This document shows, piece after piece, positions 1 through 64,000 of a DNA stretch of 64,000 nt. Where the stretch lies: contig NZ_CP108508.1 in assembly GCF_035917275.1 (NCBI RefSeq), positions 4,154,001 to 4,218,000 of the forward strand, given 5' to 3'. The position numbers and the translations under genes are program-made. How positions within the stretch are numbered: position 1 is the first letter of the stretch; each line of letters opens with the position of its first letter. The notes under the pieces are model-generated. The model had not been told where the DNA came from. It was given only the letters and a program-made list of their open reading frames with translations, and did not search any database. This DNA comes from Streptomyces sp. NBC_01237 (GTDB taxonomy: Bacteria; Actinomycetota; Actinomycetes; Streptomycetales; Streptomycetaceae).

Positions 1-188
1 GAGACCCGCGGGGAGGCGGGCGACTCCGCCCGGCGCCACGGGGCGGGCGTCGGTCCGTGCGGCCCGGCCGCACCGCGGTGCTGGAGGACGGTGAGCACCA
101 CCGCGACCGCCGCCGCCAGCTCCTCCGGGGTCGGCGACCCGTGGACCACTCTCAGCGGGGACCCGTCCGGCCCGGACGCGGCACTCAC
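1..188 (-). CDS. Acyl-CoA carboxylase epsilon subunit (3' end outside window)
   Basis: The GTG start overlaps the stop of the upstream carboxylase beta gene (GTGA overlap). The 62 visible codons begin VSAASGPDGSPLRVVHGSP and continue TPEELAAAVAVVL. The TPEELAAL-type stretch is the hallmark of the small actinobacterial acyl-CoA carboxylase epsilon subunits, which bind the carboxyltransferase beta subunit and stimulate the complex. The tail visible here is Pro/Ala/Gly rich and the stop lies beyond base 1. Overlap with the beta gene implies translational coupling. Identification rests on the short motif plus the neighbour, so the family is likely but the length is unknown. Confidence 0.8.
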   Translation of the reverse strand, partial: MSAASGPDGSPLRVVHGSPTPEELAAAVAVVLTVLQHRGAAGPHGPTPAPWRRAESPASPRV

Positions 189-1732
189 GCGGGCTGGTTG
201 CCGTGCTTGCGCGACGGCAGATCGGCGTGCTTGGAACGGAGCATCTCCAGCGAGCGGATCAGCAGGTGCCGCGTCCCGGCGGGGTCGATGACGTCGTCCA
301 CCAGGCCGCGTTCGGCCGCGTAGTAGGGGTGCATCAGCTCGGCCCTGTACTCCTTGACCAGCTGGCCGCGCACCCCCTCGGGGTCGTCGGACTCGGCGAT
401 CCGGCGGCGGAAGATGACGTTCGCCGCACCCTCCGCGCCCATGACGGCGATCTCGTTGGTGGGCCAGGCGTAACAGAGGTCGGCGCCGATGGACTGGCTG
501 TCCATGACGATGTAGGCGCCTCCGTAGGCCTTGCGCAGGATCAGCGAGATCCTCGGCACGGTGGCGTTGCAGTACGCGTACAGCAGCTTCGCGCCGTGCC
601 GGATGATCCCACCGTGCTCCTGATCGACACCGGGCAGGAAGCCGGGTACGTCGACCAGGGTCACCAGCGGGATGTTGAACGCGTCGCAGAACTGCACGAA
701 GCGCGCGGCCTTCTCGGAGGAGTGGATGTCCAGCACCCCGGCGTACGACAGGGGCTGGCTGGCCACGACGCCCACGACATGGCCGTCGAGCCGGGCCATC
801 GCGCAGATGATGTTGGTGGCCCAGCGTTCGTGGATCTCCAGGTAGTCGCCGTCGTCGACGAGCTCCTCGATGACCTTGTGCATGTCGTACGGGCGGTTGC
901 CGTCGGCGGGGACCAGGTCCAGCAGGACGTCACCGCGCCGGTCGGCCGGGTCGTCGCTCGCCACCGTCGGCGGGTTCTCCCGGTTGTTCGAGGGCAGCAT
1001 CCCGATCAGGTACCGCACCTCCGCGATACAGGTCTCCTCGTCGTCGTACGCGAAATGCGCCACGCCCGACGTCTCGGCGTGCACATCCGCACCGCCCAGA
1101 CCGTTCTGCGAGATCTCCTCGCCCGTCACCGCCTTCACCACGTCCGGACCCGTGATGAACATCTGCGACGTCTCACGCACCATGAACACGAAGTCCGTCA
1201 GCGCCGGACTGTAGGCCGCACCGCCCGCACACGGACCCAGCATCACACTGATCTGCGGGATCACCCCCGACGCCCGCGTGTTCCGCTGGAAGATCCCCCC
1301 GTACCCCGCCAGCGCCGAGACGCCCTCCTGGATACGCGCACCCGCACCGTCGTTCAGCGACACCAGCGGCGCACCCGCCGAGATCGCCATGTCCATGATC
1401 TTGTGGATCTTCGTCGCATGAGCCTCGCCCAGCGCCCCGCCGAAGATCCGGAAATCATGCGCGTACACGAAGACCGTCCGGCCCTCGACCGTGCCCCACC
1501 CCGTGATCACACCGTCCGTATAGGGCCTCTTCGCCTCCAGGCCGAACCCCGTCGCCCGGTGGCGACGCAACTGCTCGACCTCCCTGAACGAATCCGGGTC
1601 CAGCAGCAGCCCGATACGCTCACGCGCCGTCAGCTTCCCCTTCGCGTGCTGCGCCTCGGTGGCACGCTCGCTCGGTCCACGCAGCGCTTCGGCGCGGATG
1701 ACGGCGAGTTCATCCATCGTTTCCTGTGGCAT
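185..1732 (-). CDS. accB: Acyl-CoA carboxylase beta (carboxyltransferase) subunit, AccB-type
   Basis: A 515-residue biotin-dependent carboxyltransferase. It moves carboxyl from biotinylated alpha subunit to acyl-CoA, giving malonyl-/methylmalonyl-CoA for fatty acids and polyketides. Both crotonase-fold halves are present, with oxyanion-type glycines around GPCAGGAAYSPAL and GGAYIVM. The start is ATG at 1732, six bases after AAGGGGG; a TTG two codons upstream lies closer to that site. Residue 408 is Ile in GGAYIVM. From established work on Streptomyces coelicolor PccB/AccB, Asp at this position marks propionyl-CoA-specific PccB and Ile marks AccB, which also accepts acetyl-CoA, so AccB-type specificity is inferred. 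It sits 32 bp after the polyprenyl synthetase gene and overlaps the epsilon gene, so one operon is likely. Confidence 0.93.
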   Translation of the reverse strand: MPQETMDELAVIRAEALRGPSERATEAQHAKGKLTARERIGLLLDPDSFREVEQLRRHRATGFGLEAKRPYTDGVITGWGTVEGRTVFVYAHDFRIFGGALGEAHATKIHKIMDMAISAGAPLVSLNDGAGARIQEGVSALAGYGGIFQRNTRASGVIPQISVMLGPCAGGAAYSPALTDFVFMVRETSQMFITGPDVVKAVTGEEISQNGLGGADVHAETSGVAHFAYDDEETCIAEVRYLIGMLPSNNRENPPTVASDDPADRRGDVLLDLVPADGNRPYDMHKVIEELVDDGDYLEIHERWATNIICAMARLDGHVVGVVASQPLSYAGVLDIHSSEKAARFVQFCDAFNIPLVTLVDVPGFLPGVDQEHGGIIRHGAKLLYAYCNATVPRISLILRKAYGGAYIVMDSQSIGADLCYAWPTNEIAVMGAEGAANVIFRRRIAESDDPEGVRGQLVKEYRAELMHPYYAAERGLVDDVIDPAGTRHLLIRSLEMLRSKHADLPSRKHGNQPA

Positions 1733-1764
1733 GTCCAACCCCCTTGTCGTGTCTGCCGGTCAAG

Positions 1765-2808
1765 TCAGCGGGCCGACGCCACCGTGCGGGCGACACGGGT
1801 GTCGACGTAGTCGCACAGGGCGTGCAGGGCCCGGCGCGCCGGGCCGGGCGGCAGCGTGTCCAGCACGGCCCCCGCCCGGTCCAGCCGCTGCCGCAGATGG
1901 GCGCGTGCGGCCGCCGGAGCGGGCGACGCGGCGAACAGCTCCAGGGCGCGCCGCCGGTCACCGGGGTCCTCCAGCGGCCCGGCCGCCAGCAGCTCCCGCA
2001 GCTCGGCACCGGCCGGGCCCGGATCGGCGGTGGCCAGCAGCACCGGCAGGCTCGGCACCCCGGCGGCCAGGTCCGTGCCCTGCTCCTTGCCGGTGAGCTC
2101 GGCGGGCGCGGCCAGGTCGAGGAGGTCGTCGGATATCTGGAAGGCGATACCCAGCTGGAGGCCGTACTCGGCGAGGTCGGCGCGGTGCGCGGCCGGGGCC
2201 CCCGCCCGGAGCGCCCCGGCGCCCAGCGACATGGAGAGCAGGGCCGCGGTCTTGCCCGAGGTGACCTGGAAGAAGTGGCTGACGGGGTCCTCGCCCTCGG
2301 CGGGTCCGGACATCTCGCGCAGCTGGCCCACGACCAGTTCGCTCGCCACGTCCGCCTGGAACCGCACCATGTCCGGGCCCAGTTCGGCGGCGAGCCGGGC
2401 GGCGCGGGCGAGCAGCCAGTTGCCGCCCGCCACGGCGAGGCGCTCGCCCCAGCGGGCGTTGGCGCTGTCCACGCCGTGCCGCAGGGCCGCCCCGTCCATC
2501 ACGTCGTCGTGGTAGAGCGAGGAGATATGGACGAGCTCGGCGATCACGGCGGCATCGACGATCCCGTCCCGCCACGATTCGCCGAACTCCGCGCCGAGCA
2601 GGACGAGCAGGGGGCGCAGCCGCTTGCCGCCCGCCGCGGCGAGGTGACACGTCAGCTCCGCCACCCGGGGATCGGGGGCGCCCGAGGCGCAGTCCAGCAG
2701 GCGCTTCTCGACGGCGAGCAGCGACTCGGCCGTCCGTCGCTCGAACGACGGTTCCTGCGCGGCGATATGGGCCAGCAGTTCGGAGCCGGGCGGGGCCGTG
2801 ACGGTCAT
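1765..2808 (-). CDS. Polyprenyl synthetase family protein (class I isoprenyl diphosphate synthase)
   Basis: 347 residues, trans-isoprenyl diphosphate synthase fold. It shows GKRLRP (61-66), the first Asp-rich motif DDVMD (101-105), the second DDLLD (227-231) and GKEQGTD following it, all in the expected order, so magnesium and prenyl diphosphate binding look intact. Family members condense IPP with allylic diphosphates to make C15-C50 chains; product length cannot be read here, and menaquinone side-chain or terpenoid supply are both possible. The start ATG at 2808 follows GAGGACGAGGAC. The frame stays open upstream to 3219 but that extension is low-complexity Arg/Pro sequence and is not supported. 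First gene of a probable operon with the carboxylase genes. Confidence 0.9.
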   Translation of the reverse strand: MTVTAPPGSELLAHIAAQEPSFERRTAESLLAVEKRLLDCASGAPDPRVAELTCHLAAAGGKRLRPLLVLLGAEFGESWRDGIVDAAVIAELVHISSLYHDDVMDGAALRHGVDSANARWGERLAVAGGNWLLARAARLAAELGPDMVRFQADVASELVVGQLREMSGPAEGEDPVSHFFQVTSGKTAALLSMSLGAGALRAGAPAAHRADLAEYGLQLGIAFQISDDLLDLAAPAELTGKEQGTDLAAGVPSLPVLLATADPGPAGAELRELLAAGPLEDPGDRRRALELFAASPAPAAARAHLRQRLDRAGAVLDTLPPGPARRALHALCDYVDTRVARTVASAR

Positions 2809-3361
2809 GTCCTCGTCCTCTTCTTCAGCGGGTCGTGACGTGTGCACGGGGTGGGTGCGTACCGGAGCCGGGTCCACCGGCGTCGACGGCGGTCCGAGGA
2901 TCGGCTCCGCCCTTCGCACCCGGCAACGGCGCTGGCCTCTTCCTGCCAGCCGGCCTCGGGCGACGCCGGGGTGCCCGGCCTGCGGACCTCGTCGGGAGCC
3001 CGGCGGCCGGAACCGGAACCTCTTTCTCCGCACAGGGGAACGGCGCAGGGTGCGGTCGCTCACGCATCGGGCCGACGGCCCGGTCCCCGAAGGGGCCGGG
3101 CCTCCGACATCCCGGCGGAACATGGGGGGGGATCGCCCGCCGGACAGGGAGGCTCCGCTATAGGGGCGAGCACTGCACCTGACGCGCCCATGGAACTGCG
3201 CCCGCCCCCTCAACGGCAATGCCCGCTACAGGAAGCTGCCAGGGGGACGGGGGGTGGCGCGCCGGTGTGCATCCGGGGGAGCCGGAGTATAGAAAGCGCA
3301 TAGGCACGTACCCAACCCTGGAAGGAACGCCCGGCAGGGGCGGCCCGAGGAGGAGGGGAAC
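2809..3361. other. Intergenic region, 553 bp
   Basis: Divergent spacer between the polyprenyl synthetase gene and the small gene at 3362. No convincing ORF on either strand. A TATAGA hexamer near 3296-3301 could be the -10 of the rightward gene. The 14-mer AGGAAGCTGCCAGG at 3230-3243 recurs at 6815-6828, in the spacer beyond the SARP/IclR pair. Nothing else recognisable. Confidence 0.5.
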
Positions 3362-3721
3362 ATGAGCCAGGAGGCTGCACCGGATCCGGCGGCGGTGACG
3401 GAGGACGGCGGTCCGGAGCACCCGCGGCGGGAGACCCCGTCCGGGGCACGGTGGCACGTGTCGGCCGGGGAAGGAACCCGCCCGGCACCGCGGCAGGGCC
3501 CGTTCCCGTCCGAGCCGGACTTGGGCCCGGACTTCGGCCCGGACGAGCTCGGGGGCCTGGACATGGAGGACGGCTCGGCGGCGGACGATCAGGGTCTGCG
3601 CTGGGCCGCGCTGCTGGCGGCGTTCATCAACGACATGCAGGCCCCGCTGCCCGCCGCCCCCGGCGGGAGCGTCCCCCCGCCCGGCGCCACGGCCGAACGG
3701 CCCCGGCCGACGACCGGCTGA
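3362..3721 (+). CDS. Small hypothetical protein
   Basis: 119 residues with no family I recognise. A strong ribosome-binding site (GAGGAGGAGGGGAAC then ATG) supports translation. The first 75 residues are Pro/Gly/Asp-rich and probably disordered; the C-terminal part contains a short amphipathic helix-like stretch (GLRWAALLAAFINDMQ) followed by a Pro-rich tail. No signal peptide, no cysteine. It converges on the SARP gene. It could be a small regulatory partner or a metabolite-cluster accessory, but nothing in the sequence shows this. Confidence 0.55.
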   Translation: MSQEAAPDPAAVTEDGGPEHPRRETPSGARWHVSAGEGTRPAPRQGPFPSEPDLGPDFGPDELGGLDMEDGSAADDQGLRWAALLAAFINDMQAPLPAAPGGSVPPPGATAERPRPTTG

Positions 3722-3839
3722 CGGAACGGGCCGAGCCCCGCGCCCCCGTAACCACGACGGAGCGCACCCCACGCCCCTCGGCCCTCGGCCCTCACGAGGG
3801 CGCACCCGTACCCCGACCGGCGGGTGAGCGCGCGGACCC

Positions 3840-5720
3840 TCAGTGCACCAGGAGCCTGACCAGGGGCGTGCACCGGTAGCGCTCCTGTGCCGGGGCCAGG
3901 GCGGACGGACCGCCCGACGGGTGGAGAAGGAACCCGCCCGGTCCCGTGGCGAGTTCCAGCAGCCCGCCCTCCACCAGCGCGTCCAGCGCCCCCCGGGCCC
4001 GCTCCTCGGACCAGTTCAGCCGTCGTGCGACACCGGCCGGTGAGAAGACGCCCGGTTCGGTACGGGCCAGCGTGCGCAGGACCGGGCGCAGCGGGGGTTC
4101 CAGCTGCATGACGCTCGCGCGGAGCACCGTACGCAGATCGTGGGCCCCCTCCCCCCACTCGTCCGACCGCACCTCCCCGCGCTCCAGCCGCTCCACCAGC
4201 CGGGCCACCGGACAGTGCGGCCGGGCGACCAGCCGGGCCGCGCAGAACCGCAGGGCCAGCGGCAGCCCGTCGCACAGCTCCAGCATCCTTCGGGCCGCCA
4301 CGGGTTCGGCGTCCAGGCGCCTGTGTCCGACCCCCGCCACGATCAGCTCCCGCGCCTCCGCGTCGTCGAGCCGCCCGACCTGCACCGCCCGGACACCCTC
4401 CAGCGACGCCAGCGGACGGCAGCCGCTGATCAGCACCCGGCAGCCGGGGCCGCTCGCCAGCAACGGCCGCACCTGACGGTCGTCCACCGCGTTGTCGAGC
4501 ACGACGAGGACCCGGCGCCGGGACAGCGCGCTGCGGTACAGCTGGACGCGCTCGTCCAGCGTGCCGGGCAGGTCCTCGTCCCGTACGGACGTCAGCGCGC
4601 GCAGGAAGCTGCCGAGCACCTCCAGCGGATTCTTGGCACCGCCGTTCTCGTCCCGCAGGTCGATGTAGAGCTGGCCCTGCCGGAAGTCGTCCCGGCAGGC
4701 GTGCCCCGCCCGCACGGCCAGCGCCGTCTTGCCCATCCCGGCCGCACCGGTCAGCACGACGCCCCGGTACGCGCTCCGGGTGCTGCGCAACTCTCCGAGC
4801 ACATCGGCGAGTTCGGTGCGGCGGCCGACGAATCCCACGGTGTCCATCGGCAGCATGGCCGGTACCAGGCCGGTCCACGGACTGTGCGGGCCGTGGAACC
4901 GCGGGCCGCCCGCCGCGGCGGCCACCGGTGCGGCGGTGGCCGCCGCGGTCGGCCCGGTCAGGATCAGTGGCTCGGCGGCGGCCGGGCCGGGCAGCGCCTC
5001 CAGCAGCACCGCGCGGTGCAGCTGCCGCAGCGACGCCCCCGGGGCCACGCCCAGCTCCTTGTGGAGCACGCGCCGCCCCTGCTCGTACACGCGCAGGGCG
5101 TCCATCTGCCGGTCGCAGCGGTACAGGGCGGTCATCAGCTGGCCGCGCAACGACTCCCGCGTGGGGTGCTCCGCCACCAGCCGGGTCAGCTCGGGCAGGG
5201 CACTGTCGTGCCGGCCCAGGGCAAGGACGGCCGCCATCCGGTTGTCCACCGCGCGCAGCCGGGCCTCCTCCAGCAGCGGAAGCTCGGTCCGGCTCAGGAA
5301 CTCGGTGACGTCCGACAGCGCCGGGCCGTTCCACAGCGCCAGTGCGGGCTCCAGACAGGCCGCGGCCGCGGCGTAGCGGTGCTTCACCAGGTCCTCGCGC
5401 CCCTGCTCGGCGAGTTGCTGGAACACCTCCCAGTCGAACCACGCGTCCCCCAGGACCAGACCGTAGCCGCGGTGCCTGCGCACCAGCCGGAGCCCCGGCC
5501 CGCAGCTGCGCCGCAGCCGCGAGACGTAGGTGTAGAGCTGGGCGGACATCGTCGCGGGCGGCGACGGCCCCCACAGCAGTTCGGCGAGCCACTGATCGGA
5601 GACGAAGTGACCGGGGGAGACCAGGAGCGCCGCGAGCACCGTGCGCTGCTTGGCCGCGGTGAGCGGGATACGGGCCCCCCGGGCCCAGATCTCGGTGGGG
5701 CCGAGAATCCTGAACTCCAT
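3840..5720 (-). CDS. SARP-family transcriptional activator with NB-ARC ATPase domain
   Basis: 626 residues. The N-terminus MEFRILGPTEIW begins a winged-helix OmpR-like DNA-binding domain (about 1-95), followed by the bacterial transcriptional activator (BTAD) domain (about 100-245). An NB-ARC module begins near VGFVGRRTEL and has the P-loop GAAGMGKTAL and a Walker-B-like VLVVLDN. AfsR/RedD-type SARPs activate antibiotic clusters by binding heptameric repeats near -35. No long TPR region follows, so it is mid-sized. The start at 5720 is preferred because SARPs typically begin M-x-F-x-x-LGP; an upstream ATG at 5750 lacks a better ribosome site. It lies 61 bp after the IclR gene on the same strand, so co-transcription is likely. 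Confidence 0.88.
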   Translation of the reverse strand: MEFRILGPTEIWARGARIPLTAAKQRTVLAALLVSPGHFVSDQWLAELLWGPSPPATMSAQLYTYVSRLRRSCGPGLRLVRRHRGYGLVLGDAWFDWEVFQQLAEQGREDLVKHRYAAAAACLEPALALWNGPALSDVTEFLSRTELPLLEEARLRAVDNRMAAVLALGRHDSALPELTRLVAEHPTRESLRGQLMTALYRCDRQMDALRVYEQGRRVLHKELGVAPGASLRQLHRAVLLEALPGPAAAEPLILTGPTAAATAAPVAAAAGGPRFHGPHSPWTGLVPAMLPMDTVGFVGRRTELADVLGELRSTRSAYRGVVLTGAAGMGKTALAVRAGHACRDDFRQGQLYIDLRDENGGAKNPLEVLGSFLRALTSVRDEDLPGTLDERVQLYRSALSRRRVLVVLDNAVDDRQVRPLLASGPGCRVLISGCRPLASLEGVRAVQVGRLDDAEARELIVAGVGHRRLDAEPVAARRMLELCDGLPLALRFCAARLVARPHCPVARLVERLERGEVRSDEWGEGAHDLRTVLRASVMQLEPPLRPVLRTLARTEPGVFSPAGVARRLNWSEERARGALDALVEGGLLELATGPGGFLLHPSGGPSALAPAQERYRCTPLVRLLVH

Positions 5721-5781
5721 CTGTGCCGCCGGATCTTCCCGACGTGTCATACGGGCCGCCGCCCGGCCCCGGGGGAAAGGG

Positions 5782-6522
5782 TCATCCGTCCGACGCTTCA
5801 CCCAGGCGCAGTGCGGCATCGATCATGGCACCGCCGAACTCCCTCGCGGGGCCGCCGGCCAGCAGTGCGGCCGGCCCGGAGAGGGAGAGCGCCGCGACCA
5901 CCCGGCCGCCGGGTCCCCGTACCGGCGCGGCCAGCGTGACCGCGTCGCCGTCCAAGGCACCGGCGCCCTGCGCCCAGCCCCGGCGGCGCACCTGGGCCAG
6001 TGCGGCGGCGGTGAAACGGGCCCTGGCGAGCCCCCGGTACAGGACCTCGGGCTCCTCCCAGGCGAGCAGCACCTGTGCCACCGCCCCGGACCGCATCGAG
6101 AAGGCGGTCCCCACCGGCACGGCGTCCGCCACCCGCGGCGAGGACTCGGCCGCCGCCACGCACAACTGGCCGCCGTCGCAGCGCCGGTGGAGCCGGACCC
6201 CGGCACCGGTCCGGTCACGCAGTTCGGGCAGTACGGTCGCGGCCAGGGCCAGCATCCGGTCGCCGTGCTCCAGGACCGCCATCTCGCTCAGCCGGGGGCC
6301 GAGCAGATACCGGCCCCTGGCGTCGCGGGTGACCAGCCGGAGCCGTTGCAGGGCCAGGGCCAGCCGGTAGGCGGTGGGACGGGTCAGCCCGGTGACCCTG
6401 ACGATCCGGGACACCGAGGCGGGGCCGTCCTCCAGCACGCTCAGCAGCAGGGACGCCTTGTCCAGCACGGCGACCCCGCTGTCGTGGCGGGAAGGAACGG
6501 CGGGGTGGGTCCAGGTGGTCAT
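5782..6522 (-). CDS. IclR family transcriptional regulator
   Basis: 246 residues. An N-terminal winged helix-turn-helix (about 10-70; SLLLSVLEDGPASVSRIVRVTGL then TRPTAYRLALAL) is followed by the IclR effector-binding GAF-like domain (RYLLGPRLSEMA onwards, ending ALSLSGPAALLAG). IclR proteins respond to small carboxylates or aromatics; the ligand here is unknown. The start ATG at 6522 follows GGAGGG with good spacing; an upstream extension of the frame is Arg/Gly low-complexity and rejected. Located immediately upstream of the SARP gene, it may govern SARP expression. Confidence 0.85.
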   Translation of the reverse strand: MTTWTHPAVPSRHDSGVAVLDKASLLLSVLEDGPASVSRIVRVTGLTRPTAYRLALALQRLRLVTRDARGRYLLGPRLSEMAVLEHGDRMLALAATVLPELRDRTGAGVRLHRRCDGGQLCVAAAESSPRVADAVPVGTAFSMRSGAVAQVLLAWEEPEVLYRGLARARFTAAALAQVRRRGWAQGAGALDGDAVTLAAPVRGPGGRVVAALSLSGPAALLAGGPAREFGGAMIDAALRLGEASDG

Positions 6523-6850
6523 CGGGTGCCCTCCAGGGACTCCGCCGGTACGCGGGTTTCCTCCGGGCACGACGCCGGTACGTCCGCCGGAGCGGCCCCG
6601 CCCCGCTCCTCCCCGCCGCCCCCGGACGCCCCGGGGCTGCGGGAAGCGGTCGCCCGGTGACCACGGAGCCGTCCGACGCCGATGCCGGCCTTCATCTCTT
6701 CGCACCTCGCGTCAGCGGTACTTCGTAGCGGTACGGCGACGGGCCCGCCCCGGCGGACTCCGATCGACTCCGCCAGTTCTAGCCGCCTGCTCCCGCCCCG
6801 ACAACGGGAACTTCAGGAAGCTGCCAGGACGGCACCGGCGCCGCCCCCGG
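6523..6850. other. Intergenic region, 328 bp
   Basis: Between the IclR start and the stop of the first LuxR-like gene. No supported gene. Contains the 14-mer AGGAAGCTGCCAGG (6815-6828) preceded by ACAACGGGAA, resembling the copy at 3211-3243. No strong hairpin recognised. Confidence 0.4.
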
Positions 6851-7786
6851 TCAGTCCGCGCCGCGCGGTGGCGGGCCGGACTGCCCCGGAGCCTCCATCG
6901 GCCCCAGCAGGCCCAGTTCAGCGGCCCGCACACCCGCCTGGAAGCGTGAGCTGGCATCGAGCAGCGTCATGATCTCCGCGACGTACCGCCGGTAGGTCCT
7001 GACCGAGACCACGAGTTCGCGGGCGGCGACCTCGTCGGTGACTCCGGCGCGCAGGGCACCGAGAATCTGCCGTGCCAGCTCGGTTCGGCAGTGGTCGCCG
7101 AAGGTGACGCGGGCGTCGGCGGGCACGGCGTTGCGCCACACCCCGTTGTAGAGCGTGCAGAGCGTGTGGATGACATCGGGCACCCGGATGAGCGACGCCC
7201 GGCGGCCGGTCGGCGACTCCGTCGAGACCAGCCCCACCTCCTCGTCCACGATCACGCCCTGGAGCGGCGGGACCCGTGCCACCCGGATGTCGACGAGGGA
7301 ATCCGCCTTCCGCTGTTCGCGGACGAAGTCCTCGTCGATCATGGCCGGGGAGCAGAGCAGACGCAGCCGCACCCCTTCCGGCACCAGATGGATCAGTGCG
7401 CGCAGATGGGTCTTGGTCTCGGTGCCGCAGCTCGGCCCCGAGGCCAGCACCACATCGATGCTGCGGACGGCTTGCAGCACCAGTTTGCGCGCCTCGCCGA
7501 GCACTTCCGTCCGGTGGCCGTCCATGGCGACGATCTGCCGGTCCGACGAGACCCGGTTGCGATGGCGCTCCATCGTCGTCTCGATCAGGGCCCGGACTTC
7601 GATCAGGGCCCGCTCGATGGCGTCCTGCCCCTCACCCGGCCCCGGTCGCTCGGGGCCGCCGTCCGGCGCCGGGCCGGGGGGGTCCTCCCCCGGCTCCCCG
7701 GGTCTCTGCCCCTCGGCGCCCGGTCCGTCGGGTCTCTGCCCGTCGCCGCCCGGCTCGTTCGGGCCTCTCGCAGGTGTCGTGGTCAT
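6851..7786 (-). CDS. LuxR/TrmB-like helix-turn-helix regulator, copy 1
   Basis: 311 residues. The N-terminal 60 residues are Pro/Gly/Glu-rich and disordered. Then comes a helix (AIERALIEVRALIETTMERHR) and a central domain with a PLD-like or TrmB-like look (LVLQAVRSIDVVLASGP ... VRLRLLCSPAMIDEDFV ... GVIVDEEVGLVS). It ends with a LuxR-type C-terminal HTH (ARQILGALRAGVTDEVAARE then LVVSVRTYRRYVAEIMTLL). The start ATG at 7786 is chosen because the upstream extension runs into the neighbouring gene. It is a paralogue of the next gene upstream (7839-8627), sharing the SRFQAGVRA-ELGLL ending. No receiver domain is present, so it is not a standard response regulator; the signal is unknown. Confidence 0.75.
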   Translation of the reverse strand: MTTTPARGPNEPGGDGQRPDGPGAEGQRPGEPGEDPPGPAPDGGPERPGPGEGQDAIERALIEVRALIETTMERHRNRVSSDRQIVAMDGHRTEVLGEARKLVLQAVRSIDVVLASGPSCGTETKTHLRALIHLVPEGVRLRLLCSPAMIDEDFVREQRKADSLVDIRVARVPPLQGVIVDEEVGLVSTESPTGRRASLIRVPDVIHTLCTLYNGVWRNAVPADARVTFGDHCRTELARQILGALRAGVTDEVAARELVVSVRTYRRYVAEIMTLLDASSRFQAGVRAAELGLLGPMEAPGQSGPPPRGAD

Positions 7787-7838
7787 CTCTTGCTGCCCCC
7801 GTTGTTCCACAGTCGGTGTCACCGCACGGGCCGGCGTC

Positions 7839-8627
7839 TCAGGACCGTTCCAGCAACCCCAGCTCGACCGCGCGTACCCCGGCCTGGAACCGGGAGTTCG
7901 CTCCGAGTACCCGCATGATCTCCGCGACATGCCGCCGGTAGGTACGCAGCGAGACGTCGATCTCCCGCGCGGCCACGTCGTCCGTACGTCCCGCACGGAG
8001 CTGCTCCAGGATGCGCCGCGCCAGCGCGCCGCGCAGACTGCGGTCGAGGCGGAGTTCATCGGCGACGGGGCGGGCGTTGGCCCACGCCCCGGCGAAGAGG
8101 AGGTCGAGCGCGCCCACCGCCGCCGGGTCGCTGATGACCGCGGCGTGCCGGCCCGCCGACCCGTTGCCCGACTGGACCAGGGCGGTCCGGCCGTCGACGA
8201 TCAACGCCTCGCGCAACTCGCCCTTCGACATCCGCACTTCCAGCGTGGTGTCGCCGAACGCCTGACGGCAGTCGGCGGACAGTTCCAGCGCCCGTCCCGC
8301 CGCGAGCAGTCGCACGGCGAGCTGCCCCCGGCCGTGCGGCGCCGGGGGTGGGGCCACGGCCGCGGCGACCGCCGCGATCACCACGGACGAGTGCTTCCAG
8401 TTGCCCGTCACCGCCAGATGCGCCGAGTACCTCGCGCCCGCCATGACGCGCTTCACGGCCTCGACCACCGAGCCGTCGTCCGCGCGTACCAGCAGCGAGG
8501 CGCCTCCCGGCTGCCTGCGGTGCATCGACATCGAGGACTCGATCAGAGCCCGCGCCTGCAGAAGCGCGCCCTCCACGGAATCAACTCGGTGCACGTCCTC
8601 AGGTGCATCCGCCACCCCCGAACCCAT
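7839..8627 (-). CDS. LuxR/TrmB-like helix-turn-helix regulator, copy 2
   Basis: 262 residues with the same plan as its downstream neighbour: an N-terminal helix (SVEGALLQARALIESSMSMH), a central sensor-like domain of about 130 residues, and a LuxR-type HTH (LARRILEQLRAGRTDDVAAR then EIDVSLRTYRRHVAEIMRVL). ATG at 8627 follows GGGGGAGCGGA. The two genes are 52 bp apart and probably co-transcribed, so the pair looks like a tandem duplication that has diverged, possibly forming a heteromer. It is divergent from the phosphopantetheinyl transferase gene across a 410-bp spacer, hinting at control of a polyketide/peptide pathway. Function inferred from domain resemblance only. Confidence 0.75.
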   Translation of the reverse strand: MGSGVADAPEDVHRVDSVEGALLQARALIESSMSMHRRQPGGASLLVRADDGSVVEAVKRVMAGARYSAHLAVTGNWKHSSVVIAAVAAAVAPPPAPHGRGQLAVRLLAAGRALELSADCRQAFGDTTLEVRMSKGELREALIVDGRTALVQSGNGSAGRHAAVISDPAAVGALDLLFAGAWANARPVADELRLDRSLRGALARRILEQLRAGRTDDVAAREIDVSLRTYRRHVAEIMRVLGANSRFQAGVRAVELGLLERS

Positions 8628-9037
8628 TCCGCTCCCCCGATAATTATTCAGCCGCCCCGGAAAACCAATTACTTGTGCTGGATTTATTCCTCAGGGCGCA
8701 TCAGCCGTGTGAGGTTATCCGAAATCCAAGTGACGGGATCCCTGGGACACTTACAAGCCATCGCTCAACGTGACCAGACATTAGATCGCGGACGTGAACC
8801 AGTCAACGGCTCACCGTTGCAAGCGGACCGGCCAACTCCGCAAGTTCGCCCCCGACCGGCCCCCGCACCGCCCTCCCACGCGAAAATGTCACCAAGCTGC
8901 ATCCGGGCCGCCCATTCGAACCCTTCGCATTCCACTTACCGTGCCGTACGTGATCAGCCCCTCACGCGCCGCAGTCACCCCTGTCCCATAGAGGCCATCG
9001 GCCCCCTGGGCACCACCGGCCGACCTACCCTCCTCCC
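8628..9037. other. Divergent promoter region, 410 bp
   Basis: An AT-rich patch (8641-8720, containing TAATTATT) lies next to the leftward regulator start and is the likely promoter of the regulator pair. On the right the hexamer TACCCT (9026-9031) stands six bases before the GTG of the transferase gene, the arrangement seen for leaderless actinobacterial transcripts; no clear -35 accompanies it. No ORF supported. Confidence 0.45.
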
Positions 9038-9796
9038 GTGACCGAATCCCCTCCGCGCACGGCGACCGAAGTGACCGTCAGATGGTGGCGCCTGGAAGGC
9101 GAAAGGCCCGATCCGGCCGATCTCGCCCTTCTGGACGACGGCGAGCGCGAGCGGCTGAGCGACATCGGCCACCCCGCCAGGGCGGCCGAGTTCGCCGGCA
9201 GCCGCGCGGGCACCCGGCGCGTGCTGTCGGACCTTCTCGACGTCGGCCCGGCGGAGATCGGACTGGGGCGGCTGCCCTGCCCCGGATGCGGGGACCCGAG
9301 GCATGGACCCCCCGCCGTCGTCCGCCCTTCCAGCCCCTTCCGGATCAGCCTCTCCCACTCCGCGGGCTGCTGCGTTCTCGCCGTCGCACGGGTTCCGGTG
9401 GGCGTGGACGTCGAAGGCGTACGCACGCTGGACACCGAGGAACTGGCGCGGGTCGCACTCACGGCGGCCGAGCTCCGCCATGTCCGCGACGCCCCGGCGG
9501 GCATGCCGCGCAGCAGGGCCTTTCTGCGCTGCTGGACCCGGAAGGAGGCCGTGCTCAAGGCGGTCGGCATCGGCCTGGCCGCCGATCTGACGCGCATCGA
9601 GACCCATCCGGGCCTCCCGGACCCGGTCACGGTCGCGGCCGGCGTTCCGGGCACCCCGGCCACCTGGTCCGTGCGCGGGCTGAGTCTGCCGCCGGACTGG
9701 ATTGCAACCGTTGCCCTGCCGCACGGCGTCCGCACAGATGTGACCGTCCTCCACCACCACCGATCGCACGAGCAAATCCGACAGCCCCCCACCTGA
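9038..9796 (+). CDS. 4'-phosphopantetheinyl transferase superfamily protein (Sfp-type)
   Basis: 252 residues. It transfers phosphopantetheine from CoA to a serine of carrier proteins. The diagnostic motifs are visible: FRISLSHSAGCCVLAV, the magnesium-binding VGVDVEGVR, and RCWTRKEAVLKAVGIGL with the W-KEA-K signature. The length suits the Sfp/Gsp class that serves polyketide and nonribosomal peptide synthases. The GTG start at 9038 has no Shine-Dalgarno sequence; TACCCT six bases upstream suggests a leaderless mRNA. Divergently placed beside two LuxR-like regulators, with a SARP further on, so a role in priming a nearby biosynthetic system is inferred, though no synthase is in this window. 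Confidence 0.9.
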   Translation: MTESPPRTATEVTVRWWRLEGERPDPADLALLDDGERERLSDIGHPARAAEFAGSRAGTRRVLSDLLDVGPAEIGLGRLPCPGCGDPRHGPPAVVRPSSPFRISLSHSAGCCVLAVARVPVGVDVEGVRTLDTEELARVALTAAELRHVRDAPAGMPRSRAFLRCWTRKEAVLKAVGIGLAADLTRIETHPGLPDPVTVAAGVPGTPATWSVRGLSLPPDWIATVALPHGVRTDVTVLHHHRSHEQIRQPPT

Positions 9797-10183
9797 CATC
9801 CGCAATCCGGTTCCCCGTTCGCAAATACCGTGTTCCACGCGCGGACGGCGAAGCGTCATTCGATGAACGATCAATTACCCGTGGGTAGAGGACTATTCCA
9901 CGGGCACTCGCCGCGCGCTTTCGGTGCGCGCGGCACTTCGGCGAGCGGAAATAATATGCGCTACCACCGGTAACTCATGGGATGAATTCCGAAAGCGCGC
10001 CTCCGGGACCACCTCTCCGGAACCACGCCGGGACCACCTTCGGGCCGCTGCGGGGAAGCCCGCTCCACCGAGGGCCGCCGAGGGCCGCGGACGCCTCTCG
10101 GCCTCCGCCCCCGGACCCCGGGGGCGGGGGCCGCCGCTATTCTCGACCACGGTCCGCCACGGCCGTACGGGAGGAAGCGCACC
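9797..10183. other. Intergenic region, 387 bp
   Basis: Between the transferase and kinase genes. The first half is relatively AT-rich (to about 9990, with AATAATATGC near 9950-9959, a possible -10), the second half very GC-rich. No ORF or strong hairpin convincingly supported. Confidence 0.4.
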
Positions 10184-11875
10184 ATGGAGAAGCTAGGGCC
10201 CGACGACCCGCACCGCATCGGCGCGTACCGGCTCCTGAGCCGCCTGGGAGAGGGCGGCATGGGACAGGTCTTCCTGGCCCGCTCCGACCGCGGACGCACC
10301 GTCGCCCTCAAGCTCGTCCGCCGCGAACTGGCCGAACAGCCCGAGTTCCGCGCCCGGTTCCGCCAGGAGGTCCGCGCCGCGCAGCAGGTCGGCGGCGCCT
10401 GGACCGCCCCGGTCCTGGACGCCGACACCGAGGCCCCCGTCCCCTGGGTCGCCACCGGCTACGTCGCCGGGCCCTCGCTCCAGGGCATCGTCTCCGGCCG
10501 CACGGGCGCCCCCGGCCCGGCCTCGGGCGCCTACGGCCCCCTGCCCGAACGCTCGGTCCAGCTCCTGGGCTCCGGGCTCGCCCACGCCCTCCAGCACATC
10601 CACGGCGCCGGGCTCGTCCACCGCGACCTGAAGCCGTCCAACGTCCTGATGACCATCGACGGCCCCCGCGTCATCGACTTCGGGATAGCCCGCGCCATGG
10701 AAGCGGCCGACGCCGGTCTCACCCGCACCGGAGCTCTGGTCGGATCACCCGGGTTCATGGCCCCGGAGCAGGTGCGCGGCCAGCGCGTGACCACCGCGTG
10801 CGACATCTTCTGCCTGGGCTCCGTCCTCGCGTACGCGGCGACGGGCCGCCTCCCGTTCGGCACCGCGGACAGCGGCGGCGTCCACGCCCTGATGTTCCGC
10901 ATCGCTCAGGAGGAACCGGATCTGACCGGCGTCCCGGTGGATCTGGTCGAACTGATAGCGGACTGCCTCGCCAAGGACCCGGCCGGCCGGCCGTCCACCG
11001 ACGAGATCCTGGAGCGGCTGGGCGAGCCCGAGGCCACCGAGCCCTGGCTGCCCAGCACCCTCATAGCCGAACTCGGGCGCCAAGCCGTCGAGTTGCTCAA
11101 CGCCGAAGATCCGGAGCAGCCGCCTTCCGGGACGCACGGACTGCTTGCCCGGCCCGGACGGCCCACCCCCGCAGCGGCCCCCGCGCGCCCACCGCACGTC
11201 GCGGCCCCCACCCCGCCGCCGTACCACCGGCAGCGGCACCCGGCACAGCGGCAGCCTCCACATCAGCAGCCCCAGCCCCACTCCCAGCGGCCCCAACAGG
11301 TGGGCCGGACGTTCAGCCAGTCCTACCCGACGCCCTACCCGGCCCCCGCCCCCGCGCGCCGGTCCACCGGGTCCACCATCGCGCTCGTCACCATCGCCGT
11401 ACTCGTCGCCATCGGTGCGGGCGGATCGGTCTACGCCTTCATGAACGAGAACGGCAAGGGCACCACCGGCTCGCCCACCGACTCCCCCTCCGGTGACGGG
11501 GAGAAGGGGCAGGGCAGCGCCCTCCCCGACGACTACCTCGGCACCTGGACCGGCACCGTCGACGGCTCGGCAGGCGCGTCCACCCGGCGCCTCGTCATCC
11601 GGCAGGGCGGAGTGGGCGACACGGTCCTCTCCCTCACCGTGAAAGGCCCACTGGCCTCCGGCGGCACGTACCGCTGCGTGTTCGCCGCCCCCCTGGCCGA
11701 CCGGCCCGCCAACGGGGACCCGGTCCACATCGGCCCCTCGACCGTCTCCGTGGGCGAGCCCGCGACCTCGTGCAGCCCGGGGAAGGCCACCGATCTGACC
11801 CTGCTCCCCGACGGCACCCTGCGCCGGACGACCGCGGGCACCGACGAGAGCCTGGTCTACAAGAAGTCGGACTGA
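10184..11875 (+). CDS. Membrane Ser/Thr protein kinase with one extracellular sensor domain
   Basis: 563 residues. Hanks-type kinase domain about 15-275: P-loop GEGGMGQV (22-29), ATP-binding Lys43, catalytic HRDLKPSN (from 146), DFG at 165-167. A Pro/Gln/His-rich linker (about 315-395) follows, then one membrane span near 398-420 (IALVTIAVLVAIGAGGSVYA) and an extracellular C-terminal module starting YLGTWTGTVDG with two cysteines. ATG follows GGAGGAAGC. The kinase is a paralogue of the one at 24403, whose extracellular part carries two such modules. PknB-type kinases couple envelope signals to phosphorylation; the ligand is unknown. Likely stands alone, with a small membrane protein gene 88 bp downstream. 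Confidence 0.92.
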   Translation: MEKLGPDDPHRIGAYRLLSRLGEGGMGQVFLARSDRGRTVALKLVRRELAEQPEFRARFRQEVRAAQQVGGAWTAPVLDADTEAPVPWVATGYVAGPSLQGIVSGRTGAPGPASGAYGPLPERSVQLLGSGLAHALQHIHGAGLVHRDLKPSNVLMTIDGPRVIDFGIARAMEAADAGLTRTGALVGSPGFMAPEQVRGQRVTTACDIFCLGSVLAYAATGRLPFGTADSGGVHALMFRIAQEEPDLTGVPVDLVELIADCLAKDPAGRPSTDEILERLGEPEATEPWLPSTLIAELGRQAVELLNAEDPEQPPSGTHGLLARPGRPTPAAAPARPPHVAAPTPPPYHRQRHPAQRQPPHQQPQPHSQRPQQVGRTFSQSYPTPYPAPAPARRSTGSTIALVTIAVLVAIGAGGSVYAFMNENGKGTTGSPTDSPSGDGEKGQGSALPDDYLGTWTGTVDGSAGASTRRLVIRQGGVGDTVLSLTVKGPLASGGTYRCVFAAPLADRPANGDPVHIGPSTVSVGEPATSCSPGKATDLTLLPDGTLRRTTAGTDESLVYKKSD

Positions 11876-11963
11876 GACTCCGTCAAACCGCGGAACCGGA
11901 CAACGGCGGCACGACGTCCCTCCTCCTGCTGCCGTTTGTCGTCCAGTGGGGGGCGTGCGCCAC

Positions 11964-12596
11964 ATGTGGTCTGTCCTGGGGATACTCTTCGCCGCCGCTC
12001 CGCTGGTCGTCTGGAGGATGATCGCCCGCAGCCGGGGGGTCGGCCTGACGATCGGCGGATTCCTGCTGGCCGAGGCGTGCCTGCTGGTCGCCGCCCAGCA
12101 GGGCTGGCTGTCCGTGCCCCGGGCCGACGCACACCTCATCCACTCGGTCCTCGCACCGCTCATCGTCGCGTTCGGCGCGGTCCTGGAACACGGTGAGAGG
12201 GGCCCCGGCCCGGCGGAGTGGATTCCCCGGCGCAACGGCGCCATCGGCTTCCTGGGGACACAGTTCGCCCTCACCCTGGTGGCCTCCCTGCTGTACGTCC
12301 TGCTCAACAGCGAGGGCTCGGACGCGCCGCCCGCCAGTGCGGTCCCGGATCTGCCGTCCGGTCTCACGGTCGTCTCGCAGGGCACGGGATGCGGGTCGGG
12401 CGGCTGCTACCGCACGGTGCGGATAGGCAGCACGGAGAATCTGTCCCGCCAGGAGATCATCCGCCGGCTGAACCGCCCGCACGAGAGCTGCCGCCCCAAC
12501 GGCTGGCTCCTGGACCGCCGCGACCTGTGCATCGGAGTCACGGACAACGGTCAGTACCCGGTGCTCTACCTCAGCCTCAGCAACCTGATCGACTGA
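11964..12596 (+). CDS. Hypothetical membrane protein
   Basis: 210 residues, no family recognised. Three or four hydrophobic segments are visible: near the N-terminus (VLGILFAAAPLVVW), about 25-45 (IGGFLLAEACLLVA), about 60-72 (SVLAPLIVAFGAV) and about 95-112 (FLGTQFALTLVASLLYVLL). A C-terminal extracytoplasmic domain of about 95 residues follows, with four cysteines (GCGSGGCY and two later), suggesting disulphides. ATG at 11964 follows a GGGGGG tract; an in-frame GTG six codons upstream is an alternative. It lies 88 bp downstream of a kinase gene on the same strand, so it may be co-expressed or a phosphorylation partner (inference). Confidence 0.65.
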   Translation: MWSVLGILFAAAPLVVWRMIARSRGVGLTIGGFLLAEACLLVAAQQGWLSVPRADAHLIHSVLAPLIVAFGAVLEHGERGPGPAEWIPRRNGAIGFLGTQFALTLVASLLYVLLNSEGSDAPPASAVPDLPSGLTVVSQGTGCGSGGCYRTVRIGSTENLSRQEIIRRLNRPHESCRPNGWLLDRRDLCIGVTDNGQYPVLYLSLSNLID

Positions 12597-12630
12597 TACC
12601 GGCCCCGCCACCCCCCGACGATCGCTGTAT

Positions 12631-12861
12631 GTGCCGCCCTTGGACTGTGGCAAGTACGGCCAATACGCAGGCGACCGGGGCGACATGAACCTCGTAGAGA
12701 CGCCGGCTCACGAACGGCTTCTCTACCTGGAAGTACCGGACGAGGGGCTCCTGACCAGCGATCCTTCGTCGGTGCGTACTCGCTCCCAGCGGTGTCCGAA
12801 AATCCGGTCTCGGCCATGGGTCCCGCGAACCGGGTCCCGCTCCCCGATTGCGGGAGCATGA
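12631..12861 (+). pseudogene. Possible remnant of the C-terminal domain of a DUF5753-type HTH protein
   Basis: A 76-codon open frame with no start signal. Its middle (NLVETPAHERLLYLEVPDEG then LLTSDPSSVRTRSQR) resembles, by my recollection, the effector domain of Streptomyces XRE-type DUF5753 regulators, where a VET...YLE...DP-V stretch precedes R-x-x-IRS-ALxPRES. Here the last part reads KIRSRPWVPRTGSRSPIAGA, like a decayed version. No helix-turn-helix part is present upstream. Treated as a fragment; the rest of the 325-bp spacer (12597-12921) shows nothing else. Confidence 0.3.
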
Positions 12862-12921
12862 TCACTCGTGGCTGAATGCCCTCACAACACTGGATTCCTC
12901 AGGGGTGGGGGCACACACACC

Positions 12922-14349
12922 ATGGCTGGACACTCTTCCCGTACCAGACGCATCGCCGCGCTGGCCGCGATGACCGCCGTCGCGGCCGGGCTGTCCGGGG
13001 GGACGGCTCACGCGGCGCCGATGCCCGTACCGCAGGACATCAACGGCGACGGCTACCGGGACCTCGTCGTCCCGGCGCCCGCGGCCACCGTGAAGGGCCT
13101 GGACTACGCCGGGTCGGTCGTCGTCCTGTACGGGTCGGCCAAGGGCGTCTCCGCCGCCAAGCGGGCCGTGATCAGCCAGAGTTCGCCGGGGGTGCCGGGG
13201 GCGGCCGAGGCGGGTGACTGGTTCGGCGCGTCCGCGTCGTTGGCCGATCTGGACCGGGACGGCTTCGCCGATCTGGTGGTGGGGGCGCCGGGCGAGAGCA
13301 TCGGTTCCGCGACGGCGGCGGGTTCGGCCACCGTGCTGTGGGGCAGCAAGCAGGGCCTGGTGTCCGGGGCCACGCTGCCGACACGGGTGGAGAAGGACGG
13401 GCAGGCCGGCCGGGACGTGGCCGCCTGGTCGGGACCGGACGGCACATCGGTCCTGATCGTCAACGACAGCACCACCACACGGCTGACGGGCCCGTTCACC
13501 CGCGCGGGAAAGGTGGGCTCGTCCACGCTGCACGACGAGACCGGTTGGATGCGCTCCGCCGCGTTCGGCGACCTGAACGGGGACCGGGCGGCGGACCGGG
13601 TGCTGGTCAGCGGCCGTATGGGCGGGTGGAGCGGCGGGCTCGCGTATGTGAACTCCGCACTGAGCGACCCCTTCCAGTCGACCCACAGAATGAAGGGGGG
13701 CGACGGTCTCACCCCGGTGATCGGGGATGTCAACGGGGACGGCTACGGGGATCTGGTCCTCGGCGACCCCGACGACCCGGGTGCTGTCGAGGGGCTCTTC
13801 GGCCACCTCGGGGGCGCGGTGCACGTGTGGTTCGGGTCCGCCAAGGGGGTGTCCTACGAGAAGGCGCCCATGACCATCCACCAGGACACGGCCGGGGTGC
13901 CGGGCGGTGGTGAGCGGTACGACGGCTTCGGGGCCTCCGTCGCCGTCGCCGACCTGAACCGGGACGGGCTCGACGACATCGTCGTGGGTGCGCCCGGCGA
14001 GGGCATCGGCGCGAGAAGTGGGGCCGGGGCCGTGGTCGTCGTACCCGGTCTGCGTAACGGACAACTGGGCGCGGGTTCCTACAGCTTCACGCAGAACACC
14101 GCCGGGGTGCCCGGCGGGGCGGAGGAGAGGGACGCGTTCGGCTGCACGGTCGCGGCCGCCGACCTCACCCGTGACGCCCGGCCCGAACTGGCCGTCGGGG
14201 CCTGCTGGGAGGACGGCCGGGGCGCGGTGTGGGTGCTGCCGGGAGGGGCGGCGAAGCCGGTGTTCACGTCCGCGGTCTCCTTCGGGACGGCGCAGCTCGG
14301 ACTGCCCTCGATCTCCGGAACCCTCCTGGGCGGCGACCACCAGCAGTAG
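12922..14349 (+). CDS. Secreted FG-GAP/VCBS repeat protein (integrin-like beta-propeller)
   Basis: 475 residues from ATG 12922 (after AGGGGTGGGGG). A Sec signal peptide (RRIAALAAMTAVAAGLSGG, cleavage near TAHAAP) leads into about seven FG-GAP blades. Each blade carries a calcium-binding loop of type D-x-N-x-D-G: DINGDGYRD, DLDRDGFAD, DLNGDRAAD, DVNGDGYGD, DLNRDGLDD, with GDWFGASAS or YDGFGASVA strands between. Such proteins are exported, calcium-stabilised and often act in adhesion or carbohydrate binding; no catalytic domain is attached. An upstream in-frame start at 12868 would place 18 extra residues before the signal peptide and is disfavoured. A terminator-like hairpin follows at 14385. 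Confidence 0.85.
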   Translation: MAGHSSRTRRIAALAAMTAVAAGLSGGTAHAAPMPVPQDINGDGYRDLVVPAPAATVKGLDYAGSVVVLYGSAKGVSAAKRAVISQSSPGVPGAAEAGDWFGASASLADLDRDGFADLVVGAPGESIGSATAAGSATVLWGSKQGLVSGATLPTRVEKDGQAGRDVAAWSGPDGTSVLIVNDSTTTRLTGPFTRAGKVGSSTLHDETGWMRSAAFGDLNGDRAADRVLVSGRMGGWSGGLAYVNSALSDPFQSTHRMKGGDGLTPVIGDVNGDGYGDLVLGDPDDPGAVEGLFGHLGGAVHVWFGSAKGVSYEKAPMTIHQDTAGVPGGGERYDGFGASVAVADLNRDGLDDIVVGAPGEGIGARSGAGAVVVVPGLRNGQLGAGSYSFTQNTAGVPGGAEERDAFGCTVAAADLTRDARPELAVGACWEDGRGAVWVLPGGAAKPVFTSAVSFGTAQLGLPSISGTLLGGDHQQ

Positions 14350-14384
14350 CGGCCCGCACGGCGCAACGCCCGCGACGGTACGAC

Positions 14385-14416
14385 GGGGAGCGCGGGAACA
14401 CCCCCCCCCGCTCCCC
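14385..14416 (+). terminator. Hairpin terminator after the FG-GAP gene
   Basis: GGGGAGCG (14385-14392) pairs with CGCTCCCC (14409-14416), extended by GGG/CCC across one mismatch, followed by TATCGTCACCTTAATT. It lies 36 bp after the stop codon. Confidence 0.65.
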
Positions 14417-14535
14417 TATCGTCACCTTAATTGCGCCCTGGGTGTCATTGTCATGCCATACCCTGCGATCGGGCCGCACCCCTCTCTCATCTCCGGGTGT
14501 CACAAGGCCCACTTACCGTGGGGGTATACGTCACT

Positions 14536-16554
14536 GTGCGTACGCGCAGAATCTCGACCGCGACAGCGCTCGCGGTCCTCTTCAGTTCAGTAGTACTGGT
14601 CGGCGGCGCCGCGAACCCGGCCGCCGCCGACTCCAGCGCTTCGCTGCCGATCAGGTCGAGCGGCGACATCGTGGTGGACGGCGTCCACCACCGGGTCTTC
14701 ATCAGTGACCCGAAGTCCGGCAAGGTCGTCGCGACCGACTACAACGGCAAGGTCGTCGGCACGATCGCCTCCCTGCCCGGCGTTCTCGGGCTGGAGCTGT
14801 CCAAGGACTCCGGCACCGTGTACGCGGCGGTGCCCGGCGACGGGGCGATCGCCGCGATCGACACCGCCTCCCTCACCGAGAGCAAGCGTTACGCGCTCGG
14901 CAAGGGCATCGAGCCGAAGTACCCGGCTCTCGCGGGCGGCAAGCTCTGGTTCGGCTTCAACGGCCCGGACGTCGCCTACCGGGGCCAGATCGGGTCGATC
15001 GACCTGACGGTTCCGGAAGCCACCGTGACGCTCCCGAGCGGTGGGGAGAACAGCTGGTACTCCGCCCCGAGGCTGGCGTCCGACCCCGCCGCGCCCAACG
15101 TGCTGGCCGCCGCACAGGAGGGCAGCAGCTTCATCTCGCTCGCCGTGTACGACGTGGCGGAGGGTACGCCCGAGCGCGTGGCGTACGGTCCCGACAGCTC
15201 CGGCGGCGAATACCAGTCCTACCTGTCCGACTTCGACGTCACGCCGGACGGCAAGCAGCTGCTGGTGACGGGCGGCGGGACCCCGTACCACGCGCAGGCG
15301 TACTCCACCGCGGACCTGTCCCGGGTGGGTGCGTACAGCACCGGCTCGCACGGCGCCGCCGTGGCCGTCGCTCCGGACGGCATGGTCGCCACCGGCACCA
15401 GCCAGTCCTCCCCCGACGTCTTCGTCTACAAGCAGGGCGGCACGAAGCCGCTGCGCACGTACGACATCCCGTACGTCGACAGCAGCACCACGGCGACCAA
15501 CGACCTCCATGAGGCGGGCCTCGCCTGGGCGCCCGACCGCAGCCGCGTCTTCGCCCTCACGACCAACGTGTACAGCGAGATCTACGCCCTGCGCGTGCTG
15601 ACCGACCCGACGAAGTCGGCGGTGGGCGTCACGGTGAACGCGCCGTCCAAGGCGACCCGCGCCAAGAAGCTCACGGTGACCGGCAAGGCCGCCTCCGGGG
15701 TGGCGCTGGCGGCGGGGACCAAGGTCTCGGTCGTCCGGACCGACATCGACTCGCCGAAGGGCAAGTCGCTCGGCACGGTGGCGCTGAAGTCCGGCGGCAC
15801 GTTCTCCTTCACCGACACCCCGCCCGCCGGCGGCAAGGTGACGTACAAGGTGACGTACGCGGGCGACGCGACGCACTCCGCGGCGTCCGGGTCCGACTCG
15901 GTCGCCGTCTCGCGCGCCTCGACCTCGCTCACGCTGAACCGGAACAAGGCCGTCTACTCGTACGGCAAGGACGTCTCGTTCACGGCGCACCTCGGCAAGA
16001 CGTACAAGAACCGGGTCGTCGAGCTGTGGGTGGACCCCTTCGGATCGGACAAGCCGAAGAAGCTGGCCAAGAAGGGCAAGGTCAACTCCAAGGGGAACCT
16101 GTCCGTCACGGTCGACATGAAGCGCGACACGACGGTCACCGCCGTGTTCGCGGGGGACGCCCGGAACGCGTCGAAGTCGGTCAAGTCGACCGCGTACGCG
16201 AAGGTGAAGGTCTCGACCTCCATCTCCAAGCAGTACAAGACGGCGAAGATCGGCAAGACGTCGTACGCGTACTTCCACAAGAAGAAGAACCCGGTCTTCA
16301 CCAACACGATGACCTACTACCCGGGCCGCTCGCACAAGCTGTCCCTGGAGCTGTACTACCAGGGCAAGTGGTACGACGCGGGACAGCAGTACTTCAGGCT
16401 CGGCACCGGTGGGAAGTCGATCGTGACGCTGACCGGCCCCCACGAGACCGGCTACAAGATGCGTGTCCGCGCCTCGTACGTGAACGGTTCCTCGGGTGAC
16501 AGCGTGAACTCGACCACCCACGGCAGCTGGAAGTACTTCATCTTCACGAAGTAG
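14536..16554 (+). CDS. Secreted beta-propeller protein with C-terminal Ig-like repeats
   Basis: 672 residues from GTG 14536. A twin-basic N-terminus and hydrophobic core (ALAVLFSSVVLVGG, cleavage near PAAADSS) indicate secretion. Residues about 35-355 look like a YVTN/lactonase-like propeller (GDIVVDGVHHRVFISDPKSG ... VVATDYNGKVVGTI ... SKDSGTVYAAVPGDGAIAAI). After that come two bacterial Ig-like domains (AVGVTVNAPSKATRAKKLTV and STSLTLNRNKAVYSYGKDVS) and a Lys/Tyr-rich C-terminal domain. No catalytic residues recognised; a surface or matrix role is likely. In-frame GTGs lie a few codons upstream, so the start is uncertain. Its 3' end overlaps that of the convergent PucR gene by 11 bp, with no terminator between. 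Confidence 0.8.
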   Translation: MRTRRISTATALAVLFSSVVLVGGAANPAAADSSASLPIRSSGDIVVDGVHHRVFISDPKSGKVVATDYNGKVVGTIASLPGVLGLELSKDSGTVYAAVPGDGAIAAIDTASLTESKRYALGKGIEPKYPALAGGKLWFGFNGPDVAYRGQIGSIDLTVPEATVTLPSGGENSWYSAPRLASDPAAPNVLAAAQEGSSFISLAVYDVAEGTPERVAYGPDSSGGEYQSYLSDFDVTPDGKQLLVTGGGTPYHAQAYSTADLSRVGAYSTGSHGAAVAVAPDGMVATGTSQSSPDVFVYKQGGTKPLRTYDIPYVDSSTTATNDLHEAGLAWAPDRSRVFALTTNVYSEIYALRVLTDPTKSAVGVTVNAPSKATRAKKLTVTGKAASGVALAAGTKVSVVRTDIDSPKGKSLGTVALKSGGTFSFTDTPPAGGKVTYKVTYAGDATHSAASGSDSVAVSRASTSLTLNRNKAVYSYGKDVSFTAHLGKTYKNRVVELWVDPFGSDKPKKLAKKGKVNSKGNLSVTVDMKRDTTVTAVFAGDARNASKSVKSTAYAKVKVSTSISKQYKTAKIGKTSYAYFHKKKNPVFTNTMTYYPGRSHKLSLELYYQGKWYDAGQQYFRLGTGGKSIVTLTGPHETGYKMRVRASYVNGSSGDSVNSTTHGSWKYFIFTK

Positions 16555-18052
16555 TGAGGTCGGGAGCGGTGAGATCCCGTGCCCTGAACGCCAGCCACAG
16601 GTCGTAGCGGGCGCTCGGGGCCTGGAGCAGCGAGCGCCGGAGCACGGTTTCGAGCCGGGCGAGGCGCTTGCGGGTTCCGGGCAGGGAGATGCCCAGCTCG
16701 GCCGCGGTCGGGCCGAGCTGGGCCTCGCAGGCCAGCCAGGTGCGCAGGGTCCGTTCCGCCGCACCGGAGGCCACGCCCGAGGCGGTACCCGGCGTGGTGA
16801 GCGTTTCGATCGGGCGCAGTTGCTGGGACGCCCACGCCTGGAGCGCGGGGCGGCGCAGGATCTCGTCGAGGTCGCGCGCCGCCTTCGCCGCCGTTTCCGC
16901 CGGGCGGGCGGCGGGGGTGTCCCGGATGCGGAGGGCCAGGTCCAGCGCCGCCTGGTCGGCCAGCGTGCCGAGGTCGAGGCCGAGCAGATCGCCTATGAAC
17001 CTGAGCCGGGCGGCCAGGGTGTTGCGGTGGATCTTCAGATGCTGTGTGGCGTGGGTCGAGAAGGCCAGCCAGGACGCGGCGGTGGCGGCCAGTTCCTGGC
17101 TTCCCGGGTCCTGGGAGCGGCGCGGCAGATGGTGCAGGAGCGGGGCGAGCAGGGCGTCCGCCCACCGCGCGCCGGTCTCGCCGACGACGAGCGCCGGTTC
17201 CGGGGAGGTCCCGAACCCGGCGTGCCGGCCGGGGAGTCCACGGGCGACGGCGAGGGCGTGGAAGGCCTGGCGGTAGCCGGTCGCGGTGTCGGAGAGCGGT
17301 ATCTGCTCGCTGGCGCCCACGACGCAGTCGTCCACGAGCGCGGCGACCCTCTCGTCCAGCGGCCCGTTCCTCCCCCGGCCCGCCGGCATGACGAGGATGA
17401 GGTGGCGGGCGTACACCGGGCACCGCACGATCCAGGAACGGCCGCCGTCCGCCTCCGCGCAGACCCGCGCCACCTCGTCGCGCTGTCCGCCCGAACACTC
17501 CACGACGCACACCCGCACCGGGTCGGGGAGCCTGGGGCGCAGGGCGCCGGCCACCTGGTGGGCGATGGACAGCCGGCCCGTCATCAGCAGGTGGAGCACT
17601 GCTTCCCGGCCGCGTGACTCGGCGAGGTCGACCCGGCGCCGTTTGCGTTCGACGGTCTCGGCCTGCCGGCAGAGGGTCAGCGGCATCAGCACATCACCCA
17701 GCAGCACGGTGAGCCCGGCGGGCACGGGCCGGGGCGCGACGACGGCCAGCACCGGGGCTCCCTCCCCGTCGAGCGGGAACAGCAGCGCGGTGTGCGTGTC
17801 CGAGTCCAGGGAGTGCGCCTGCGCGCCGCGCGCCGTCAGGGCCTTCGCTCCCTCGGCCGCGAGTGCGGCGGCCTGCGGGGTGGCCGCCGCCGGGGTGCGG
17901 GCCGCCGCGTGCAGCACGGTCCCTTCGCCGTCGAGCAGCCCGGCCCAGCCGTCCGCGCGCCCGGAGAGCCAGCGCAACAGCTCCTGCGTACCGCCGGTGC
18001 GGGCCAGCCGGTGCATCCGCACCAGGTCCTCGGCCCGCTCCCGCACGTGCAC
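16544..18052 (-). CDS. PucR-family transcriptional regulator with two C-terminal HTH modules
   Basis: 502 residues. The N-terminal half is a GAF/purine-catabolism-regulator-like sensor (GLLDGEGTVLHAAARTPAAA ...), then a GGDEF-like CdaR region (VCVVECSGG ... YARHLILVMPAGRG). A classic PucR helix-turn-helix follows (LKIHRNTLAARLRFIGDLLG, about residues 340-365). Unusually a further ~100 residues hold a second HTH-like unit (LRTWLACEAQLGPTAAELGI then SLPGTRKRLARLETVL). Start GTG 18052 lies four bases after AGGAGG; a second GTG at 18046 is possible. PucR regulators control nitrogen, purine or other catabolic genes; the target is unknown. Divergent from the nucleotidyltransferase gene. Confidence 0.85.
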   Translation of the reverse strand: MHVRERAEDLVRMHRLARTGGTQELLRWLSGRADGWAGLLDGEGTVLHAAARTPAAATPQAAALAAEGAKALTARGAQAHSLDSDTHTALLFPLDGEGAPVLAVVAPRPVPAGLTVLLGDVLMPLTLCRQAETVERKRRRVDLAESRGREAVLHLLMTGRLSIAHQVAGALRPRLPDPVRVCVVECSGGQRDEVARVCAEADGGRSWIVRCPVYARHLILVMPAGRGRNGPLDERVAALVDDCVVGASEQIPLSDTATGYRQAFHALAVARGLPGRHAGFGTSPEPALVVGETGARWADALLAPLLHHLPRRSQDPGSQELAATAASWLAFSTHATQHLKIHRNTLAARLRFIGDLLGLDLGTLADQAALDLALRIRDTPAARPAETAAKAARDLDEILRRPALQAWASQQLRPIETLTTPGTASGVASGAAERTLRTWLACEAQLGPTAAELGISLPGTRKRLARLETVLRRSLLQAPSARYDLWLAFRARDLTAPDLTTS

Positions 18053-18360
18053 GTGTCCTCCTGTGCTCACTGGCCGGGTGCTCGCTGTCCGACCGGCCCC
18101 GTCACCCGCCGCCCCGAAACCGGAATGCAGGCTACCGGTTTGGCTGTGCGGACTGATACCCCCGCGTCGCCACACTGGGCGAAATGCATCTGCCGCTCCG
18201 CTGCCCACCGGCCTAGGGTGCGAAACGTGTTCCGGCCCGTCGACGGCGACGGGGGACGGGGGAAGTCGTCGGGGGACGACGGGGAACAGCGCCGGAACAG
18301 TCGGGGGAGCACGACGGCAGCGGCTCACGGGGGTGGTCGCTGTCGTCGGTTCCTGTGATC
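18053..18360. other. Divergent intergenic region, 308 bp
   Basis: Between the PucR and nucleotidyltransferase genes. A G-rich stretch with repeated GGGGGACG units (about 18247-18286) is the only notable structure; it has no recognised function. No ORF supported. Confidence 0.4.
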
Positions 18361-18897
18361 ATGACTCCCATGATGAGCGCCGAAGACGTGCTGGAAATCC
18401 TCGATCTGCTCGGCGGCGCCGGGGTGGACGTGTGGCTCGACGGCGGCTGGGGCGTCGACGCGCTGCTCGGCAGACAGACCCGCGCGCACGACGATCTCGA
18501 CATCGCGGTGCGCACCCGTGACCGTGCCCGGTACTCCGAGGTCATGGCAGCCGCCTCCTTCACCCTCTGGCGTGACGACGGCCCCTGGAACTGGGTGCTG
18601 AGCGACACGGCGGACCGCCGGGTGGACGTCCATCTCGTGGACCTCTCCTCGACCCGCCTCGACGAGCGGGGCGCACACGTCCACGGCCCCGACGGGATCG
18701 CGTACCCCGTGGGTTCGCTCGACGGCACCGGCACGGTCCTCGGGCGGACGGTGCCCTGCGGGACCGCCGAGTTCCAGGTCCACTCGCACACCGGCTACGC
18801 CATCGACGACGACGACATCCGCGATGTGCTGGCCCTGCACCGGCAGTTCGGCATCCCCCTGCCTCCGCCGTACGCGGACCTGGTCACCGGCGCCTGA
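18361..18897 (+). CDS. LnuA-like nucleotidyltransferase (possible aminoglycoside/lincosamide-type)
   Basis: 178 residues. The N-terminal half matches the small nucleotidyltransferase fold of lincosamide-type adenylyltransferases: WLDGGWGVDALLGRQTRAHD followed by DLDIAV supplies the metal-binding DxD, and RRVDVHLVD a third acidic strand. Such enzymes attach AMP to a hydroxyl, but many chromosomal Streptomyces members have unknown substrates, so resistance is not proven. Several starts are possible (GTG 18355, ATG 18361, 18370, 18373); none has a good ribosome site and 18361 is a compromise. Monocistronic in appearance, followed by the DnaN paralogue 126 bp on. Confidence 0.8.
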   Translation: MTPMMSAEDVLEILDLLGGAGVDVWLDGGWGVDALLGRQTRAHDDLDIAVRTRDRARYSEVMAAASFTLWRDDGPWNWVLSDTADRRVDVHLVDLSSTRLDERGAHVHGPDGIAYPVGSLDGTGTVLGRTVPCGTAEFQVHSHTGYAIDDDDIRDVLALHRQFGIPLPPPYADLVTGA

Positions 18898-19022
18898 CGG
18901 GCCGCGGCCGCCCCGCCCCCGGCCGTCGGGACGCGGGACTGTCAGTGGTGGCGCATAGCGTCGTCGGGAGCCGTGCCGGACATCCGGAGTCCGGACGACC
19001 GACGAGAAGAGGGCCTGCCGCC

Positions 19023-20132
19023 ATGGAGTTCCGCATCGAGCGAGGCGCGCTGACCGACGCCGTGGCCTGGGCGGCCCGCGTACTGCCGACCCGGTCGCCC
19101 GTCCCCGTACTGGGCGGGCTGCTGCTGGAGACGGACGGCGGGCGGCTGCGCGTCTCCGGGCTGGACTACGAGGCGTCCGCGTGCATCGGCGTGGAGGCGG
19201 AGACCGTACGCCCCGGGAAGGTGCTGGTCATGGGGCGGCGGCTGCTGGACATCTGCAAGGTGCTCCCCGAAGGGGCCGTGGAGTGCGCGGTGGAGGGCTC
19301 GCGGTTCACGGTGTCGGGGGACGGGGCCCGGTTCGGGCTCTCGGTGCTGCCGCTGGACGACTATCCGGCGCTGCCGCCGCTGCCGGAGGTCCGCGGGGCG
19401 GTGGACGCGGCGGAGTTCGCGGCGGCGGTCGCCCATGTGACGGTGGCCGCGGGGCGGGACGACACCCTGCCGACGCTCACCGGAATCCGGCTGGGGCTCG
19501 ACGGGACGACGATGACGCTCGCCGCCACCGACCGGTACCGGTTCGCGGTGCGTACGCTGCCCTGGAAGGCGGCCGGGCCCGACACGTCGGCCGATGTCGT
19601 GGTCTCGGCGCGCAGGCTGACCGAGATCGCCCGCTCGCTGGGCCGGTCCGGTCTCGTGAGCGTCGCGCTGGACACGGGGTCCGTCGGCTTCGAGCACGCC
19701 GGGATGCGGACGACGGTGCGTCTCCTGGACGGCCGGCTGCCGCGCCACGACAAGCTGTTCGCGATGCCGGACCCCGCCGTCGCGGTGGTGGACCGGGCCC
19801 GGCTGGTGGAAGCCGTCAAGCGCGTCGCGGTGGTCGCGGACGGGGACAGCCCGCTCCAGATGACCTTTTCGGCCGACGACAACTCCGTACTGCTGCAAGC
19901 CGGTTACGAGGACGATGTGGCGTCCCAGCGGCTGCCGGCGACGCTGGAGGGCTCCGAGGGGATGACGGTCGCGTTCAACCCCTCGTATCTGATGGACGCC
20001 CTGTCCTCGTTCGAGGAACCGGTGATCCGGCTGCTCCTGCTGGGCCCGGGGCAGCGCGCGATGATCACGGACGAGGCGGGTACGGAGACCCACCGGCACC
20101 TGCTGATGTCGGTGAAACCGCCCCTGATCTAG
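19023..20132 (+). CDS. dnaN: DNA polymerase III beta subunit (sliding clamp) paralogue
   Basis: 369 residues, full-length for a beta clamp, with all three clamp domains: MEFRIERGALTDAVAWAARV (domain 1), the central LPPLPEVRGAVDAAEFAAAV (domain 2) and the C-terminal FSADDNSVLLQAGY ... LMDALSSF with the canonical ending HRHLLMSVKPPLI, close to the consensus M-P-M-R-I/L clamp tail but altered. No dnaA, recF or gyrB is adjacent, so this is probably the second clamp gene found in many Streptomyces rather than the oriC dnaN. Start ATG follows GAAGAGGGCC. A strong terminator lies downstream at 20215. Confidence 0.88.
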   Translation: MEFRIERGALTDAVAWAARVLPTRSPVPVLGGLLLETDGGRLRVSGLDYEASACIGVEAETVRPGKVLVMGRRLLDICKVLPEGAVECAVEGSRFTVSGDGARFGLSVLPLDDYPALPPLPEVRGAVDAAEFAAAVAHVTVAAGRDDTLPTLTGIRLGLDGTTMTLAATDRYRFAVRTLPWKAAGPDTSADVVVSARRLTEIARSLGRSGLVSVALDTGSVGFEHAGMRTTVRLLDGRLPRHDKLFAMPDPAVAVVDRARLVEAVKRVAVVADGDSPLQMTFSADDNSVLLQAGYEDDVASQRLPATLEGSEGMTVAFNPSYLMDALSSFEEPVIRLLLLGPGQRAMITDEAGTETHRHLLMSVKPPLI

Positions 20133-20214
20133 CACCGGCCCGCACAGGCCCCCGGCGGGGCCGCCGCGACCCCGCCGCCCCCCGGATCCGCCTGCCCCTC
20201 AAGGGAGTCGAACG

Positions 20215-20262
20215 CCGGGACGGGGGTGTGTCCGGCCGTGGCCGGACACACCCCCGTCCCGG
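20215..20262. terminator. Bidirectional terminator between dnaN paralogue and chitinase 1
   Basis: Perfect 22-bp stem: 20215-20236 pairs with 20241-20262, loop CGTG. Located between convergent genes, 82 bp after the clamp stop and 15 bp after the chitinase stop. Confidence 0.85.
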
Positions 20263-20277
20263 ATGGGGGACCGACGG

Positions 20278-21168
20278 TCAGCAGCTCAGGTTCGAGCCGG
20301 TGGTGGTGCCGAGGATCTGGGTGAACGCCGTGTACTTGTTGATGCGGCTCTGGACCTGGCCGGGGTTGCCGCCGTTGCACTCCAGGCTGCCGTTGATCGA
20401 GCGGATCGTCTCACCGAAACCGGCGCCGTTGACCATGGCGTTGTGGGGCGTCATGGTGCCGGGGCCGTTCTGGGTGTTCCAGTACCACAGGCCGGTCTTC
20501 CAGGCCACGGAAGCGTTCTGCTCCACCAGGTACGGGTTGCCCAGCAGGTCGATGCCGAGCGCGTCGCCCGCGGCCTTGTAGTTGAAGTTCCAGCTGAGCT
20601 GGATGGGGCCGCGGCCGTAGTACGCGGCCTGCCCCGCCGGGCAGCCGTAGGGCTGGGTCGCGTCGCAGTAGTGCGGGTAGTTGCTCTGGTTCTGCTCGAC
20701 GATGTAGACCAGACCGCCGGTCTCATGGCTGACGTTGGCGAGGAACGCCGCCGCCTCCTGGCGCTTGACCGTGTCGCTGCCGGTGTTGGCGAAGCCCGGG
20801 TAGGCGCTCAGCGCGGCGGTCAGGCCGCTGTAGGTGTAGAACGGGTTCCGGTTCGGGAACATCTGGTTGAACTGCGACTCGCTGACGACGAAGCCCGACG
20901 GGTTGGGCTCCCCCGGGTCGGTGCCGCCGCTGCCGCAGGAGCCCTTGTCCGCCCAGACGTCCGAGGTGCCCGGCTTCTCGTTCTGGGTCCACCACTTGGC
21001 GGACCAGTTGTGCCCGTTGTACGAGGCGGAGCCGCCGCCCGTGTAGACGGACGAGGAGTTCCAGGCCGGGGCGCAGTCGGCCGCCGCGGCCGTGGTGGCG
21101 GGGAGAACGACGATCGTCGCGACGACCGCGCCGAGCGCGGCCAGAAGACTCATGACGCGTCTGATCAC
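20278..21168 (-). CDS. Secreted GH19 chitinase with N-terminal chitin-binding domain
   Basis: 296 residues from GTG 21168, seven bases after AAGGAG. Signal peptide (VMSLLAALGAVVATIVVLPA, cleavage near TAAAA), then a CBM5/12-type chitin-binding domain (CAPAWNSSSVYTGGGSASY ... WSAKWWTQNEKPG), a short GTDPGEPNP linker, and a family 19 catalytic domain. The catalytic region reads SHETGGLVYIVEQ, supplying both glutamates, followed by YYGRGPIQLSWNFNY. It hydrolyses chitin by inversion outside the cell. A DasR-type operator lies upstream (21244-21271), so induction by chitin-derived N-acetylglucosamine is expected. Paralogue of the next gene. Confidence 0.93.
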   Translation of the reverse strand: MIRRVMSLLAALGAVVATIVVLPATTAAAADCAPAWNSSSVYTGGGSASYNGHNWSAKWWTQNEKPGTSDVWADKGSCGSGGTDPGEPNPSGFVVSESQFNQMFPNRNPFYTYSGLTAALSAYPGFANTGSDTVKRQEAAAFLANVSHETGGLVYIVEQNQSNYPHYCDATQPYGCPAGQAAYYGRGPIQLSWNFNYKAAGDALGIDLLGNPYLVEQNASVAWKTGLWYWNTQNGPGTMTPHNAMVNGAGFGETIRSINGSLECNGGNPGQVQSRINKYTAFTQILGTTTGSNLSC

Positions 21169-21471
21169 GTGATCACTCCTTCGGTGCGGCGCCACGTTCG
21201 ACCGTGCACGCCGCCATGGGGGTGACCGCCACTCAAGCGATTATGGTCTGGACCTGTCAAGGTCTAGACCAACCCGAAGACATGTTCCCTTCACATGTTC
21301 TTCGGCACGCACAGACGCCGGACCACCCCGGCCGATGCGGCTGGGAGCGCTCTCAACAGCGGTGATTCCAGGGGCACTCGGTCCGCATCGCGACATCGGC
21401 CGCCGATGGACCCGGAGGAAAAACCTGCGGGCCCGTCCAGCATGTGGAACGTTCGAATCCAGGAGCCCGGC
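21169..21471. other. Intergenic region between the two chitinase genes, 303 bp
   Basis: Holds the chitinase 1 promoter with its paired operator (21244-21271) near its left end. The remainder, to the stop of chitinase 2, shows only a weak interrupted inverted repeat around 21277-21304 (GAAGACATG / CATGTTCTTC), which could terminate chitinase 2. Confidence 0.5.
21244..21271 (-). promoter_or_regulatory. Paired DasR-type (dre-like) operator of chitinase 1
   Basis: On the minus strand TGGTCTAGACC (21271-21261) and AGGTCCAGACCA (21255-21244) flank TTGACA (21260-21255), a candidate -35. The dre consensus for the GntR repressor DasR is close to TGGTCTAGACCA, and paired copies are the known signature of Streptomyces chitinase promoters. 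The same 28 bp recur exactly at 22470-22497. Confidence 0.85.
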
Positions 21472-22380
21472 TCAGCAGGTGAGACCGGAGCCCGGCGCCG
21501 TACCGATGATCCCGGTGATCCGCTCGTACGTGGCCACCCGCGCCGCCACCGACCCGGGGTTGCCGCCGTTGCACTCCAGCGCGCCGTTGAGCGAACGGAT
21601 GGTCTCGCCGAAGCCCGCACCGCCGACCATGGCCTCGTGCGAGGTCATGGTGCCGGGGCCGTTCTGGGTGTTCCAGTACCAGAGGGCGGTCTGCCAGGCG
21701 ACCGACGGGTCCTGCTCGACGAGCCACGGGTTGTTCAGCAGATCGAGGCCGAGCGCGTCACCGGCGGCCTTGTAGTTGAAGTTCCAGCTGAACATGATCG
21801 GGCCGCGGCCGTAGTACGCCTTCTGGCCCGCCGGGCAGCCGTAGGGCCGGCTGTAGTCGCACTTGCGCCAGTAGTTGGCCTCGTTGATCTCCTTCACGTA
21901 CTTCAGACCGACCGACTCGAAGTGCGCGTGCGTCAGGAAGGCGGCGGCCTCGCGGGCCCGCGTCCCGGGCGTCCCGGTGTTGGCGAAGCGCGGATAGGCG
22001 TGCAGGGCGTCGATCAGCCCCTGGTAGGTGTAGAAGGCGTCGCGGTCCGGGAAGATCTCGTCGAACCGCGCCTCGCTGATCACGAAGTCCGAGACCCCGC
22101 CCGTACAGGCTCCCCGGTCGGACCAGACGGTGGTGGCACCCGGATTCTCGTTCCGCGTCCACCACTTGGCGCTCCAGTTGCGCCCGTGGTGGGAGACGGT
22201 GCCACCGGCCGTGTAGGCGGTCGAGGAACTCCAGAGCGGCGCACACGCGGAGGTTTCGGCGAGCCCGGCGGAGGCGGCCGCAGGTCCGGTGGCGGCGGCC
22301 GTCGCGGAGGCCGCGGGGACGAAGGCGGCCGCCGCGACGACGGCGCTCAGGACGGTCAGGAAACTCTTGATGCGGTTCAG
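21472..22380 (-). CDS. Secreted GH19 chitinase, second paralogue, apparent CTG start
   Basis: 302 residues if translation begins at CTG 22380. The reading frame encodes, in order, a signal peptide (LNRIKSFLTVLSAVVAAAAF), a chitin-binding domain (CAPLWSSSTAYTAGGTVSHH ... WSAKWWTRNENPG) and a GH19 domain (YYGRGPIMFSWNFNY). The frame opens three codons upstream, after TGA at 22389-22387, and contains no ATG, GTG or TTG until GTG 22083, which would delete secretion and binding domains. AAGGAG lies nine bases before the CTG, aligned with that of chitinase 1. The usual HETGG is altered to HFESVG, but both candidate catalytic Glu positions (HFESVG and VKEI) remain. Same operator upstream as chitinase 1. 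Confidence 0.82.
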   Translation of the reverse strand: MNRIKSFLTVLSAVVAAAAFVPAASATAAATGPAAASAGLAETSACAPLWSSSTAYTAGGTVSHHGRNWSAKWWTRNENPGATTVWSDRGACTGGVSDFVISEARFDEIFPDRDAFYTYQGLIDALHAYPRFANTGTPGTRAREAAAFLTHAHFESVGLKYVKEINEANYWRKCDYSRPYGCPAGQKAYYGRGPIMFSWNFNYKAAGDALGLDLLNNPWLVEQDPSVAWQTALWYWNTQNGPGTMTSHEAMVGGAGFGETIRSLNGALECNGGNPGSVAARVATYERITGIIGTAPGSGLTC

Positions 22381-22469
22381 CGCTGCTCACTCCTTCGACG
22401 CGGCGCGCCGAACGCCACGGCGGGCGGAGTTGACGTGCCGACTTGACGTGCCGAACACTCAAGCCCTGC

Positions 22470-22497
22470 TGGTCTGGACCTGTCAAGGTCTAGACCA
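22470..22497 (-). promoter_or_regulatory. Paired DasR-type (dre-like) operator of chitinase 2
   Basis: Identical over 28 bp to 21244-21271: TGGTCTGGACCT, GTCAA, GGTCTAGACCA read on the plus strand. TTGACA sits between the half-sites on the minus strand. Predicted DasR repression, relieved by glucosamine-6-phosphate. Confidence 0.85.
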
Positions 22498-22670
22498 TGA
22501 AGCGCCCCTGCCCCGAAGGTCCATGACGCTCCCTCACTGAACGGCGGGCGAACATCGCACGACGCCCTGCCGCCATCCCTCCCTGCCCCTCCCGCACGCC
22601 CGTACGGTGACACGAACTGATGGTTCGCACCGCGCGCGCCCATGCGCGCAGGGGGAGTGCGGGGGAAACC

Positions 22671-24200
22671 GTGGAGTGGTTCAGCGCCGAGAACGTCGTG
22701 GCCGTACTCACCGCCGTCCTCGGCGTCCTGGCCTCGGTAGGGGTGCTCTGGTACGAGCGCCGCGTACCGCGCCGCAAGCGCGTCGGGTACCGCGTCCAGA
22801 TGGACACCCCGATCGGCAGCGACGTCAGCCTGGGGCGGGCCAACGTACGGCTCGGGCTCTTCAGCGAGACCCCGGAGATGTCCGATGCCACGCTCGTCCT
22901 GCTGCGCGTCGAGAACGACGGCTCGCAGTCCATCGCCGACAGCGACTACACCGGCCGTGAACCGCACGGCCTGACCGTCGAGTTCACCGGGCGCGTCGTA
23001 CGCGGCATCGCCGTCACCCAGTCGCCGGGCGCCGATCACCTGATGGAGCACTTCACCCCGGCGGCCGGGATGCGGCACACCGGCCCGTTCATCCGGCTGC
23101 CCCGGGTACCGCTCAACCGGGGCGAGCACTTCAAGCTGCTGGTCCTGCTCACCGGGGCGAACATCGGCAGCCCCATCCGGATCACCGGCGGCATCCGCGA
23201 CGGCGAGGTGACCCCGAACAGCGCCGCCCGCCCCGACGACAAGCCCCCGCTCTTCGGCCGGGCCGCCCGGCTGATCACGGTGGCCCTGACCATCTGCGTG
23301 ATCACGCTCGCCTCGATCATCCTGATCCGGGACGACACCCCGCCGCCCCTCGACTGCGCCCGGGGCGAGCTGCGGGTGACCGGCTCGACCGCCTTCGACC
23401 CGGTCGTCAGGGAGCTGGCGGACAGGTACATGAAGCAGTGCGAGGGCTCCACCGTCCGCGTGGAGACACACGGCAGCACCTCCGGGATACGGGAGCTGGC
23501 GGCCAGGGGCGCGAAGGCCGGGAAGCCCGGCGCGCCCGCGCTGATCGCACTCTCCGACGGCCCGAAACCGGCCGGCTATCCGCAGCTGCGCGAGACCCGC
23601 GTCGCCGTCTCGCTCTTCTCGCTCGTCGTCAACGACAAGGTGCCGGTCCGCGACCTCAGCCTGAGTGACGTACGGCGGATCTACCGGGGAGAGGTCCGCA
23701 ACTGGCGGCAGATCGGCGGCCCGGACCTGGACATCCTGCTGGTCAGCCGGGACGCCAACTCCGGTACCCGCGAGGTGTTCCAGCGCCGGGTGCTGGACCG
23801 CAACGAGCCCGCCCAGTCCTCCCGCGACTGCGCCACGAAGGACGACGCGCGGGCCCGGGTCGTGCGCTGCGAACTCGACGGCACCGACCAGGTCCTGGAC
23901 ACGGTCGCCCGGCTGGACGGCGCCATCGGCTACAGCGAACTGCGCGCGGGCAGCGAGCCGGCCGGGCTGCACCGGATCGCGATCGACGGGGCCACCCCGT
24001 CCGTCGACACGATCGGCGACAGCTCCTACCCGTACCGGGAGATCGAGTACGCGTACACCTACGGCCGGCCGCCCGCCGACTCGCTGGCCTCCAGCTTCCT
24101 CGGCTATCTGAGCCGGGGCAGCGGCCAGGACGTGATCAGCACGCACGGGCATCTGCCGTGCGCGACCCCGAAGGGGCTGCGGATCTGCGGCGAGGACTGA
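22671..24200 (+). CDS. Membrane-anchored PstS-like substrate-binding protein
   Basis: 509 residues from GTG 22671 (after GGGGGAAACC). It has an N-terminal transmembrane helix (NVVAVLTAVLGVLASVGVLW), a cytoplasmic or periplasmic beta-rich region of about 160 residues with no family I can name, a second helix near 200-221 (ITVALTICVITLASIILI), then a phosphate-binding-protein-like domain (LRVTGSTAFDPVVRELADRY ... ETHGSTSGIRELA ... LLVSRDANSGTREVFQRRVL). The GST and RDANSGTRE stretches match ligand-binding turns of PstS/SphX proteins. No pst permease genes are nearby, so it may be a sensor or scavenger rather than a transporter component. An alternative ATG lies at 22620. Confidence 0.78.
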   Translation: MEWFSAENVVAVLTAVLGVLASVGVLWYERRVPRRKRVGYRVQMDTPIGSDVSLGRANVRLGLFSETPEMSDATLVLLRVENDGSQSIADSDYTGREPHGLTVEFTGRVVRGIAVTQSPGADHLMEHFTPAAGMRHTGPFIRLPRVPLNRGEHFKLLVLLTGANIGSPIRITGGIRDGEVTPNSAARPDDKPPLFGRAARLITVALTICVITLASIILIRDDTPPPLDCARGELRVTGSTAFDPVVRELADRYMKQCEGSTVRVETHGSTSGIRELAARGAKAGKPGAPALIALSDGPKPAGYPQLRETRVAVSLFSLVVNDKVPVRDLSLSDVRRIYRGEVRNWRQIGGPDLDILLVSRDANSGTREVFQRRVLDRNEPAQSSRDCATKDDARARVVRCELDGTDQVLDTVARLDGAIGYSELRAGSEPAGLHRIAIDGATPSVDTIGDSSYPYREIEYAYTYGRPPADSLASSFLGYLSRGSGQDVISTHGHLPCATPKGLRICGED

Positions 24201-24402
24201 GGCCCTGCGCCGACGCCCCGGTGCGGCCCCGGCGCGGGGTCCCTCCGTGGGGTCTCCCTTCGGGGGGTCCCGGCGGCGGGCTTCCACCGGCCCCGCCCGA
24301 AGAGGGACATATCCCGCCGCCCGGCTCCGGCCGCGTAACGGAACGGCACCACTGCTCACGCTCCCCGGACCTGCTGCGCAGCGGCTGTGCAAGGATTCCC
24401 CG

Positions 24403-26604
24403 GTGGATCAGCTGACACATGACGACCCGTCACACATCGGTCCCTATCGCCTTCTTGCCCGGCTCGGCGCGGGCGGCATGGGCGAGGTGTATCTGGCGCG
24501 TTCCGCGGGCGGACGGACCGTCGCCGTGAAACTCGTCCGGTCCGAACTCGCCACGGAACCCGAGTTCCGCAGGCGGTTCGCCCAGGAGGTCGCCGCCGCC
24601 CGCCGGGTGGGCGGCGAGTGGACCGCCCCGGTGCTGGACGCCGACACCGACGCGCCCGCCCCCTGGGTGGCCACGGGCTATGTCCCCGGCCCCTCGCTGC
24701 ACGCGGTGATCGCGGGCCGGACCGAGCCGCTGCCGGAACGTTCGGTGCGCATCCTGGCCCACCGGCTGGCCCAGGCGCTCACCGCCGTGCACTCCGCCGG
24801 GCTGATCCACCGGGACCTCAAGCCCGCGAACATCCTGGTGACCATCGACGGACCCCGCGTCATCGACTTCGGGATCGCCCGTGCGCTGGACGCGGTGACC
24901 GCCGACGGAAAGCTGACCCGTACCGGAGCCGTGATCGGCTCGCCCGGTTACATGTCCCCGGAACAGGTGCGCGGCGAGACCCTCACGCCCGTCAGCGACG
25001 TGTTCTCGCTCGGCTCGGTGCTGGCCTTCGCCGCCACCCGCCGCCAGCCGTTCGGCACCTCCACCAGCGGGATGCACGCGGTGATGTTCCGGATCGCCCA
25101 GGAGGAGCCGGATCTGAGCGGTCTCCCGGCGGGCCTCGCGGAACTGGTGCGGGACTGCCTGGCGAAGGATCCGGCGGACCGGCCCACCCCGGCCGAGGTA
25201 GTGGCACGCACGACGGACGCGACCGATGGCGCGGACGGGGCCGAGCCATGGCTGCCGGGCACACTGATCGCCGAACTGGGCCGCCGGGCAGCCGAGTTGC
25301 TGGACTCCGAGGCGCCGAAGACCCGGCTCCGGAGCGGGCCGCCGGCACCGTCCGCCGCTCCGACGCCCCCTCCCCCGACCGCACCGCCCACCGCGTCCGT
25401 GCCCCTCGCCGCCGCGCCCCCGGCCCCGTCGGCACCACCGCCCCCGGTGAGCCCGGCTCCGGTCCCGCCCGGCACCCCTCCGTCCGGCGCTCCGGCCGCG
25501 GAAGCACCGGCGGCTCCGGAGACGCCGGCTCCCGGCGTCGCACAGGCCCCTCAAGCCCCACACGCGGCTCCGTCGGCGCCGCCCGGCCCGACGCCCCCTC
25601 CCCCGCTCGGCGTGTTCGGCGCGCCCACCCCCGTATCCCTCACGACCGAGCCACGGCCCGCCCGCGGCAGGCGCACCACGCTCACCGTCGCCGCGGTCGT
25701 CGCCGCCGTCGCGCTGCTCGCGGGCGGCCTCACCTACGCCGCGATGAACGGGGGCGAGGACGACGACGGGGACAAGCGCAACAGCGCGGGCGACGGCAAG
25801 GGCGGCTCCGCGTCCGACAGGACCGATCCCTCCGCCGACCCCTCCGAGGACGGCAAGACCCCGGTGACCGCCTCGCCCGGCCCGTCCGTCTCCGCCGCCG
25901 TGGAGGGCGTGATCGGCAAGGAGTACCTGGGCACCTGGCAGGGCTCGGGCAAGAACGGCGACGGGGATGTCGTCTCGTTCCGGCGGATCACCATCACCCA
26001 GGGCTCCGAGGGCGCCGACGTCGCCACGACGTTCAACTCCTTCGACGACGTGCTGTGCACCGGGGCCGCCGAACTCGTCTCGTTCGACAACCTGATGGTG
26101 CTGGAGTCCCGCAAGGTCAGCAGCATCCCCGAGGAAGGCTGCTCCGACGGCGGGAAGCAGACCCTGCGCGCCCACGACAACGGCACCCTGATCTGGACCA
26201 GCGGCGACGGCGACGAGAGCGTGGTCCTGAGCCGGGCCGCGGAGAACTCCGCGCCGATCCCGGCCGGTTTCCTCGGCACCTGGAAGTACGTGAACTCCGG
26301 CACGGACGGGGACGCCGGTCCCGGCGAGACCACCACGCTGGTCCTGAGCCAGGGCGCGTACGGCGAGGTGGTCGCCAAGTACACCGGCGACGGCCCCGCG
26401 TACCACTGCGAGTGGGAGAGCGTCCTCGTCGACGCGAACAGCAACGGTCTGCGGCTGGGCCCGCGCGTGGTGACGGCGGCGGAACCGGAGGACCAGTGCG
26501 AGGCCGGGAACTCCCGCACGGTCCGCATGAAGGGCGCCGACGGACTCTCCCTCACCTGGCTGGGCGAGGACGCCGAGCCCTCCAGCTACCGCCGCGCCGG
26601 CTGA
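24403..26604 (+). CDS. Membrane Ser/Thr protein kinase with two extracellular sensor modules
   Basis: 733 residues from GTG 24403 (AAGGA seven bases upstream). The kinase domain closely parallels the 10184 gene: LGAGGMGEVYLARS, VAVKLVR, HRDLKPANIL, DFGIARAL, GSPGYMSPEQVRG. A roughly 120-residue Pro/Ala-rich linker leads to one membrane span (LTVAAVVAAVALLAGGLTYA) and then two related extracellular modules of about 105 residues. They start YLGTWQGSGKNGDGD and FLGTWKYVNSGTDGD, each with two cysteines. The single module of the paralogous kinase is of the same type, so the sensor appears duplicated. Convergent with purA across a strong terminator. Confidence 0.92.
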   Translation: MDQLTHDDPSHIGPYRLLARLGAGGMGEVYLARSAGGRTVAVKLVRSELATEPEFRRRFAQEVAAARRVGGEWTAPVLDADTDAPAPWVATGYVPGPSLHAVIAGRTEPLPERSVRILAHRLAQALTAVHSAGLIHRDLKPANILVTIDGPRVIDFGIARALDAVTADGKLTRTGAVIGSPGYMSPEQVRGETLTPVSDVFSLGSVLAFAATRRQPFGTSTSGMHAVMFRIAQEEPDLSGLPAGLAELVRDCLAKDPADRPTPAEVVARTTDATDGADGAEPWLPGTLIAELGRRAAELLDSEAPKTRLRSGPPAPSAAPTPPPPTAPPTASVPLAAAPPAPSAPPPPVSPAPVPPGTPPSGAPAAEAPAAPETPAPGVAQAPQAPHAAPSAPPGPTPPPPLGVFGAPTPVSLTTEPRPARGRRTTLTVAAVVAAVALLAGGLTYAAMNGGEDDDGDKRNSAGDGKGGSASDRTDPSADPSEDGKTPVTASPGPSVSAAVEGVIGKEYLGTWQGSGKNGDGDVVSFRRITITQGSEGADVATTFNSFDDVLCTGAAELVSFDNLMVLESRKVSSIPEEGCSDGGKQTLRAHDNGTLIWTSGDGDESVVLSRAAENSAPIPAGFLGTWKYVNSGTDGDAGPGETTTLVLSQGAYGEVVAKYTGDGPAYHCEWESVLVDANSNGLRLGPRVVTAAEPEDQCEAGNSRTVRMKGADGLSLTWLGEDAEPSSYRRAG

Positions 26605-26618
26605 CCCGCCACCACGGG

Positions 26619-26663
26619 GAAGGGCCCCCGACCGGCGCTGTCACGCCGGCCCCGGGGCCCTTC
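26619..26663. terminator. Bidirectional terminator between kinase gene and purA
   Basis: GAAGGGCCCC (from 26619) pairs with GGGGCCCTTC (ending 26663), continued inward by CCGGCG/CGCCGG across a small bulge, loop CTGTCA. It lies between convergent stops. Confidence 0.8.
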
Positions 26664-26705
26664 GTCACGTACCGCGGTGTTCCTGTCCGGTCCCTGGCGT
26701 GGTCC

Positions 26706-27989
26706 CTACAGGAACGAGTTGATCTCGATGGTCTCGGTACGGCCGGGGCCGACACCGATCGCGGAGATCGGTGCGCCCGACATCTCCTCCAGGGCCTTCA
26801 CGTACGCCTGCGCGTTCTTCGGCAGGTCGTCGAAGGTCTTGGCCTTGGTGATGTCCTCGGACCAGCCCGGCAGGTTCTCGTAGATCGGCTTCGCGTGGTG
26901 GAAGTCGGTCTGGTTGTACGGGAGTTCCTCGACGCGCTTGCCGTCGATCTCGTACGCGACGCAGACCGGGATCTGCTCCCAGCCGGTGAGCACGTCCAGC
27001 TTGGTGAGGAAGAAGTCGGTGAGGCCGTTGACCCGGGTCGCGTACCGCGCGATCGGGGCGTCGAACCAGCCGCAGCGACGGTCACGGCCGGTGGTGACAC
27101 CGCGCTCGCCACCGATGCGCCGCAGCGCCTCGCCGTCCTCGTCGAGCAGCTCCGTGGGGAACGGCCCGGCGCCGACGCGCGTCGTGTACGCCTTGAGGAT
27201 GCCGATGACCCGGCTGATCTTCGTCGGGCCCACCCCGGAACCGGTGCAGGCGCCGCCCGCGGTCGGGTTCGAGGAGGTGACGAAGGGGTACGTGCCGTGG
27301 TCGACGTCGAGCAGGGTGCCCTGGCCGCCCTCGAACAGGACGACCTTGCCCTCGTCGATGGCGTCGTTGAGGATCAGCGTCGTGTCGGCGACGTAGGGCT
27401 TGATCTGCTCCGCGTACTGGAGCATCTCCTCGACGATCTTTCCGGCCTCGATCGCGCGCCGGTTGAAGACCTTGGCCAGAAGCTGGTTCTTCTGCTCCAG
27501 GGCCGCTTCGACCTTCTGCTCCAGGATCGACTCGTCGTAGAGGTCCTGGACGCGGATGCCCACCCGGTTGATCTTGTCGGCGTACGTCGGGCCGATACCG
27601 CGGCCCGTCGTGCCGATCTTCCGCTTACCGAGGAAGCGTTCCGTCACCTTGTCGAGCGTGACGTTGTACGGAGTGATCAAATGAGCGTTGCCGCTGATCA
27701 GAAGCTTGGACGTGTCGACGCCTCGCTCGTTCAGACCGCTCAGCTCGGAGAGCAGGACCGCCGGGTCGACCACGACACCGTTTCCGATGACCGGGGTACA
27801 CCCCGGCGACAGGATTCCGGAGGGGAGGAGATGCAGTGCGTACTTCTGGTCGCCTACGACGACCGTGTGACCGGCGTTGTTGCCGCCTTGGTAACGCACC
27901 ACATAGTCCACGGATCCACCGAGGAGGTCGGTGGCCTTCCCCTTGCCCTCGTCACCCCACTGAGCACCGAGCAGCACAAGTGCGGGCAC
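26706..27989 (-). CDS. purA: Adenylosuccinate synthetase
   Basis: 427 residues, the normal length. It makes adenylosuccinate from IMP, aspartate and GTP, the first step from IMP to AMP. The P-loop-like GDEGKGK near residue 12, the IMP/GTP site [25 protein letters not shown], and the C-terminal [11 protein letters not shown] are all present. The strong conservation makes the ATG at 27989 secure. Transcribed away from the diacylglycerol-kinase-like gene; a stable hairpin sits about 125-150 bp upstream (28114-28141). Confidence 0.98.
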
Positions 27990-28113
27990 AGGCGTACACC
28001 CCTTCCGGGCGGGGCATGTCCAAGGTCAGGGGGCGTACGTAAAGGTCGTACCTGCCGCACGACGATGTACGGCAAAGCCTGAGCCGTCGAACCGGGTGCC
28101 CCGGAATAGACGA

Positions 28114-28141
28114 AGCCCCTGGCGCAATAGCGCAAGGGGCT
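28114..28141 (-). other. Stable hairpin in the purA upstream region
   Basis: AGCCCCT (28114-28120) pairs with AGGGGCT (28135-28141), and GCGC (28122-28125) with GCGC (28130-28133), loop AATA, one G.A mismatch. It lies in the divergent spacer 125-152 bp upstream of purA and 35 bp upstream of the rightward gene. It may be a leader element or attenuator for either gene. No known RNA family recognised. Confidence 0.5.
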
Positions 28142-28175
28142 CTTGCACCAAGATGCTACCCGAGGAAGGACCGAG

Positions 28176-29192
28176 GTGTCGGCTGCAGAGCCCCCCGACG
28201 ACGGCGACCACCAGCTTCTGGTGCTCATCGACCCGGTTGCCCGCCGGACCGACGGCGAGTCCGTACGTATCGCCAAGGACGTGCTGAGCGCCGGCTCGCA
28301 CGCCAAGATCTGCCTCCCGGACAGTCCGGAGGAGTTCGCGCGGGCCCTGGCCCGCCGGGGCAACCGAAGGCCGGTGGTCGTCGGCGACGACCATGCGCTG
28401 CTGCGCGCGGTGGCCCAGCTGCACCGCGAGCGGGAGCTGGCCGACGGCGTGCTCTCCCTGATCCCGGTCGGCGCCGCGCACGCGCTGGAACTGGCCCGCG
28501 CACTCGGCGTGCCCCGGGGCGCGGTGGCCGCCGCGAGAACGGCGCTCGACGGAGCCGTACGGAAACTGGACCTGCTGGTGGACGACAGCGACGGCGTCGT
28601 CCTGGGCCACCTGCGCATCCCCGGCCCGCTTCCGGGCCCGGGGACGGGCGCTGGTCCGGGTCCGGGGCACGAAGGGGGCCCGGGGTCGGGCTACGGCTCA
28701 GGCTCGGGTTCCGGCTCGCGCTCTGGTTACGGCTCGGGATCGGGCTCGGGTTCCGGCTCGGGCTCGGGTTCCGGCTCGGGCTCGGGTGAGCCGCACACGG
28801 GTGTCACGGCGGTCTGGGACACCTGCCGCTCGCTGATGGCGTCCCTGGTGCGCCCGGGGCTGCCCTCCCATGCCACGCCGCTGCGGAAACACCGGCTGCG
28901 GGTCGAGGCGGACGGGATCCTGCTCAATGACCTGGACCGGCCGGTCGAGTGCGTCTCGGTGACGTCGCAGGGCGACGGCGGACTCGCCGATGTGGTGGTG
29001 CACACATCGGCGGGCGGGACGGTCACGGCGGAGGCGAAGGCCGTCACCGTCTCCGGCGCGGACTTCCGCTACCGGGCGGACATACAGGTCGGCGGCCCGG
29101 TCCGGACCCGGACGTGGACGGTGCGGGCCGGCGCCTGGGGGCTGATGCTGCCCTGCCCGGCGAGCGCGGACGGGGGAACGGGCGCACTCTGA
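28176..29192 (+). CDS. Diacylglycerol kinase-like protein with degenerate catalytic motif and Gly-Ser linker
   Basis: 338 residues from GTG 28176 (after GAGGAAGGA). The N-terminal half has the DAGK/NAD-kinase fold pattern: LLVLIDPVARR, then VVVGDDHALLRAV where active enzymes have GGDGT, then LIPVGAAHALELARALG where they have P-x-GTGNDFAR. The nucleotide-binding glycines are largely lost, so catalysis is doubtful. About residues 150-205 form a Gly/Ser-rich linker ending in repeated GS units. The C-terminal half (GVTAVWDTCRSLMASLVRPG ...) resembles the beta-rich lipid-kinase domain. A lipid-binding or regulatory role is possible. Confidence 0.7.
   Translation: MSAAEPPDDGDHQLLVLIDPVARRTDGESVRIAKDVLSAGSHAKICLPDSPEEFARALARRGNRRPVVVGDDHALLRAVAQLHRERELADGVLSLIPVGAAHALELARALGVPRGAVAAARTALDGAVRKLDLLVDDSDGVVLGHLRIPGPLPGPGTGAGPGPGHEGGPGSGYGSGSGSGSRSGYGSGSGSGSGSGSGSGSGSGEPHTGVTAVWDTCRSLMASLVRPGLPSHATPLRKHRLRVEADGILLNDLDRPVECVSVTSQGDGGLADVVVHTSAGGTVTAEAKAVTVSGADFRYRADIQVGGPVRTRTWTVRAGAWGLMLPCPASADGGTGAL
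28678..28791 (+). repeat. In-frame GGCTCGGGTTCC-type repeat coding poly(Gly-Ser)
   Basis: Imperfect tandem repeat of GGCTCG/GGTTCC hexamers within the preceding gene, coding an uninterrupted Gly-Ser tract in its 3' part (with Tyr and Arg interspersed earlier). Likely length-variable by slippage. Confidence 0.8.
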
Positions 29193-29255
29193 GAGGGGAG
29201 GGGTGCGGGGGCCAGGGGGTTCGCGGGGGCTCTGGAGGTTTCGGAGGTGACTGTC

Positions 29256-29528
29256 ATGACCCGGACGGCTGTCGGCTGGCACATCGAGCTGGAATTCGAG
29301 GAGGACACCCACCGCACCCGCGCGGCGGCGATGGTGAGGCTCTCCGACGGGAGCGAGGTGCGGGCGCACGGATACGCCAGCCGCCACCCCTCCGACGCGG
29401 ATCAGCAGAGGGTCGGCGAGGAGATCGCGGGAGCGCGTGCGCTCAACGAACTGGCGATGAGGCTGCTGACCAAGGCACACGAGGAGATCGACGAGGCCTC
29501 CGGCAGGACGTCGTACCCGCTGACGTAG
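29256..29528 (+). CDS. DUF1876 (dsRBD-like) small protein
   Basis: 90 residues from ATG 29256, eight bases after CGGAGG; an in-frame GTG at 29247 is an alternative. The sequence GWHIELEFEEDTHRTRAAAM ... DGSEVRAHGYASRHPSDADQ ... VGEEIAGARALNELAMRLL matches the actinobacterial DUF1876 family, whose fold resembles a double-stranded RNA-binding domain but whose function is unknown. The highly charged, cysteine-free protein is probably cytoplasmic. The following 250 bp (29529-29780) contain only degenerate GATCACACCCG and CTCACTCCTG-like repeats. Confidence 0.8.
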   Translation: MTRTAVGWHIELEFEEDTHRTRAAAMVRLSDGSEVRAHGYASRHPSDADQQRVGEEIAGARALNELAMRLLTKAHEEIDEASGRTSYPLT

Positions 29529-29780
29529 CAGGACGCCGTTCGCCACCGTTGACGTGACCGGCCGGCCACTGCTGCCGCCCCCACGTCCACCGATCTGTCC
29601 GCTGCGGGATCACACCCGAAACCGCCGGATCACACCCGGTCCGCGGGCTCACACCCGATCCGCAGGAGCACACCGATCCGGCGGGATCCCAGCTGATCCG
29701 GCCGGATCAGCGCTGCCCGCTCACTCCTGGTCGCTCACTCCTGACCAGGCACTCCTGACCGCTTGCTCCCGCCCGCTCCC

Positions 29781-30308
29781 TCACTCCTGCTCCGGCGGGA
29801 AACGCAGTGTCTCGCGGTGGGCCTTCCAGCGGTCCATCATCCCCGCCACCTCCGACTGGAGGAACTCGAAGAACGCCGCCGTCTCCGCCATCCTGGCCCC
29901 GGCCGGGGAGTCGTCGCCCAGCGTGCGGGCGCCCTCCCTGAGGGTGTCCTCCCAGCGGGTGAGCACCCGGTCCCGGCTGGCGAACGTGGTGTACCAGATC
30001 TCGTCGTGCAAGCGGTAGCGGTCGCGGCGGGAGCCGGGCTCGCGCTCGCGGCTCACCATGTCGACCTGGGTGAGATAGCTGACCGCGCCGGACACGGCGG
30101 CCGGGCTGATCTGGAGCGCGAGGGCCAGCTCCGCCGACGTCATCGACGCGTCGTCGTCGGCGAGGAGCGCCGCGAAGACCCGGGAGGCCATCCGCTGCAT
30201 GCCCGCCTCCGTCATGTCGGCGGCGAACCGCTCGATGAACCGCGACACGGCCGCAGCGTCCCGCTCGGCCTGTCCCTCACGCGCGTCCGCGCCGTTCTCG
30301 CTGTTCAT
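29781..30308 (-). CDS. MarR/GbsR-type transcriptional regulator
   Basis: 175 residues. Winged helix-turn-helix in the N-terminal half (ASRVFAALLADDDASMTSAE then LALALQISPAAVSGAVSYL) and a basic wing (EREPGSRRDRYRL), followed by a helical C-terminal dimerisation region. Start ATG 30308 chosen; GTG 30314 is two codons upstream. It is divergent from the ABC exporter genes, and a 16-bp palindrome lies in the shared 90-bp spacer, so it most likely represses the exporter until a ligand, perhaps the exported compound, binds (inference from arrangement typical of MarR-family drug-efflux systems). Confidence 0.82.
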   Translation of the reverse strand: MNSENGADAREGQAERDAAAVSRFIERFAADMTEAGMQRMASRVFAALLADDDASMTSAELALALQISPAAVSGAVSYLTQVDMVSREREPGSRRDRYRLHDEIWYTTFASRDRVLTRWEDTLREGARTLGDDSPAGARMAETAAFFEFLQSEVAGMMDRWKAHRETLRFPPEQE

Positions 30309-30363
30309 CGCCACATCGTCTCCCCTGCCCGGATCACGGCTCAATTTTATACGCTTCCTTAAC

Positions 30364-30379
30364 TTCACAAGTTTGTGAA
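30364..30379. promoter_or_regulatory. Palindromic operator between MarR/GbsR and ABC exporter genes
   Basis: TTCACAA-GT-TTGTGAA is a perfect 7+2+7 palindrome, centred 27 bp upstream of the ABC ATPase ATG and 64 bp from the regulator ATG. Size and symmetry suit a MarR-type dimer. The ATPase gene has no Shine-Dalgarno sequence, so the operator may overlap the core promoter of a short-leader mRNA. Confidence 0.6.
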
Positions 30380-30398
30380 AGTAGCGTACGTTCAGAAC

Positions 30399-31310
30399 AT
30401 GACGAAGGCAATCACCGTGGCCGGACTGCACAAGTCGTTCGGGCGGACACATGCGCTGGACGGCCTCGATCTCACGGTCGAGACCGGCGAGGTCCACGGC
30501 TTCCTCGGGCCCAACGGTGCCGGGAAGTCCACCACCATCCGGGTTCTGCTGGGGCTGCTGCGGGCCGACTCGGGCGCCACGCAGCTGCTCGGCCGGGACC
30601 CGTGGCACGACGCGGTAGCCCTGCACCGGCGCGTGGCGTACGTCCCCGGTGACGTCACCCTGTGGCGCAATCTCTCCGGCGGCGAGGTCATCGACCTCTA
30701 CGGGCGGCTGCGCGGCGGGCTGGACCTCTCCCGCCGCGCCGACCTGATCGAACGGTTCGAGCTGGACCCGACGAAGAAGGGGCGTACGTACTCCAAGGGC
30801 AACCGCCAGAAGGTCGCCCTCGTCGCCGCCTTCGCCTCCGACGTCGACCTCCTGATCCTGGACGAGCCGACCAGCGGGCTGGACCCGCTGATGGAGGAGG
30901 TCTTCCAGAGCTGCGTCGAGGAGGAGCGGGACCGCGGCCGGACCGTGCTGCTCTCCAGCCACATCCTCAGCGAGGTCGAAGCGCTCTGCGACCGGGTCAG
31001 CATCATCCGGCAGGGCCGGACGGTGGAGACGGGTTCGCTCGCGGACATGCGCCACCTGACCCGTACGAGCATCACCGCAGAGCTCTCCCGCGCACCCGAC
31101 GGGCTCACGCGGCTGCCCGGGGTGCACGATCTCGACATCCAGGGCGGCCGGGTCAAGCTCCAGGTGGACACGGACAAGCTGAACGCGGTGCTCGCGTCGC
31201 TCACCGCCTCCGGGGTCCGTTCGCTGATCAGCACCCCACCCACGCTGGAGGAGCTGTTCATGCGGCACTACGCCGCCGACCAGGCGCCCGAGGAGATGAC
31301 GGCGCGATGA
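30399..31310 (+). CDS. ABC transporter ATP-binding protein (drug/polyketide export type)
   Basis: 303 residues. Walker [10 protein letters not shown] (37-45), signature degenerate as [11 protein letters not shown] in place of LSGGQ, Walker [15 protein letters not shown], and switch His in [10 protein letters not shown]-terminal extension of about 80 residues ([20 protein letters not shown] ...) is typical of DrrA-like exporter ATPases. It energises the permease encoded by the overlapping downstream gene. ATG 30399 is chosen because it begins the conserved beta strand; an upstream in-frame GTG at 30375 lies inside the operator palindrome. Confidence 0.93.
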
Positions 31311-32932
31311 CCGCGACCTTGACCGCCCCCACCGCCGTACGCCGCCCGGCGCCGCGTCACGCCCCGCTCGCCGGGACCGGGAGCCTGCTGCGGCTCGCCC
31401 TGCGCCGGGACCGGCTGATGATGCCGATCTGGGTCCTGGTGCTCGGAGGTTCCTTCTCCTCCGTGGCCAAGTCCTACTCCTCGCTGTACGGGACGGCCGC
31501 CCAGCGCGCCGAACTGGCCGCCTCGATGAACGGCAACAGCTCGATCCGCGCGCTGTACGGGCCGATCTTCGACGACTCGCTCGGCGGGCTCGTGACCTGG
31601 CGCATGGTCGGCTTCGGAGCCGCGCTGGCCGCCGTGATGAGCCTGATCATCGTGATCCGGCACACCCGCGAGGAGGAGGAGACCGGGCGGCAGGAGATGC
31701 TCTCCTCCGCGATGGTGGGCCGGCGCGCTCCGCTGACCGCCGCCCTCCTGGCCGCCGTGATCGCCAACGCCGCGCTGGCCCTGGTGATCGTGGCCGCGCT
31801 GGCGGGCGCCGGTGCGGGCGGCGCGGGAGCGGTGGCGCTGGCCCTGTCGGTGGCCGGTACGGGCGTGCTCTTCGCCTGCACGGCGGGCATCGCCGCCCAG
31901 TTCACCGAGAGCGCCCGGCTGGCGAAGGGGCTGACGGCAGCGGTGATCGGGGCCGCGTTCGTCCTGAAGGCGGCGGGCGACTCCGCGTCGGCCGACGGCT
32001 CCTCCGCGCTGACCTGGCTCTCCCCCATCGGCTGGGCCGAGCATGTCCGGGCCTACGCCGTCGAGCGCTGGTGGGTCCTGCTCATCCTGGCCGCCGCGAT
32101 CGGGGTCCAGGCCGTGCTCGCGTACACCCTGGCCGGGCGGCGCGATGTCGGCATGAGCTTCCTGGCGACCCGTCCGGGCCCGGCCACGGGGCGGCTCTCC
32201 ACAGCGGCCGGACTGGCGCTGCGGCTCCAGCGCGGTTCACTGATCGGCTGGACGCTCTCCTTCGCCGCCGTCGGCGTGATCTTCGGCGGGCTGACCGGCG
32301 GAGCGGCGGAGCTGGTCGGCGACAACGAGAAGACGAAGGAGATCTTCGAGCGGATGGGCGGTCAGTCCGGGCTGACCGACGCGTTCCTGGCGACGATGGT
32401 CGGGATGCTGGGGATGGTGGCCGCGCTGTACATCGTCGCCTCGGTGCTCCGGCTGCACGGCGAGGAGACCGGCCAGCGCGCCGAACCCGTCCTCGCGGGC
32501 GGGGTCGGCCGCATCGGCTGGGCCGCCGGGCACCTGGTCATCGCCTTCGGCGGCGCCGCGCTCATCATGGCCGTCGGCGGCCTCGGTCTGGCCCTCGGAT
32601 ACGGCCATCGCCTTCCCGCGATCCTGGGCGCGACCCTGGTCCAGGTCCCCGCGGTCTGGCTGCTCGGCAGCATCGCGGTCCTGCTCCACGGGGCAGCGCC
32701 GAAGCTGGCATCGGCCTCGTGGGGCGTCGCCGGGCTCTGCCTGGCGATCGGCTGGATCGGTCCGGCGGTGGACCTGCCGCGCACCGCGATGAACCTCTCG
32801 CCGTTCAGCCACCTGCCGAAGCTGCCGGGCGGGGAGATGGCCTGGACCCCGGTGCTGCTGCTGACCGCGGTCGCGGCGGTCGTGGTGACGGCGGGCCTGG
32901 CGGCGCTGCGACGCCGCGACATAGTGACCTGA
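31307..32932 (+). CDS. ABC-2 type exporter permease (polyketide-antibiotic exporter family)
   Basis: 541 residues with about 12 hydrophobic segments arranged as two similar halves (first starting [20 protein letters not shown], second [20 protein letters not shown]), as in the COG3559 class of antibiotic exporters. Its ATG overlaps the ATPase stop (ATGA), so the two are translationally coupled and form one complex in the membrane. The substrate is unknown. An inverted repeat at 32952 follows. Confidence 0.9.
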
Positions 32933-32951
32933 CCCGGAGCTCACCACCCGA

Positions 32952-32984
32952 CCGGGAACTCACCGCCCGCCCCCGAGTTCCCGG
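32952..32984 (+). terminator. Hairpin after the ABC exporter operon
   Basis: CCGGGAACTC (32952-32961) and GAGTTCCCGG (32975-32984) form a perfect 10-bp stem with a 13-nt loop, 20 bp after the permease stop. The rest of the 300-bp spacer (32933-33232) holds only a possible 22-codon ORF on the minus strand. Confidence 0.65.
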
Positions 32985-33072
32985 CCCGAGCCGGAGTTCC
33001 TCGCCCCTGTTCCCGTCAGCGGATCATCCCTGCCGGTCGGCGGCGGGAGCCGGGGCAGCGGCCGGGGCGGGG

Positions 33073-33141
33073 TCAGACATCCAGTTCGATCTCGTAGCGG
33101 GAATCAGGGAATGTCCACGGCCTTGCGCAAGCGCCCCCCAT
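33073..33141 (-). CDS. Possible 22-residue peptide ORF
   Basis: ATG 33141 preceded by GGGGGAA with eight-base spacing encodes MGGACARPWTFPDSRYEIEL followed by DV and stop. The charged ending looks more protein-like than chance, and could be a short peptide or the leftover C-terminus of a lost gene. No homologue known to me; it lies just downstream of the acetyltransferase gene on the same strand. Confidence 0.22.
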   Translation of the reverse strand: MGGACARPWTFPDSRYEIELDV

Positions 33142-33232
33142 ACGCGAATTCCCCCGGCACCCGGGGGTCAACGAGGGCGGCGCGGAATCATTTCCCCCGC
33201 ATACCCGATTCCGGCATCCACGATTCCGATGA

Positions 33233-33751
33233 TCAGGACCTTGAGGAGTCGGACGCCTCCAGGCTCAGGGAAAGCAGCTCTTCGCCGGACGGCCGGAATC
33301 CGAGCCTGCGGTAGAGCGGGGAGCCGGCCTCGGTGGTCTGCAGGACGACCGCTTCGGCGCCCGCCGCGCGGAGCCAGCCGAGGGCGTGGTCCATCACCCG
33401 TGCCCCGAGCCCGCGATGCCGCGACGCCGGGTCGACCACCACGGTCTGCACCCAGCCGGACCGGCCACTGGGACATCGCACGGTCGGGGCACGCTGGTCC
33501 ACGACGGCGACGGCGCAGGCGACCAGGGCATGCGCACCGCCGACCACCGAGACATGCACGGTCTCCTCCTCACCGGCGAGGACACGGCCGAGCCAGGCCC
33601 GGTAGGCGCGCTTCCAGAGGTCGTCCTCCTCGGGGGTACGGGCCACCTGGGCGCCGCTCCCCGAGCTGAGTAGACAGCCGCGCAGGCGCACGAGCTCTTC
33701 TATGTCACCCATGTCGGCCGACCGCGGCTGCGGTTTCTCCTGGGAACTCAT
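33233..33751 (-). CDS. GNAT family N-acetyltransferase
   Basis: 172 residues with the GNAT acetyl-CoA fold: VQTVVVDPASRHRGLGARVM contains the R-x-x-G-x-G/A pyrophosphate-binding loop, followed by ALGWLRAAGAEAVVLQTTEA and the C-terminal LYRRLGF. It transfers acetyl from acetyl-CoA to an amine whose identity is unknown. Start ATG 33751 has only a weak ribosome site; GTG 33778 is an alternative. Divergent from the ALAS-like gene over about 210 bp. Confidence 0.85.
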   Translation of the reverse strand: MSSQEKPQPRSADMGDIEELVRLRGCLLSSGSGAQVARTPEEDDLWKRAYRAWLGRVLAGEEETVHVSVVGGAHALVACAVAVVDQRAPTVRCPSGRSGWVQTVVVDPASRHRGLGARVMDHALGWLRAAGAEAVVLQTTEAGSPLYRRLGFRPSGEELLSLSLEASDSSRS

Positions 33752-33959
33752 ACCGATGGACTTTAGGGCGATACCCACAGCATGAGAAATGGGACCTGTA
33801 CATCATCTATGCACGTGGGGAATGAGTACTTCCGGAGCCGCCCCGACCTCGATTTATGCAGCTTCCGCATGACCCTGCGGATTCGGCATTTCCCTTGCGC
33901 GACAGGCGCCTATACATTCCTGACGTCACGTCCGGAAATCCGTGTTCACCGGAGGGCCA

Positions 33960-35189
33960 GTGTTTCACCACGATGAATTCTTCCTGCCCCCGACCGACAC
34001 GCTCCAGAAGCGGGGCGCCTACCGCACGTTCCTGGAGATCGAGCGCAGAGCCGGCGCCCTCCCCACCACGCTGAAGTACGGCCCCGGCGACGGCAGGCGG
34101 ATCAGCGTGTGGTGCGGCAACGACTGCCTCGGCATGGGGCAGCATCCGCTCGTCCTGGCGGCGAGGAAGAAGGCCACCGACGAGGCGGGCGCCGGCAGCG
34201 GAGGTTCCAGGGACCTCGCGGGCGACGACCGTCACCATGTCGCGCTGGAAGAGGAGTTGGCGGATCTCCACGGCATGGAGTCCGCCCTCATCTTCCCTTC
34301 CGGATACTCGGCGAACGACGCCGCGCTGACGGTACTGGCGGGGCGGCCGCCCGGATGCGTCGTGTTCGCGGACGACCTCAACCACGCCTCGATGACCGCC
34401 GGTATCCAGCACAGCGGGGCCGAGAAGCATGTCTTCCGGCACAACGACACCGACCACCTGGAAGAGCTGCTGGCCGGTACGGAGCCGTCGGTGCCGAAGA
34501 TCATCGCCCTGGAGAGCATCTACGCCATGGGGAGCGACCCCGCACCACTGGAGCGGATCGCCGAACTCGCCCGACACCACGGCGCGTTCACCTATCTCGA
34601 CGAGGCGCACGCGGTGGGCGTCTACGGGCCGCGCGGAGCGGGCCTGGCCGCCGAACGCGGGCTGGGCGGACACTTCGACGTCGTCCGGGGAACGCTGGAG
34701 ATGGCGTTCGGCACGGCGGGCGGCTACATCGCCGGGTCCGGTGCGGTGATCGACGCGGTGCGGAGCTTCGCGTCCGCGTTCCTCTTCACCGCCTCGCTGC
34801 CCCCGGCGGCCGCGGCCGGAGCGCTCGCCGCCGTCCGCCATCTCAAGCGTTCGGACGGGGAGCGGGCCGCGCTGCACCGGAAGGCGGCGCTCCTCCAGGG
34901 ACTGCTGCGCGCCGACGGCATCCCCGTGGCGTCCGAGGCCGCGCACATCGTGCCGGTACTCGTCGGCGACGCCGTCAGGTGCCGCAATGTCGCCCGTCGG
35001 CTCCTGGACCAGTACGCCTGCTATGTCCAGCCCGTCAACGCGCCCAGTGTGCCGGTGGGTTCGGAGCGGCTGCGCATCACCCCCGCGCCGCACCACAGCG
35101 ATGACGAGATCGTGGGCTTCGCCCATGCGCTGGACTCGGTCTGGGAATGCGAGGGACTGCCCCGCACGCTGCGCCGGGTACCCGTGTGA
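33960..35189 (+). CDS. 5-aminolevulinate synthase/alpha-oxoamine synthase-like protein lacking the PLP lysine
   Basis: 409 residues from GTG 33960 (GGAGG just upstream). The whole chain aligns by eye with ALAS: VWCGNDCLGMGQHP, GSGGSRDLAGDDRHHVALE, SGYSANDAA, DDLNHASMTAGI, FRHND, ALESIYAMGSD, TYLDEAHAVGVYGPRG (Asp214 for the PLP ring N), SFASAFLFTASLPPA. At the Schiff-base position, where ALAS reads GTLGKAFG, this protein reads GTLEMAFG: Met248 (codon 34701-34703) replaces Lys and Glu replaces Gly. It should not form the usual internal aldimine. ALAS homologues make C5N units or heme precursor. Its neighbours are AfsA/TetR signalling genes, so a role in that locus is inferred. It may be a pseudoenzyme. 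Confidence 0.85.
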   Translation: MFHHDEFFLPPTDTLQKRGAYRTFLEIERRAGALPTTLKYGPGDGRRISVWCGNDCLGMGQHPLVLAARKKATDEAGAGSGGSRDLAGDDRHHVALEEELADLHGMESALIFPSGYSANDAALTVLAGRPPGCVVFADDLNHASMTAGIQHSGAEKHVFRHNDTDHLEELLAGTEPSVPKIIALESIYAMGSDPAPLERIAELARHHGAFTYLDEAHAVGVYGPRGAGLAAERGLGGHFDVVRGTLEMAFGTAGGYIAGSGAVIDAVRSFASAFLFTASLPPAAAAGALAAVRHLKRSDGERAALHRKAALLQGLLRADGIPVASEAAHIVPVLVGDAVRCRNVARRLLDQYACYVQPVNAPSVPVGSERLRITPAPHHSDDEIVGFAHALDSVWECEGLPRTLRRVPV

Positions 35190-35212
35190 CCCCACTGCCG
35201 ATTGCCGTGGAC

Positions 35213-35250
35213 GCATGGGGTGACCGTCGTACCGGACGGTCACCCCATGC
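35213..35250. terminator. Bidirectional terminator between ALAS-like and LysR genes
   Basis: Perfect 16-bp stem, 35213-35228 with 35235-35250, loop GTACCG. It lies between convergent genes. Confidence 0.85.
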
Positions 35251-35332
35251 GCCCCATCGGCCCCCGGCCGCCGAACCCGCCGCCGGGCCCGCCGTCGGGC
35301 CCGGACGCCGACCGCGCCGCCAGGCCCCGCCG

Positions 35333-36301
35333 TCAGTCCCCCGCCGACGGGGCGGCGAGGGCGGACTCGCGGGTGCCGCAGCGCCGCGCGGCCGGTGCCA
35401 GGACCTGCTGGACCACGCGGACGAACCGATCCGACAGGGGGTGACTGCCCTGGACCGGCCGGATCAGCGAGATGGCGATGCTCGGCCCTCCCCGCAGCGG
35501 CACGAAGGCCACGGAGGGGTGGACATTGCGCCGCAGTACCAGGTCGGGCACCACGCTGATGCCCTTGCCCGCGGCCACCGACTCGATGCACTCGTCGAAG
35601 TTGAGGCAGCACAGCACGGTGCCGGGGCGACGGGCGAGGCCCCAGTCCTTCTGCTGCACGGGGCCGGTGACCTCGTTGAGCACGAGGGGGTACTCGGCCA
35701 GTTCGAACCAGTCCAGCTGCTCCCGTACGGCCAGCGGATGCCGGCGCGGGACGGCGGCGACGTAACGCTCGGTGCCGAGCAGCGTCTCCTTCACCCCGCC
35801 GCGCCGCGGTCGGCCCCGCAGGATCGCCACATCGACGGCCGCCTGGTCGACCCCGGCGCACGCGTCGTCGCGGCGCCGCAGTTCGACGCGGGCGCCGGTC
35901 TCCTCCTCGAAGCGCCGGATGGCCTCGTGGACCCACTCGTCGGGGAGCAGCCAGGAGAACCCGAGCCGCAGAACGGGCGCGGCGCCCTCGGGGAACAGGG
36001 CCTTCTCGAAGCGGGGCAGCAGCACTTGGAGTTCGTCGCGCAGGGCCGCGCCCGCCGGGGTCAGGGAGACCTGGCGGGTGGTGCGCTGGAAGAGCCGCAC
36101 GCCCATGTGCTCTTCGAGACGGCGGATGGACCGGGTCAGGGCGGGCTGGTTGCTCGACATCCTGGCGGCGGCGTGGGTGAAGCTCAGGGTGTCGGCAACG
36201 GCGAGGAAGGCGTGCAGATGCCGCAGGTTGACCCCCGTGATGCGTGCGGTCGGGACGGGGGCTGCGGGTATTCGGGGAGTGTCCTCGGGTTGTTGTGTCA
36301 T
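35333..36301 (-). CDS. LysR family transcriptional regulator
   Basis: 322 residues. Winged HTH at about 25-85 (NLRHLHAFLAVADTLSFTHA ... MSSNQPALTRSIRRLEEHMG) and a periplasmic-binding-fold effector domain with FSWLLPDEWVHEAIRRFEEE, SVVPDLVLRRNV. Its ATG overlaps the AfsA stop (ATGA), so it is translationally coupled to hormone biosynthesis. LysR proteins usually sense a small molecule and often regulate a divergent gene; here none is divergent, so it may act on afsA itself, the receptor/epimerase operon or unlinked clusters. The pairing of LysR with AfsA is noteworthy. Confidence 0.9.
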   Translation of the reverse strand: MTQQPEDTPRIPAAPVPTARITGVNLRHLHAFLAVADTLSFTHAAARMSSNQPALTRSIRRLEEHMGVRLFQRTTRQVSLTPAGAALRDELQVLLPRFEKALFPEGAAPVLRLGFSWLLPDEWVHEAIRRFEEETGARVELRRRDDACAGVDQAAVDVAILRGRPRRGGVKETLLGTERYVAAVPRRHPLAVREQLDWFELAEYPLVLNEVTGPVQQKDWGLARRPGTVLCCLNFDECIESVAAGKGISVVPDLVLRRNVHPSVAFVPLRGGPSIAISLIRPVQGSHPLSDRFVRVVQQVLAPAARRCGTRESALAAPSAGD

Positions 36302-37284
36302 GCCTCTCTGCCTTTCCCTGCGGGTTCGTCGGCCCCGGTCTCCGCCACCGTCGCCGCCGCTGTCGTGGTGACCGTGGCCGCGAAGGCGACACGGCCGGCC
36401 TGCACGGCTTCGACCCGGAGCCGGGCGCGGCCCGCGTCATCGGGGCCGAGGGGCTCGGTGCGGAGCGCACAGGGCACGTCCAGCTCGACGTACTGGGTGA
36501 ACGTGCAGTCCAGGGCGGATATCTCGACCGGACGGCCGCCTCCGCGCATCAGGTCGTACGTCAGTTGGTGCGCCGACTCCAGCAGCAGCATGCCCGGCAC
36601 ATGGTCCACGGGGTGGTCGAAATGGACGGGGTGCGGGGCGAGGACTCTGAGCTGCCTGTCCTCACCCGGAGTGCCGGAGCTGATCACGACATCGTCCTCG
36701 TGCGACCGCCGGACGTCTTCGGCGGCGGCCGGCGCGGGGGCGGGCACCGAACGGGCCATGGCCGCGGACGCGTCGGCGTAGGACCCGCGCAGTCGCCGGT
36801 AGACCCCCGGGGTGTGGGTGGTGAATCTGGTCCGGGCAGTCGCCACTTCGACGCCGCCCCGCGTGATGACCATGCGCATGGAGAGGGCGGCCGGACGGCT
36901 GCCCCGGTACGACAGATCGAAGCACTCGACGTGGAGTTCGACCTCACTGCCGAGGTCCGCACCGTACGCGGCGCTGTCGACCTGGAAGGCGAAGCTCTCC
37001 CAGATGAGCTGATGCCCGATCGGCACCTCGTACGCGGCGTGGCACAGCAGCGGAAAGGTCTGACGGATGGTCTCGCAGAGCAGCAGGGGATCGAACGCCG
37101 TCCCCACACGGTAGAAGGCGTGCGTGGCGGGCCAGTCGGCGACGACGCGGAAGGCGTCGGGCCCTGTCCTGGTCCAGTTCTCGAGGTAGACCTCAGCGGC
37201 GTTCGACTTGTGCACATAGTGCTGCGGCACTTGGTCGATGACTGGGTCGAGGATGCAGTTTCCAGCAGCGTCGTGTGCGGGCAC
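36298..37284 (-). CDS. AfsA-like gamma-butyrolactone/butenolide biosynthesis protein
   Basis: 328 residues from GTG 37284. Two AfsA repeats (hot-dog folds) are clear: VPQHYVHKSNAAEVYLENW with DWPATHAFY, and HPVHFDHPVDHVPGMLLLES followed by AHQLTYDLM. AfsA condenses a beta-ketoacyl-ACP/CoA with dihydroxyacetone phosphate, the key step to gamma-butyrolactone and butenolide hormones. The gene diverges from the receptor-type TetR gene; an ARE-like palindrome sits in the 113-bp spacer, so repression by the receptor and release by the hormone are predicted. Translationally coupled to the downstream lysR gene. Confidence 0.93.
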   Translation of the reverse strand: MPAHDAAGNCILDPVIDQVPQHYVHKSNAAEVYLENWTRTGPDAFRVVADWPATHAFYRVGTAFDPLLLCETIRQTFPLLCHAAYEVPIGHQLIWESFAFQVDSAAYGADLGSEVELHVECFDLSYRGSRPAALSMRMVITRGGVEVATARTRFTTHTPGVYRRLRGSYADASAAMARSVPAPAPAAAEDVRRSHEDDVVISSGTPGEDRQLRVLAPHPVHFDHPVDHVPGMLLLESAHQLTYDLMRGGGRPVEISALDCTFTQYVELDVPCALRTEPLGPDDAGRARLRVEAVQAGRVAFAATVTTTAAATVAETGADEPAGKGREA

Positions 37285-37348
37285 GAGGACCGCCCCCCTC
37301 CGTGTAAGAGCACTCGCCGCCGAGTTGAGCGGCGATCATCATTTCATT

Positions 37349-37372
37349 AACATAGAGGGAGGTCTCTTTGTT
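37349..37372. promoter_or_regulatory. ARE-like palindrome between afsA-like and receptor genes
   Basis: AACATAGAG (37349-37357) and CTCTTTGTT (37364-37372) form an 8/9 inverted repeat around GGAGGT. The outer ACA...TGTT bases agree with autoregulatory elements bound by gamma-butyrolactone receptors (ArpA/ScbR family). It lies 26 bp before the receptor start and 65 bp from the afsA-like start. Confidence 0.65.
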
Positions 37373-37397
37373 TGTCGAGAAAGCATGGGTCATCCTG

Positions 37398-38027
37398 ATG
37401 AAGTCCAAACCACCACAGGAACGTGCCGTCCGGACCCGGAGGGCCCTCCTCAGGGCCGCGGCCGAGTGTTTCGACGAATGCGGATATTACGGGGCGGGTA
37501 CCAACAAAATCCTCGCCCGCGCGGGCATGACGCAGGGCGCCATGTACTTCCACTTCAAATCGAAGGAGGAACTGGCGCACGCGGTCATGCTGGAGCAGGC
37601 GGCCGACCTGGAACTGCCCGCGGAACCACGGGGGTTGCAACAGTTGGTGAACGTCACCCTCATGCTGGCCGTGGAGATGCAGAACAATGTTCTGCTGCGC
37701 GCCGGAGTGCGGCTCGCCGTGGACCCCGCGGGACCGGCCCGGCACGACGACTCGATCTACTCCTGGTGGGCGGCGCTCTTCCACAAGGAGCTGGTGGTGG
37801 CCAGGGCGGCGGGTGAACTCCGCGACGACGTCGACGAGAAGAGCTTCTCGCAGACACTCGTCGGCGCGTACACCGGGACGCAGCTGATGTCGGAGATAAC
37901 GACGGGCCGCTCGGACCTGACCCTGCGCATCACGAACCTGTGGCGCTTCCTGCTGCCCGGCATCGCCACACCCGAGATGCTCGCCGCACTCGACCTGAAC
38001 GGCGTGCCCGTGAGGGAAACGGGGTGA
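37398..38027 (+). CDS. TetR-family gamma-butyrolactone receptor-type repressor (ScbR/ArpA-like)
   Basis: 209 residues. N-terminal HTH with family signature ERAVRTRRALLRAAAECFDE and ILARAGMTQGAMYFHFKSKE, where GALYFHF is typical of butyrolactone receptors. The C-terminal ligand domain retains the tryptophan-containing helix YSWWAALFHKELVVARAAGE, matching the conserved Trp that contacts ligand in CprB/ArpA. It probably binds the ARE upstream of itself and afsA and releases DNA on hormone binding. ATG 37398 starts the conserved region; a TTG ten codons upstream is an alternative. Its stop overlaps the epimerase start (GTGA). Confidence 0.9.
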   Translation: MKSKPPQERAVRTRRALLRAAAECFDECGYYGAGTNKILARAGMTQGAMYFHFKSKEELAHAVMLEQAADLELPAEPRGLQQLVNVTLMLAVEMQNNVLLRAGVRLAVDPAGPARHDDSIYSWWAALFHKELVVARAAGELRDDVDEKSFSQTLVGAYTGTQLMSEITTGRSDLTLRITNLWRFLLPGIATPEMLAALDLNGVPVRETG

Positions 38028-38959
38028 CCGGCACCCGGATCGTCGTCACCGGTGGCACGGGGTTCATCGGCGCGCATGTCGCCAAGGAGCTGCTCGCCCG
38101 TGACGGGGTGACGGTCCGCTTCGCCGGCCGGCGTCCGGTCCACGCCGGCACACCGGGCGTGGAGTGGGTACGGGCCGAACTCACCGACTCCGGCTCGCTG
38201 CACGGGATCTGCGAGGACGCCGACGTACTGGTCCACCTGGCGTCCAAGGTCTCCGGGACCGAGGAGAGCTGCCGCGCCGTGAACGAGGCGGGCACCGCGG
38301 CCCTCATGGCGGAGGCGGTACGCGCCGGGACACCGCGCGTCGTGCATCTGTCCACCACGGCGGTCTACGGCCGGGGCCCGCACACCGGCCAGGACATTCC
38401 CGACCTCACCCCCGCCCCGGTGTCGGCCGCCAGCGCGACGCGGCTCGCGGGCGAACAGCACGCACTGCGGGCCGGAGCGGTGGTGCTCCGCGCCGGGCTG
38501 GTCCTGGGAACGGGCGACCTCTGGGTCGTCACCGCGCTGGCCGAGCTGCTGAAGCGCGTGCCCGGCCGGTGGGCGGGCGGAGCCGCCTCGCTGTCGGTCG
38601 TGGACGCGTCGGACCTGGGGCGGCTGATCACCGCAGTCGCCCTGGCACCCGCACCACCGGGGCCCGCGGTCTTCCACGCGGCGCATCCCCGGCCGGTACG
38701 GATCGGCGACCTGGTCGCGGCCCTCGCCGAGCACGGGATCGTGCCCCCTCCCGCCGACGAGGACTGGTCCTGGGACCGTTGCCTCCAGGAGCACGCCGGC
38801 CGTCCGGGGATCGTGAGCGAGAGACAGTTCCATCTCCTCGCGCAGGACCACTGGTACCGGTCCGACGCGGTCTGGCAGCGCACCGGAGTGGAACCGGGCC
38901 CCGGCCCCCTCGACCGGCTGGCCGCCTCGGCCGACTGGTACCGCACGCTGCTGGCCTGA
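38024..38959 (+). CDS. NAD-dependent epimerase/dehydratase family protein
   Basis: 311 residues. Rossmann motif VVTGGTGFIGAHVAKELL near the N-terminus, then ASKVSGTEESCRAVNEAGT and a catalytic Ser/Thr-Tyr arrangement (HLSTTAVYGRGPH) though the usual Y-x-x-x-K has SAASATRLAGEQ further on rather than a Lys, so activity type is uncertain. Overlaps the receptor gene and is therefore co-expressed with it. Comparable oxidoreductases tailor the keto group of butenolide/butyrolactone hormones, so a reductase/epimerase step in that pathway is inferred. Confidence 0.85.
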   Translation: MTGTRIVVTGGTGFIGAHVAKELLARDGVTVRFAGRRPVHAGTPGVEWVRAELTDSGSLHGICEDADVLVHLASKVSGTEESCRAVNEAGTAALMAEAVRAGTPRVVHLSTTAVYGRGPHTGQDIPDLTPAPVSAASATRLAGEQHALRAGAVVLRAGLVLGTGDLWVVTALAELLKRVPGRWAGGAASLSVVDASDLGRLITAVALAPAPPGPAVFHAAHPRPVRIGDLVAALAEHGIVPPPADEDWSWDRCLQEHAGRPGIVSERQFHLLAQDHWYRSDAVWQRTGVEPGPGPLDRLAASADWYRTLLA

Positions 38960-39129
38960 AACGCGCCGCGCTCCGGGGCGACCGCACTCCGGGGCGACCG
39001 GGACGGCCGAAGCGACCCGAACCGCCGCACGTTCGCGCTCCGGGTGCGTCCCGGACCCCCGCACGTCCGCGCTCCGGGCGCGTCCGACGCGGCCGGAACC
39101 GGACTCCGGCCCGCCGCGTCCCCCCGCAC

Positions 39130-39462
39130 ATGGACACTCGACGAGAAGCCGTCACCGGAATCGCCGGATGCCTGGTCGCCGCCGTCGGCGCCGTGGCGGG
39201 TATCGCGGCCTGGACCCCGTACGGCCGGGACGGGCTGTTCGGCGGCTTCGAATCCGCCTCCAACTGGAACGTGGTGTGGCTCGGTCTCCCCGTCATGACG
39301 CTCGGCGGAACCGCCGCCGCGCTGGGCGTCTTCGCCCTCGTCCGGGGCCGGTGGCGCCCCGCACTGGGCCTGATGACGGCCGTCACCGCCCTGGCGGCCC
39401 TCGGCTACGGCTTCGACGTCCTGGCCGGCCCGGAACCCCAGCTGTGCGGCGACCCCTGCTGA
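39130..39462 (+). CDS. Small hypothetical membrane protein
   Basis: 110 residues from ATG 39130 (no clear ribosome site). Three hydrophobic helices: AVTGIAGCLVAAVGAVAGIA, VVWLGLPVMTLGGTAAALG and ALGLMTAVTALAALGYGFDV. It ends in a short tail with two cysteines (QLCGDPC). No family recognised. Follows the epimerase gene by 170 bp of GC-rich sequence with CTCCGGG repeats and converges on the P450 gene; a connection to the hormone locus is not shown. Confidence 0.6.
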   Translation: MDTRREAVTGIAGCLVAAVGAVAGIAAWTPYGRDGLFGGFESASNWNVVWLGLPVMTLGGTAAALGVFALVRGRWRPALGLMTAVTALAALGYGFDVLAGPEPQLCGDPC

Positions 39463-39486
39463 GCCCACCGCACTCCGCCCGTCGGC

Positions 39487-40692
39487 TCACAGCTCCACGC
39501 GCAGCTCCTTCAGCCCCCGGATCACATACCCGGGATTCCACTCGGGCTCGGCCGTCACCCGCATCGTCGGCGCCCTGCGCAGCAACTCACCGAACGAGGC
39601 GGCGAGTTCGATACGGGCCAGCGGCGCGCCCAGACAGTAGTGGATACCTGCCCCGAACGTGACGTGCGGGTTGTCCTGCCGGGACAGATCGAGCACGTCC
39701 GGCTCCGCGAACCGTTCCGGGTCCCGGTTGGCCGAGCCGAACAGCAGCGCCACCTCCGATCCGCGCGGAATGACCGTGCCGCCGATCTCGATGTCGTCCA
39801 GCACCCAGCGCTCGAACATCTGCAACGGGGTGTCGTACCGCATCAGCTCCTCCACGGCCGTCGGCAGCAGCCCGTGGTCCGCGCGCAGCGCCGCGAGCCG
39901 GTCCGGGTGCGCGAAGAGCGTGCGCCACCCGTTGACGGTGGTGTTGACCGTCGCCTCGTGCCCCGCGTTCAGCAGCAGCACACAGGTGGAGATCATCTCC
40001 TGCTCGCTCAGCCGCTCCCCCTCGTCGTGGGCGGCGATGAGCGCGGAGATCAGGTCGTCCCCCGGCTGCCCCCGGCGCTCGGCGATCAGTTCGCGCAGGT
40101 ACGCGGAGAAGTCGACCGAGGCGCGGACGGCGGCCCGCGCGGTCTCCTCGGACGGGTTCAGCTCGTACATCCCGCAGATGGCCGCCGACCAGGGCCGCAG
40201 CAGCGCCCGGTCGGACTCCGGGACCCCGAGCATTTCGGCGATGACGGCGACCGGCAGGGGTTCGGCGACCGCTGCCAGCAGATCGCCGCCGCCCTCGGCG
40301 ACGAGCGCGTCCACCAGCTCGGCCGCCAGCCGCCGCACGGTCGGCGCCAGCCCCTCGACCGTACGCGGGGTGAACGCCTTGGAGACGAGCCGCCGGATCC
40401 GGGTGTGGTCGGGGGCCTCCAGATCGAGGAGACCCTGCCCGTTGAGGGTGTGGAACGGCTCGTGCGCGTCGGGCGGTGCCGGGCGGCCGAACTCCTCGTG
40501 GGTGAAGCGGTGCAGATACGTGCGGCCCAGACGCCGGTCACGCAGCAGGCCCGACACATCGGAGTAGTGCGGGATCAGCCACTGCCGGGTCGGCTCGAAG
40601 TAGTGCGCCCGGCCGGTGGCACGCAGGGCGGCGTAGGCGGGGTACGGATCGGCGACGAACGCCGGAGACCAGGGATCGAAGGACACGTGCAT
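39487..40692 (-). CDS. Cytochrome P450
   Basis: 401 residues, a standard soluble actinobacterial P450. The I-helix oxygen-binding motif LNAGHEATVNTT, the K-helix EELMR (E-x-x-R) and the heme-ligand loop VTFGAGIHYCLGAPLAR with its proximal cysteine are all intact. The usual partners, a ferredoxin and reductase, are not adjacent. P450s hydroxylate or oxidise; in butenolide loci (for example those of SRB or SAB hormones) a P450 acts with AfsA and a dehydrogenase, and this gene lies 2.2 kb beyond the receptor operon, so participation is plausible but not certain. Confidence 0.92.
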   Translation of the reverse strand: MHVSFDPWSPAFVADPYPAYAALRATGRAHYFEPTRQWLIPHYSDVSGLLRDRRLGRTYLHRFTHEEFGRPAPPDAHEPFHTLNGQGLLDLEAPDHTRIRRLVSKAFTPRTVEGLAPTVRRLAAELVDALVAEGGGDLLAAVAEPLPVAVIAEMLGVPESDRALLRPWSAAICGMYELNPSEETARAAVRASVDFSAYLRELIAERRGQPGDDLISALIAAHDEGERLSEQEMISTCVLLLNAGHEATVNTTVNGWRTLFAHPDRLAALRADHGLLPTAVEELMRYDTPLQMFERWVLDDIEIGGTVIPRGSEVALLFGSANRDPERFAEPDVLDLSRQDNPHVTFGAGIHYCLGAPLARIELAASFGELLRRAPTMRVTAEPEWNPGYVIRGLKELRVEL

Positions 40693-40796
40693 GACCCGAC
40701 GCTACCGGCGCCGGGCGCCACCGCAAGGGCTCCGGCGCGTACGGGGCCGGCCGGCCCCGTACGCGGAGGCTTCACGCCGTACCGGGAGGCCGGCGC

Positions 40797-40880
40797 CACA
40801 CGGAAGCCGACACCACGCGGGACCGGCGCCACACGGAAGCCGACACCACACGGAAGCCGACACCACACGGAAGCCGACAC
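40797..40880. repeat. Tandem 17-bp repeats
   Basis: Four exact copies of CACACGGAAGCCGACAC at 40797-40813, 40830-40846, 40847-40863 and 40864-40880, with one divergent 16-bp unit after the first. Spacer between the P450 start and the response-regulator stop. No CRISPR-like spacers. Confidence 0.9.
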
Positions 40881-40917
40881 CACGGCCCCCGCCCTGCCGC
40901 CCCGCCCGGCCCGGTCC

Positions 40918-41580
40918 TCAGCCGGGCGTGACCAGCCGGGCCTCGTACGCGAACACCGCCGCCTGGGTCCGGTCGCGCAGCCCGAGCTTCACCAGGATGC
41001 GGCTGACATGCGTCTTGATGGTGGATTCGGCGACCACCAGATGGGAGGCGATCTCCGCGTTCGACAGGCCCTGCGCGATGAGCACCAGCACCTCCGTCTC
41101 CCGTTCCGTGAGATCACCGATCCGGGCGAGGGCGGGCGGCCGGGGCGTCTCGGCGACCTTGGCGAACTCGGTGATCAGCCGCCGGGTCACGGTCGGCGCG
41201 AGCAACGCCTCACCGGACGCCACCACCCGTACGCCGTCGGCGAGTTGCCGTGCCGAGGCGTCCTTGAGCAGGAAGCCGGAGGCCCCGGCCCGCAGCGCCT
41301 GGTACACGTACTCGTCGAGGTCGAACGTCGTCAGTACCAGCACCTTCGCGTCCGCGTCCTGCGCCACGATCTCGCGGGTCGCCTCGATGCCGTTCATCAC
41401 CGGCATCCGGATGTCCATCAGCACCACGTCGGGGCGCAGGGCCGCGACCTGCGAGACGGCCTGCCGCCCGTCGACCGCCTCACCGGCGACCTCGATCCCC
41501 GGCATCGCGTTGAGCAGCACGGAGAAACCCTCGCGCACCATCATCTGGTCGTCGACGATCAGGACCCGGATGTCGTTCAT
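40918..41580 (-). CDS. Two-component response regulator, NarL/LuxR class
   Basis: 220 residues. Receiver domain with Asp10, Asp11, phospho-acceptor Asp56 (VLMDIRMPVMNG) and the conserved Lys in GFLLKDAS; LuxR HTH near the C-terminus (LTERETEVLVLIAQGLSNAE then IASHLVVAESTIKTHVSRI). Its ATG overlaps the kinase stop (ATGA), so kinase and regulator are coupled. Regulon unknown; tandem repeats lie downstream. Confidence 0.95.
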   Translation of the reverse strand: MNDIRVLIVDDQMMVREGFSVLLNAMPGIEVAGEAVDGRQAVSQVAALRPDVVLMDIRMPVMNGIEATREIVAQDADAKVLVLTTFDLDEYVYQALRAGASGFLLKDASARQLADGVRVVASGEALLAPTVTRRLITEFAKVAETPRPPALARIGDLTERETEVLVLIAQGLSNAEIASHLVVAESTIKTHVSRILVKLGLRDRTQAAVFAYEARLVTPG

Positions 41581-42908
41581 GCCTTCCCGTCCCGCTCGGT
41601 GTCGTATCTGTCATGCGTGTCATGCGTGTCGTGCGTGGTCTGTACGGGGATGAACGCGGCGATCTCGTATCCGCCGTCCTCGGTCGCCCCCGCCGTCATC
41701 TCCCCGTTCAGCATGGCGACCCGCTCCCGCATCCCGGTGATCCCGTGCCCGGCCCCCGGCGAGGGCTTCACCAGGCCGGTGGGCGGCCCGTTGACGACGC
41801 GCAGCCCGAGTCCGCCGAGCACATAGCCGAGCTCGACCTGTGCGGTGGCGCCCGGCGCGTGCCGCAGCGTGTTGCTGAGGGCCTCCTGGATGATCCGGTA
41901 CGCCGACAGCTCGACGCCCTGCGGAAGCGCGCGCACCGCACCGGTGACCGTCTTCTCCGACTCCAGACCCGCCTCCCGCACATTGGCGAGGAGCCCGTCG
42001 AGCCCGTCGAGGGTGGGCTGCGGGGCGTCCGGCGCCTCGTAGTCGTCCGCGCGGACCACCCCGAGGACCCGGCGCAGCTCCGTGAGGGCGGCCACCGCGT
42101 TCTCCCGGATGGTGACGAACGCCTGCTCCAGCTCGGGCGGCGGGTTCTCCACCCGGTAGGGGGCGGCCTCCGCCTGGATCGCGACGACCGACATGTGGTG
42201 CGCGACGACGTCGTGCAGCTCACGGGCGATGGTGGTGCGCTCCTCCAGCAGCGTGCGCCGGTCGCGCTCCACGGCGGTGACGGTGCGCTGCACGGTCACC
42301 TCACGCTGGGCGTCGCGCCGGACGTGGACGATGCCCACCACGAGCAGCGCCATGGCGGAGAGCACGAGCATCGGCCCGACGCTGGAGGAGTCCCGCATGG
42401 GCCCGCTGTTCTCCATCAGCAGGGCGAGCAGCAGGCCGGCCGTCCACATCCAGGCGGCGGCACGCGGCCGTGTCCTGGCCGCCACGACCACCAGGACCAC
42501 CAGGTGCGCGAAGAAGCTGCTGGGCCCCCACAGCCACTCATTGCTGGTCACAGCGGTGATGAAGGAGACGGCCATCGACAACCAGAACGCGGCGACCGGC
42601 CTGACCAGGGTCAGCGCGACCGGAACCGCGGGCAGCGCACCGACGAAGAACTGCCGGTTCCACGTGCCGATCGCGAGCATCACGGTGAAGAACGTGGCCA
42701 GCAGGACCAGGGCGTGCGGGGTCCAGACGGCGTGCTTCCGCAACCGTGAGGGCACCAGCCGGAAGAACCGCCCCTCGCCGCTCATCGGGGCCAGCGGGCG
42801 GTAGGCGAAGATGTCGTGGAAGAGGTCCTGGCGCAGGCCGGCCATCGCGCCCTTGAAGGCCCGCAGCTCCGGGCTTCTGGTCTTCGTCTGGGTCTGGGTC
42901 TGGGTCAC
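41577..42908 (-). CDS. Membrane sensor histidine kinase (HisKA_3 type)
   Basis: 443 residues from GTG 42908. Repeated TQ at the N-terminus, then four or five transmembrane helices (about 55-190, from VLLATFFTVMLAIGTW to VLSAMALLVVGIVHV) and no large extracellular loop. The HisKA_3 dimerisation helix carries His232 in ARELHDVVAHHMSVV; the ATPase domain has the N-box ALSNTLRHAP and G-box GHGITGMRERVAML. It autophosphorylates and signals to the overlapping NarL-type regulator. The membrane-embedded sensor suggests detection of a membrane-active agent or envelope state. Confidence 0.94.
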   Translation of the reverse strand: MTQTQTQTKTRSPELRAFKGAMAGLRQDLFHDIFAYRPLAPMSGEGRFFRLVPSRLRKHAVWTPHALVLLATFFTVMLAIGTWNRQFFVGALPAVPVALTLVRPVAAFWLSMAVSFITAVTSNEWLWGPSSFFAHLVVLVVVAARTRPRAAAWMWTAGLLLALLMENSGPMRDSSSVGPMLVLSAMALLVVGIVHVRRDAQREVTVQRTVTAVERDRRTLLEERTTIARELHDVVAHHMSVVAIQAEAAPYRVENPPPELEQAFVTIRENAVAALTELRRVLGVVRADDYEAPDAPQPTLDGLDGLLANVREAGLESEKTVTGAVRALPQGVELSAYRIIQEALSNTLRHAPGATAQVELGYVLGGLGLRVVNGPPTGLVKPSPGAGHGITGMRERVAMLNGEMTAGATEDGGYEIAAFIPVQTTHDTHDTHDRYDTERDGKA

Positions 42909-43100
42909 GCCTCCACGGTAGGCGGCGGCGCGGCGCCGGTCGTCCGCAGTGATACGGATTCCGGAGCGTCCCCCTCAAGTACTACGAGGCGCATCCGGTG
43001 CGCCCGGCGCACATGCCCGCACGGCGCACCCGCACACCGCCGCGAGCCCCGCACAGGCCCCACCGCGCGGCGGCGCGGCACGCCCCGCGCACGCCCGCCC

Positions 43101-43976
43101 TCACCACGCCAGCTGGGCCAGTTCCTCCGCCACCACCGCGCACGCGTCCGCCGAGGGGTCGATCAGCGGGAAGTGGCCGACGCCCTCCAGCAGGGTCAGC
43201 CCCACCGTCTCGCCCGCCTTCGCCGCCGCGTCGACGAACGCCTCCGACACCGCCTGCGGCACGGTCAGGTCGTCGGTGCCCTGCACCACGGCCGTCGCGA
43301 TGCCGGTCGGCAGCAGCGCGGCCGGATCACTGGACGCCCGGCGGCCCTCGAAAGCGTCCTTCCCACCCAGGAGTTGCCCCACGGCCCCGGAGCAGATCCC
43401 CAGCTCGACGGCGGCCGTGAAGTCGGCGATCGGCGCCAGGGCGACGACCCCGCGCAGCGGCGGCGGCGAGGGGAGCCGCCACGGCGACCCCTCGGGAAGC
43501 TCGTGCCGGGCCGCCGCCCACAGCGCCAGGGTGCCGCCCGCCGAGTGTCCGGTCACCACGGTCCGCCGCAGATCGGCCTGCGGCAGTTCCCGGGCGGCCA
43601 GCCCCGGCAGGGCGTCCATCGCGGCGGCGACATCGTCGAACGTCTCGGGCCAGCGGCCCGCGACCGGCCCCGCGCCACCCTGCTGCGGGATCTCACTGCC
43701 GCGCCGGTACTCCACGTTGGCGACGGCGAAGCCGCGCCGGGCCAGGAAGTCCGCGAGCGGCGACACATGGGCCCGGTCGTACGGGGCCCGCCAGGCCCCG
43801 CCGTGGAACAGGACGACGAGCGGCACCCCGGTCCGGCCGTCGCGCGGCGCGAAGAAGTCGATCACCTGGTCGGGGTGGCTGCCGTAGGCGGCGGACCGAT
43901 CGGGGGCGACCACCGGATGCGCGAACGCCGACTCGGTCTCGGCGGCGTCACGCTCACGCGCGGCAGAATCCGACAT
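43101..43976 (-). CDS. Alpha/beta hydrolase, probable kynurenine formamidase
   Basis: 291 residues from ATG 43976 (GGAG upstream). The oxyanion signature HGGAWR, nucleophile elbow GHSAGG, acid in VQGTDDLTVP and a C-terminal His in GVGHFPLID give a complete triad. HGG-x-W hydrolases include the arylformamidases that convert N-formylkynurenine to kynurenine, and the gene follows tryptophan dioxygenase and kynureninase genes on the same strand, filling the missing step. The 182-bp gap upstream contains CCAATGCC/TGTGCC-type short repeats (about 43993-44030), so it may have its own promoter. Confidence 0.82.
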   Translation of the reverse strand: MSDSAARERDAAETESAFAHPVVAPDRSAAYGSHPDQVIDFFAPRDGRTGVPLVVLFHGGAWRAPYDRAHVSPLADFLARRGFAVANVEYRRGSEIPQQGGAGPVAGRWPETFDDVAAAMDALPGLAARELPQADLRRTVVTGHSAGGTLALWAAARHELPEGSPWRLPSPPPLRGVVALAPIADFTAAVELGICSGAVGQLLGGKDAFEGRRASSDPAALLPTGIATAVVQGTDDLTVPQAVSEAFVDAAAKAGETVGLTLLEGVGHFPLIDPSADACAVVAEELAQLAW

Positions 43977-44158
43977 GCTGCTCCAACCGTCCAATGCCAA
44001 TGCCTGTGCCTGTGCCAGTGCGTGGTCCCGACGCCAGTGTGCACCCTCACGGCGTGGCCGGGACCGTGCCGGGGCCATCTGCCCAACTGGCGTGACCTGC
44101 GGGGACGGTACCAGTCGGGGGCGGACCGTCCGGACCGCCCCCGATCGCCCGCTTCCCC

Positions 44159-45382
44159 TCACTTCCCCTTCGGCACCTCGGCCAGCACCTCGGCCAGGAC
44201 GCGCGCCGCCCGTTCCGCGTCCGCGAACCCCACGTACAGCGGAGTGAACCCGAACCGCAGGACATCCGGTCGCCGCAGATCACCGACGACGCCCCGCTCG
44301 ATGAGCGCCCGCATCACCGGTTCGGCCTCCGCGCAGCGCAGCGCGACCTGGCTGCCGCGCTCCGCGTGCGCGAGAGGGGTGACCGAGCCGACCCGGCCGT
44401 CCGGCACATACGCGGCGACGCACTCCAGGAAGAAGTCCGTCAGCGCGAGGGACTTGGCCCGTACGGACTCGACGGACACCCCGTCCCAGACGTCCAGCGA
44501 GGCCTCCAGCGCCAGCATGGACAGGATGTCCGGGGTGCCGACCCGGCCCCGTACCGCACCGTCCGCCGGGGCGTACCCCGGCGTCATCGCGAACGGGTCC
44601 GCGTGCGACGTCCACCCCGGCAGGGGCGAGTCGAAGGCGGCCTGATGACGCTCGGCGACGTACAGGTAGGCGGGCGAACCGGGGCCGCCGTTCAGGTACT
44701 TGTACGTGCAGCCGACGGCCAGGTCCACCCCGTGCGCGTCCAGGCCGACCGGCAGGGCGCCCGCGCTGTGGCACAGGTCCCAGACCGCGAGGCCGCCCGC
44801 CGCGTGCACGGCGGCGGTCAGCCCGGGGAGGTCGTGGAGCCTGCCGGTGCGGTAGTCGACGTGGTTGAGCAGGACGAGGGCCGTACGGGGGCCCAGCGCG
44901 TCCGTCACCTCGGCGGGTGCGACCGGGACGATCCGGTGGCCGGTCATCCGGGCGGCGGACTCGGCGATGTACCCGTCCGTGGGAAACGTCGTCGCGTCAA
45001 CAAGGATCTCGTCGCGTCCGTCCGTCGCCAGCCGGCTCGCGGCGACGACCGCCTTGAAGACGTTCACGCTGGTCGAGTCGCCGACGACGATCTGCCCGGC
45101 GGCGGCCCCGACGAGCGGCGCGATCCGGTCGCCGATCCGTTCGGGCGCGGTCCACCAGCCGCTCTCGTCCCAGGACCGGATGCGCAGCTCGCCCCACTGG
45201 CGGGTGAGGACGTCCTGGACGCGGGCGGGTACATGGGCCGGCAGCGCACCCAGGGAGTTGCCGTCCAGGTAGACGGTGTCGTCGAGGGTGAACAGGGCGC
45301 GCCGGGAGGCGAGTTCGTCGGCGGCGTCGAGCGCGGCGGCCCGCGCGGCGAGGCCCGTCGTGGCCGTGGTGGTGTCAGACAT
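44159..45382 (-). CDS. kynU: Kynureninase
   Basis: 407 residues, standard length. A fold-type I PLP enzyme that cleaves kynurenine to anthranilate and alanine. The PLP lysine is Lys228 in VGCTYKYLNGGPGSPAYLYV, and the Asp/His of VWDLCHSAGALPVGLDAHGV line the cofactor. Start ATG 45382 overlaps the dioxygenase stop by 8 bp, indicating coupling. No kynurenine 3-monooxygenase gene is present, so the operon should yield anthranilate. Confidence 0.95.
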   Translation of the reverse strand: MSDTTTATTGLAARAAALDAADELASRRALFTLDDTVYLDGNSLGALPAHVPARVQDVLTRQWGELRIRSWDESGWWTAPERIGDRIAPLVGAAAGQIVVGDSTSVNVFKAVVAASRLATDGRDEILVDATTFPTDGYIAESAARMTGHRIVPVAPAEVTDALGPRTALVLLNHVDYRTGRLHDLPGLTAAVHAAGGLAVWDLCHSAGALPVGLDAHGVDLAVGCTYKYLNGGPGSPAYLYVAERHQAAFDSPLPGWTSHADPFAMTPGYAPADGAVRGRVGTPDILSMLALEASLDVWDGVSVESVRAKSLALTDFFLECVAAYVPDGRVGSVTPLAHAERGSQVALRCAEAEPVMRALIERGVVGDLRRPDVLRFGFTPLYVGFADAERAARVLAEVLAEVPKGK

Positions 45383-46223
45383 GGCTGCGCGCCGTCCAGA
45401 GTTCGGGGAACACGTTCTTCGTGGCCCGCTTCTCCAGCCAGGCCACTCCGGCGGAGCCGCCGGTGCCCGTCTTGGAACCCATCGCCCGCCGGGTGGCGAC
45501 GAGATGGTCGTTGCGCCAGCGCCAGACCAGTTCGCCGACGTCGGTCATCAGCTCACCGAGCCGGACGAGGTCGTCGTACCGCTCCGGATCGCCGTAGATC
45601 TCCGCCCAGACGGCCTCGATCTCGGGGGACGGCTCGTACTTCCGGGTCAGGTCCCGTCCGAGCACGGCCTGCGGCACGGCGTGGCCGCGCCGGGCGAGCA
45701 GGGCGAGGACCTCGTCGTACAGGCTGGGCTCGCCCAGCGCCTTCTCCAGCTCGGCGTGGACACGGGGCGCGCCCCGGTGCGGCACGAGCATGGAAGCGGA
45801 CTTGTCGCCGAGCAGGAACTCCATCCGCCGGTACATCGCCGACTGGAAGCCGGAGCCCTCGCCGAGCGCGCCGCGGTAGGAGTTGAACTGGCCGGGGGTG
45901 AGTGCGGCGAGCGGGGTCCAGGAGGCGTTGAGCGCCTCCAGTTCCCGCAGGGAGCGCTTCAGGGCGTCCCGGGCGACCGGTATGCGGTCCTCGCGCAGGG
46001 CGTGCGCCGCGGTCTCCCACTCATGGACGATGACGGTGAACCACAGCTCCATGACCTGGGTGGTGACCAGGAAGACCATTTCCCCGGGGTCGTCGGAGCG
46101 AAGCTGCTGGAGATGGGTCAGGACATCCGCCTGGACATAGTCCTCGTACGGAGTCGTTCCCGCGAAGTCCAGGTGCGGGGCCTGCGCACCGGTGGCTTCG
46201 GGGTCGGGGTGGTTGGTCGACAT
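45375..46223 (-). CDS. kynA: Tryptophan 2,3-dioxygenase
   Basis: 282 residues, heme-dependent, opens the indole ring of tryptophan to N-formylkynurenine. Family landmarks are TPYEDYVQADVLTHLQQ near the N-terminus, VMELWFTVIVHEWETA with the distal-side residues, and the heme-ligand region around VWRWRNDHLVATRRAMG. The final RAMGSKTGTGGSAGVAWLEK is also characteristic. First gene of the kynurenine operon; the DUF3151 gene upstream is separated by a strong terminator at 46382-46424. Confidence 0.95.
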   Translation of the reverse strand: MSTNHPDPEATGAQAPHLDFAGTTPYEDYVQADVLTHLQQLRSDDPGEMVFLVTTQVMELWFTVIVHEWETAAHALREDRIPVARDALKRSLRELEALNASWTPLAALTPGQFNSYRGALGEGSGFQSAMYRRMEFLLGDKSASMLVPHRGAPRVHAELEKALGEPSLYDEVLALLARRGHAVPQAVLGRDLTRKYEPSPEIEAVWAEIYGDPERYDDLVRLGELMTDVGELVWRWRNDHLVATRRAMGSKTGTGGSAGVAWLEKRATKNVFPELWTARSHV

Positions 46224-46381
46224 TTCTGTCTCCTCGACACGAGCTTCCGGGTAGCGGTCCGCCCCTTCCGTGAGGTGATGGAGCTCCGGTCCCCTGTTCG
46301 CATCCTAATCCTGGCGCGCGCCGGGCGTACCTCGGACCCGGCCGCCCTCCCGGCGCACGGCGGGGCGGGACACCGGGACGG

Positions 46382-46424
46382 CACCGGGGTCCGCGGGCGG
46401 TGGTGCGGCCCGCGGACCCCGGTG
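46382..46424 (-). terminator. Terminator after the DUF3151 gene
   Basis: Perfect 17-bp stem (46382-46398 with 46408-46424) and a nine-base loop GGTGGTGCG. It lies between the DUF3151 stop and the dioxygenase start, both on the minus strand. Confidence 0.85.
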
Positions 46425-46452
46425 ACCTGTACTGCGTACGGGCGGGGGCGGC

Positions 46453-46866
46453 TCAGCCCAGGATGTCGGCGGCGGTCGGCGAGGAGTCCCGCAGGAACGT
46501 CGAGCAGCGCTCGTACTCGTCCTGCTCGCCGATCGCCTGGGCGGCGCGGGCGAGGGCGTGCAGCGCGCGCAGGAAGCCGCGGTTCGGCTCGTGCTCGAAC
46601 GGGACGGGGCCGTGGCCCTTCCAGCCCGCGCGGCGCAGGGAGTCGAGGCCGCGGTGGTAGCCGGTACGGGCGTACGCGTACGACTCGACGACCCGGCCGC
46701 CCTCGAACGCCTCGTCGGCGAGCTGGGCCCAGGCCAGCGACGAGGTGGGGTACTTCGCCGCGACGTCGGCGGGCGGCGTACCGCCCGCGAGCAGCTCGCG
46801 GGGTTCGGGGTCGTCGGGCAGATGGGTCGGGGCAGGGCCCCCGAGAAGGTTCTCGTGGATGGACAT
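46453..46866 (-). CDS. DUF3151 family protein
   Basis: 137 residues from ATG 46866. Family-like start MSIHENLLGGPAPTHLPDDP followed by a helical body (AWAQLADEAFEGGRVVESYA ... GYHRGLDSLRRAGWKGHGPV ... RGFLRALHALARAAQAIGEQ) typical of actinobacterial DUF3151, whose helical repeats resemble TPR but whose role is unknown. Weak ribosome site. Separate transcription unit ended by the hairpin at 46382. Confidence 0.85.
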   Translation of the reverse strand: MSIHENLLGGPAPTHLPDDPEPRELLAGGTPPADVAAKYPTSSLAWAQLADEAFEGGRVVESYAYARTGYHRGLDSLRRAGWKGHGPVPFEHEPNRGFLRALHALARAAQAIGEQDEYERCSTFLRDSSPTAADILG

Positions 46867-46914
46867 GGGATCAAGTGTGCCTGGCACGGGGAGCCGGTGG
46901 GGCCGCACCCCGGT

Positions 46915-48423
46915 TCACGTTCCGGCACGTGTGTGCGGCTCGTGCTCCGGCTCCAGGGGCGGCGCCGCGACCCCGCAGTGCACGGCGCACTCCGGCCGGG
47001 TGTCGCGGTCCGCCGCGGGCGGGGTACGTACCGTCCAAAAGGCGATCACCGCACCGGCCACCAGCAGCCCTGCGCACATCGGCATGGCCCGCCGGAAGGT
47101 CGCGGCGAACTCGCCCGCGTCCCGGTACGCCTCCGGCCCCATGCCCGCGAGCAGCGGCAGCGCGGCCACCGCGATCAGCCCGGCGGCACGGGCCGCCGCG
47201 TTGTTGATGCCACTGGCCAGCCCCGCCCGCCCGGCGTCCACGGCGGCCAGGACGGTCGCGGTGAGCGGCGCGACGAGCGTGACCAGGCCCAGGCCGAGCA
47301 CCAGCACGGCGGGCAGCACGTCGCTCAGGTACGAGGTCACCGAGGCCCCGGGTCCCACCCGCAGCATCAGCAGCATCCCGGCGGCGGCCAGCAGCGGGCC
47401 GACGGTCAGCGGGATGCGGGGGCCGATGCGCCGCCCGAGGTCCCCCGCCGAGGCGGAGAACAGCAGCATCAGGACGGTGGTGGGCAGCAGCGCGGTGCCC
47501 GCGCCCAGTGCCGAGTACCCGGCGACCACCTGGAGCTGGATCGCGGAGAGGAAGAAGAAACCACCGAGAGCCGCGTACACACAGAACGTCACGATGTTGA
47601 CCGAGGTGAACAGCCGGGACCTGAAGATCGACGGCGGCAGCATCGGATCCGACCGCCGGCGCTCCACCTGCACGAACGCCACGCCGAGCAGCACCCCGCC
47701 CACGGCCGAGCCGATGACGAGCGGCGACGCACCGCTCCCCGGCGCCTCGATCAGCGCATAGGTCACCCCGGCGAGCGCGAGCGCCCCGAGCACGGCTCCC
47801 AGGACGTCGAACCGGCCGTGCGCCGCCGGGTCCCGGGACTCCGGTACGTGACGCAGCGCGACGGGCACACAGATCGCGGCGAGCGGCAGATTGAGCAGGA
47901 ACACCCATCGCCAGCCGGGCCCGTCGACGAGCCAGCCGCCGACGAAGGGCCCGACCGCGGCACCGACCCCGCCGAGCCCCGACCACAGGCCGACGGCGCG
48001 GGCCCGGTCGTCCGGGTGGAAGCTCGCCTGGATGAGGGCCAGCGATCCGGGGGTGAGCAGCGCCCCGCCGACCCCCTGGAGGGCCCGTGCGGCGATCAGC
48101 ACCGCGGCGTTCGGCGCCACCCCGCACAGCAGCGAGGCGAGCGCGAACCACACGACCCCGACGACGAAGACCCGCCGCCGCCCGTACCGGTCCCCGAGCG
48201 CCCCACCGAGCAGGATCAGCCCGGCGAGGGTGAGCATGTACGCGTTGACGGTCCACTGCAACGCGGCCAGATCGGTACCGAGGTCCTCGCCGATGCGGGG
48301 CAGGGCGACATTGATGACCGTGGAGTCCAGCATCGCCATGCTGGAGCCGAGCACCGTGGTCAGTACGACCCAACGCCCGACAGGCGACGCTACGCGAATG
48401 CTCCCCGGCTCGGCATCAGGCAT
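46915..48423 (-). CDS. MFS drug exporter, DHA2 (EmrB/QacA) family
   Basis: 502 residues with about 14 transmembrane segments. Motif A GDRYGRRRVF follows helix 2, motif C-like GVGAAVGPFVGGWLV lies in helix 5, and DSTVINVALPRIGEDL in helix 1 is the typical DHA2 signature. A proton-coupled exporter of hydrophobic drugs; no linked regulator. The start is uncertain (ATG 48423, or ATG 48459 with 12 further residues) because neither has a good ribosome site. Upstream lies a repeat-rich spacer. Confidence 0.9.
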   Translation of the reverse strand: MPDAEPGSIRVASPVGRWVVLTTVLGSSMAMLDSTVINVALPRIGEDLGTDLAALQWTVNAYMLTLAGLILLGGALGDRYGRRRVFVVGVVWFALASLLCGVAPNAAVLIAARALQGVGGALLTPGSLALIQASFHPDDRARAVGLWSGLGGVGAAVGPFVGGWLVDGPGWRWVFLLNLPLAAICVPVALRHVPESRDPAAHGRFDVLGAVLGALALAGVTYALIEAPGSGASPLVIGSAVGGVLLGVAFVQVERRRSDPMLPPSIFRSRLFTSVNIVTFCVYAALGGFFFLSAIQLQVVAGYSALGAGTALLPTTVLMLLFSASAGDLGRRIGPRIPLTVGPLLAAAGMLLMLRVGPGASVTSYLSDVLPAVLVLGLGLVTLVAPLTATVLAAVDAGRAGLASGINNAAARAAGLIAVAALPLLAGMGPEAYRDAGEFAATFRRAMPMCAGLLVAGAVIAFWTVRTPPAADRDTRPECAVHCGVAAPPLEPEHEPHTRAGT

Positions 48424-48980
48424 AGGAGCAGCATCCCCGCTACACACCGCACCGTCCATCGGAACCCAGCCCCGCCACTCATACCCCCAGCCCGGAACCC
48501 GGGACCCACCCGCGCCGGGCGCCCACATCCAGCCCACCCGGCACCCACACCCAGCCCACCCGGCGGCCAACCCCAGCCCACCCGGCAACCCCCACCCCAC
48601 CCCGGCCACACCCAGCCCGCCCGGCAACCCCCACCCCACTCCGGCCAAACCCAGCGCCCGCCCGGCGATTGAGGGCACCCTTCCCCGAGGTCCGGGGCAG
48701 CACCACCAACCCCCACCCCGGCCACACCCAGCCCGCCCGGCGATTGAGGGCACCCTCCCCCAGGGCCCGGGGCAGCACCACCAAACCCCACCCCGGCCAA
48801 ACCCCAGCCCGCCCGGCGATTGAGGGCACCCTCCCCCAGGGCCCGGGGCAGCACCACCAAACCCCACCCCGGCCACACCCAGCCCGCCCGGCGATTGAGG
48901 GCATCCTTCCCCGGGGTCCGGGGCAGCGCCCCGGTTTCGGGAAGGGGCGGGTAGGGGAACACGCCCGCCGCAGGCGCCCC
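48424..48980. repeat. Repeat-rich spacer with four ~75-bp tandem units
   Basis: The core CGCCCGGCGATTGAGGGCA recurs with GATTGAGG starting at 48667, 48742, 48818 and 48893 (periods 75, 76, 75), each followed by CCTYCCCC, a GGG(C/T)CCGGGGCAGC block and ACCCCACCCCGGCC. Decayed copies extend left to about 48500. A similar CGTCCGGCGTTTGAGGA element is, to my knowledge, widely dispersed in Streptomyces spacers. No gene here. Confidence 0.85.
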
Positions 48981-50144
48981 CTACCGCACCGCCCCCACCC
49001 CCCGTATCAACGCCTCCACCCCCGCCCCCACCTTGCTCCGCGGACACCCCACATTCAGCCGCAGGAACCCCTCCGCCCCGTACACCGCCCCCGGCATGAT
49101 CGCGACCTTCTCCCGCTCGATCAGCACCCGCTGCAACGCCTCGTCGTCCACGCCCAGCGGCCGCAGGTCGATCCACGCCAGGTAGCCCGCCTGCGGCGGC
49201 TGCCAGCCCAGCTCGGGGAAGGCCGTGTTCAGCCGTTCCGCGACCAGCTCCAGGTTCCCCGCCACATACGCCCGCACCGCGTCCAGCCACGGCCCGCCGT
49301 CCCGGTACGCCGCGATGTGCGCGGTCAGCGAGAGCACGGCCGGCGAGGCCAGCCCCTCCGCCGTCTCCATGCGCCGCAGGAACTCCGCCCGGTCGGCCGG
49401 ATCGCCGACGATCCCGTACGAACCCGTCAGCGCCGGAAAGTTGAACGACTTCGACGCGGAGCTGATCACCGCCCAGCGCCCCTCGCCACCCACCCGCGTC
49501 CACGGCACGTGCCGGTACCCCTCATGGACGAAGTCCGCGTGGATCTCGTCACTGATCACCGCCACCCCGTGCCGCCGGGCCGACTCCGCCATGGCCTCCA
49601 GCTCGGCCTCCGTCCACACCCGCCCGGTCGGATTGTGCGGCGAACACAGCACGAGCACCTTCGCGTCCGCCCGCGCCAGCTCCCGCTCCAGCGCCTCCGC
49701 GTCGCCCACCGGAACGCCCCGCAGCTCCCGCCCGAGCCCGGTGACCGCCTTGCGGAAACCGTCGTACGTGGGGGTGTGGACGACGACCCCGTCGCCCTTG
49801 AGCGTCCACATCTGCAACAGCTGCGAGAGCTGGCTGAGCACCGAGGGCGCGTAGACGAGCCGGTCCGTGTCGATCGTGGTGCCGTAGCGGGTCGCGTACC
49901 AGTGGGCTATCGCCGACCGGAAGTCGTCCTGCTGCCAGGTGGTGTAGCCGAACACCCCGTGATCGAGACGGGCCCGCAGCGCGCTCAGCACCTCGGGCGC
50001 CGTCTCGAAGTCCATGTCGGAGATGGTGAACGGCAGCAGACCGTCCACTCCGAACCGGTCGGCGACCCCGTCCCACTGGACGCACCAGGTACCGCGGCGG
50101 TCGACGACGGTGTCGAAGTCGTAGGACGAAATCGGCGTACTCAC
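48981..50144 (-). CDS. MalY/PatB-type aminotransferase (probable cystathionine beta-lyase)
   Basis: 387 residues, fold-type I PLP enzyme. The N-terminal FTISDMDFETAPEVLSALRA and YTTWQQDDFRSAIAHW typify the MalY/PatB group, and Lys232 in ISSASKSFNFPALTGSYGIV binds PLP; SPHNPTGRVWTEAEL and ISDEIHADFV complete the site. Such enzymes cleave carbon-sulphur bonds of cystathionine or related amino acids. Monocistronic: repeats downstream, and the aldolase terminator upstream. Confidence 0.9.
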   Translation of the reverse strand: MSTPISSYDFDTVVDRRGTWCVQWDGVADRFGVDGLLPFTISDMDFETAPEVLSALRARLDHGVFGYTTWQQDDFRSAIAHWYATRYGTTIDTDRLVYAPSVLSQLSQLLQMWTLKGDGVVVHTPTYDGFRKAVTGLGRELRGVPVGDAEALERELARADAKVLVLCSPHNPTGRVWTEAELEAMAESARRHGVAVISDEIHADFVHEGYRHVPWTRVGGEGRWAVISSASKSFNFPALTGSYGIVGDPADRAEFLRRMETAEGLASPAVLSLTAHIAAYRDGGPWLDAVRAYVAGNLELVAERLNTAFPELGWQPPQAGYLAWIDLRPLGVDDEALQRVLIEREKVAIMPGAVYGAEGFLRLNVGCPRSKVGAGVEALIRGVGAVR

Positions 50145-50191
50145 AACGGATCCCTCAATTCACTGCGTCATGGATGCCGCCCGGACATGCC

Positions 50192-50225
50192 GTGGGCCCG
50201 GTACCCCAAGGGGTACCGGGCCCAC
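50192..50225 (-). terminator. Terminator after fba
   Basis: Perfect 16-bp inverted repeat (50192-50207 with 50210-50225, loop AA), 18 bp after the aldolase stop. Confidence 0.9.
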
Positions 50226-50243
50226 GACGGATGTCCGTACGGA

Positions 50244-51266
50244 CTACTTCAGCTTCGTACCGGTGGAGCGCAGGTTCGCGCACGCCTCGGTGACACGCTT
50301 GGCCATGCCCGCCTCGGCGGACTTGCCCCAGCTGCGCGGGTCGTAGAACTTCTTGTTGCCGACCTCGCCGTCGACCTTCAGGACGCCGTCGTAGTTGCGG
50401 AACATGTGGTCCACGATCGGCCGGGTGAAGGCGTACTGGGTGTCGGTGTCGAGGTTCATCTTCACGACGCCGTTCTCCAGCGCGGTGGCGATCTCCTCGG
50501 CCGTGGAGCCGGAGCCGCCGTGGAAGACGAAGTCGAACGGGGAGGACTTGCCGTACTTGGCGCCGACGCCCTCCTGGAGGTCCTTCAGGAGCTCGGGGCG
50601 GAGCACGACGTTGCCCGGCTTGTAGACGCCGTGGACGTTGCCGAAGGAGGCGGCCAGCAGGTAGCGGCCCTTCTCGCCCAGGCCGAGCGCCTCGGCGGTA
50701 CGCAGCGCGTCGTCGACGGTCGTGTACAGCTCGTCGTTGATCTCGTGCGTGACGCCGTCCTCCTCGCCACCGGTCGGGGTGATCTCGACCTCAAGGATGA
50801 TCTTGGCGGCGGCGGCCTTGGCGAGCAGTTCCTGACCGATGGCCAGGTTGTCGGCGAGGGTCTCGGCCGAACCGTCCCACATGTGCGACTGGAACAGCGG
50901 GTTGAGGCCCTTGGCGACACGCTCCGCGGAGATGTCGATCAGCGGACGCACATAGGTGTCCAGCTTGTCCTTGGGGCAGTGGTCGGTGTGCAGCGCGACC
51001 GTGATGTCGTACTTGGCGGCGACAATGTGCGCGAACTCGGCCAGGGCTACGGCGCCCGTCACCATGTCCTTGTTGTACTGGCCGCCCAGGAACTCCGCCC
51101 CGCCGGTGGAGATCTGGACGATGCCGTCGCTCTCGGCCTCCGCGAAGCCGCGCAGCGCAGCGTGCAGGGTCTGGGTCGAGGTCACGTTGATGGCCGGGTA
51201 GGCGAACTTTCCTGCCTTCGCCCGGTCGAGCATCTCGGCGTAGACCTCGGGGGTTGCGATGGGCAT
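50244..51266 (-). CDS. fba: Class II fructose-bisphosphate aldolase
   Basis: 340 residues, zinc-dependent aldolase of glycolysis and gluconeogenesis interconverting fructose-1,6-bisphosphate with DHAP and glyceraldehyde-3-phosphate. Zinc and substrate motifs: LHTDHCPKDKLDTYVRP, EVEITPTGGEEDGV, SFGNVHGVYKPGN and FVFHGGSGSTAEEIATALEN. Highly conserved, start MPIATPEVYAEML secure. Followed by a strong terminator; upstream, the pyrE spacer contains the parS-bearing hairpin. Confidence 0.98.
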   Translation of the reverse strand: MPIATPEVYAEMLDRAKAGKFAYPAINVTSTQTLHAALRGFAEAESDGIVQISTGGAEFLGGQYNKDMVTGAVALAEFAHIVAAKYDITVALHTDHCPKDKLDTYVRPLIDISAERVAKGLNPLFQSHMWDGSAETLADNLAIGQELLAKAAAAKIILEVEITPTGGEEDGVTHEINDELYTTVDDALRTAEALGLGEKGRYLLAASFGNVHGVYKPGNVVLRPELLKDLQEGVGAKYGKSSPFDFVFHGGSGSTAEEIATALENGVVKMNLDTDTQYAFTRPIVDHMFRNYDGVLKVDGEVGNKKFYDPRSWGKSAEAGMAKRVTEACANLRSTGTKLK

Positions 51267-51392
51267 CTGACCGCTCCTTGGGATGTGCGGGTGTGCAGTG
51301 CTGGTCCCTGACCTGGGGGCGACGTCATCGTCGCCCCCATCTTCCCAGACTCCCGCCCCGGCTCCACCCGGAGGACCCCCACAGAAACGTGT

Positions 51393-51430
51393 CCGGGGTG
51401 GGAGGTTTCACGTGAAACCTCCCACCCCGG
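51393..51430. terminator. 38-bp perfect palindrome after pyrE containing a parS sequence
   Basis: 51393-51412 and 51411-51430 lie in a perfect 19+19 palindrome that would form a very stable hairpin, 26 bp after the pyrE stop. Its centre (51405-51418) is GTTTCACGTGAAAC, identical to the 14-bp ParB-binding parS consensus described for Streptomyces. It could act both as terminator and as centromere site. Confidence 0.8.
51405..51418. other. parS centromere site (ParB-binding)
   Basis: Exact GTTTCACGTGAAAC. Streptomyces parS sites cluster within a few hundred kilobases of oriC and nucleate ParB-DNA complexes for chromosome segregation. Location in a core-gene spacer fits. Only one exact copy noticed in this window. 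Confidence 0.8.
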
Positions 51431-51456
51431 AGAGAAACCGCAGGTCAAGCCAGGTA

Positions 51457-51996
51457 TCAGCTGAGGTCGAGGTCGGCCACCGAGTAGACCTGGACATACG
51501 GCAGCCCGGCTTCGGCGATCGCCGAAGCGGCACCCCGCTCCACGATCACGGCGACGGCGACCACCTCGCCACCCGCCTCGCGCACCGCCTCGACGGCGGT
51601 CAGCGGCGAACCGCCGGTGGTCGAGGTGTCCTCGACCACCAAGCAGCGACGGCCCTTGACGTCCGTGCCCTCGATGCGGCGCTGCATGCCGTGCGCCTTC
51701 TGCGCCTTGCGGACGACGAACGCGTCCAGGCTCCCCCCGCGTGCCGCGGAGGCGTGCAGCATCGACGTGGCGACCGGGTCGGCGCCCAGCGTCAGACCGC
51801 CGACGCAGTCGTAGTCCAGTGCGGCGGTGGCGTCGAGCATGACCTGGCCGACCATCGGCGCGGCCTTGCCGTCCAGCGTGATCCGGCGCAGGTCGATGTA
51901 CCAGTCGGCTTCCAGACCCGAGGAGAGGGTCACCTTGCCGTGCACCACGGCCTTGTCCTTGATCTGCTGGAGCAGGTCAGCGCGTACGTCAGTCAT
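51457..51996 (-). CDS. pyrE: Orotate phosphoribosyltransferase
   Basis: 179 residues, forms OMP from orotate and PRPP in pyrimidine synthesis. The PRPP-binding signature RCLVVEDTSTTGGSPLTAV and the ADWYIDLRRITLDGKA segment are intact. Closely follows the aldose-epimerase gene (30 bp), so probably the end of a coxG-like, epimerase, pyrE operon. Confidence 0.96.
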   Translation of the reverse strand: MTDVRADLLQQIKDKAVVHGKVTLSSGLEADWYIDLRRITLDGKAAPMVGQVMLDATAALDYDCVGGLTLGADPVATSMLHASAARGGSLDAFVVRKAQKAHGMQRRIEGTDVKGRRCLVVEDTSTTGGSPLTAVEAVREAGGEVVAVAVIVERGAASAIAEAGLPYVQVYSVADLDLS

Positions 51997-52026
51997 GTCA
52001 ACGAGGGTAAGCGCTGCCGCCCCCGC

Positions 52027-52821
52027 TCAGAGCCGCACCCAGCTCCAGGTGGTCGCGATCTCCAGCGGGTCGATCGGAGTGACCAGCCGGGGCGTGGTGT
52101 TCAGCCCGTTCGGCGGCCCGGACTGCGGCTCCACGCACACCGCCTCCTCCTGCTCGTCGTAGATCACGACCCACTCGTCCCGGCTCTTCACCGTCAGTTC
52201 CAGCTGCTCCGGCCAGGTGAGCTTCACATCGACTCCGTCGGGCATCCCGAAACAGTCGTCCCACGGGCCGGGCAGCGGGTCGATCCGCCGGCCGGTCGGC
52301 AGGTGGTCCTCGCCGCGCTCCTCCTGCCAGGCGGCGTCGAAGGTGAGCTGTGCGTCCCGGCCGCCGGTGTTCCGCCGGAACCAGGGATGCCAGCCGGCCT
52401 GCGCGGGGAAGGAATTCCCGTACGTCTCGACGGACAGCCGCAGCGTGAGCGAGTCCTCGGTCAGCTCGAAGGTCTGCGTCACCCGGCCCTCGTACGGCCA
52501 GGGCTCGGCGAGGTCGTAGTAGAAGGCCGCCTCCGCCGCATCCTCCCGGACGGTGTGCCAGGCCATGTCGCGGCCGGTGCCGTGGATGGCGTGCGGCGGG
52601 GCGTTCAGCGGCAACCGGTGGATCGCGTCACCGTTGCGGAACACCCCGTTCTCGGTACGTCCGCACCACGGCACCATCGGGAAGCAGCCGTACCGCTCCC
52701 CCTGGCGCAGCAGTTCGGTGCCACCGATCCGCAGGCTGCTGATCCGGCAGCCATGGACGGGGTCAACGGTCAACTCGGCGTCGCCGACGGTCAGCCGGAC
52801 GTTCTTCGCAGCTCTGCTCAC
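52027..52821 (-). CDS. Aldose 1-epimerase family protein
   Basis: 264 residues from GTG 52821 (GGGGGT upstream). Galactose-mutarotase fold: GCRISSLRIGGTELL, FPMVPWCGRTENGVF, the active-site histidines in HAIHGTGRDMAW and GWHPWFRR, and a C-terminal acidic EPQSGPPNGLNT. It interconverts sugar anomers or binds a hexose phosphate; substrate not evident. Sits between the CoxG-like and pyrE genes with short gaps (22 and 30 bp). Confidence 0.88.
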   Translation of the reverse strand: MSRAAKNVRLTVGDAELTVDPVHGCRISSLRIGGTELLRQGERYGCFPMVPWCGRTENGVFRNGDAIHRLPLNAPPHAIHGTGRDMAWHTVREDAAEAAFYYDLAEPWPYEGRVTQTFELTEDSLTLRLSVETYGNSFPAQAGWHPWFRRNTGGRDAQLTFDAAWQEERGEDHLPTGRRIDPLPGPWDDCFGMPDGVDVKLTWPEQLELTVKSRDEWVVIYDEQEEAVCVEPQSGPPNGLNTTPRLVTPIDPLEIATTWSWVRL

Positions 52822-52843
52822 ACCCCCGACACTACTGGCGCCG

Positions 52844-53755
52844 CTACCTCCGGCGTCGCAGCGCCCGGCCCAGCACGACGGCGGAGGCGATCGCGAGGGC
52901 GGCGGCGGGGGCGGCCCAGCGCAGGACGGTGCCCGCACCGCTCGCGTCGGGCGAGGGCACGGGGGCGTACCGGCCGCGCGGCGGAGCGTGGTCGACCTCC
53001 TCGGCACTGCGCCCGATCATGGTCCGCCGGGCGTGCGCCGCCTCGGCCGGGGGCTCGTCCGGCACGGTGAACTCCACCTCGACGACGGGGTCGAGCGAGG
53101 GGGGCGGCACGGGCGCGTCGAACACCGACGCGTTGCCGACGGCCGCCACCCCGCCCTCGGCATCATCGTCATCGTCATCGCCGAGCAGAGCCTCGTCGTC
53201 GGCCTCGGCCTCGGCTTCGGCCTGGACCTCGTCTTGGGCCTCGGGGGCCGACGCACCCCCCTCATCGGCCGACGCGTCCCCGGTCGAGCCCGCCACGGGC
53301 GCGACCTGTTCCCCCTCGTGGGAGGCCAGCGTCTCCGTCACCAGCTGCTGCGTGAAGCGGTCCAGCAGCCGGTGGGCCGCCGAGAGCGCGGCCGCCGCGT
53401 CCAGCTCCTTGAGCCGGCCGTCCCCGCTCGCCGTCCCCGTGAACGTCAGCGTCGTACCGCCGTCGGTCTCGGTGAGGCCGATGGACAGCTCCAGCTTCGC
53501 CGCACCGGTACCGCGGGCCTCCGCTCCCTCACCGGTCACCGAGAAGCGGTCGCCGTCCGGGCCGGAGAGCCGCAGCGCGCCCCGGTACGTGATCGTGTGC
53601 CCATCGGCCCGGATCTTCAGCCGGCCGGCCAAGGGCCCGGCCGACGCCTCGGCGTCCTGCTGGAGACCCGGTACGCAGCGGGCGACGCGGGCAGGATCGC
53701 CCAGCGTCCGCCGAAGGGACGGGGCCGGAACCGGAACGAACACCTCATGCTCCAT
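52844..53755 (-). CDS. CoxG-like SRPBCC protein with acidic linker and C-terminal membrane anchor
   Basis: 303 residues. An SRPBCC/CoxG-type lipid-binding fold occupies about 1-145 (MEHEVFVPVPAPSLRRTLGD ... ITYRGALRLSGPDGDRFSVT ... GRLKELDAAAALSAAHRLLD). A highly acidic disordered stretch follows (EDEVQAEAEAEADDEALL-like, then a run of seven Asp), and a single C-terminal helix (LRWAAPAAALAIASAVVLGR) ending in Arg. CoxG domains recruit CO dehydrogenase to membranes, but no cox genes are nearby, so a different cargo is likely. First gene of the presumed operon with epimerase and pyrE. Confidence 0.82.
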   Translation of the reverse strand: MEHEVFVPVPAPSLRRTLGDPARVARCVPGLQQDAEASAGPLAGRLKIRADGHTITYRGALRLSGPDGDRFSVTGEGAEARGTGAAKLELSIGLTETDGGTTLTFTGTASGDGRLKELDAAAALSAAHRLLDRFTQQLVTETLASHEGEQVAPVAGSTGDASADEGGASAPEAQDEVQAEAEAEADDEALLGDDDDDDAEGGVAAVGNASVFDAPVPPPSLDPVVEVEFTVPDEPPAEAAHARRTMIGRSAEEVDHAPPRGRYAPVPSPDASGAGTVLRWAAPAAALAIASAVVLGRALRRRR

Positions 53756-53879
53756 GGAAACCGAGCCTACTCAGCCCCGGCCGGTACGTCAGCGCTTCCG
53801 CACCCCGTACTCCCTCCACCGGCCCCGCCGAGCCCCTGCCGGCCCCCGAGCACCACACCCCGGACACCACCCCCGAGGA

Positions 53880-55478
53880 TCACTCCCCCTCCCAGTAGCG
53901 CGGGTGGACCAGCGTCGACGGCTGCTGCCCCGCCACCCGTGCGCTCTCCGCGGACCGCCCCGCCGTGCGCACCTCCCGCTCCCCCAGCGAGCGCAGCCCG
54001 GGGGCCCCGGCGGCCAGCCCCAGCCGTGGCGGGCCGCCCGCGGAGGCCAGGACGAAGCCCCAGTCGCGCGGGTCCCGCCCGTCGCCGTTGACCCGGTCCG
54101 GGCTCGCCGCGAAACCGGACAGCCTGCCGGTGACGCGGTACGGCCTGGGCATGAGGCCGCCCGCCCGGACCGATGCCTCCACCGTCCAGAACGTCCCCGG
54201 CCGGACACTCAGCGGCCCGGCGTGCACCACCAGCCGCCCGCCCGGCGCGAGGGACTCCGCGACCAGTCCGTAGAACTCCGCGGAGTAGAGCTTGGTGCTC
54301 GCCGTGATGCCCGGGTCCGGCAGGTCGGAGATCACCACGTCGTAGCGGTCATCACCGGCCCGGAGCCAGGTGAACGCGTCCCCGCCGACCGCGGTGAGCC
54401 GCGGGTCCCGGTACGCGTGCCCGTTCAGGTCGCGGAGCGCGGGGTCCGTACGGGCCAACCGGGTGACGGCCGGGTCCAGCTCGACGACCGTCAGCTCCCG
54501 GACGTCCCGGTAGCGCAGCACCTCGCGGGCGGCGAGCCCGTCGCCGCCGCCCAGGATCAGCACCCGCTCGTGCCGCCCGTTCATCGCCGGGTGCACCAGC
54601 GCCTCGTGGTAGCGGTACTCGTCGCGGGCGCTGACCCGCAGGCGCCCGTCCAGATACAGATCGAGGGAGTCGCGGCCGGACCCGGTGAGCACGACCTCCT
54701 GCACCCCGGTCTGCACGGCGACCCGCACCTCGTCCCCGTAGACCGCCCGCCGCGCCGCCCGCTCGAAGTCGTCCACCAGCACCGTGGCGACGGCCAGCAG
54801 CAGGATCACCGAGAGGTTGGCGAGGACGAGGAGCCACCGGGACCGGGAGCTGAGGTCGCGCCGGAACAGCCACAGCACCAGCGCCCCGCCCGCCGCCGCG
54901 TTCACCGCACCGGTGAACAGGGCACCGGTCAGCTGGCCCAGCACCGGCAGCAGCAGAAAGGGGAACGCCAGTCCCCCGACCAGCGCCCCGACGTAGTCGG
55001 CGGCGAACAGATCCGCGACCGCCCCGCCCGGGTCCTGCCGGTCGACGCGCTGGATCAGCGTCATCAGCAGCGGGATCTCCGCACCGATCAGCACCCCGAT
55101 CGCCAGCGAGAACCCGACCAGCGCGTACCGCGACTCCCCGAGCCACGCGAACGAGGCGTACAGCACGAGCGCCGAGGTCCCGCCGATCAGCGCGAGGGCG
55201 GCCTCGATGAGCCCGAAACCGACCGCGGCGCGGCAGCGTAAACGTTTCGCGAGAAGAGAGCCGATGCCCATCGCGAACACCATCACGGAGAGCACGACGG
55301 ACGCCTGCGTGACCGAGTCACCGATCAAGTAGGAGGCGAGCGCCACCAGTTCGAGTTCGTAGACCAGACCGCAGGCAGCACAGATGAAGACGGCGGCCAG
55401 CACGAGGAACCGGCCGGTACGGGGCCGCACGGGAAGCCCCGCCCCGGCCCCTCGCAGCGACACCTGCTGGTCGATCAT
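53880..55478 (-). CDS. Membrane spermidine-synthase-like protein
   Basis: 532 residues. About seven transmembrane helices in the first 220 residues ([20 protein letters not shown] onwards), then a cytoplasmic aminopropyltransferase-like Rossmann domain: [32 protein letters not shown], and [20 protein letters not shown]. The GGGDG and DLPDP motifs match the SpeE family, but the membrane fusion and unclear polyamine-site residues leave its reaction open. Actinobacteria often carry this fusion. Downstream of the DUF2617 gene with a 98-bp gap. Confidence 0.87.
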
Positions 55479-55576
55479 GAAGCGAACGCTACGTCACGAA
55501 CCGATCGCCACCTGTCACCCACACGGGTGCAAGTGACCGGGGTGGACCGGAGAAGTCACCACGGCGGCCCACCCGT

Positions 55577-56098
55577 TCAGAAGACCCGGGCCGGCATCCG
55601 CACGCCCACCCGGGTGCGGGTCACCACCAACTGCCCCTCCTGCGGGTACGCATGCCAGGTGCGCCACCGCACCTGCCCCTCGGTCCGCTGCGCCAGCATC
55701 GCGGTGAAGGCGTGCGGACTGCCCGGAAAGGTCCCCGCGAGACCGTGCGGATGGTCGGCGACCAGGGCGAGGAGTTCCTGGGCGCGCCCGGCGAACGAGC
55801 CCTCCGAGAGCGTCTCCACGCGTGCGGCGAATTCGTACTCCCAGTCCCCGAGCCGCTTGGCGACACCGAGGGGCAGGGGCGTGCTGCTGCCCGGAATGCA
55901 GGCAACGGTCTCCGAGCAGGTGCCGCTCTCCTCCTCCAGGAGGACCTGATGGGAGGCACCGAGAAGCCTCAACTGGACGGTGGTGTCGGCGAGCTGGAGG
56001 TCGAGGACGGCGAGGGCGGGCAGCGGCTCCCGTCCCAACGCCCAGGCCAGGTCGGCAGCTCGGGTATCGGAATAGGCCGTCTGGAGGGTCGTGAGCAT
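55577..56098 (-). CDS. DUF2617 family protein
   Basis: 173 residues from ATG 56098 (GGAG seven bases upstream). Starts MLTTLQTAYSDTRAADLAWA and continues LGASHQVLLEEESGTCSETV, LPLGVAKRLGDWEYEFAARV and WHAYPQEGQLVVTRTRV, an arrangement I associate with actinobacterial DUF2617, of unknown function. Single small cytoplasmic domain. Conserved location beside the spermidine-synthase-like gene suggests functional linkage. Confidence 0.8.
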   Translation of the reverse strand: MLTTLQTAYSDTRAADLAWALGREPLPALAVLDLQLADTTVQLRLLGASHQVLLEEESGTCSETVACIPGSSTPLPLGVAKRLGDWEYEFAARVETLSEGSFAGRAQELLALVADHPHGLAGTFPGSPHAFTAMLAQRTEGQVRWRTWHAYPQEGQLVVTRTRVGVRMPARVF

Positions 56099-56344
56099 GG
56101 GTCGGCTCCGCAAACACACATGGACACATGGACAGGGAGCGCCCCCCGTAACGACGCGCATGGGACTGGGGGAACGCCCGATCAGGTCCAACTGGGGTCC
56201 GAGGGCTGAATGTTCTGTACTGCGAGGGAATCACGAAGTACGCCTCACTCACAGCGTTTTTGCCCAACTTGACGTGCTTTCCATCCCCTCGGGGGCTGCC
56301 CGGTTCACCTGTTCAACTCGAACCCCACGCGTTGATCAACGAAA

Positions 56345-56378
56345 AGGTGCCCGGCGGGAGTTCACCCACCGGACACCT
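56345..56378 (-). terminator. Imperfect hairpin after the Gly-rich protein gene
   Basis: AGGTGCCCGGCGGG and CCCACCGGACACCT pair with two C.A mismatches around AGTTCA. It lies 19 bp past the stop of the 56397 gene. Confidence 0.55.
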
Positions 56379-56396
56379 GACGGAACATCTCCTCGG

Positions 56397-56729
56397 TCAG
56401 CTGCCGCCTCCGCCGCAGCCGCCCCCGCCACCGCCGCACGAGGAGCTGCTGCCCCCGCACGACGAACTGCTGCTTCCGCACGAGTGGCCACCGGAATGCC
56501 CACCGGAGTGCCCATCGGAGCCCCCGCCGGAGTGCCCACCGCCACCGCCGCCGCAGGACGAGCCGCCCCCGCCGCCGCCCGCCCACCAGCTGCCCCCGGC
56601 CGCCGCGCCCCCCGCGGTCCGGCGCCTTCCCGTCCGCCGTTTGACCGCCCGCACCACGAGCGCCGGCACGAATCCGATCACCACAAACACGATCACTATC
56701 GCGAGGAAGACTCCCACCTGTCCCCACAT
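56397..56729 (-). CDS. Single-pass membrane protein with Gly/Ser/Cys/His-rich tail
   Basis: 110 residues from ATG 56729. One N-terminal transmembrane helix (VGVFLAIVIVFVVIGFVPAL), a basic cytoplasmic collar (VRAVKRRTGRRRTAGG), then about 65 residues almost wholly Gly, Ser, Cys and His, with repeats of GHSGG, SCGG and SSSSCGG and seven or so cysteines. The tail resembles that of TPM-like or metal-handling membrane proteins and could bind zinc or copper. No catalytic domain. Divergent from the aminotransferase gene. Function unknown. Confidence 0.7.
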   Translation of the reverse strand: MWGQVGVFLAIVIVFVVIGFVPALVVRAVKRRTGRRRTAGGAAAGGSWWAGGGGGGSSCGGGGGGHSGGGSDGHSGGHSGGHSCGSSSSSCGGSSSSCGGGGGGCGGGGS

Positions 56730-56859
56730 CCTTCCGTCCCCCGAAGCGGAATCCCCCGCTTCATGTTCATGCCGCTTCTTGCGTGTGTGGGGGATGCCCC
56801 CGCCCCGCCGGAGCCAAAGCAGACTTGAGCAACTCCAGAGCTTCGGCACAGGATGGCTC

Positions 56860-58041
56860 ATGACTCAGGGACGACCACTGCTCAACCGCCGCCTCGCCGG
56901 GTTCGGCACGACGATCTTCGCGGAGATGTCGGCTCTGGCCGTACGGACCGGCTCCCTCAACCTCGGTCAGGGCTTCCCGGACACCGATGGCCCCGACGAG
57001 ATCCGCGAGGCCGCCGTCCGCGCCCTGCGCGACGGGCGCGGCAACCAGTATCCGCCGGGACCCGGCGTGCCCGAACTCCGTACCGCGATCGCGGACCACC
57101 AGCTGCGGCGCTACGGCCTCACCCATGACCCCGACACCGAGGTCCTGGTCACGGCGGGCGCCACCGAGGCCATCGCCGCCGCGATGCTCGCCCTGCTCGA
57201 ACCGGGCGACGAGGTCATCGCGCTGGAGCCCTACTACGACTCGTACGCCGCGTGCATCGCCATGGCGGGCGGCACCCGGGTCCCGGTCACGCTCCGCCCC
57301 GACCGGGACACCAAAACCTTCCGGCTCGACCTCGGTGAACTCCGCGCCGCCGTCACCCCCCGCACCCGCCTGATCCTGCTCAACACCCCGCACAACCCCA
57401 CCGGCACGGTCCTCACCCGCGAGGAACTCGCCGCCGTCGCCACGCTCGCCTGCGAACGCGACCTGCTCGTCGTCACCGACGAGGTGTACGAGCACCTGGT
57501 CTTCGAGGGCGAGCACATCCCGCTCGCCTCGTTCCCCGGCATGCGCGAGCGCACCGTCTCCATCTCCTCCGCGGGCAAGACCTTCTCCTTCACCGGCTGG
57601 AAGGTCGGCTGGGTCACGGCGAGCGCCCCGCTCGTCTCCGCCGTCCGGACGGCCAAGCAGTACCTGACCTACGTCAGCGCAGGCCCGTTCCAGTACGCGA
57701 TCGCCGAGGCGCTGCGGCTGCCGGACTCGTACTTCGAAAACTTCCGCAGCGACCTCCGTCGCAAGCGCGACCTGCTCGGCGACGGCCTGCGCGCGGCCGG
57801 GTTCGAGGTCTACCGTCCCCGGGGCACGTACTTCATCACCACCGACATCACCCCATTCGGCGAGAAGGACGCCTACGCCTTCTGCCGCGCCCTCCCCGAA
57901 CGCTGCGGCGTCGTCGCCATCCCCAACTCCGTCTTCTACGACGACCCCGACGCCGGCCGCAGCCAGGTCCGCTTCACCTTCTGCAAGAAGGACGACGTCC
58001 TCCGGGAGGCGGTCGACCGGCTGCGCGGCCTGGCGTCCTGA
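56860..58041 (+). CDS. Class I/II PLP-dependent aminotransferase (methionine/kynurenine aminotransferase-like)
   Basis: 393 residues from ATG 56860 (AGGA upstream). LNLGQGFPDTDGPDEIREAA, NQYPPGPGVPELRTAIADHQ, NTPHNPTGTVLTREEL, VTDEVYEHLVF and PLP-binding Lys240 in SSAGKTFSFTGWKVGW, with the C-terminal Arg in QVRFTFCK that holds the substrate carboxylate. This subgroup includes glutamine/kynurenine transaminases and N-succinyl-DAP aminotransferase. Substrate cannot be told from sequence; kynurenine as substrate would link it to the operon at 43-46 kb, but that is speculative. Confidence 0.93.
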   Translation: MTQGRPLLNRRLAGFGTTIFAEMSALAVRTGSLNLGQGFPDTDGPDEIREAAVRALRDGRGNQYPPGPGVPELRTAIADHQLRRYGLTHDPDTEVLVTAGATEAIAAAMLALLEPGDEVIALEPYYDSYAACIAMAGGTRVPVTLRPDRDTKTFRLDLGELRAAVTPRTRLILLNTPHNPTGTVLTREELAAVATLACERDLLVVTDEVYEHLVFEGEHIPLASFPGMRERTVSISSAGKTFSFTGWKVGWVTASAPLVSAVRTAKQYLTYVSAGPFQYAIAEALRLPDSYFENFRSDLRRKRDLLGDGLRAAGFEVYRPRGTYFITTDITPFGEKDAYAFCRALPERCGVVAIPNSVFYDDPDAGRSQVRFTFCKKDDVLREAVDRLRGLAS

Positions 58042-58173
58042 ACCCGTGCCTTTGGGGGCGCACAGGTGCGCCGTCCTCCGGGTATGTCACAAAGTGCGTG
58101 CACACTGAACCACTTCCGGACCGGCCCCGTGATCACCAGTGACACATCTATGTCGCACCTCCTGAGGAAATTC

Positions 58174-58959
58174 ATGACGCGCAGATGGCCGCTCATCACC
58201 ACGATCACCGTACTGACCGTCGCGTTGGCCTTCGTCGTCGTCCAACTGGTGCGCGGCCAGGACTCCGAGAAGGAACCGGAAGGAAAGGAACAGGCCGGGG
58301 CGAAACCGGCCGCGTCGAGCCCGAGTGGTGACGCCGAGTCACTACAGGGCCTCGGCTGGTGGCCCCTGCACCGGTCCGGCACCGCGAAGGCCGGCGAGCA
58401 CGACGCCTCGGTCAGGGGCGGCACGCAGTGGACCGACGGACCCGAGGGCGGTTCGCTGCGGTTGGACGGCACCACCGGATACGCGGACTCCCACACCCGG
58501 CTCGACACCGCGAGCCAGGACTACTCGGTCGCCGCGCGGGTGCGCCTCAGCCCCCAGGGCATGACCGGCATGCGCACCGCCCTGTCCGTGGACGGCGACC
58601 GGACGAGTGCGTTCTTCCTCCAGTACTCCGGCCCGGACGGCAACTTCGCCTTCAGTTTCAGCGGAGCCCGTACGGTCGCGACGACGCCGGAGAAGCCTCA
58701 GCCCGGCCGCTGGTACCACCTGACCGGCACGTACAGTCAGAAGGACCATCGGATGCAGGTCTACGTGGACGGCCGGCCCGTGGGAACCAGAGTGGCCTCC
58801 AACAGCGTGAAACCCACTGGCACCGCGGTGATCGGGCGCGGAAAGTTCCATGGGAAGGCAGCCGATTTCTGGAACGGTGATATCGCCGATGTACATCTCT
58901 ACGACCGGGAGTTGACCTCCCGTGAGGTGGGCTCGCTTTCCTCTCGCGAACCGGGCTGA
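58174..58959 (+). CDS. Membrane-anchored LamG (concanavalin A-like) domain protein
   Basis: 261 residues from ATG 58174 (GAGGAAA just upstream; ATG 58150 in frame is another option). N-terminal signal-anchor (WPLITTITVLTVALAFVVVQ), Lys/Glu-rich stalk, and a LamG/laminin-G jelly roll (LRLDGTTGYADSHTRLDTAS ... DYSVAARVRLSPQ ... FFLQYSGPDGNFAFSFS ... WYHLTGTYSQKDHRMQVYVD ... IADVHLYDRELTSREV). Such domains bind carbohydrates or proteins outside the cell. Precedes the sigma-factor gene by 138 bp; a regulatory partnership is possible but not shown. Confidence 0.85.
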   Translation: MTRRWPLITTITVLTVALAFVVVQLVRGQDSEKEPEGKEQAGAKPAASSPSGDAESLQGLGWWPLHRSGTAKAGEHDASVRGGTQWTDGPEGGSLRLDGTTGYADSHTRLDTASQDYSVAARVRLSPQGMTGMRTALSVDGDRTSAFFLQYSGPDGNFAFSFSGARTVATTPEKPQPGRWYHLTGTYSQKDHRMQVYVDGRPVGTRVASNSVKPTGTAVIGRGKFHGKAADFWNGDIADVHLYDRELTSREVGSLSSREPG

Positions 58960-59097
58960 ACGGCGCGACGGGGCGAGTTCACCGCCGCCGCAGGCCGACG
59001 GGCGCCGCACGGTCGCACGGCGGCCCGCGGCGGCGCCCGCCGGTTGTCCCGCAGTCGGCGGCCCCGTCTCCCCACAGATGACCGGAGAGGAAAGGCC

Positions 59098-59682
59098 TTG
59101 TCGGCCAGCGCTTCGACCGAAGACCTCATACCTGGCCAGCGTGCCGCGGAACCCCACCCCGACGAGTTCCTCAGAGCCTTCTACCACCTGCACGGGAACG
59201 CGCTGCTCCAGTTCGCCGCACGTCGGCTGGAGGGTGACTGGCACCGCGCCGAGGACGTCCTCCAGGAAGTCGCGATACGCGCCTGGCGGCACGCCGAGGA
59301 ACTCGACCCGACCACGGACGCGGTGCGGCCCTGGCTGTTCACCGCGCTGCGCAACCTGGTCATCGACGGACACCGGGCCCGCCAGGCCAGACCGCTGGAG
59401 ACCGGTGACCCCGAACTCGCCCATCTGCCGGTGTCCGACGGCGTGGACCACATGCTCACCTCCCAGGTACTCATCGACGCGCTGCGGGACCTGCGCCCGG
59501 CACAGCGCGAGGTCCTGATGCACGTGCACTACCTGGGACGCAGCGTCAACCAGACGGCCGAGGTCCTCGGTGTGCCGCCGGGCACCGTCAAGTCCCGTAC
59601 GTACTACGCCGCCCGCGCCCTGCGGGAGGCACTGCACAACCGGGGGCTGTACGCGGGCGGCCTGTACCGCGAGGCCGGATGA
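59098..59682 (+). CDS. ECF-type RNA polymerase sigma factor
   Basis: 194 residues using TTG 59098, which follows GGAGAGGAAAGG. Region 2 (FLRAFYHLHGNALLQFAARR ... AEDVLQEVAIRAWRHAEEL) and region 4 (LRDLRPAQREVLMHVHYLGR then SVNQTAEVLGVPPGTVKSRT) are both present, with a short linker, as in ECF/SigM-like factors. No anti-sigma gene is adjacent; the convergent neighbour ends three bases after its stop. Target promoters unknown. Confidence 0.9.
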   Translation: MSASASTEDLIPGQRAAEPHPDEFLRAFYHLHGNALLQFAARRLEGDWHRAEDVLQEVAIRAWRHAEELDPTTDAVRPWLFTALRNLVIDGHRARQARPLETGDPELAHLPVSDGVDHMLTSQVLIDALRDLRPAQREVLMHVHYLGRSVNQTAEVLGVPPGTVKSRTYYAARALREALHNRGLYAGGLYREAG

Positions 59683-59685
59683 CAC

Positions 59686-60627
59686 TCATGCCAGACGTCC
59701 CGCGTGCCGGGTGATCTCCAGGCCGAGCGGCCCGGTGTCGAGCGCACCGCCCGCGTCGGCACGCCAGCGCCACCCCGTGGGTGCCTCGCCGATCACCAGC
59801 AGCGCGTCCCCTCGCCGCAGCCCGGCCAGTGCCCCTTCCCGGCGCGGAAGCTGCGAGGCGTCCACGACGAACAGATGCGGCGCCTCGCCGGGGACGGCGA
59901 TCCGGCTGCTGCCCTCGATCAGCCGGTAGATCTGGGTGACGTCGGGCGAGCCGAACTCCGGCGCTCCCGTGCCCGCCGACGCCGCCGTGGCGAACGCCTC
60001 CTCCAGGCTGGCCGCGCTGTGCAGACGCGAGGTCCGCGGCTCGTCGCCGAAGAGCAGTCGGCCGTCGGCCAGGGACCCCACCAGGGTCACCTCGGCGAGC
60101 GCCCCCACCGGCCCGGCGAGCGCCTCGCTGACGACGGCCCGCACCAGGCTGTGCACCTCCTTGTCCGGCCCCGTCACCGAGACGGGCCCCGCCGCCCGGG
60201 AGAGGTCGACCAGCACGCGGTCGGGTCCGTCCAGGCCCACCGTCACCGTCAGCGCGTACGGCAGGGCCGGTTCGCCCTCCGGGCCGGGGCGGTGCAGGGC
60301 GTCGGGCGAGATCGTCCAGCGTTCGCCGTCCGCCTCGACGGTCCAGGGCGCGGGGGCGGACTCCTCGGCACCGGCGAGCAGCAGGGCGAGCCGCTCCTCG
60401 GAGTAGACGACGGCGTACAGGTCGGGCAGCGGCCGGCCGGAGCGCACGCACTCGCCCGTCAGCCGGCGCAGTCCCGCGTTGACCACGTCCAACGCCTCCC
60501 GGCCCACGACGGCCACCGAGGCGGCGCGGGGCTTCGGCGGGCGGGGCCGTCGCTCGGTGACGATCAGCGCGGCCACCGCCCCGATCAGCGCCAGCCCCAG
60601 CACCACGGCCAGGACGTACCAGATCAT
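59686..60627 (-). CDS. Single-pass membrane protein of unknown function (linked to FtsK/EccC-like gene)
   Basis: 313 residues from ATG 60627 with an excellent AAGGAG seven bases upstream. N-terminal signal anchor (MIWYVLAVVLGLALIGAVAA), then a cytoplasmic or secreted domain with no family I know: VVGREALDVVNAGLRRLTGE, DLYAVVYSEERLALLLAGAE, WTVEADGERWTISPDAL, FVVDASQLPRREGALAGLRR. Divergent from the FtsK/EccC-like gene over 233 bp, and the pair may be co-regulated through the palindrome at 60737-60768. It could be a T7SS accessory component. Confidence 0.65.
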   Translation of the reverse strand: MIWYVLAVVLGLALIGAVAALIVTERRPRPPKPRAASVAVVGREALDVVNAGLRRLTGECVRSGRPLPDLYAVVYSEERLALLLAGAEESAPAPWTVEADGERWTISPDALHRPGPEGEPALPYALTVTVGLDGPDRVLVDLSRAAGPVSVTGPDKEVHSLVRAVVSEALAGPVGALAEVTLVGSLADGRLLFGDEPRTSRLHSAASLEEAFATAASAGTGAPEFGSPDVTQIYRLIEGSSRIAVPGEAPHLFVVDASQLPRREGALAGLRRGDALLVIGEAPTGWRWRADAGGALDTGPLGLEITRHAGRLA

Positions 60628-60736
60628 CTTCTGACTCCTTGTCGGGACGCCCCGGCGGCGGAGCCGGGACGATCGGGAACGAGAGCGGCGCGGTCGCCGC
60701 GCGGTGCACCCGATGGCCACTACGGCGCCCGTCGGC

Positions 60737-60768
60737 GGATGGTTCACCGCCGCGGCGGTGAACCATCC
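60737..60768. promoter_or_regulatory. 32-bp perfect palindrome in the divergent spacer
   Basis: GGATGGTTCACCGCCG followed by its exact reverse complement, midway between the divergent starts at 60627 and 60861. It could be an operator or an mRNA leader hairpin for either gene. No U-tract. Confidence 0.75.
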
Positions 60769-60860
60769 GAGGACGCGCTCCGTAGGTCCCATCAGTGGCA
60801 CGGGAGCCGCCGTCCGCGGCTGCCGGGGCCCCCATTTCACGTCGGCTGGAGGACGTTCTC

Positions 60861-63800
60861 GTGTCGTTGATGTTGACCGTGGTCGAGGAGGGCGGTGACG
60901 CGTTCGACGTCCACCTCGACGCCGACCCCGACACGCCCGTGGGCGCTGTCGCGGAGGCGCTGGCCGGGGCGGGCGGCGTCCACCGGCCCCCGGAGGGCCT
61001 CGGCCTGTACGCCGGCGACCGGCTGCTGCCCGCCGATATGCGGCTGCGGGACGCGCCGCTGCACCACGCGGCCATCGTGGGCCTGGGCGGCCCGGCGGGC
61101 ACCGCTTCGGCCGAACCGAACGGCCTGGTGGAGGTCCGTACGGTCGGCGGGGCCGGCGCGGGCGCCGTGCGCCGGCTGGACATGGGCGAGTACCGGATCG
61201 GGCTGGCCCGCGACGGGGCCGCCCAGGTGCTGCGCTCCGTGCCGGACCGTCCGTTCGCCGTCCTGGCGGTGGGTCCCGGAGGACGCTGCCGTATCTCGCC
61301 GGACGCCTCCGCGCCTGCCGACGGCACCCTGCAACTGGACCGCGAGGACCTCACCGAGGCGGCCGCCTGGCCGGCCGGCGCACAGCTCCTCGTCGGGGAC
61401 AGCCTGCTCGAACTCGCCCTCCCGCAGAAGCCGGACGCGGCCGTGCAGCCGTCGGAGGACGGCACCGGCTACGACTACAACCGGCCGCCGCGGCTGCGGC
61501 CGGCCGAGAACGCCACCCGCTTCACCCTGCCCTCCCCGCCCGGCCCGCCCCCGGCCCGGCCGCTCCCGTGGATCACGGCGCTGGCCCCGCTGGTGATGGC
61601 GGGGGCCGCGGCCCTGCTGTTCGACCGTATGACGATGCTGCTGTTCGGGCTGCTCTCCCCGGTCGCGATCGTCGGCAACTATGTGATGAGCCGGCGCACG
61701 GGGCGCCAGTCCCACGCCGAGAGTGTCGCCGCCTACGAGGAGAAGAAGGCACGGATCGAGGGCGACGCGGCGGACGCCCTGACGGCCGAACGCACCGCCC
61801 GGCGCCGCGGTTTCCCCGACCCGGCCGAGGTCGTCCTGACCGCCGTCGGCCCCCGGCGCCGTCTGTGGGAACGCCGCACCTCCGACGCCGACTTCCTCGA
61901 ACTGCGCATCGGAACCGCCGATCAAGACTCCGAGGTGGTGCTCCAGGACCCGACGAAGGACGAACACCGCCGCGAGGACCCGCGGACCGCGTACGACGTC
62001 CCGGTGACCGTTCCGCTGCGGGAGCACGACGTCCTGGGCATCGCCGGCGAGGGCACCGTCGCACGCGCCGTGGCGCGCTGGGTGGTCGCCCAGGCCGCCG
62101 TCCTGCACAGCCCCCGTGACCTCCAGATCCATCTGCTGACGACCGGCGAACAGGGCAGGGACGGCTGGTCCTGGCTGCGCTGGCTGCCGCATGTGCGCAA
62201 GAAGTCCGGCGACACCCCGGCCAGCATCGGCTACGGCACGGAGACCTGCGCCCGGCGGGTCGCCGAGCTCACCGCGCTGATCGTCGAGCGCGCCGGACGC
62301 AAGGACCGGCGGAGCCGGCCCGCCGGGCCCGACGTGCTCGTCATCCTCGACGGAGCCCGCAGGCTGCGTTCGCTGCCCGGCGTGACGCAGATCCTGCGCG
62401 ACGGACCGGCCGTCGGCGTCCGCGCGCTCTGCCTGGACGCCGAGGAACGGCTGCTGCCCGAGGAGTGCCACGCCGTCGTCGTCGAGGAGCCCGGCGCAAC
62501 CGTGCGGGTGGGACGCTCCGGGAGGGGCACCGTCGGGGGCATCCGGCCCGACGTGGTGTCCCTGGACTGGTGCCGTTCGCTGGCCCGCGCGATGGGCCCG
62601 CTGCGGGACCCGGGCGGGGCCGACGAGGAGGCCGCGGTGCTGCCCGGCTCCGCGCGGCTGCTCGACGTCCTCGCCCTCGACCCGCCGCAGGCCGGGGCGA
62701 TCCGGGCGCGCTGGACGGCCGGGGGCCGCTCGACCCGGGCGGCCGTCGGCGTCTCCCTGGACGGCCCGTTCCACCTGGACCTGCGGCGCGACGGCCCGCA
62801 CGGGCTGATCGCCGGCACCACCGGCTCCGGCAAGTCCGAACTCCTCCAGACGCTGGTCGCCTCGCTCGCGGTGGCGAACCGCCCCGACGCGATGACGTTC
62901 GTCCTGGTCGACTACAAGGGCGGCTCCGCGTTCAAGGACTGCGTCGACCTGCCCCACACCGTCGGCATGGTCACCGACCTCGACGCCCACCTCGTCGAGC
63001 GGGCCCTGGTGTCACTGACGGCGGAACTCACCCGGCGCGAGCACATCCTCGCCGCGGCCGGCGCCAAGGACATCGAGGACTACGTCGACCTGCTGGAGCG
63101 CAACCCGGCGGGCCGCGCGCCGATGCCCCGGCTGCTGATCGTCATCGACGAGTTCGCCTCGATGGTGCGCGATCTGCCGGACTTCGTGAAGGGTCTGGTC
63201 AACATCGCCCAGCGGGGCCGCAGCCTCGGCATCCACCTGATCCTGGCGACACAGCGCCCCAGCGGCGTCGTCTCCTCGGAGATCCGCGCCAACACCAACC
63301 TGCGCATCGCGCTCCGGGTGACGGACGCCGGCGAGAGCCAGGACGTCCTCAACTCCCCCGAGGCCGCCGGGATCTCGCAGGGCACCCCCGGCCGTGCCTA
63401 TGTGCGCCTGGGCCAGAACTCCCTCGTGCCGTTCCAGTCCGGACGGGTCGGCGGCCGTCGGCCCGGTGCCGCGGCGACCTCGCTGCCCACGCCCTGGGCG
63501 GTGACGGTCGGCTGGGAACGGCTCGGCGAGCCGCTCCCGCCAAGGCCCCGCGGCGCCGCCGCACCCGCCGAGGTGGAGACCGACCTCACCGGGCTCGTCG
63601 CCGCGATCCGCGAAGCGGACCGGGAGATGGGCATCCCCGCGCAGCACAGCCCCTGGCTCCCGCCGCTGCCCGAGGTCCTGGTCACCGGCGAACTGCCGGC
63701 GCCCCCGCCCTCCGACTACGACCTCGCGCCGGTCGCGTACGGCGTGGTGGACCTGCCCGCACAGCAGGCCCGGCTGCCCCTGGTGATCGACCCGGCGACC

Positions 63801-64000
63801 CTCGGCCACCTGCACATCATCGGCTCGCCCCGGCAGGGCAGGTCACAGACGCTGCGCACCATCGCCGGCACCCTGGCCTTCGCCCATTCCCCGGACAAGC
63901 TGCACATGTACGGCATCGACTGCGGCAACGGCGCGCTGCTGCCCATCGAGAGGCTGCCGCACTGCGGGGCCATCACGATGCGCACCCAGCCCGACCGGGT
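60861..64000 (+). CDS. FtsK/SpoIIIE-family ATPase, type VII secretion (EccC/EssC-like), truncated by window end
   Basis: 1046 codons visible from GTG 60861 (GGAGGA seven bases upstream), no stop before 64000. The first ~220 residues are beta-rich (TVVEEGGDAFDVHLDADPDT ... YRIGLARDGAAQVLRSVPDR), recalling the FHA-type N-terminus of firmicute EssC. Two transmembrane helices lie near 235-275 (WITALAPLVMAGAAALLF, LLFGLLSPVAIVGNYVM). The first ATPase domain has Walker A GTTGSGKSE (652-660) and Walker B LLIVIDEFAS (Asp763). A second begins near 985 with a degenerate Walker A GSPRQGRSQ (Arg994 for Lys). Such motors drive WXG100 protein export; other secretion genes would lie beyond the window. Confidence 0.9.
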   Translation, partial: MSLMLTVVEEGGDAFDVHLDADPDTPVGAVAEALAGAGGVHRPPEGLGLYAGDRLLPADMRLRDAPLHHAAIVGLGGPAGTASAEPNGLVEVRTVGGAGAGAVRRLDMGEYRIGLARDGAAQVLRSVPDRPFAVLAVGPGGRCRISPDASAPADGTLQLDREDLTEAAAWPAGAQLLVGDSLLELALPQKPDAAVQPSEDGTGYDYNRPPRLRPAENATRFTLPSPPGPPPARPLPWITALAPLVMAGAAALLFDRMTMLLFGLLSPVAIVGNYVMSRRTGRQSHAESVAAYEEKKARIEGDAADALTAERTARRRGFPDPAEVVLTAVGPRRRLWERRTSDADFLELRIGTADQDSEVVLQDPTKDEHRREDPRTAYDVPVTVPLREHDVLGIAGEGTVARAVARWVVAQAAVLHSPRDLQIHLLTTGEQGRDGWSWLRWLPHVRKKSGDTPASIGYGTETCARRVAELTALIVERAGRKDRRSRPAGPDVLVILDGARRLRSLPGVTQILRDGPAVGVRALCLDAEERLLPEECHAVVVEEPGATVRVGRSGRGTVGGIRPDVVSLDWCRSLARAMGPLRDPGGADEEAAVLPGSARLLDVLALDPPQAGAIRARWTAGGRSTRAAVGVSLDGPFHLDLRRDGPHGLIAGTTGSGKSELLQTLVASLAVANRPDAMTFVLVDYKGGSAFKDCVDLPHTVGMVTDLDAHLVERALVSLTAELTRREHILAAAGAKDIEDYVDLLERNPAGRAPMPRLLIVIDEFASMVRDLPDFVKGLVNIAQRGRSLGIHLILATQRPSGVVSSEIRANTNLRIALRVTDAGESQDVLNSPEAAGISQGTPGRAYVRLGQNSLVPFQSGRVGGRRPGAAATSLPTPWAVTVGWERLGEPLPPRPRGAAAPAEVETDLTGLVAAIREADREMGIPAQHSPWLPPLPEVLVTGELPAPPPSDYDLAPVAYGVVDLPAQQARLPLVIDPATLGHLHIIGSPRQGRSQTLRTIAGTLAFAHSPDKLHMYGIDCGNGALLPIERLPHCGAITMRTQPDR

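Follow-up and report, generated by a model that had tools for sequence, protein, structure and literature searches.

Does a gene of the 5-aminolevulinate synthase (ALAS) family that has lost its PLP-binding lysine still encode something of use to the cell, and if so, of what kind? The question is raised by one gene in a 64,000-nucleotide stretch of Streptomyces sp. NBC_01237 (contig NZ_CP108508.1), referred to here as the window. An original prediction made from the letters of the window had pointed to a methionine in place of this lysine, and offered a pseudoenzyme, a non-catalytic partner and a reworked catalyst as explanations. In this paper, we compare the gene, its neighbours and its relatives across genomes and weigh these readings against each other.

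Protein identity and the lysine position

The gene, which we class as coding for an ALAS-like pseudoenzyme, lies at 33960..35189 on the forward strand and encodes 409 amino acids, its orthologs having 409-410; an alternative GTG start at 33942 would give 415. Residues are numbered here from GTG 33942, and the listed orthologs start at GTG 33960. The protein matches the 5-aminolevulinate synthase model TIGR01821 over its full length (495.1 bits, cut-off 338.55) and aligns with the ALAS of R. capsulatus (2bwn) and human (5qqq) with no local gaps, which upholds the family assignment first proposed; M254 stands opposite the PLP lysine.

The codons at 34695-34706 on the forward strand, CTG (34695-34697), GAG (34698-34700), ATG (34701-34703) and GCG (34704-34706), yield GTLEMAFG, with the Met at residue 254 (248 when counted from GTG 33960). 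The same Glu and Met occur in G199, a second genome labelled as the same species as the window genome (G000), and the lysine of GTLxKAFG is absent from both. The usual ALAS motif is GTL(A/G)KAFG, and close relatives of the window protein read GTLAKAFG; a change from GTLGKAFG to GTLEMAFG had been proposed, of which the Lys to Met replacement and the Glu hold, but the residue next to the lysine was Ala in close relatives and not Gly. A relocated lysine was rejected, as no position is Lys in the window protein and non-Lys in its relative P0003. In mouse ALAS2, mutation of the PLP lysine abolishes measurable activity (PMC3981678). With this lysine gone, ordinary PLP catalysis would be lost, in agreement with the original prediction, and the protein should no longer be able to form an internal aldimine or to make an alpha-aminoketone.

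Distribution of the lysine loss

The query was compared with the best 120 of 7430 homologues (121 proteins). The lysine is kept in 119 of the 121, the exceptions being the query and P0002, the representative of a 99% identical cluster in which 11 sequences were counted. It is likewise kept in 99 of 100 other ALAS loci, which amount to 97 distinct places because three genomes occur twice; the exception, locus L011, comes from G199 and reads GGA ACG CTG GAG ATG GCG TTC GGC, identical to the window. The nearest Lys-bearing relatives among those listed are P0003 (86%), P0004 (82%) and the ortholog of genome G227 (84% to the window protein), which reads GCGAAG where the window has GAGATG, and identity to Lys-bearing members spans 51-86%. 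Searches of the genus, the family and relatives returned no further Met genome; a scan of genome contigs returned 80 loci, mostly from Proteobacteria and none from the close clade.

The original prediction had asked whether Met/Glu is conserved among ALAS homologues adjacent to AfsA, and had counted a lysine in close homologues of the same locus against itself. The pair is confined to the window/G199 lineage, and close homologues at the same locus in G227 and G502 have the lysine. A family-wide Met/Glu motif was rejected, since all 119 other proteins in this set carry Lys. As far as these sequences reach, the loss is a trait of the lineage and not of the family.

Locus organization

The ALAS-like gene is followed by genes for a LysR-type regulator (35333..36301, reverse strand; PF03466, PF00126), an AfsA/ScbA-family butyrolactone synthase homologue (36298..37284, reverse; NF041195, 289 bits, cut-off 200), a ScbR/ArpA-family autoregulator receptor (37368..38027, forward; NF041196, 206 bits, cut-off 150), an NAD-dependent epimerase/dehydratase family protein (38027..38959, forward, the ORF opening at 37940; PF01370) and a cytochrome P450 (39487..40692, reverse; PF00067). 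The AfsA homologue bears out the AfsA-adjacent placement given earlier. On the other side, a GNAT acetyltransferase gene (33233..33778, reverse; PF00583 and synteny) is the last intact gene of a divergent operon, and its 3' end now runs into a scar. The order GNAT, ALAS, LysR, AfsA, receptor, epimerase-like, P450 is identical in the window, G199 and G227. G502 retains GNAT, ALAS (with Lys), LysR and the receptor, and G556 has none of these near its ALAS. In G502 (L113 10127-10318) AfsA is reduced to a 66-residue match beside the kept receptor gene. Among the papers listed in literature searches, none joins ALAS to AfsA; a study of an NRPS-made alkyloxazole (PMC13367870) was set aside as not relevant.

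An imperfect inverted repeat upstream of the ALAS-like gene (33856-33889, 14-nt arms, 6-nt gap) is a possible operator, and kynureninase-like and class I/II aminotransferase-like genes lie farther along the window at 44159-45382 and 48981-50144.

After GNAT, G227 and G502 carry genes for a Gfo/Idh oxidoreductase, an asparagine-synthase-like protein and an MFS transporter. A small conserved cluster of ALAS, GNAT, Gfo/Idh, asparagine-synthase-like, MFS, LysR and ArpA-type receptor genes can be outlined there (L104 9854-15355, L113 2310-7646), and it occurs in Streptomyces and Kitasatospora and also, to judge from the organism name Marinactinospora thermotolerans shared by the ALAS and Gfo/Idh lists, in Marinactinospora. 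Among the 29 clade representatives of ALAS that were listed (P0003-P0031), eleven lie on a contig equal in size to that of a listed Gfo/Idh homologue (sizes 17983, 65932, 21120, 200501, 288117, 449265, 8916028, 329922, 110758, 571979 and 11570), equal size being a proxy for the same contig and the lists having been compared by eye. One homologue of 597 amino acids, P0183, has both Gfo/Idh and Aminotran_1_2 domains and is a possible fusion of two cluster-type parts.

The deletion scar

Neither Met genome has the Gfo/Idh, asparagine-synthase-like or MFS gene at this locus, a deletion of neighbouring pathway genes that had escaped the original prediction. What is left on the reverse strand is a decayed 5' remnant of the Gfo/Idh gene (33098..33259, start approximate; blastn to L104 10394-10579 and a 36-aa tblastn match), fused to a 29-nt 3' remnant of the asparagine-synthase-like gene (33069..33097; L104 13556-13584), and a possible 3' scrap of the MFS gene (33024..33072; L104 15310-15358, 75.5% over 49 nt, E 1.7e-4), the last a weak, G+C-rich match. 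The junction is identical in the window and G199: the gfo/idh part stops at L104 10579, and the sequence goes on at L104 13556, corresponding to the terminal 25 nt of the asparagine-synthase-like gene. A genome-wide search for Gfo/Idh came out empty at E≤1e-10 for G000 and G199 and gave matches in G227 and G502; for the asparagine-synthase-like protein, G000 and G199 have only paralogues of ≤55%, of a kind that G227 has as well, and G502 has an 82% ortholog. The MFS loss was assessed at the locus only. On this comparison, the deletion and the lysine loss are both shown to predate the split of the window strain from G199.

Constraint after the lysine loss

In 101 of the 409 columns, 98% or more of 117 relatives agree. 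Changes on the Met lineage fall on these columns 11 times in 45 (uniform expectation 24.7%; binomial p 1.0), the 45 comprising 34 on the stem (start codon included), 10 in the window and 1 in G199, against none of the 36 changes on the Lys-bearing side (Fisher p 0.0009). The constraint of a working ALAS has therefore gone, while that on the whole chain stayed.

Between the window and G199, 48 codons differ, 16 of them changing the amino acid, and the Nei-Gojobori dN/dS is 0.177. With G227 as outgroup, nonsynonymous (N) and synonymous (S) changes number 10:11 on the window tip, 1:10 on the G199 tip and 5:11 where the branch could not be resolved; under a neutral N fraction of 0.73, the probabilities are 0.012 for the window tip, 1.7e-5 for the G199 tip and 1.1e-8 for the 16 of 48. 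The window strain looks looser than G199 in its N:S ratio (Fisher p 0.05). A four-taxon codon model gave an omega of 0.246 on the stem, 0.091 on the tips and 0.042 elsewhere, the last being rough because the background branches are saturated. A single omega was rejected (p 7.6e-6), as was an omega of 1 on the tips (p 1.7e-15) and, weakly, on the stem (p 0.012); a seven-taxon run agreed. Among control genes, LysR (p 0.16) and GNAT (p 0.87) had no branch effect, and the receptor gene does show one (p 0.0095, with a stem of zero length). The dS of ALAS between the window and G199, 0.109, is the highest of ten genes compared (range 0.016-0.109), so recombination may confuse the selection estimate.

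Insertions and deletions were counted as well. Between the two strains, the scar has 38 differences in 324 sites and 4 internal indels, and ALAS has 50 in 1227 and no indel; by simple arithmetic, about 15 indels (15.1) would be expected in ALAS at the scar rate (P about 3e-7), or 22.7 when the two end gaps of the scar are added to make 6. A pseudogene was looked for as an interrupted frame or neutral evolution: the frame is open in the window and G199, and neutral tips were rejected. The Met ALAS gene has stayed under purifying selection after the loss of its lysine.

A retained pseudoenzyme or a slow decay

Of the four marks of a pseudoenzyme, fold homology, loss of a catalytic residue and retention by selection are supported here, the fourth being a non-catalytic function; of the three explanations first offered, a pseudoenzyme fits best. 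The reading that we prefer, at a probability of about 0.55, is a pseudoenzyme derived from ALAS and specific to this lineage, which was orphaned when its pathway went, would be unable to do ALAS chemistry, and is probably kept for a non-catalytic role. The ancestor would have been a Lys-bearing ALAS-family enzyme serving the small cluster described above. Before the window strain and G199 parted, their common ancestor would have lost Gfo/Idh, asparagine-synthase-like and MFS genes from the locus by deletion and, earlier or later, the Schiff-base lysine and several other active-site residues of its ALAS. The Met protein may then have been kept for its fold or for a residual ligand pocket (His148, Asp220, His223, Thr251, Thr283), with a non-catalytic job that we can only guess at; in the butyrolactone-signalling locus it might, for example, bind a protein partner or a small molecule. 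Any such role is suggested only by the pattern of selection in two strains. Since the gene still looks protected by selection, a retained non-catalytic protein is probable, rather than a new enzyme family.

The main rival, clearly less probable though to be taken seriously, is a slowly decaying remnant: the cluster is dead, ALAS is useless, and the frame is open as the loss is recent or misfolding is costly. The deleted neighbours, the catalytic and conserved columns struck at an unconstrained rate, the raised stem omega, the 10:11 ratio of the window tip and the odd changes in P0002 are all consistent with it. P0002 differs from the window protein at five residues, four of them (G85A, G87R, A149P, G240Q) in columns where 98% or more of the other sequences agree, and these four changes look like decay or sequencing error. 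Deviations at the 101 conserved columns number 15 in P0002 and 11 in the window protein, followed by P0114 (8) and P0106 (6), against a leave-one-out mean of 0.86 over the 121 proteins. The rejection of neutral tips and the zero indels against about 15 expected argue the other way, and the G199 tip is constrained as strongly as the Lys-bearing branches. ALAS constraint lost with chain constraint kept would be the pattern of a pseudoenzyme with another duty, and slow decay could give the first part but hardly the second.

Changed and kept residues of the pocket

Roles in ALAS are ascribed to Tyr121, Asn85/Asn150 and Ser189/Ser254. Changes common to the window and G199 include Ser59Gly, Tyr62Cys, Asn91Asp, Ile152Thr, Ser195Ala, Ala253Glu, Lys254Met, Ile281Leu, Thr284Ala and Ile365Val. 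On the forward strand, TGC (34125..34127) replaces the conserved Tyr62 of NDYLG, ACC (Thr152, 34395..34397) a conserved Ile and GCC (Ala284, 34791..34793) a Thr, these positions mapping through an ungapped stretch of alignment to Tyr199, Ile289 and Thr421 of human ALAS2; by sequence comparison, GAC (Asp91, 34212..34214) replaces a conserved Asn and GCC (Ala195, 34524..34526) a conserved Ser. Tyr199His and Ile289Thr, the latter the same change as here, appear in a table of ALAS2 disease mutations, Tyr199His being an anaemia mutation (PMC8892079), and Thr421 contacts the PLP phosphate from the other subunit (PMC7272653).

The lineage keeps His148, Asp220, His223, Thr251, Ser120 and Thr283, and the PLP contact Val222 has become Ala in the window only. 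Over 11 PLP-contact positions taken from human ALAS2, the window protein agrees with P0003 at 8 and G199 at 9. The loss of Lys254 was accompanied by changes at Tyr62, Asn91, Ser195 and Thr284, so that the pocket is only partly preserved, and the earlier view that selection had kept it, based on the Asp and His residues, is not supported. Two sequences that had been read as intact ALAS motifs are altered as well: NDCLGMGQHP is NDYLGMGQHP in ALAS, so that Tyr62 is lost too, and LDEAHAVG is usually LDEVHAVG, the V222A change being absent from G199.

A reworked catalyst, with Lys-independent chemistry in the pocket and Glu253 or a His as acid-base, is improbable. The kept His148, Asp220 and His223, the adjacent Ala to Glu and Lys to Met changes and the ongoing constraint would suit it, but changes at conserved columns show no excess over chance (11 of 45 against 24.7%), for which reason remodelling of the active site through enriched changes was rejected; its partner enzymes are deleted, its substrate is without evidence, and positive evidence for this option of the original prediction is lacking.

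Paralogues and haem synthesis

The window genome encodes a glutamyl-tRNA reductase (TIGR01035), and haem is therefore independent of the ALAS-like protein. No Lys-bearing ALAS was found in this genome; its only other relatives are two proteins 31% and 38% identical, presumably of Kbl and BioF type, the first keeping GTLGKALG. A role as Lys-less partner to a different alpha-oxoamine synthase, in the way that SPT1/LCB1 serves SPT2, has a precedent in the family (PMC6148460) and is nevertheless very unlikely: the same two relatives are all that the window genome and G199 can offer, G227 has both of them in addition to a Lys-bearing ALAS, and no paralogue adjoins the ALAS-like gene. The partner option of the original prediction is disfavoured by the same lack of a Lys-bearing ALAS. 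A sequencing or assembly error, for which it may be said that GCGAAG and GAGATG differ by only two nucleotides, is refuted in practice, since the same codons occur in G199 despite 50 other differences in the gene and many changes accompany the lysine loss.

Implications

With a lineage-specific pseudoenzyme as the preferred reading, the locus offers a dated, within-genus case of a catalytic lysine lost while the frame remains under selection. The syntenic orthologs with intact active sites, together with the scar of the cluster loss, make it testable whether a new role is gained at once when a pathway dies. It is a more tentative and rather doubtful proposal that an enzyme of the ALAS family turned, within one Streptomyces species and after the pathway deletion, into a non-catalytic, Lys-less protein with a regulatory or ligand-binding part in the butyrolactone-signalling locus; if true, it would be a recent natural conversion of enzyme to pseudoenzyme with active sister orthologs for comparison. 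For the window gene, the annotation 5-aminolevulinate synthase is wrong, and ALAS genes used as markers of C5N metabolites can be dead.

Comparison with known systems

The window protein resembles 5-aminolevulinate synthase (TIGR01821) in whole-length homology, fold motifs and His148, Asp220 and His223, and differs from it in having neither the Schiff-base Lys nor the NDYLG Tyr and in the changes at Asn91, Ser195 and Thr284. With the cyclizing ALAS (cALAS) of C5N-unit clusters (PMC4525017), it shares Ser89 and Ser369 at the T83S and T365S positions, both present in 29 of 29 clade members (P0003-P0031), whereas Ile155 (28 of 29) and Asp246 are classical-like. Of the four cALAS markers (T83S, I149L/V, Asp to Thr, T365S) two are therefore present, the residues being S, I, D and S at 89, 155, 246 and 369; Ile155 and Asp246 are our own mapping of I149 and the aspartate marker, the number D231 given in the paper not fitting the column. 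An amide synthase or aminolevulinate ligase, the partners of cALAS, was absent from the 17 window ORFs that were scanned with Pfam, a part of those in the window.

The moeA5-type ALAS gene of moenomycin (PMC4525017) is likewise a Streptomyces secondary-metabolite ALAS, reported as non-functional in a damaged cluster, but there a second C5N locus takes over, of which none was found here. SPT1/LCB1 of serine palmitoyltransferase (PMC6148460) is, as is the window protein, an alpha-oxoamine synthase family member without the PLP lysine. In SPT1 the remaining catalytic residues are missing as well, and its partner SPT2 is Lys-bearing; the window protein, for which no such Lys-bearing partner was found, has kept its other catalytic residues.
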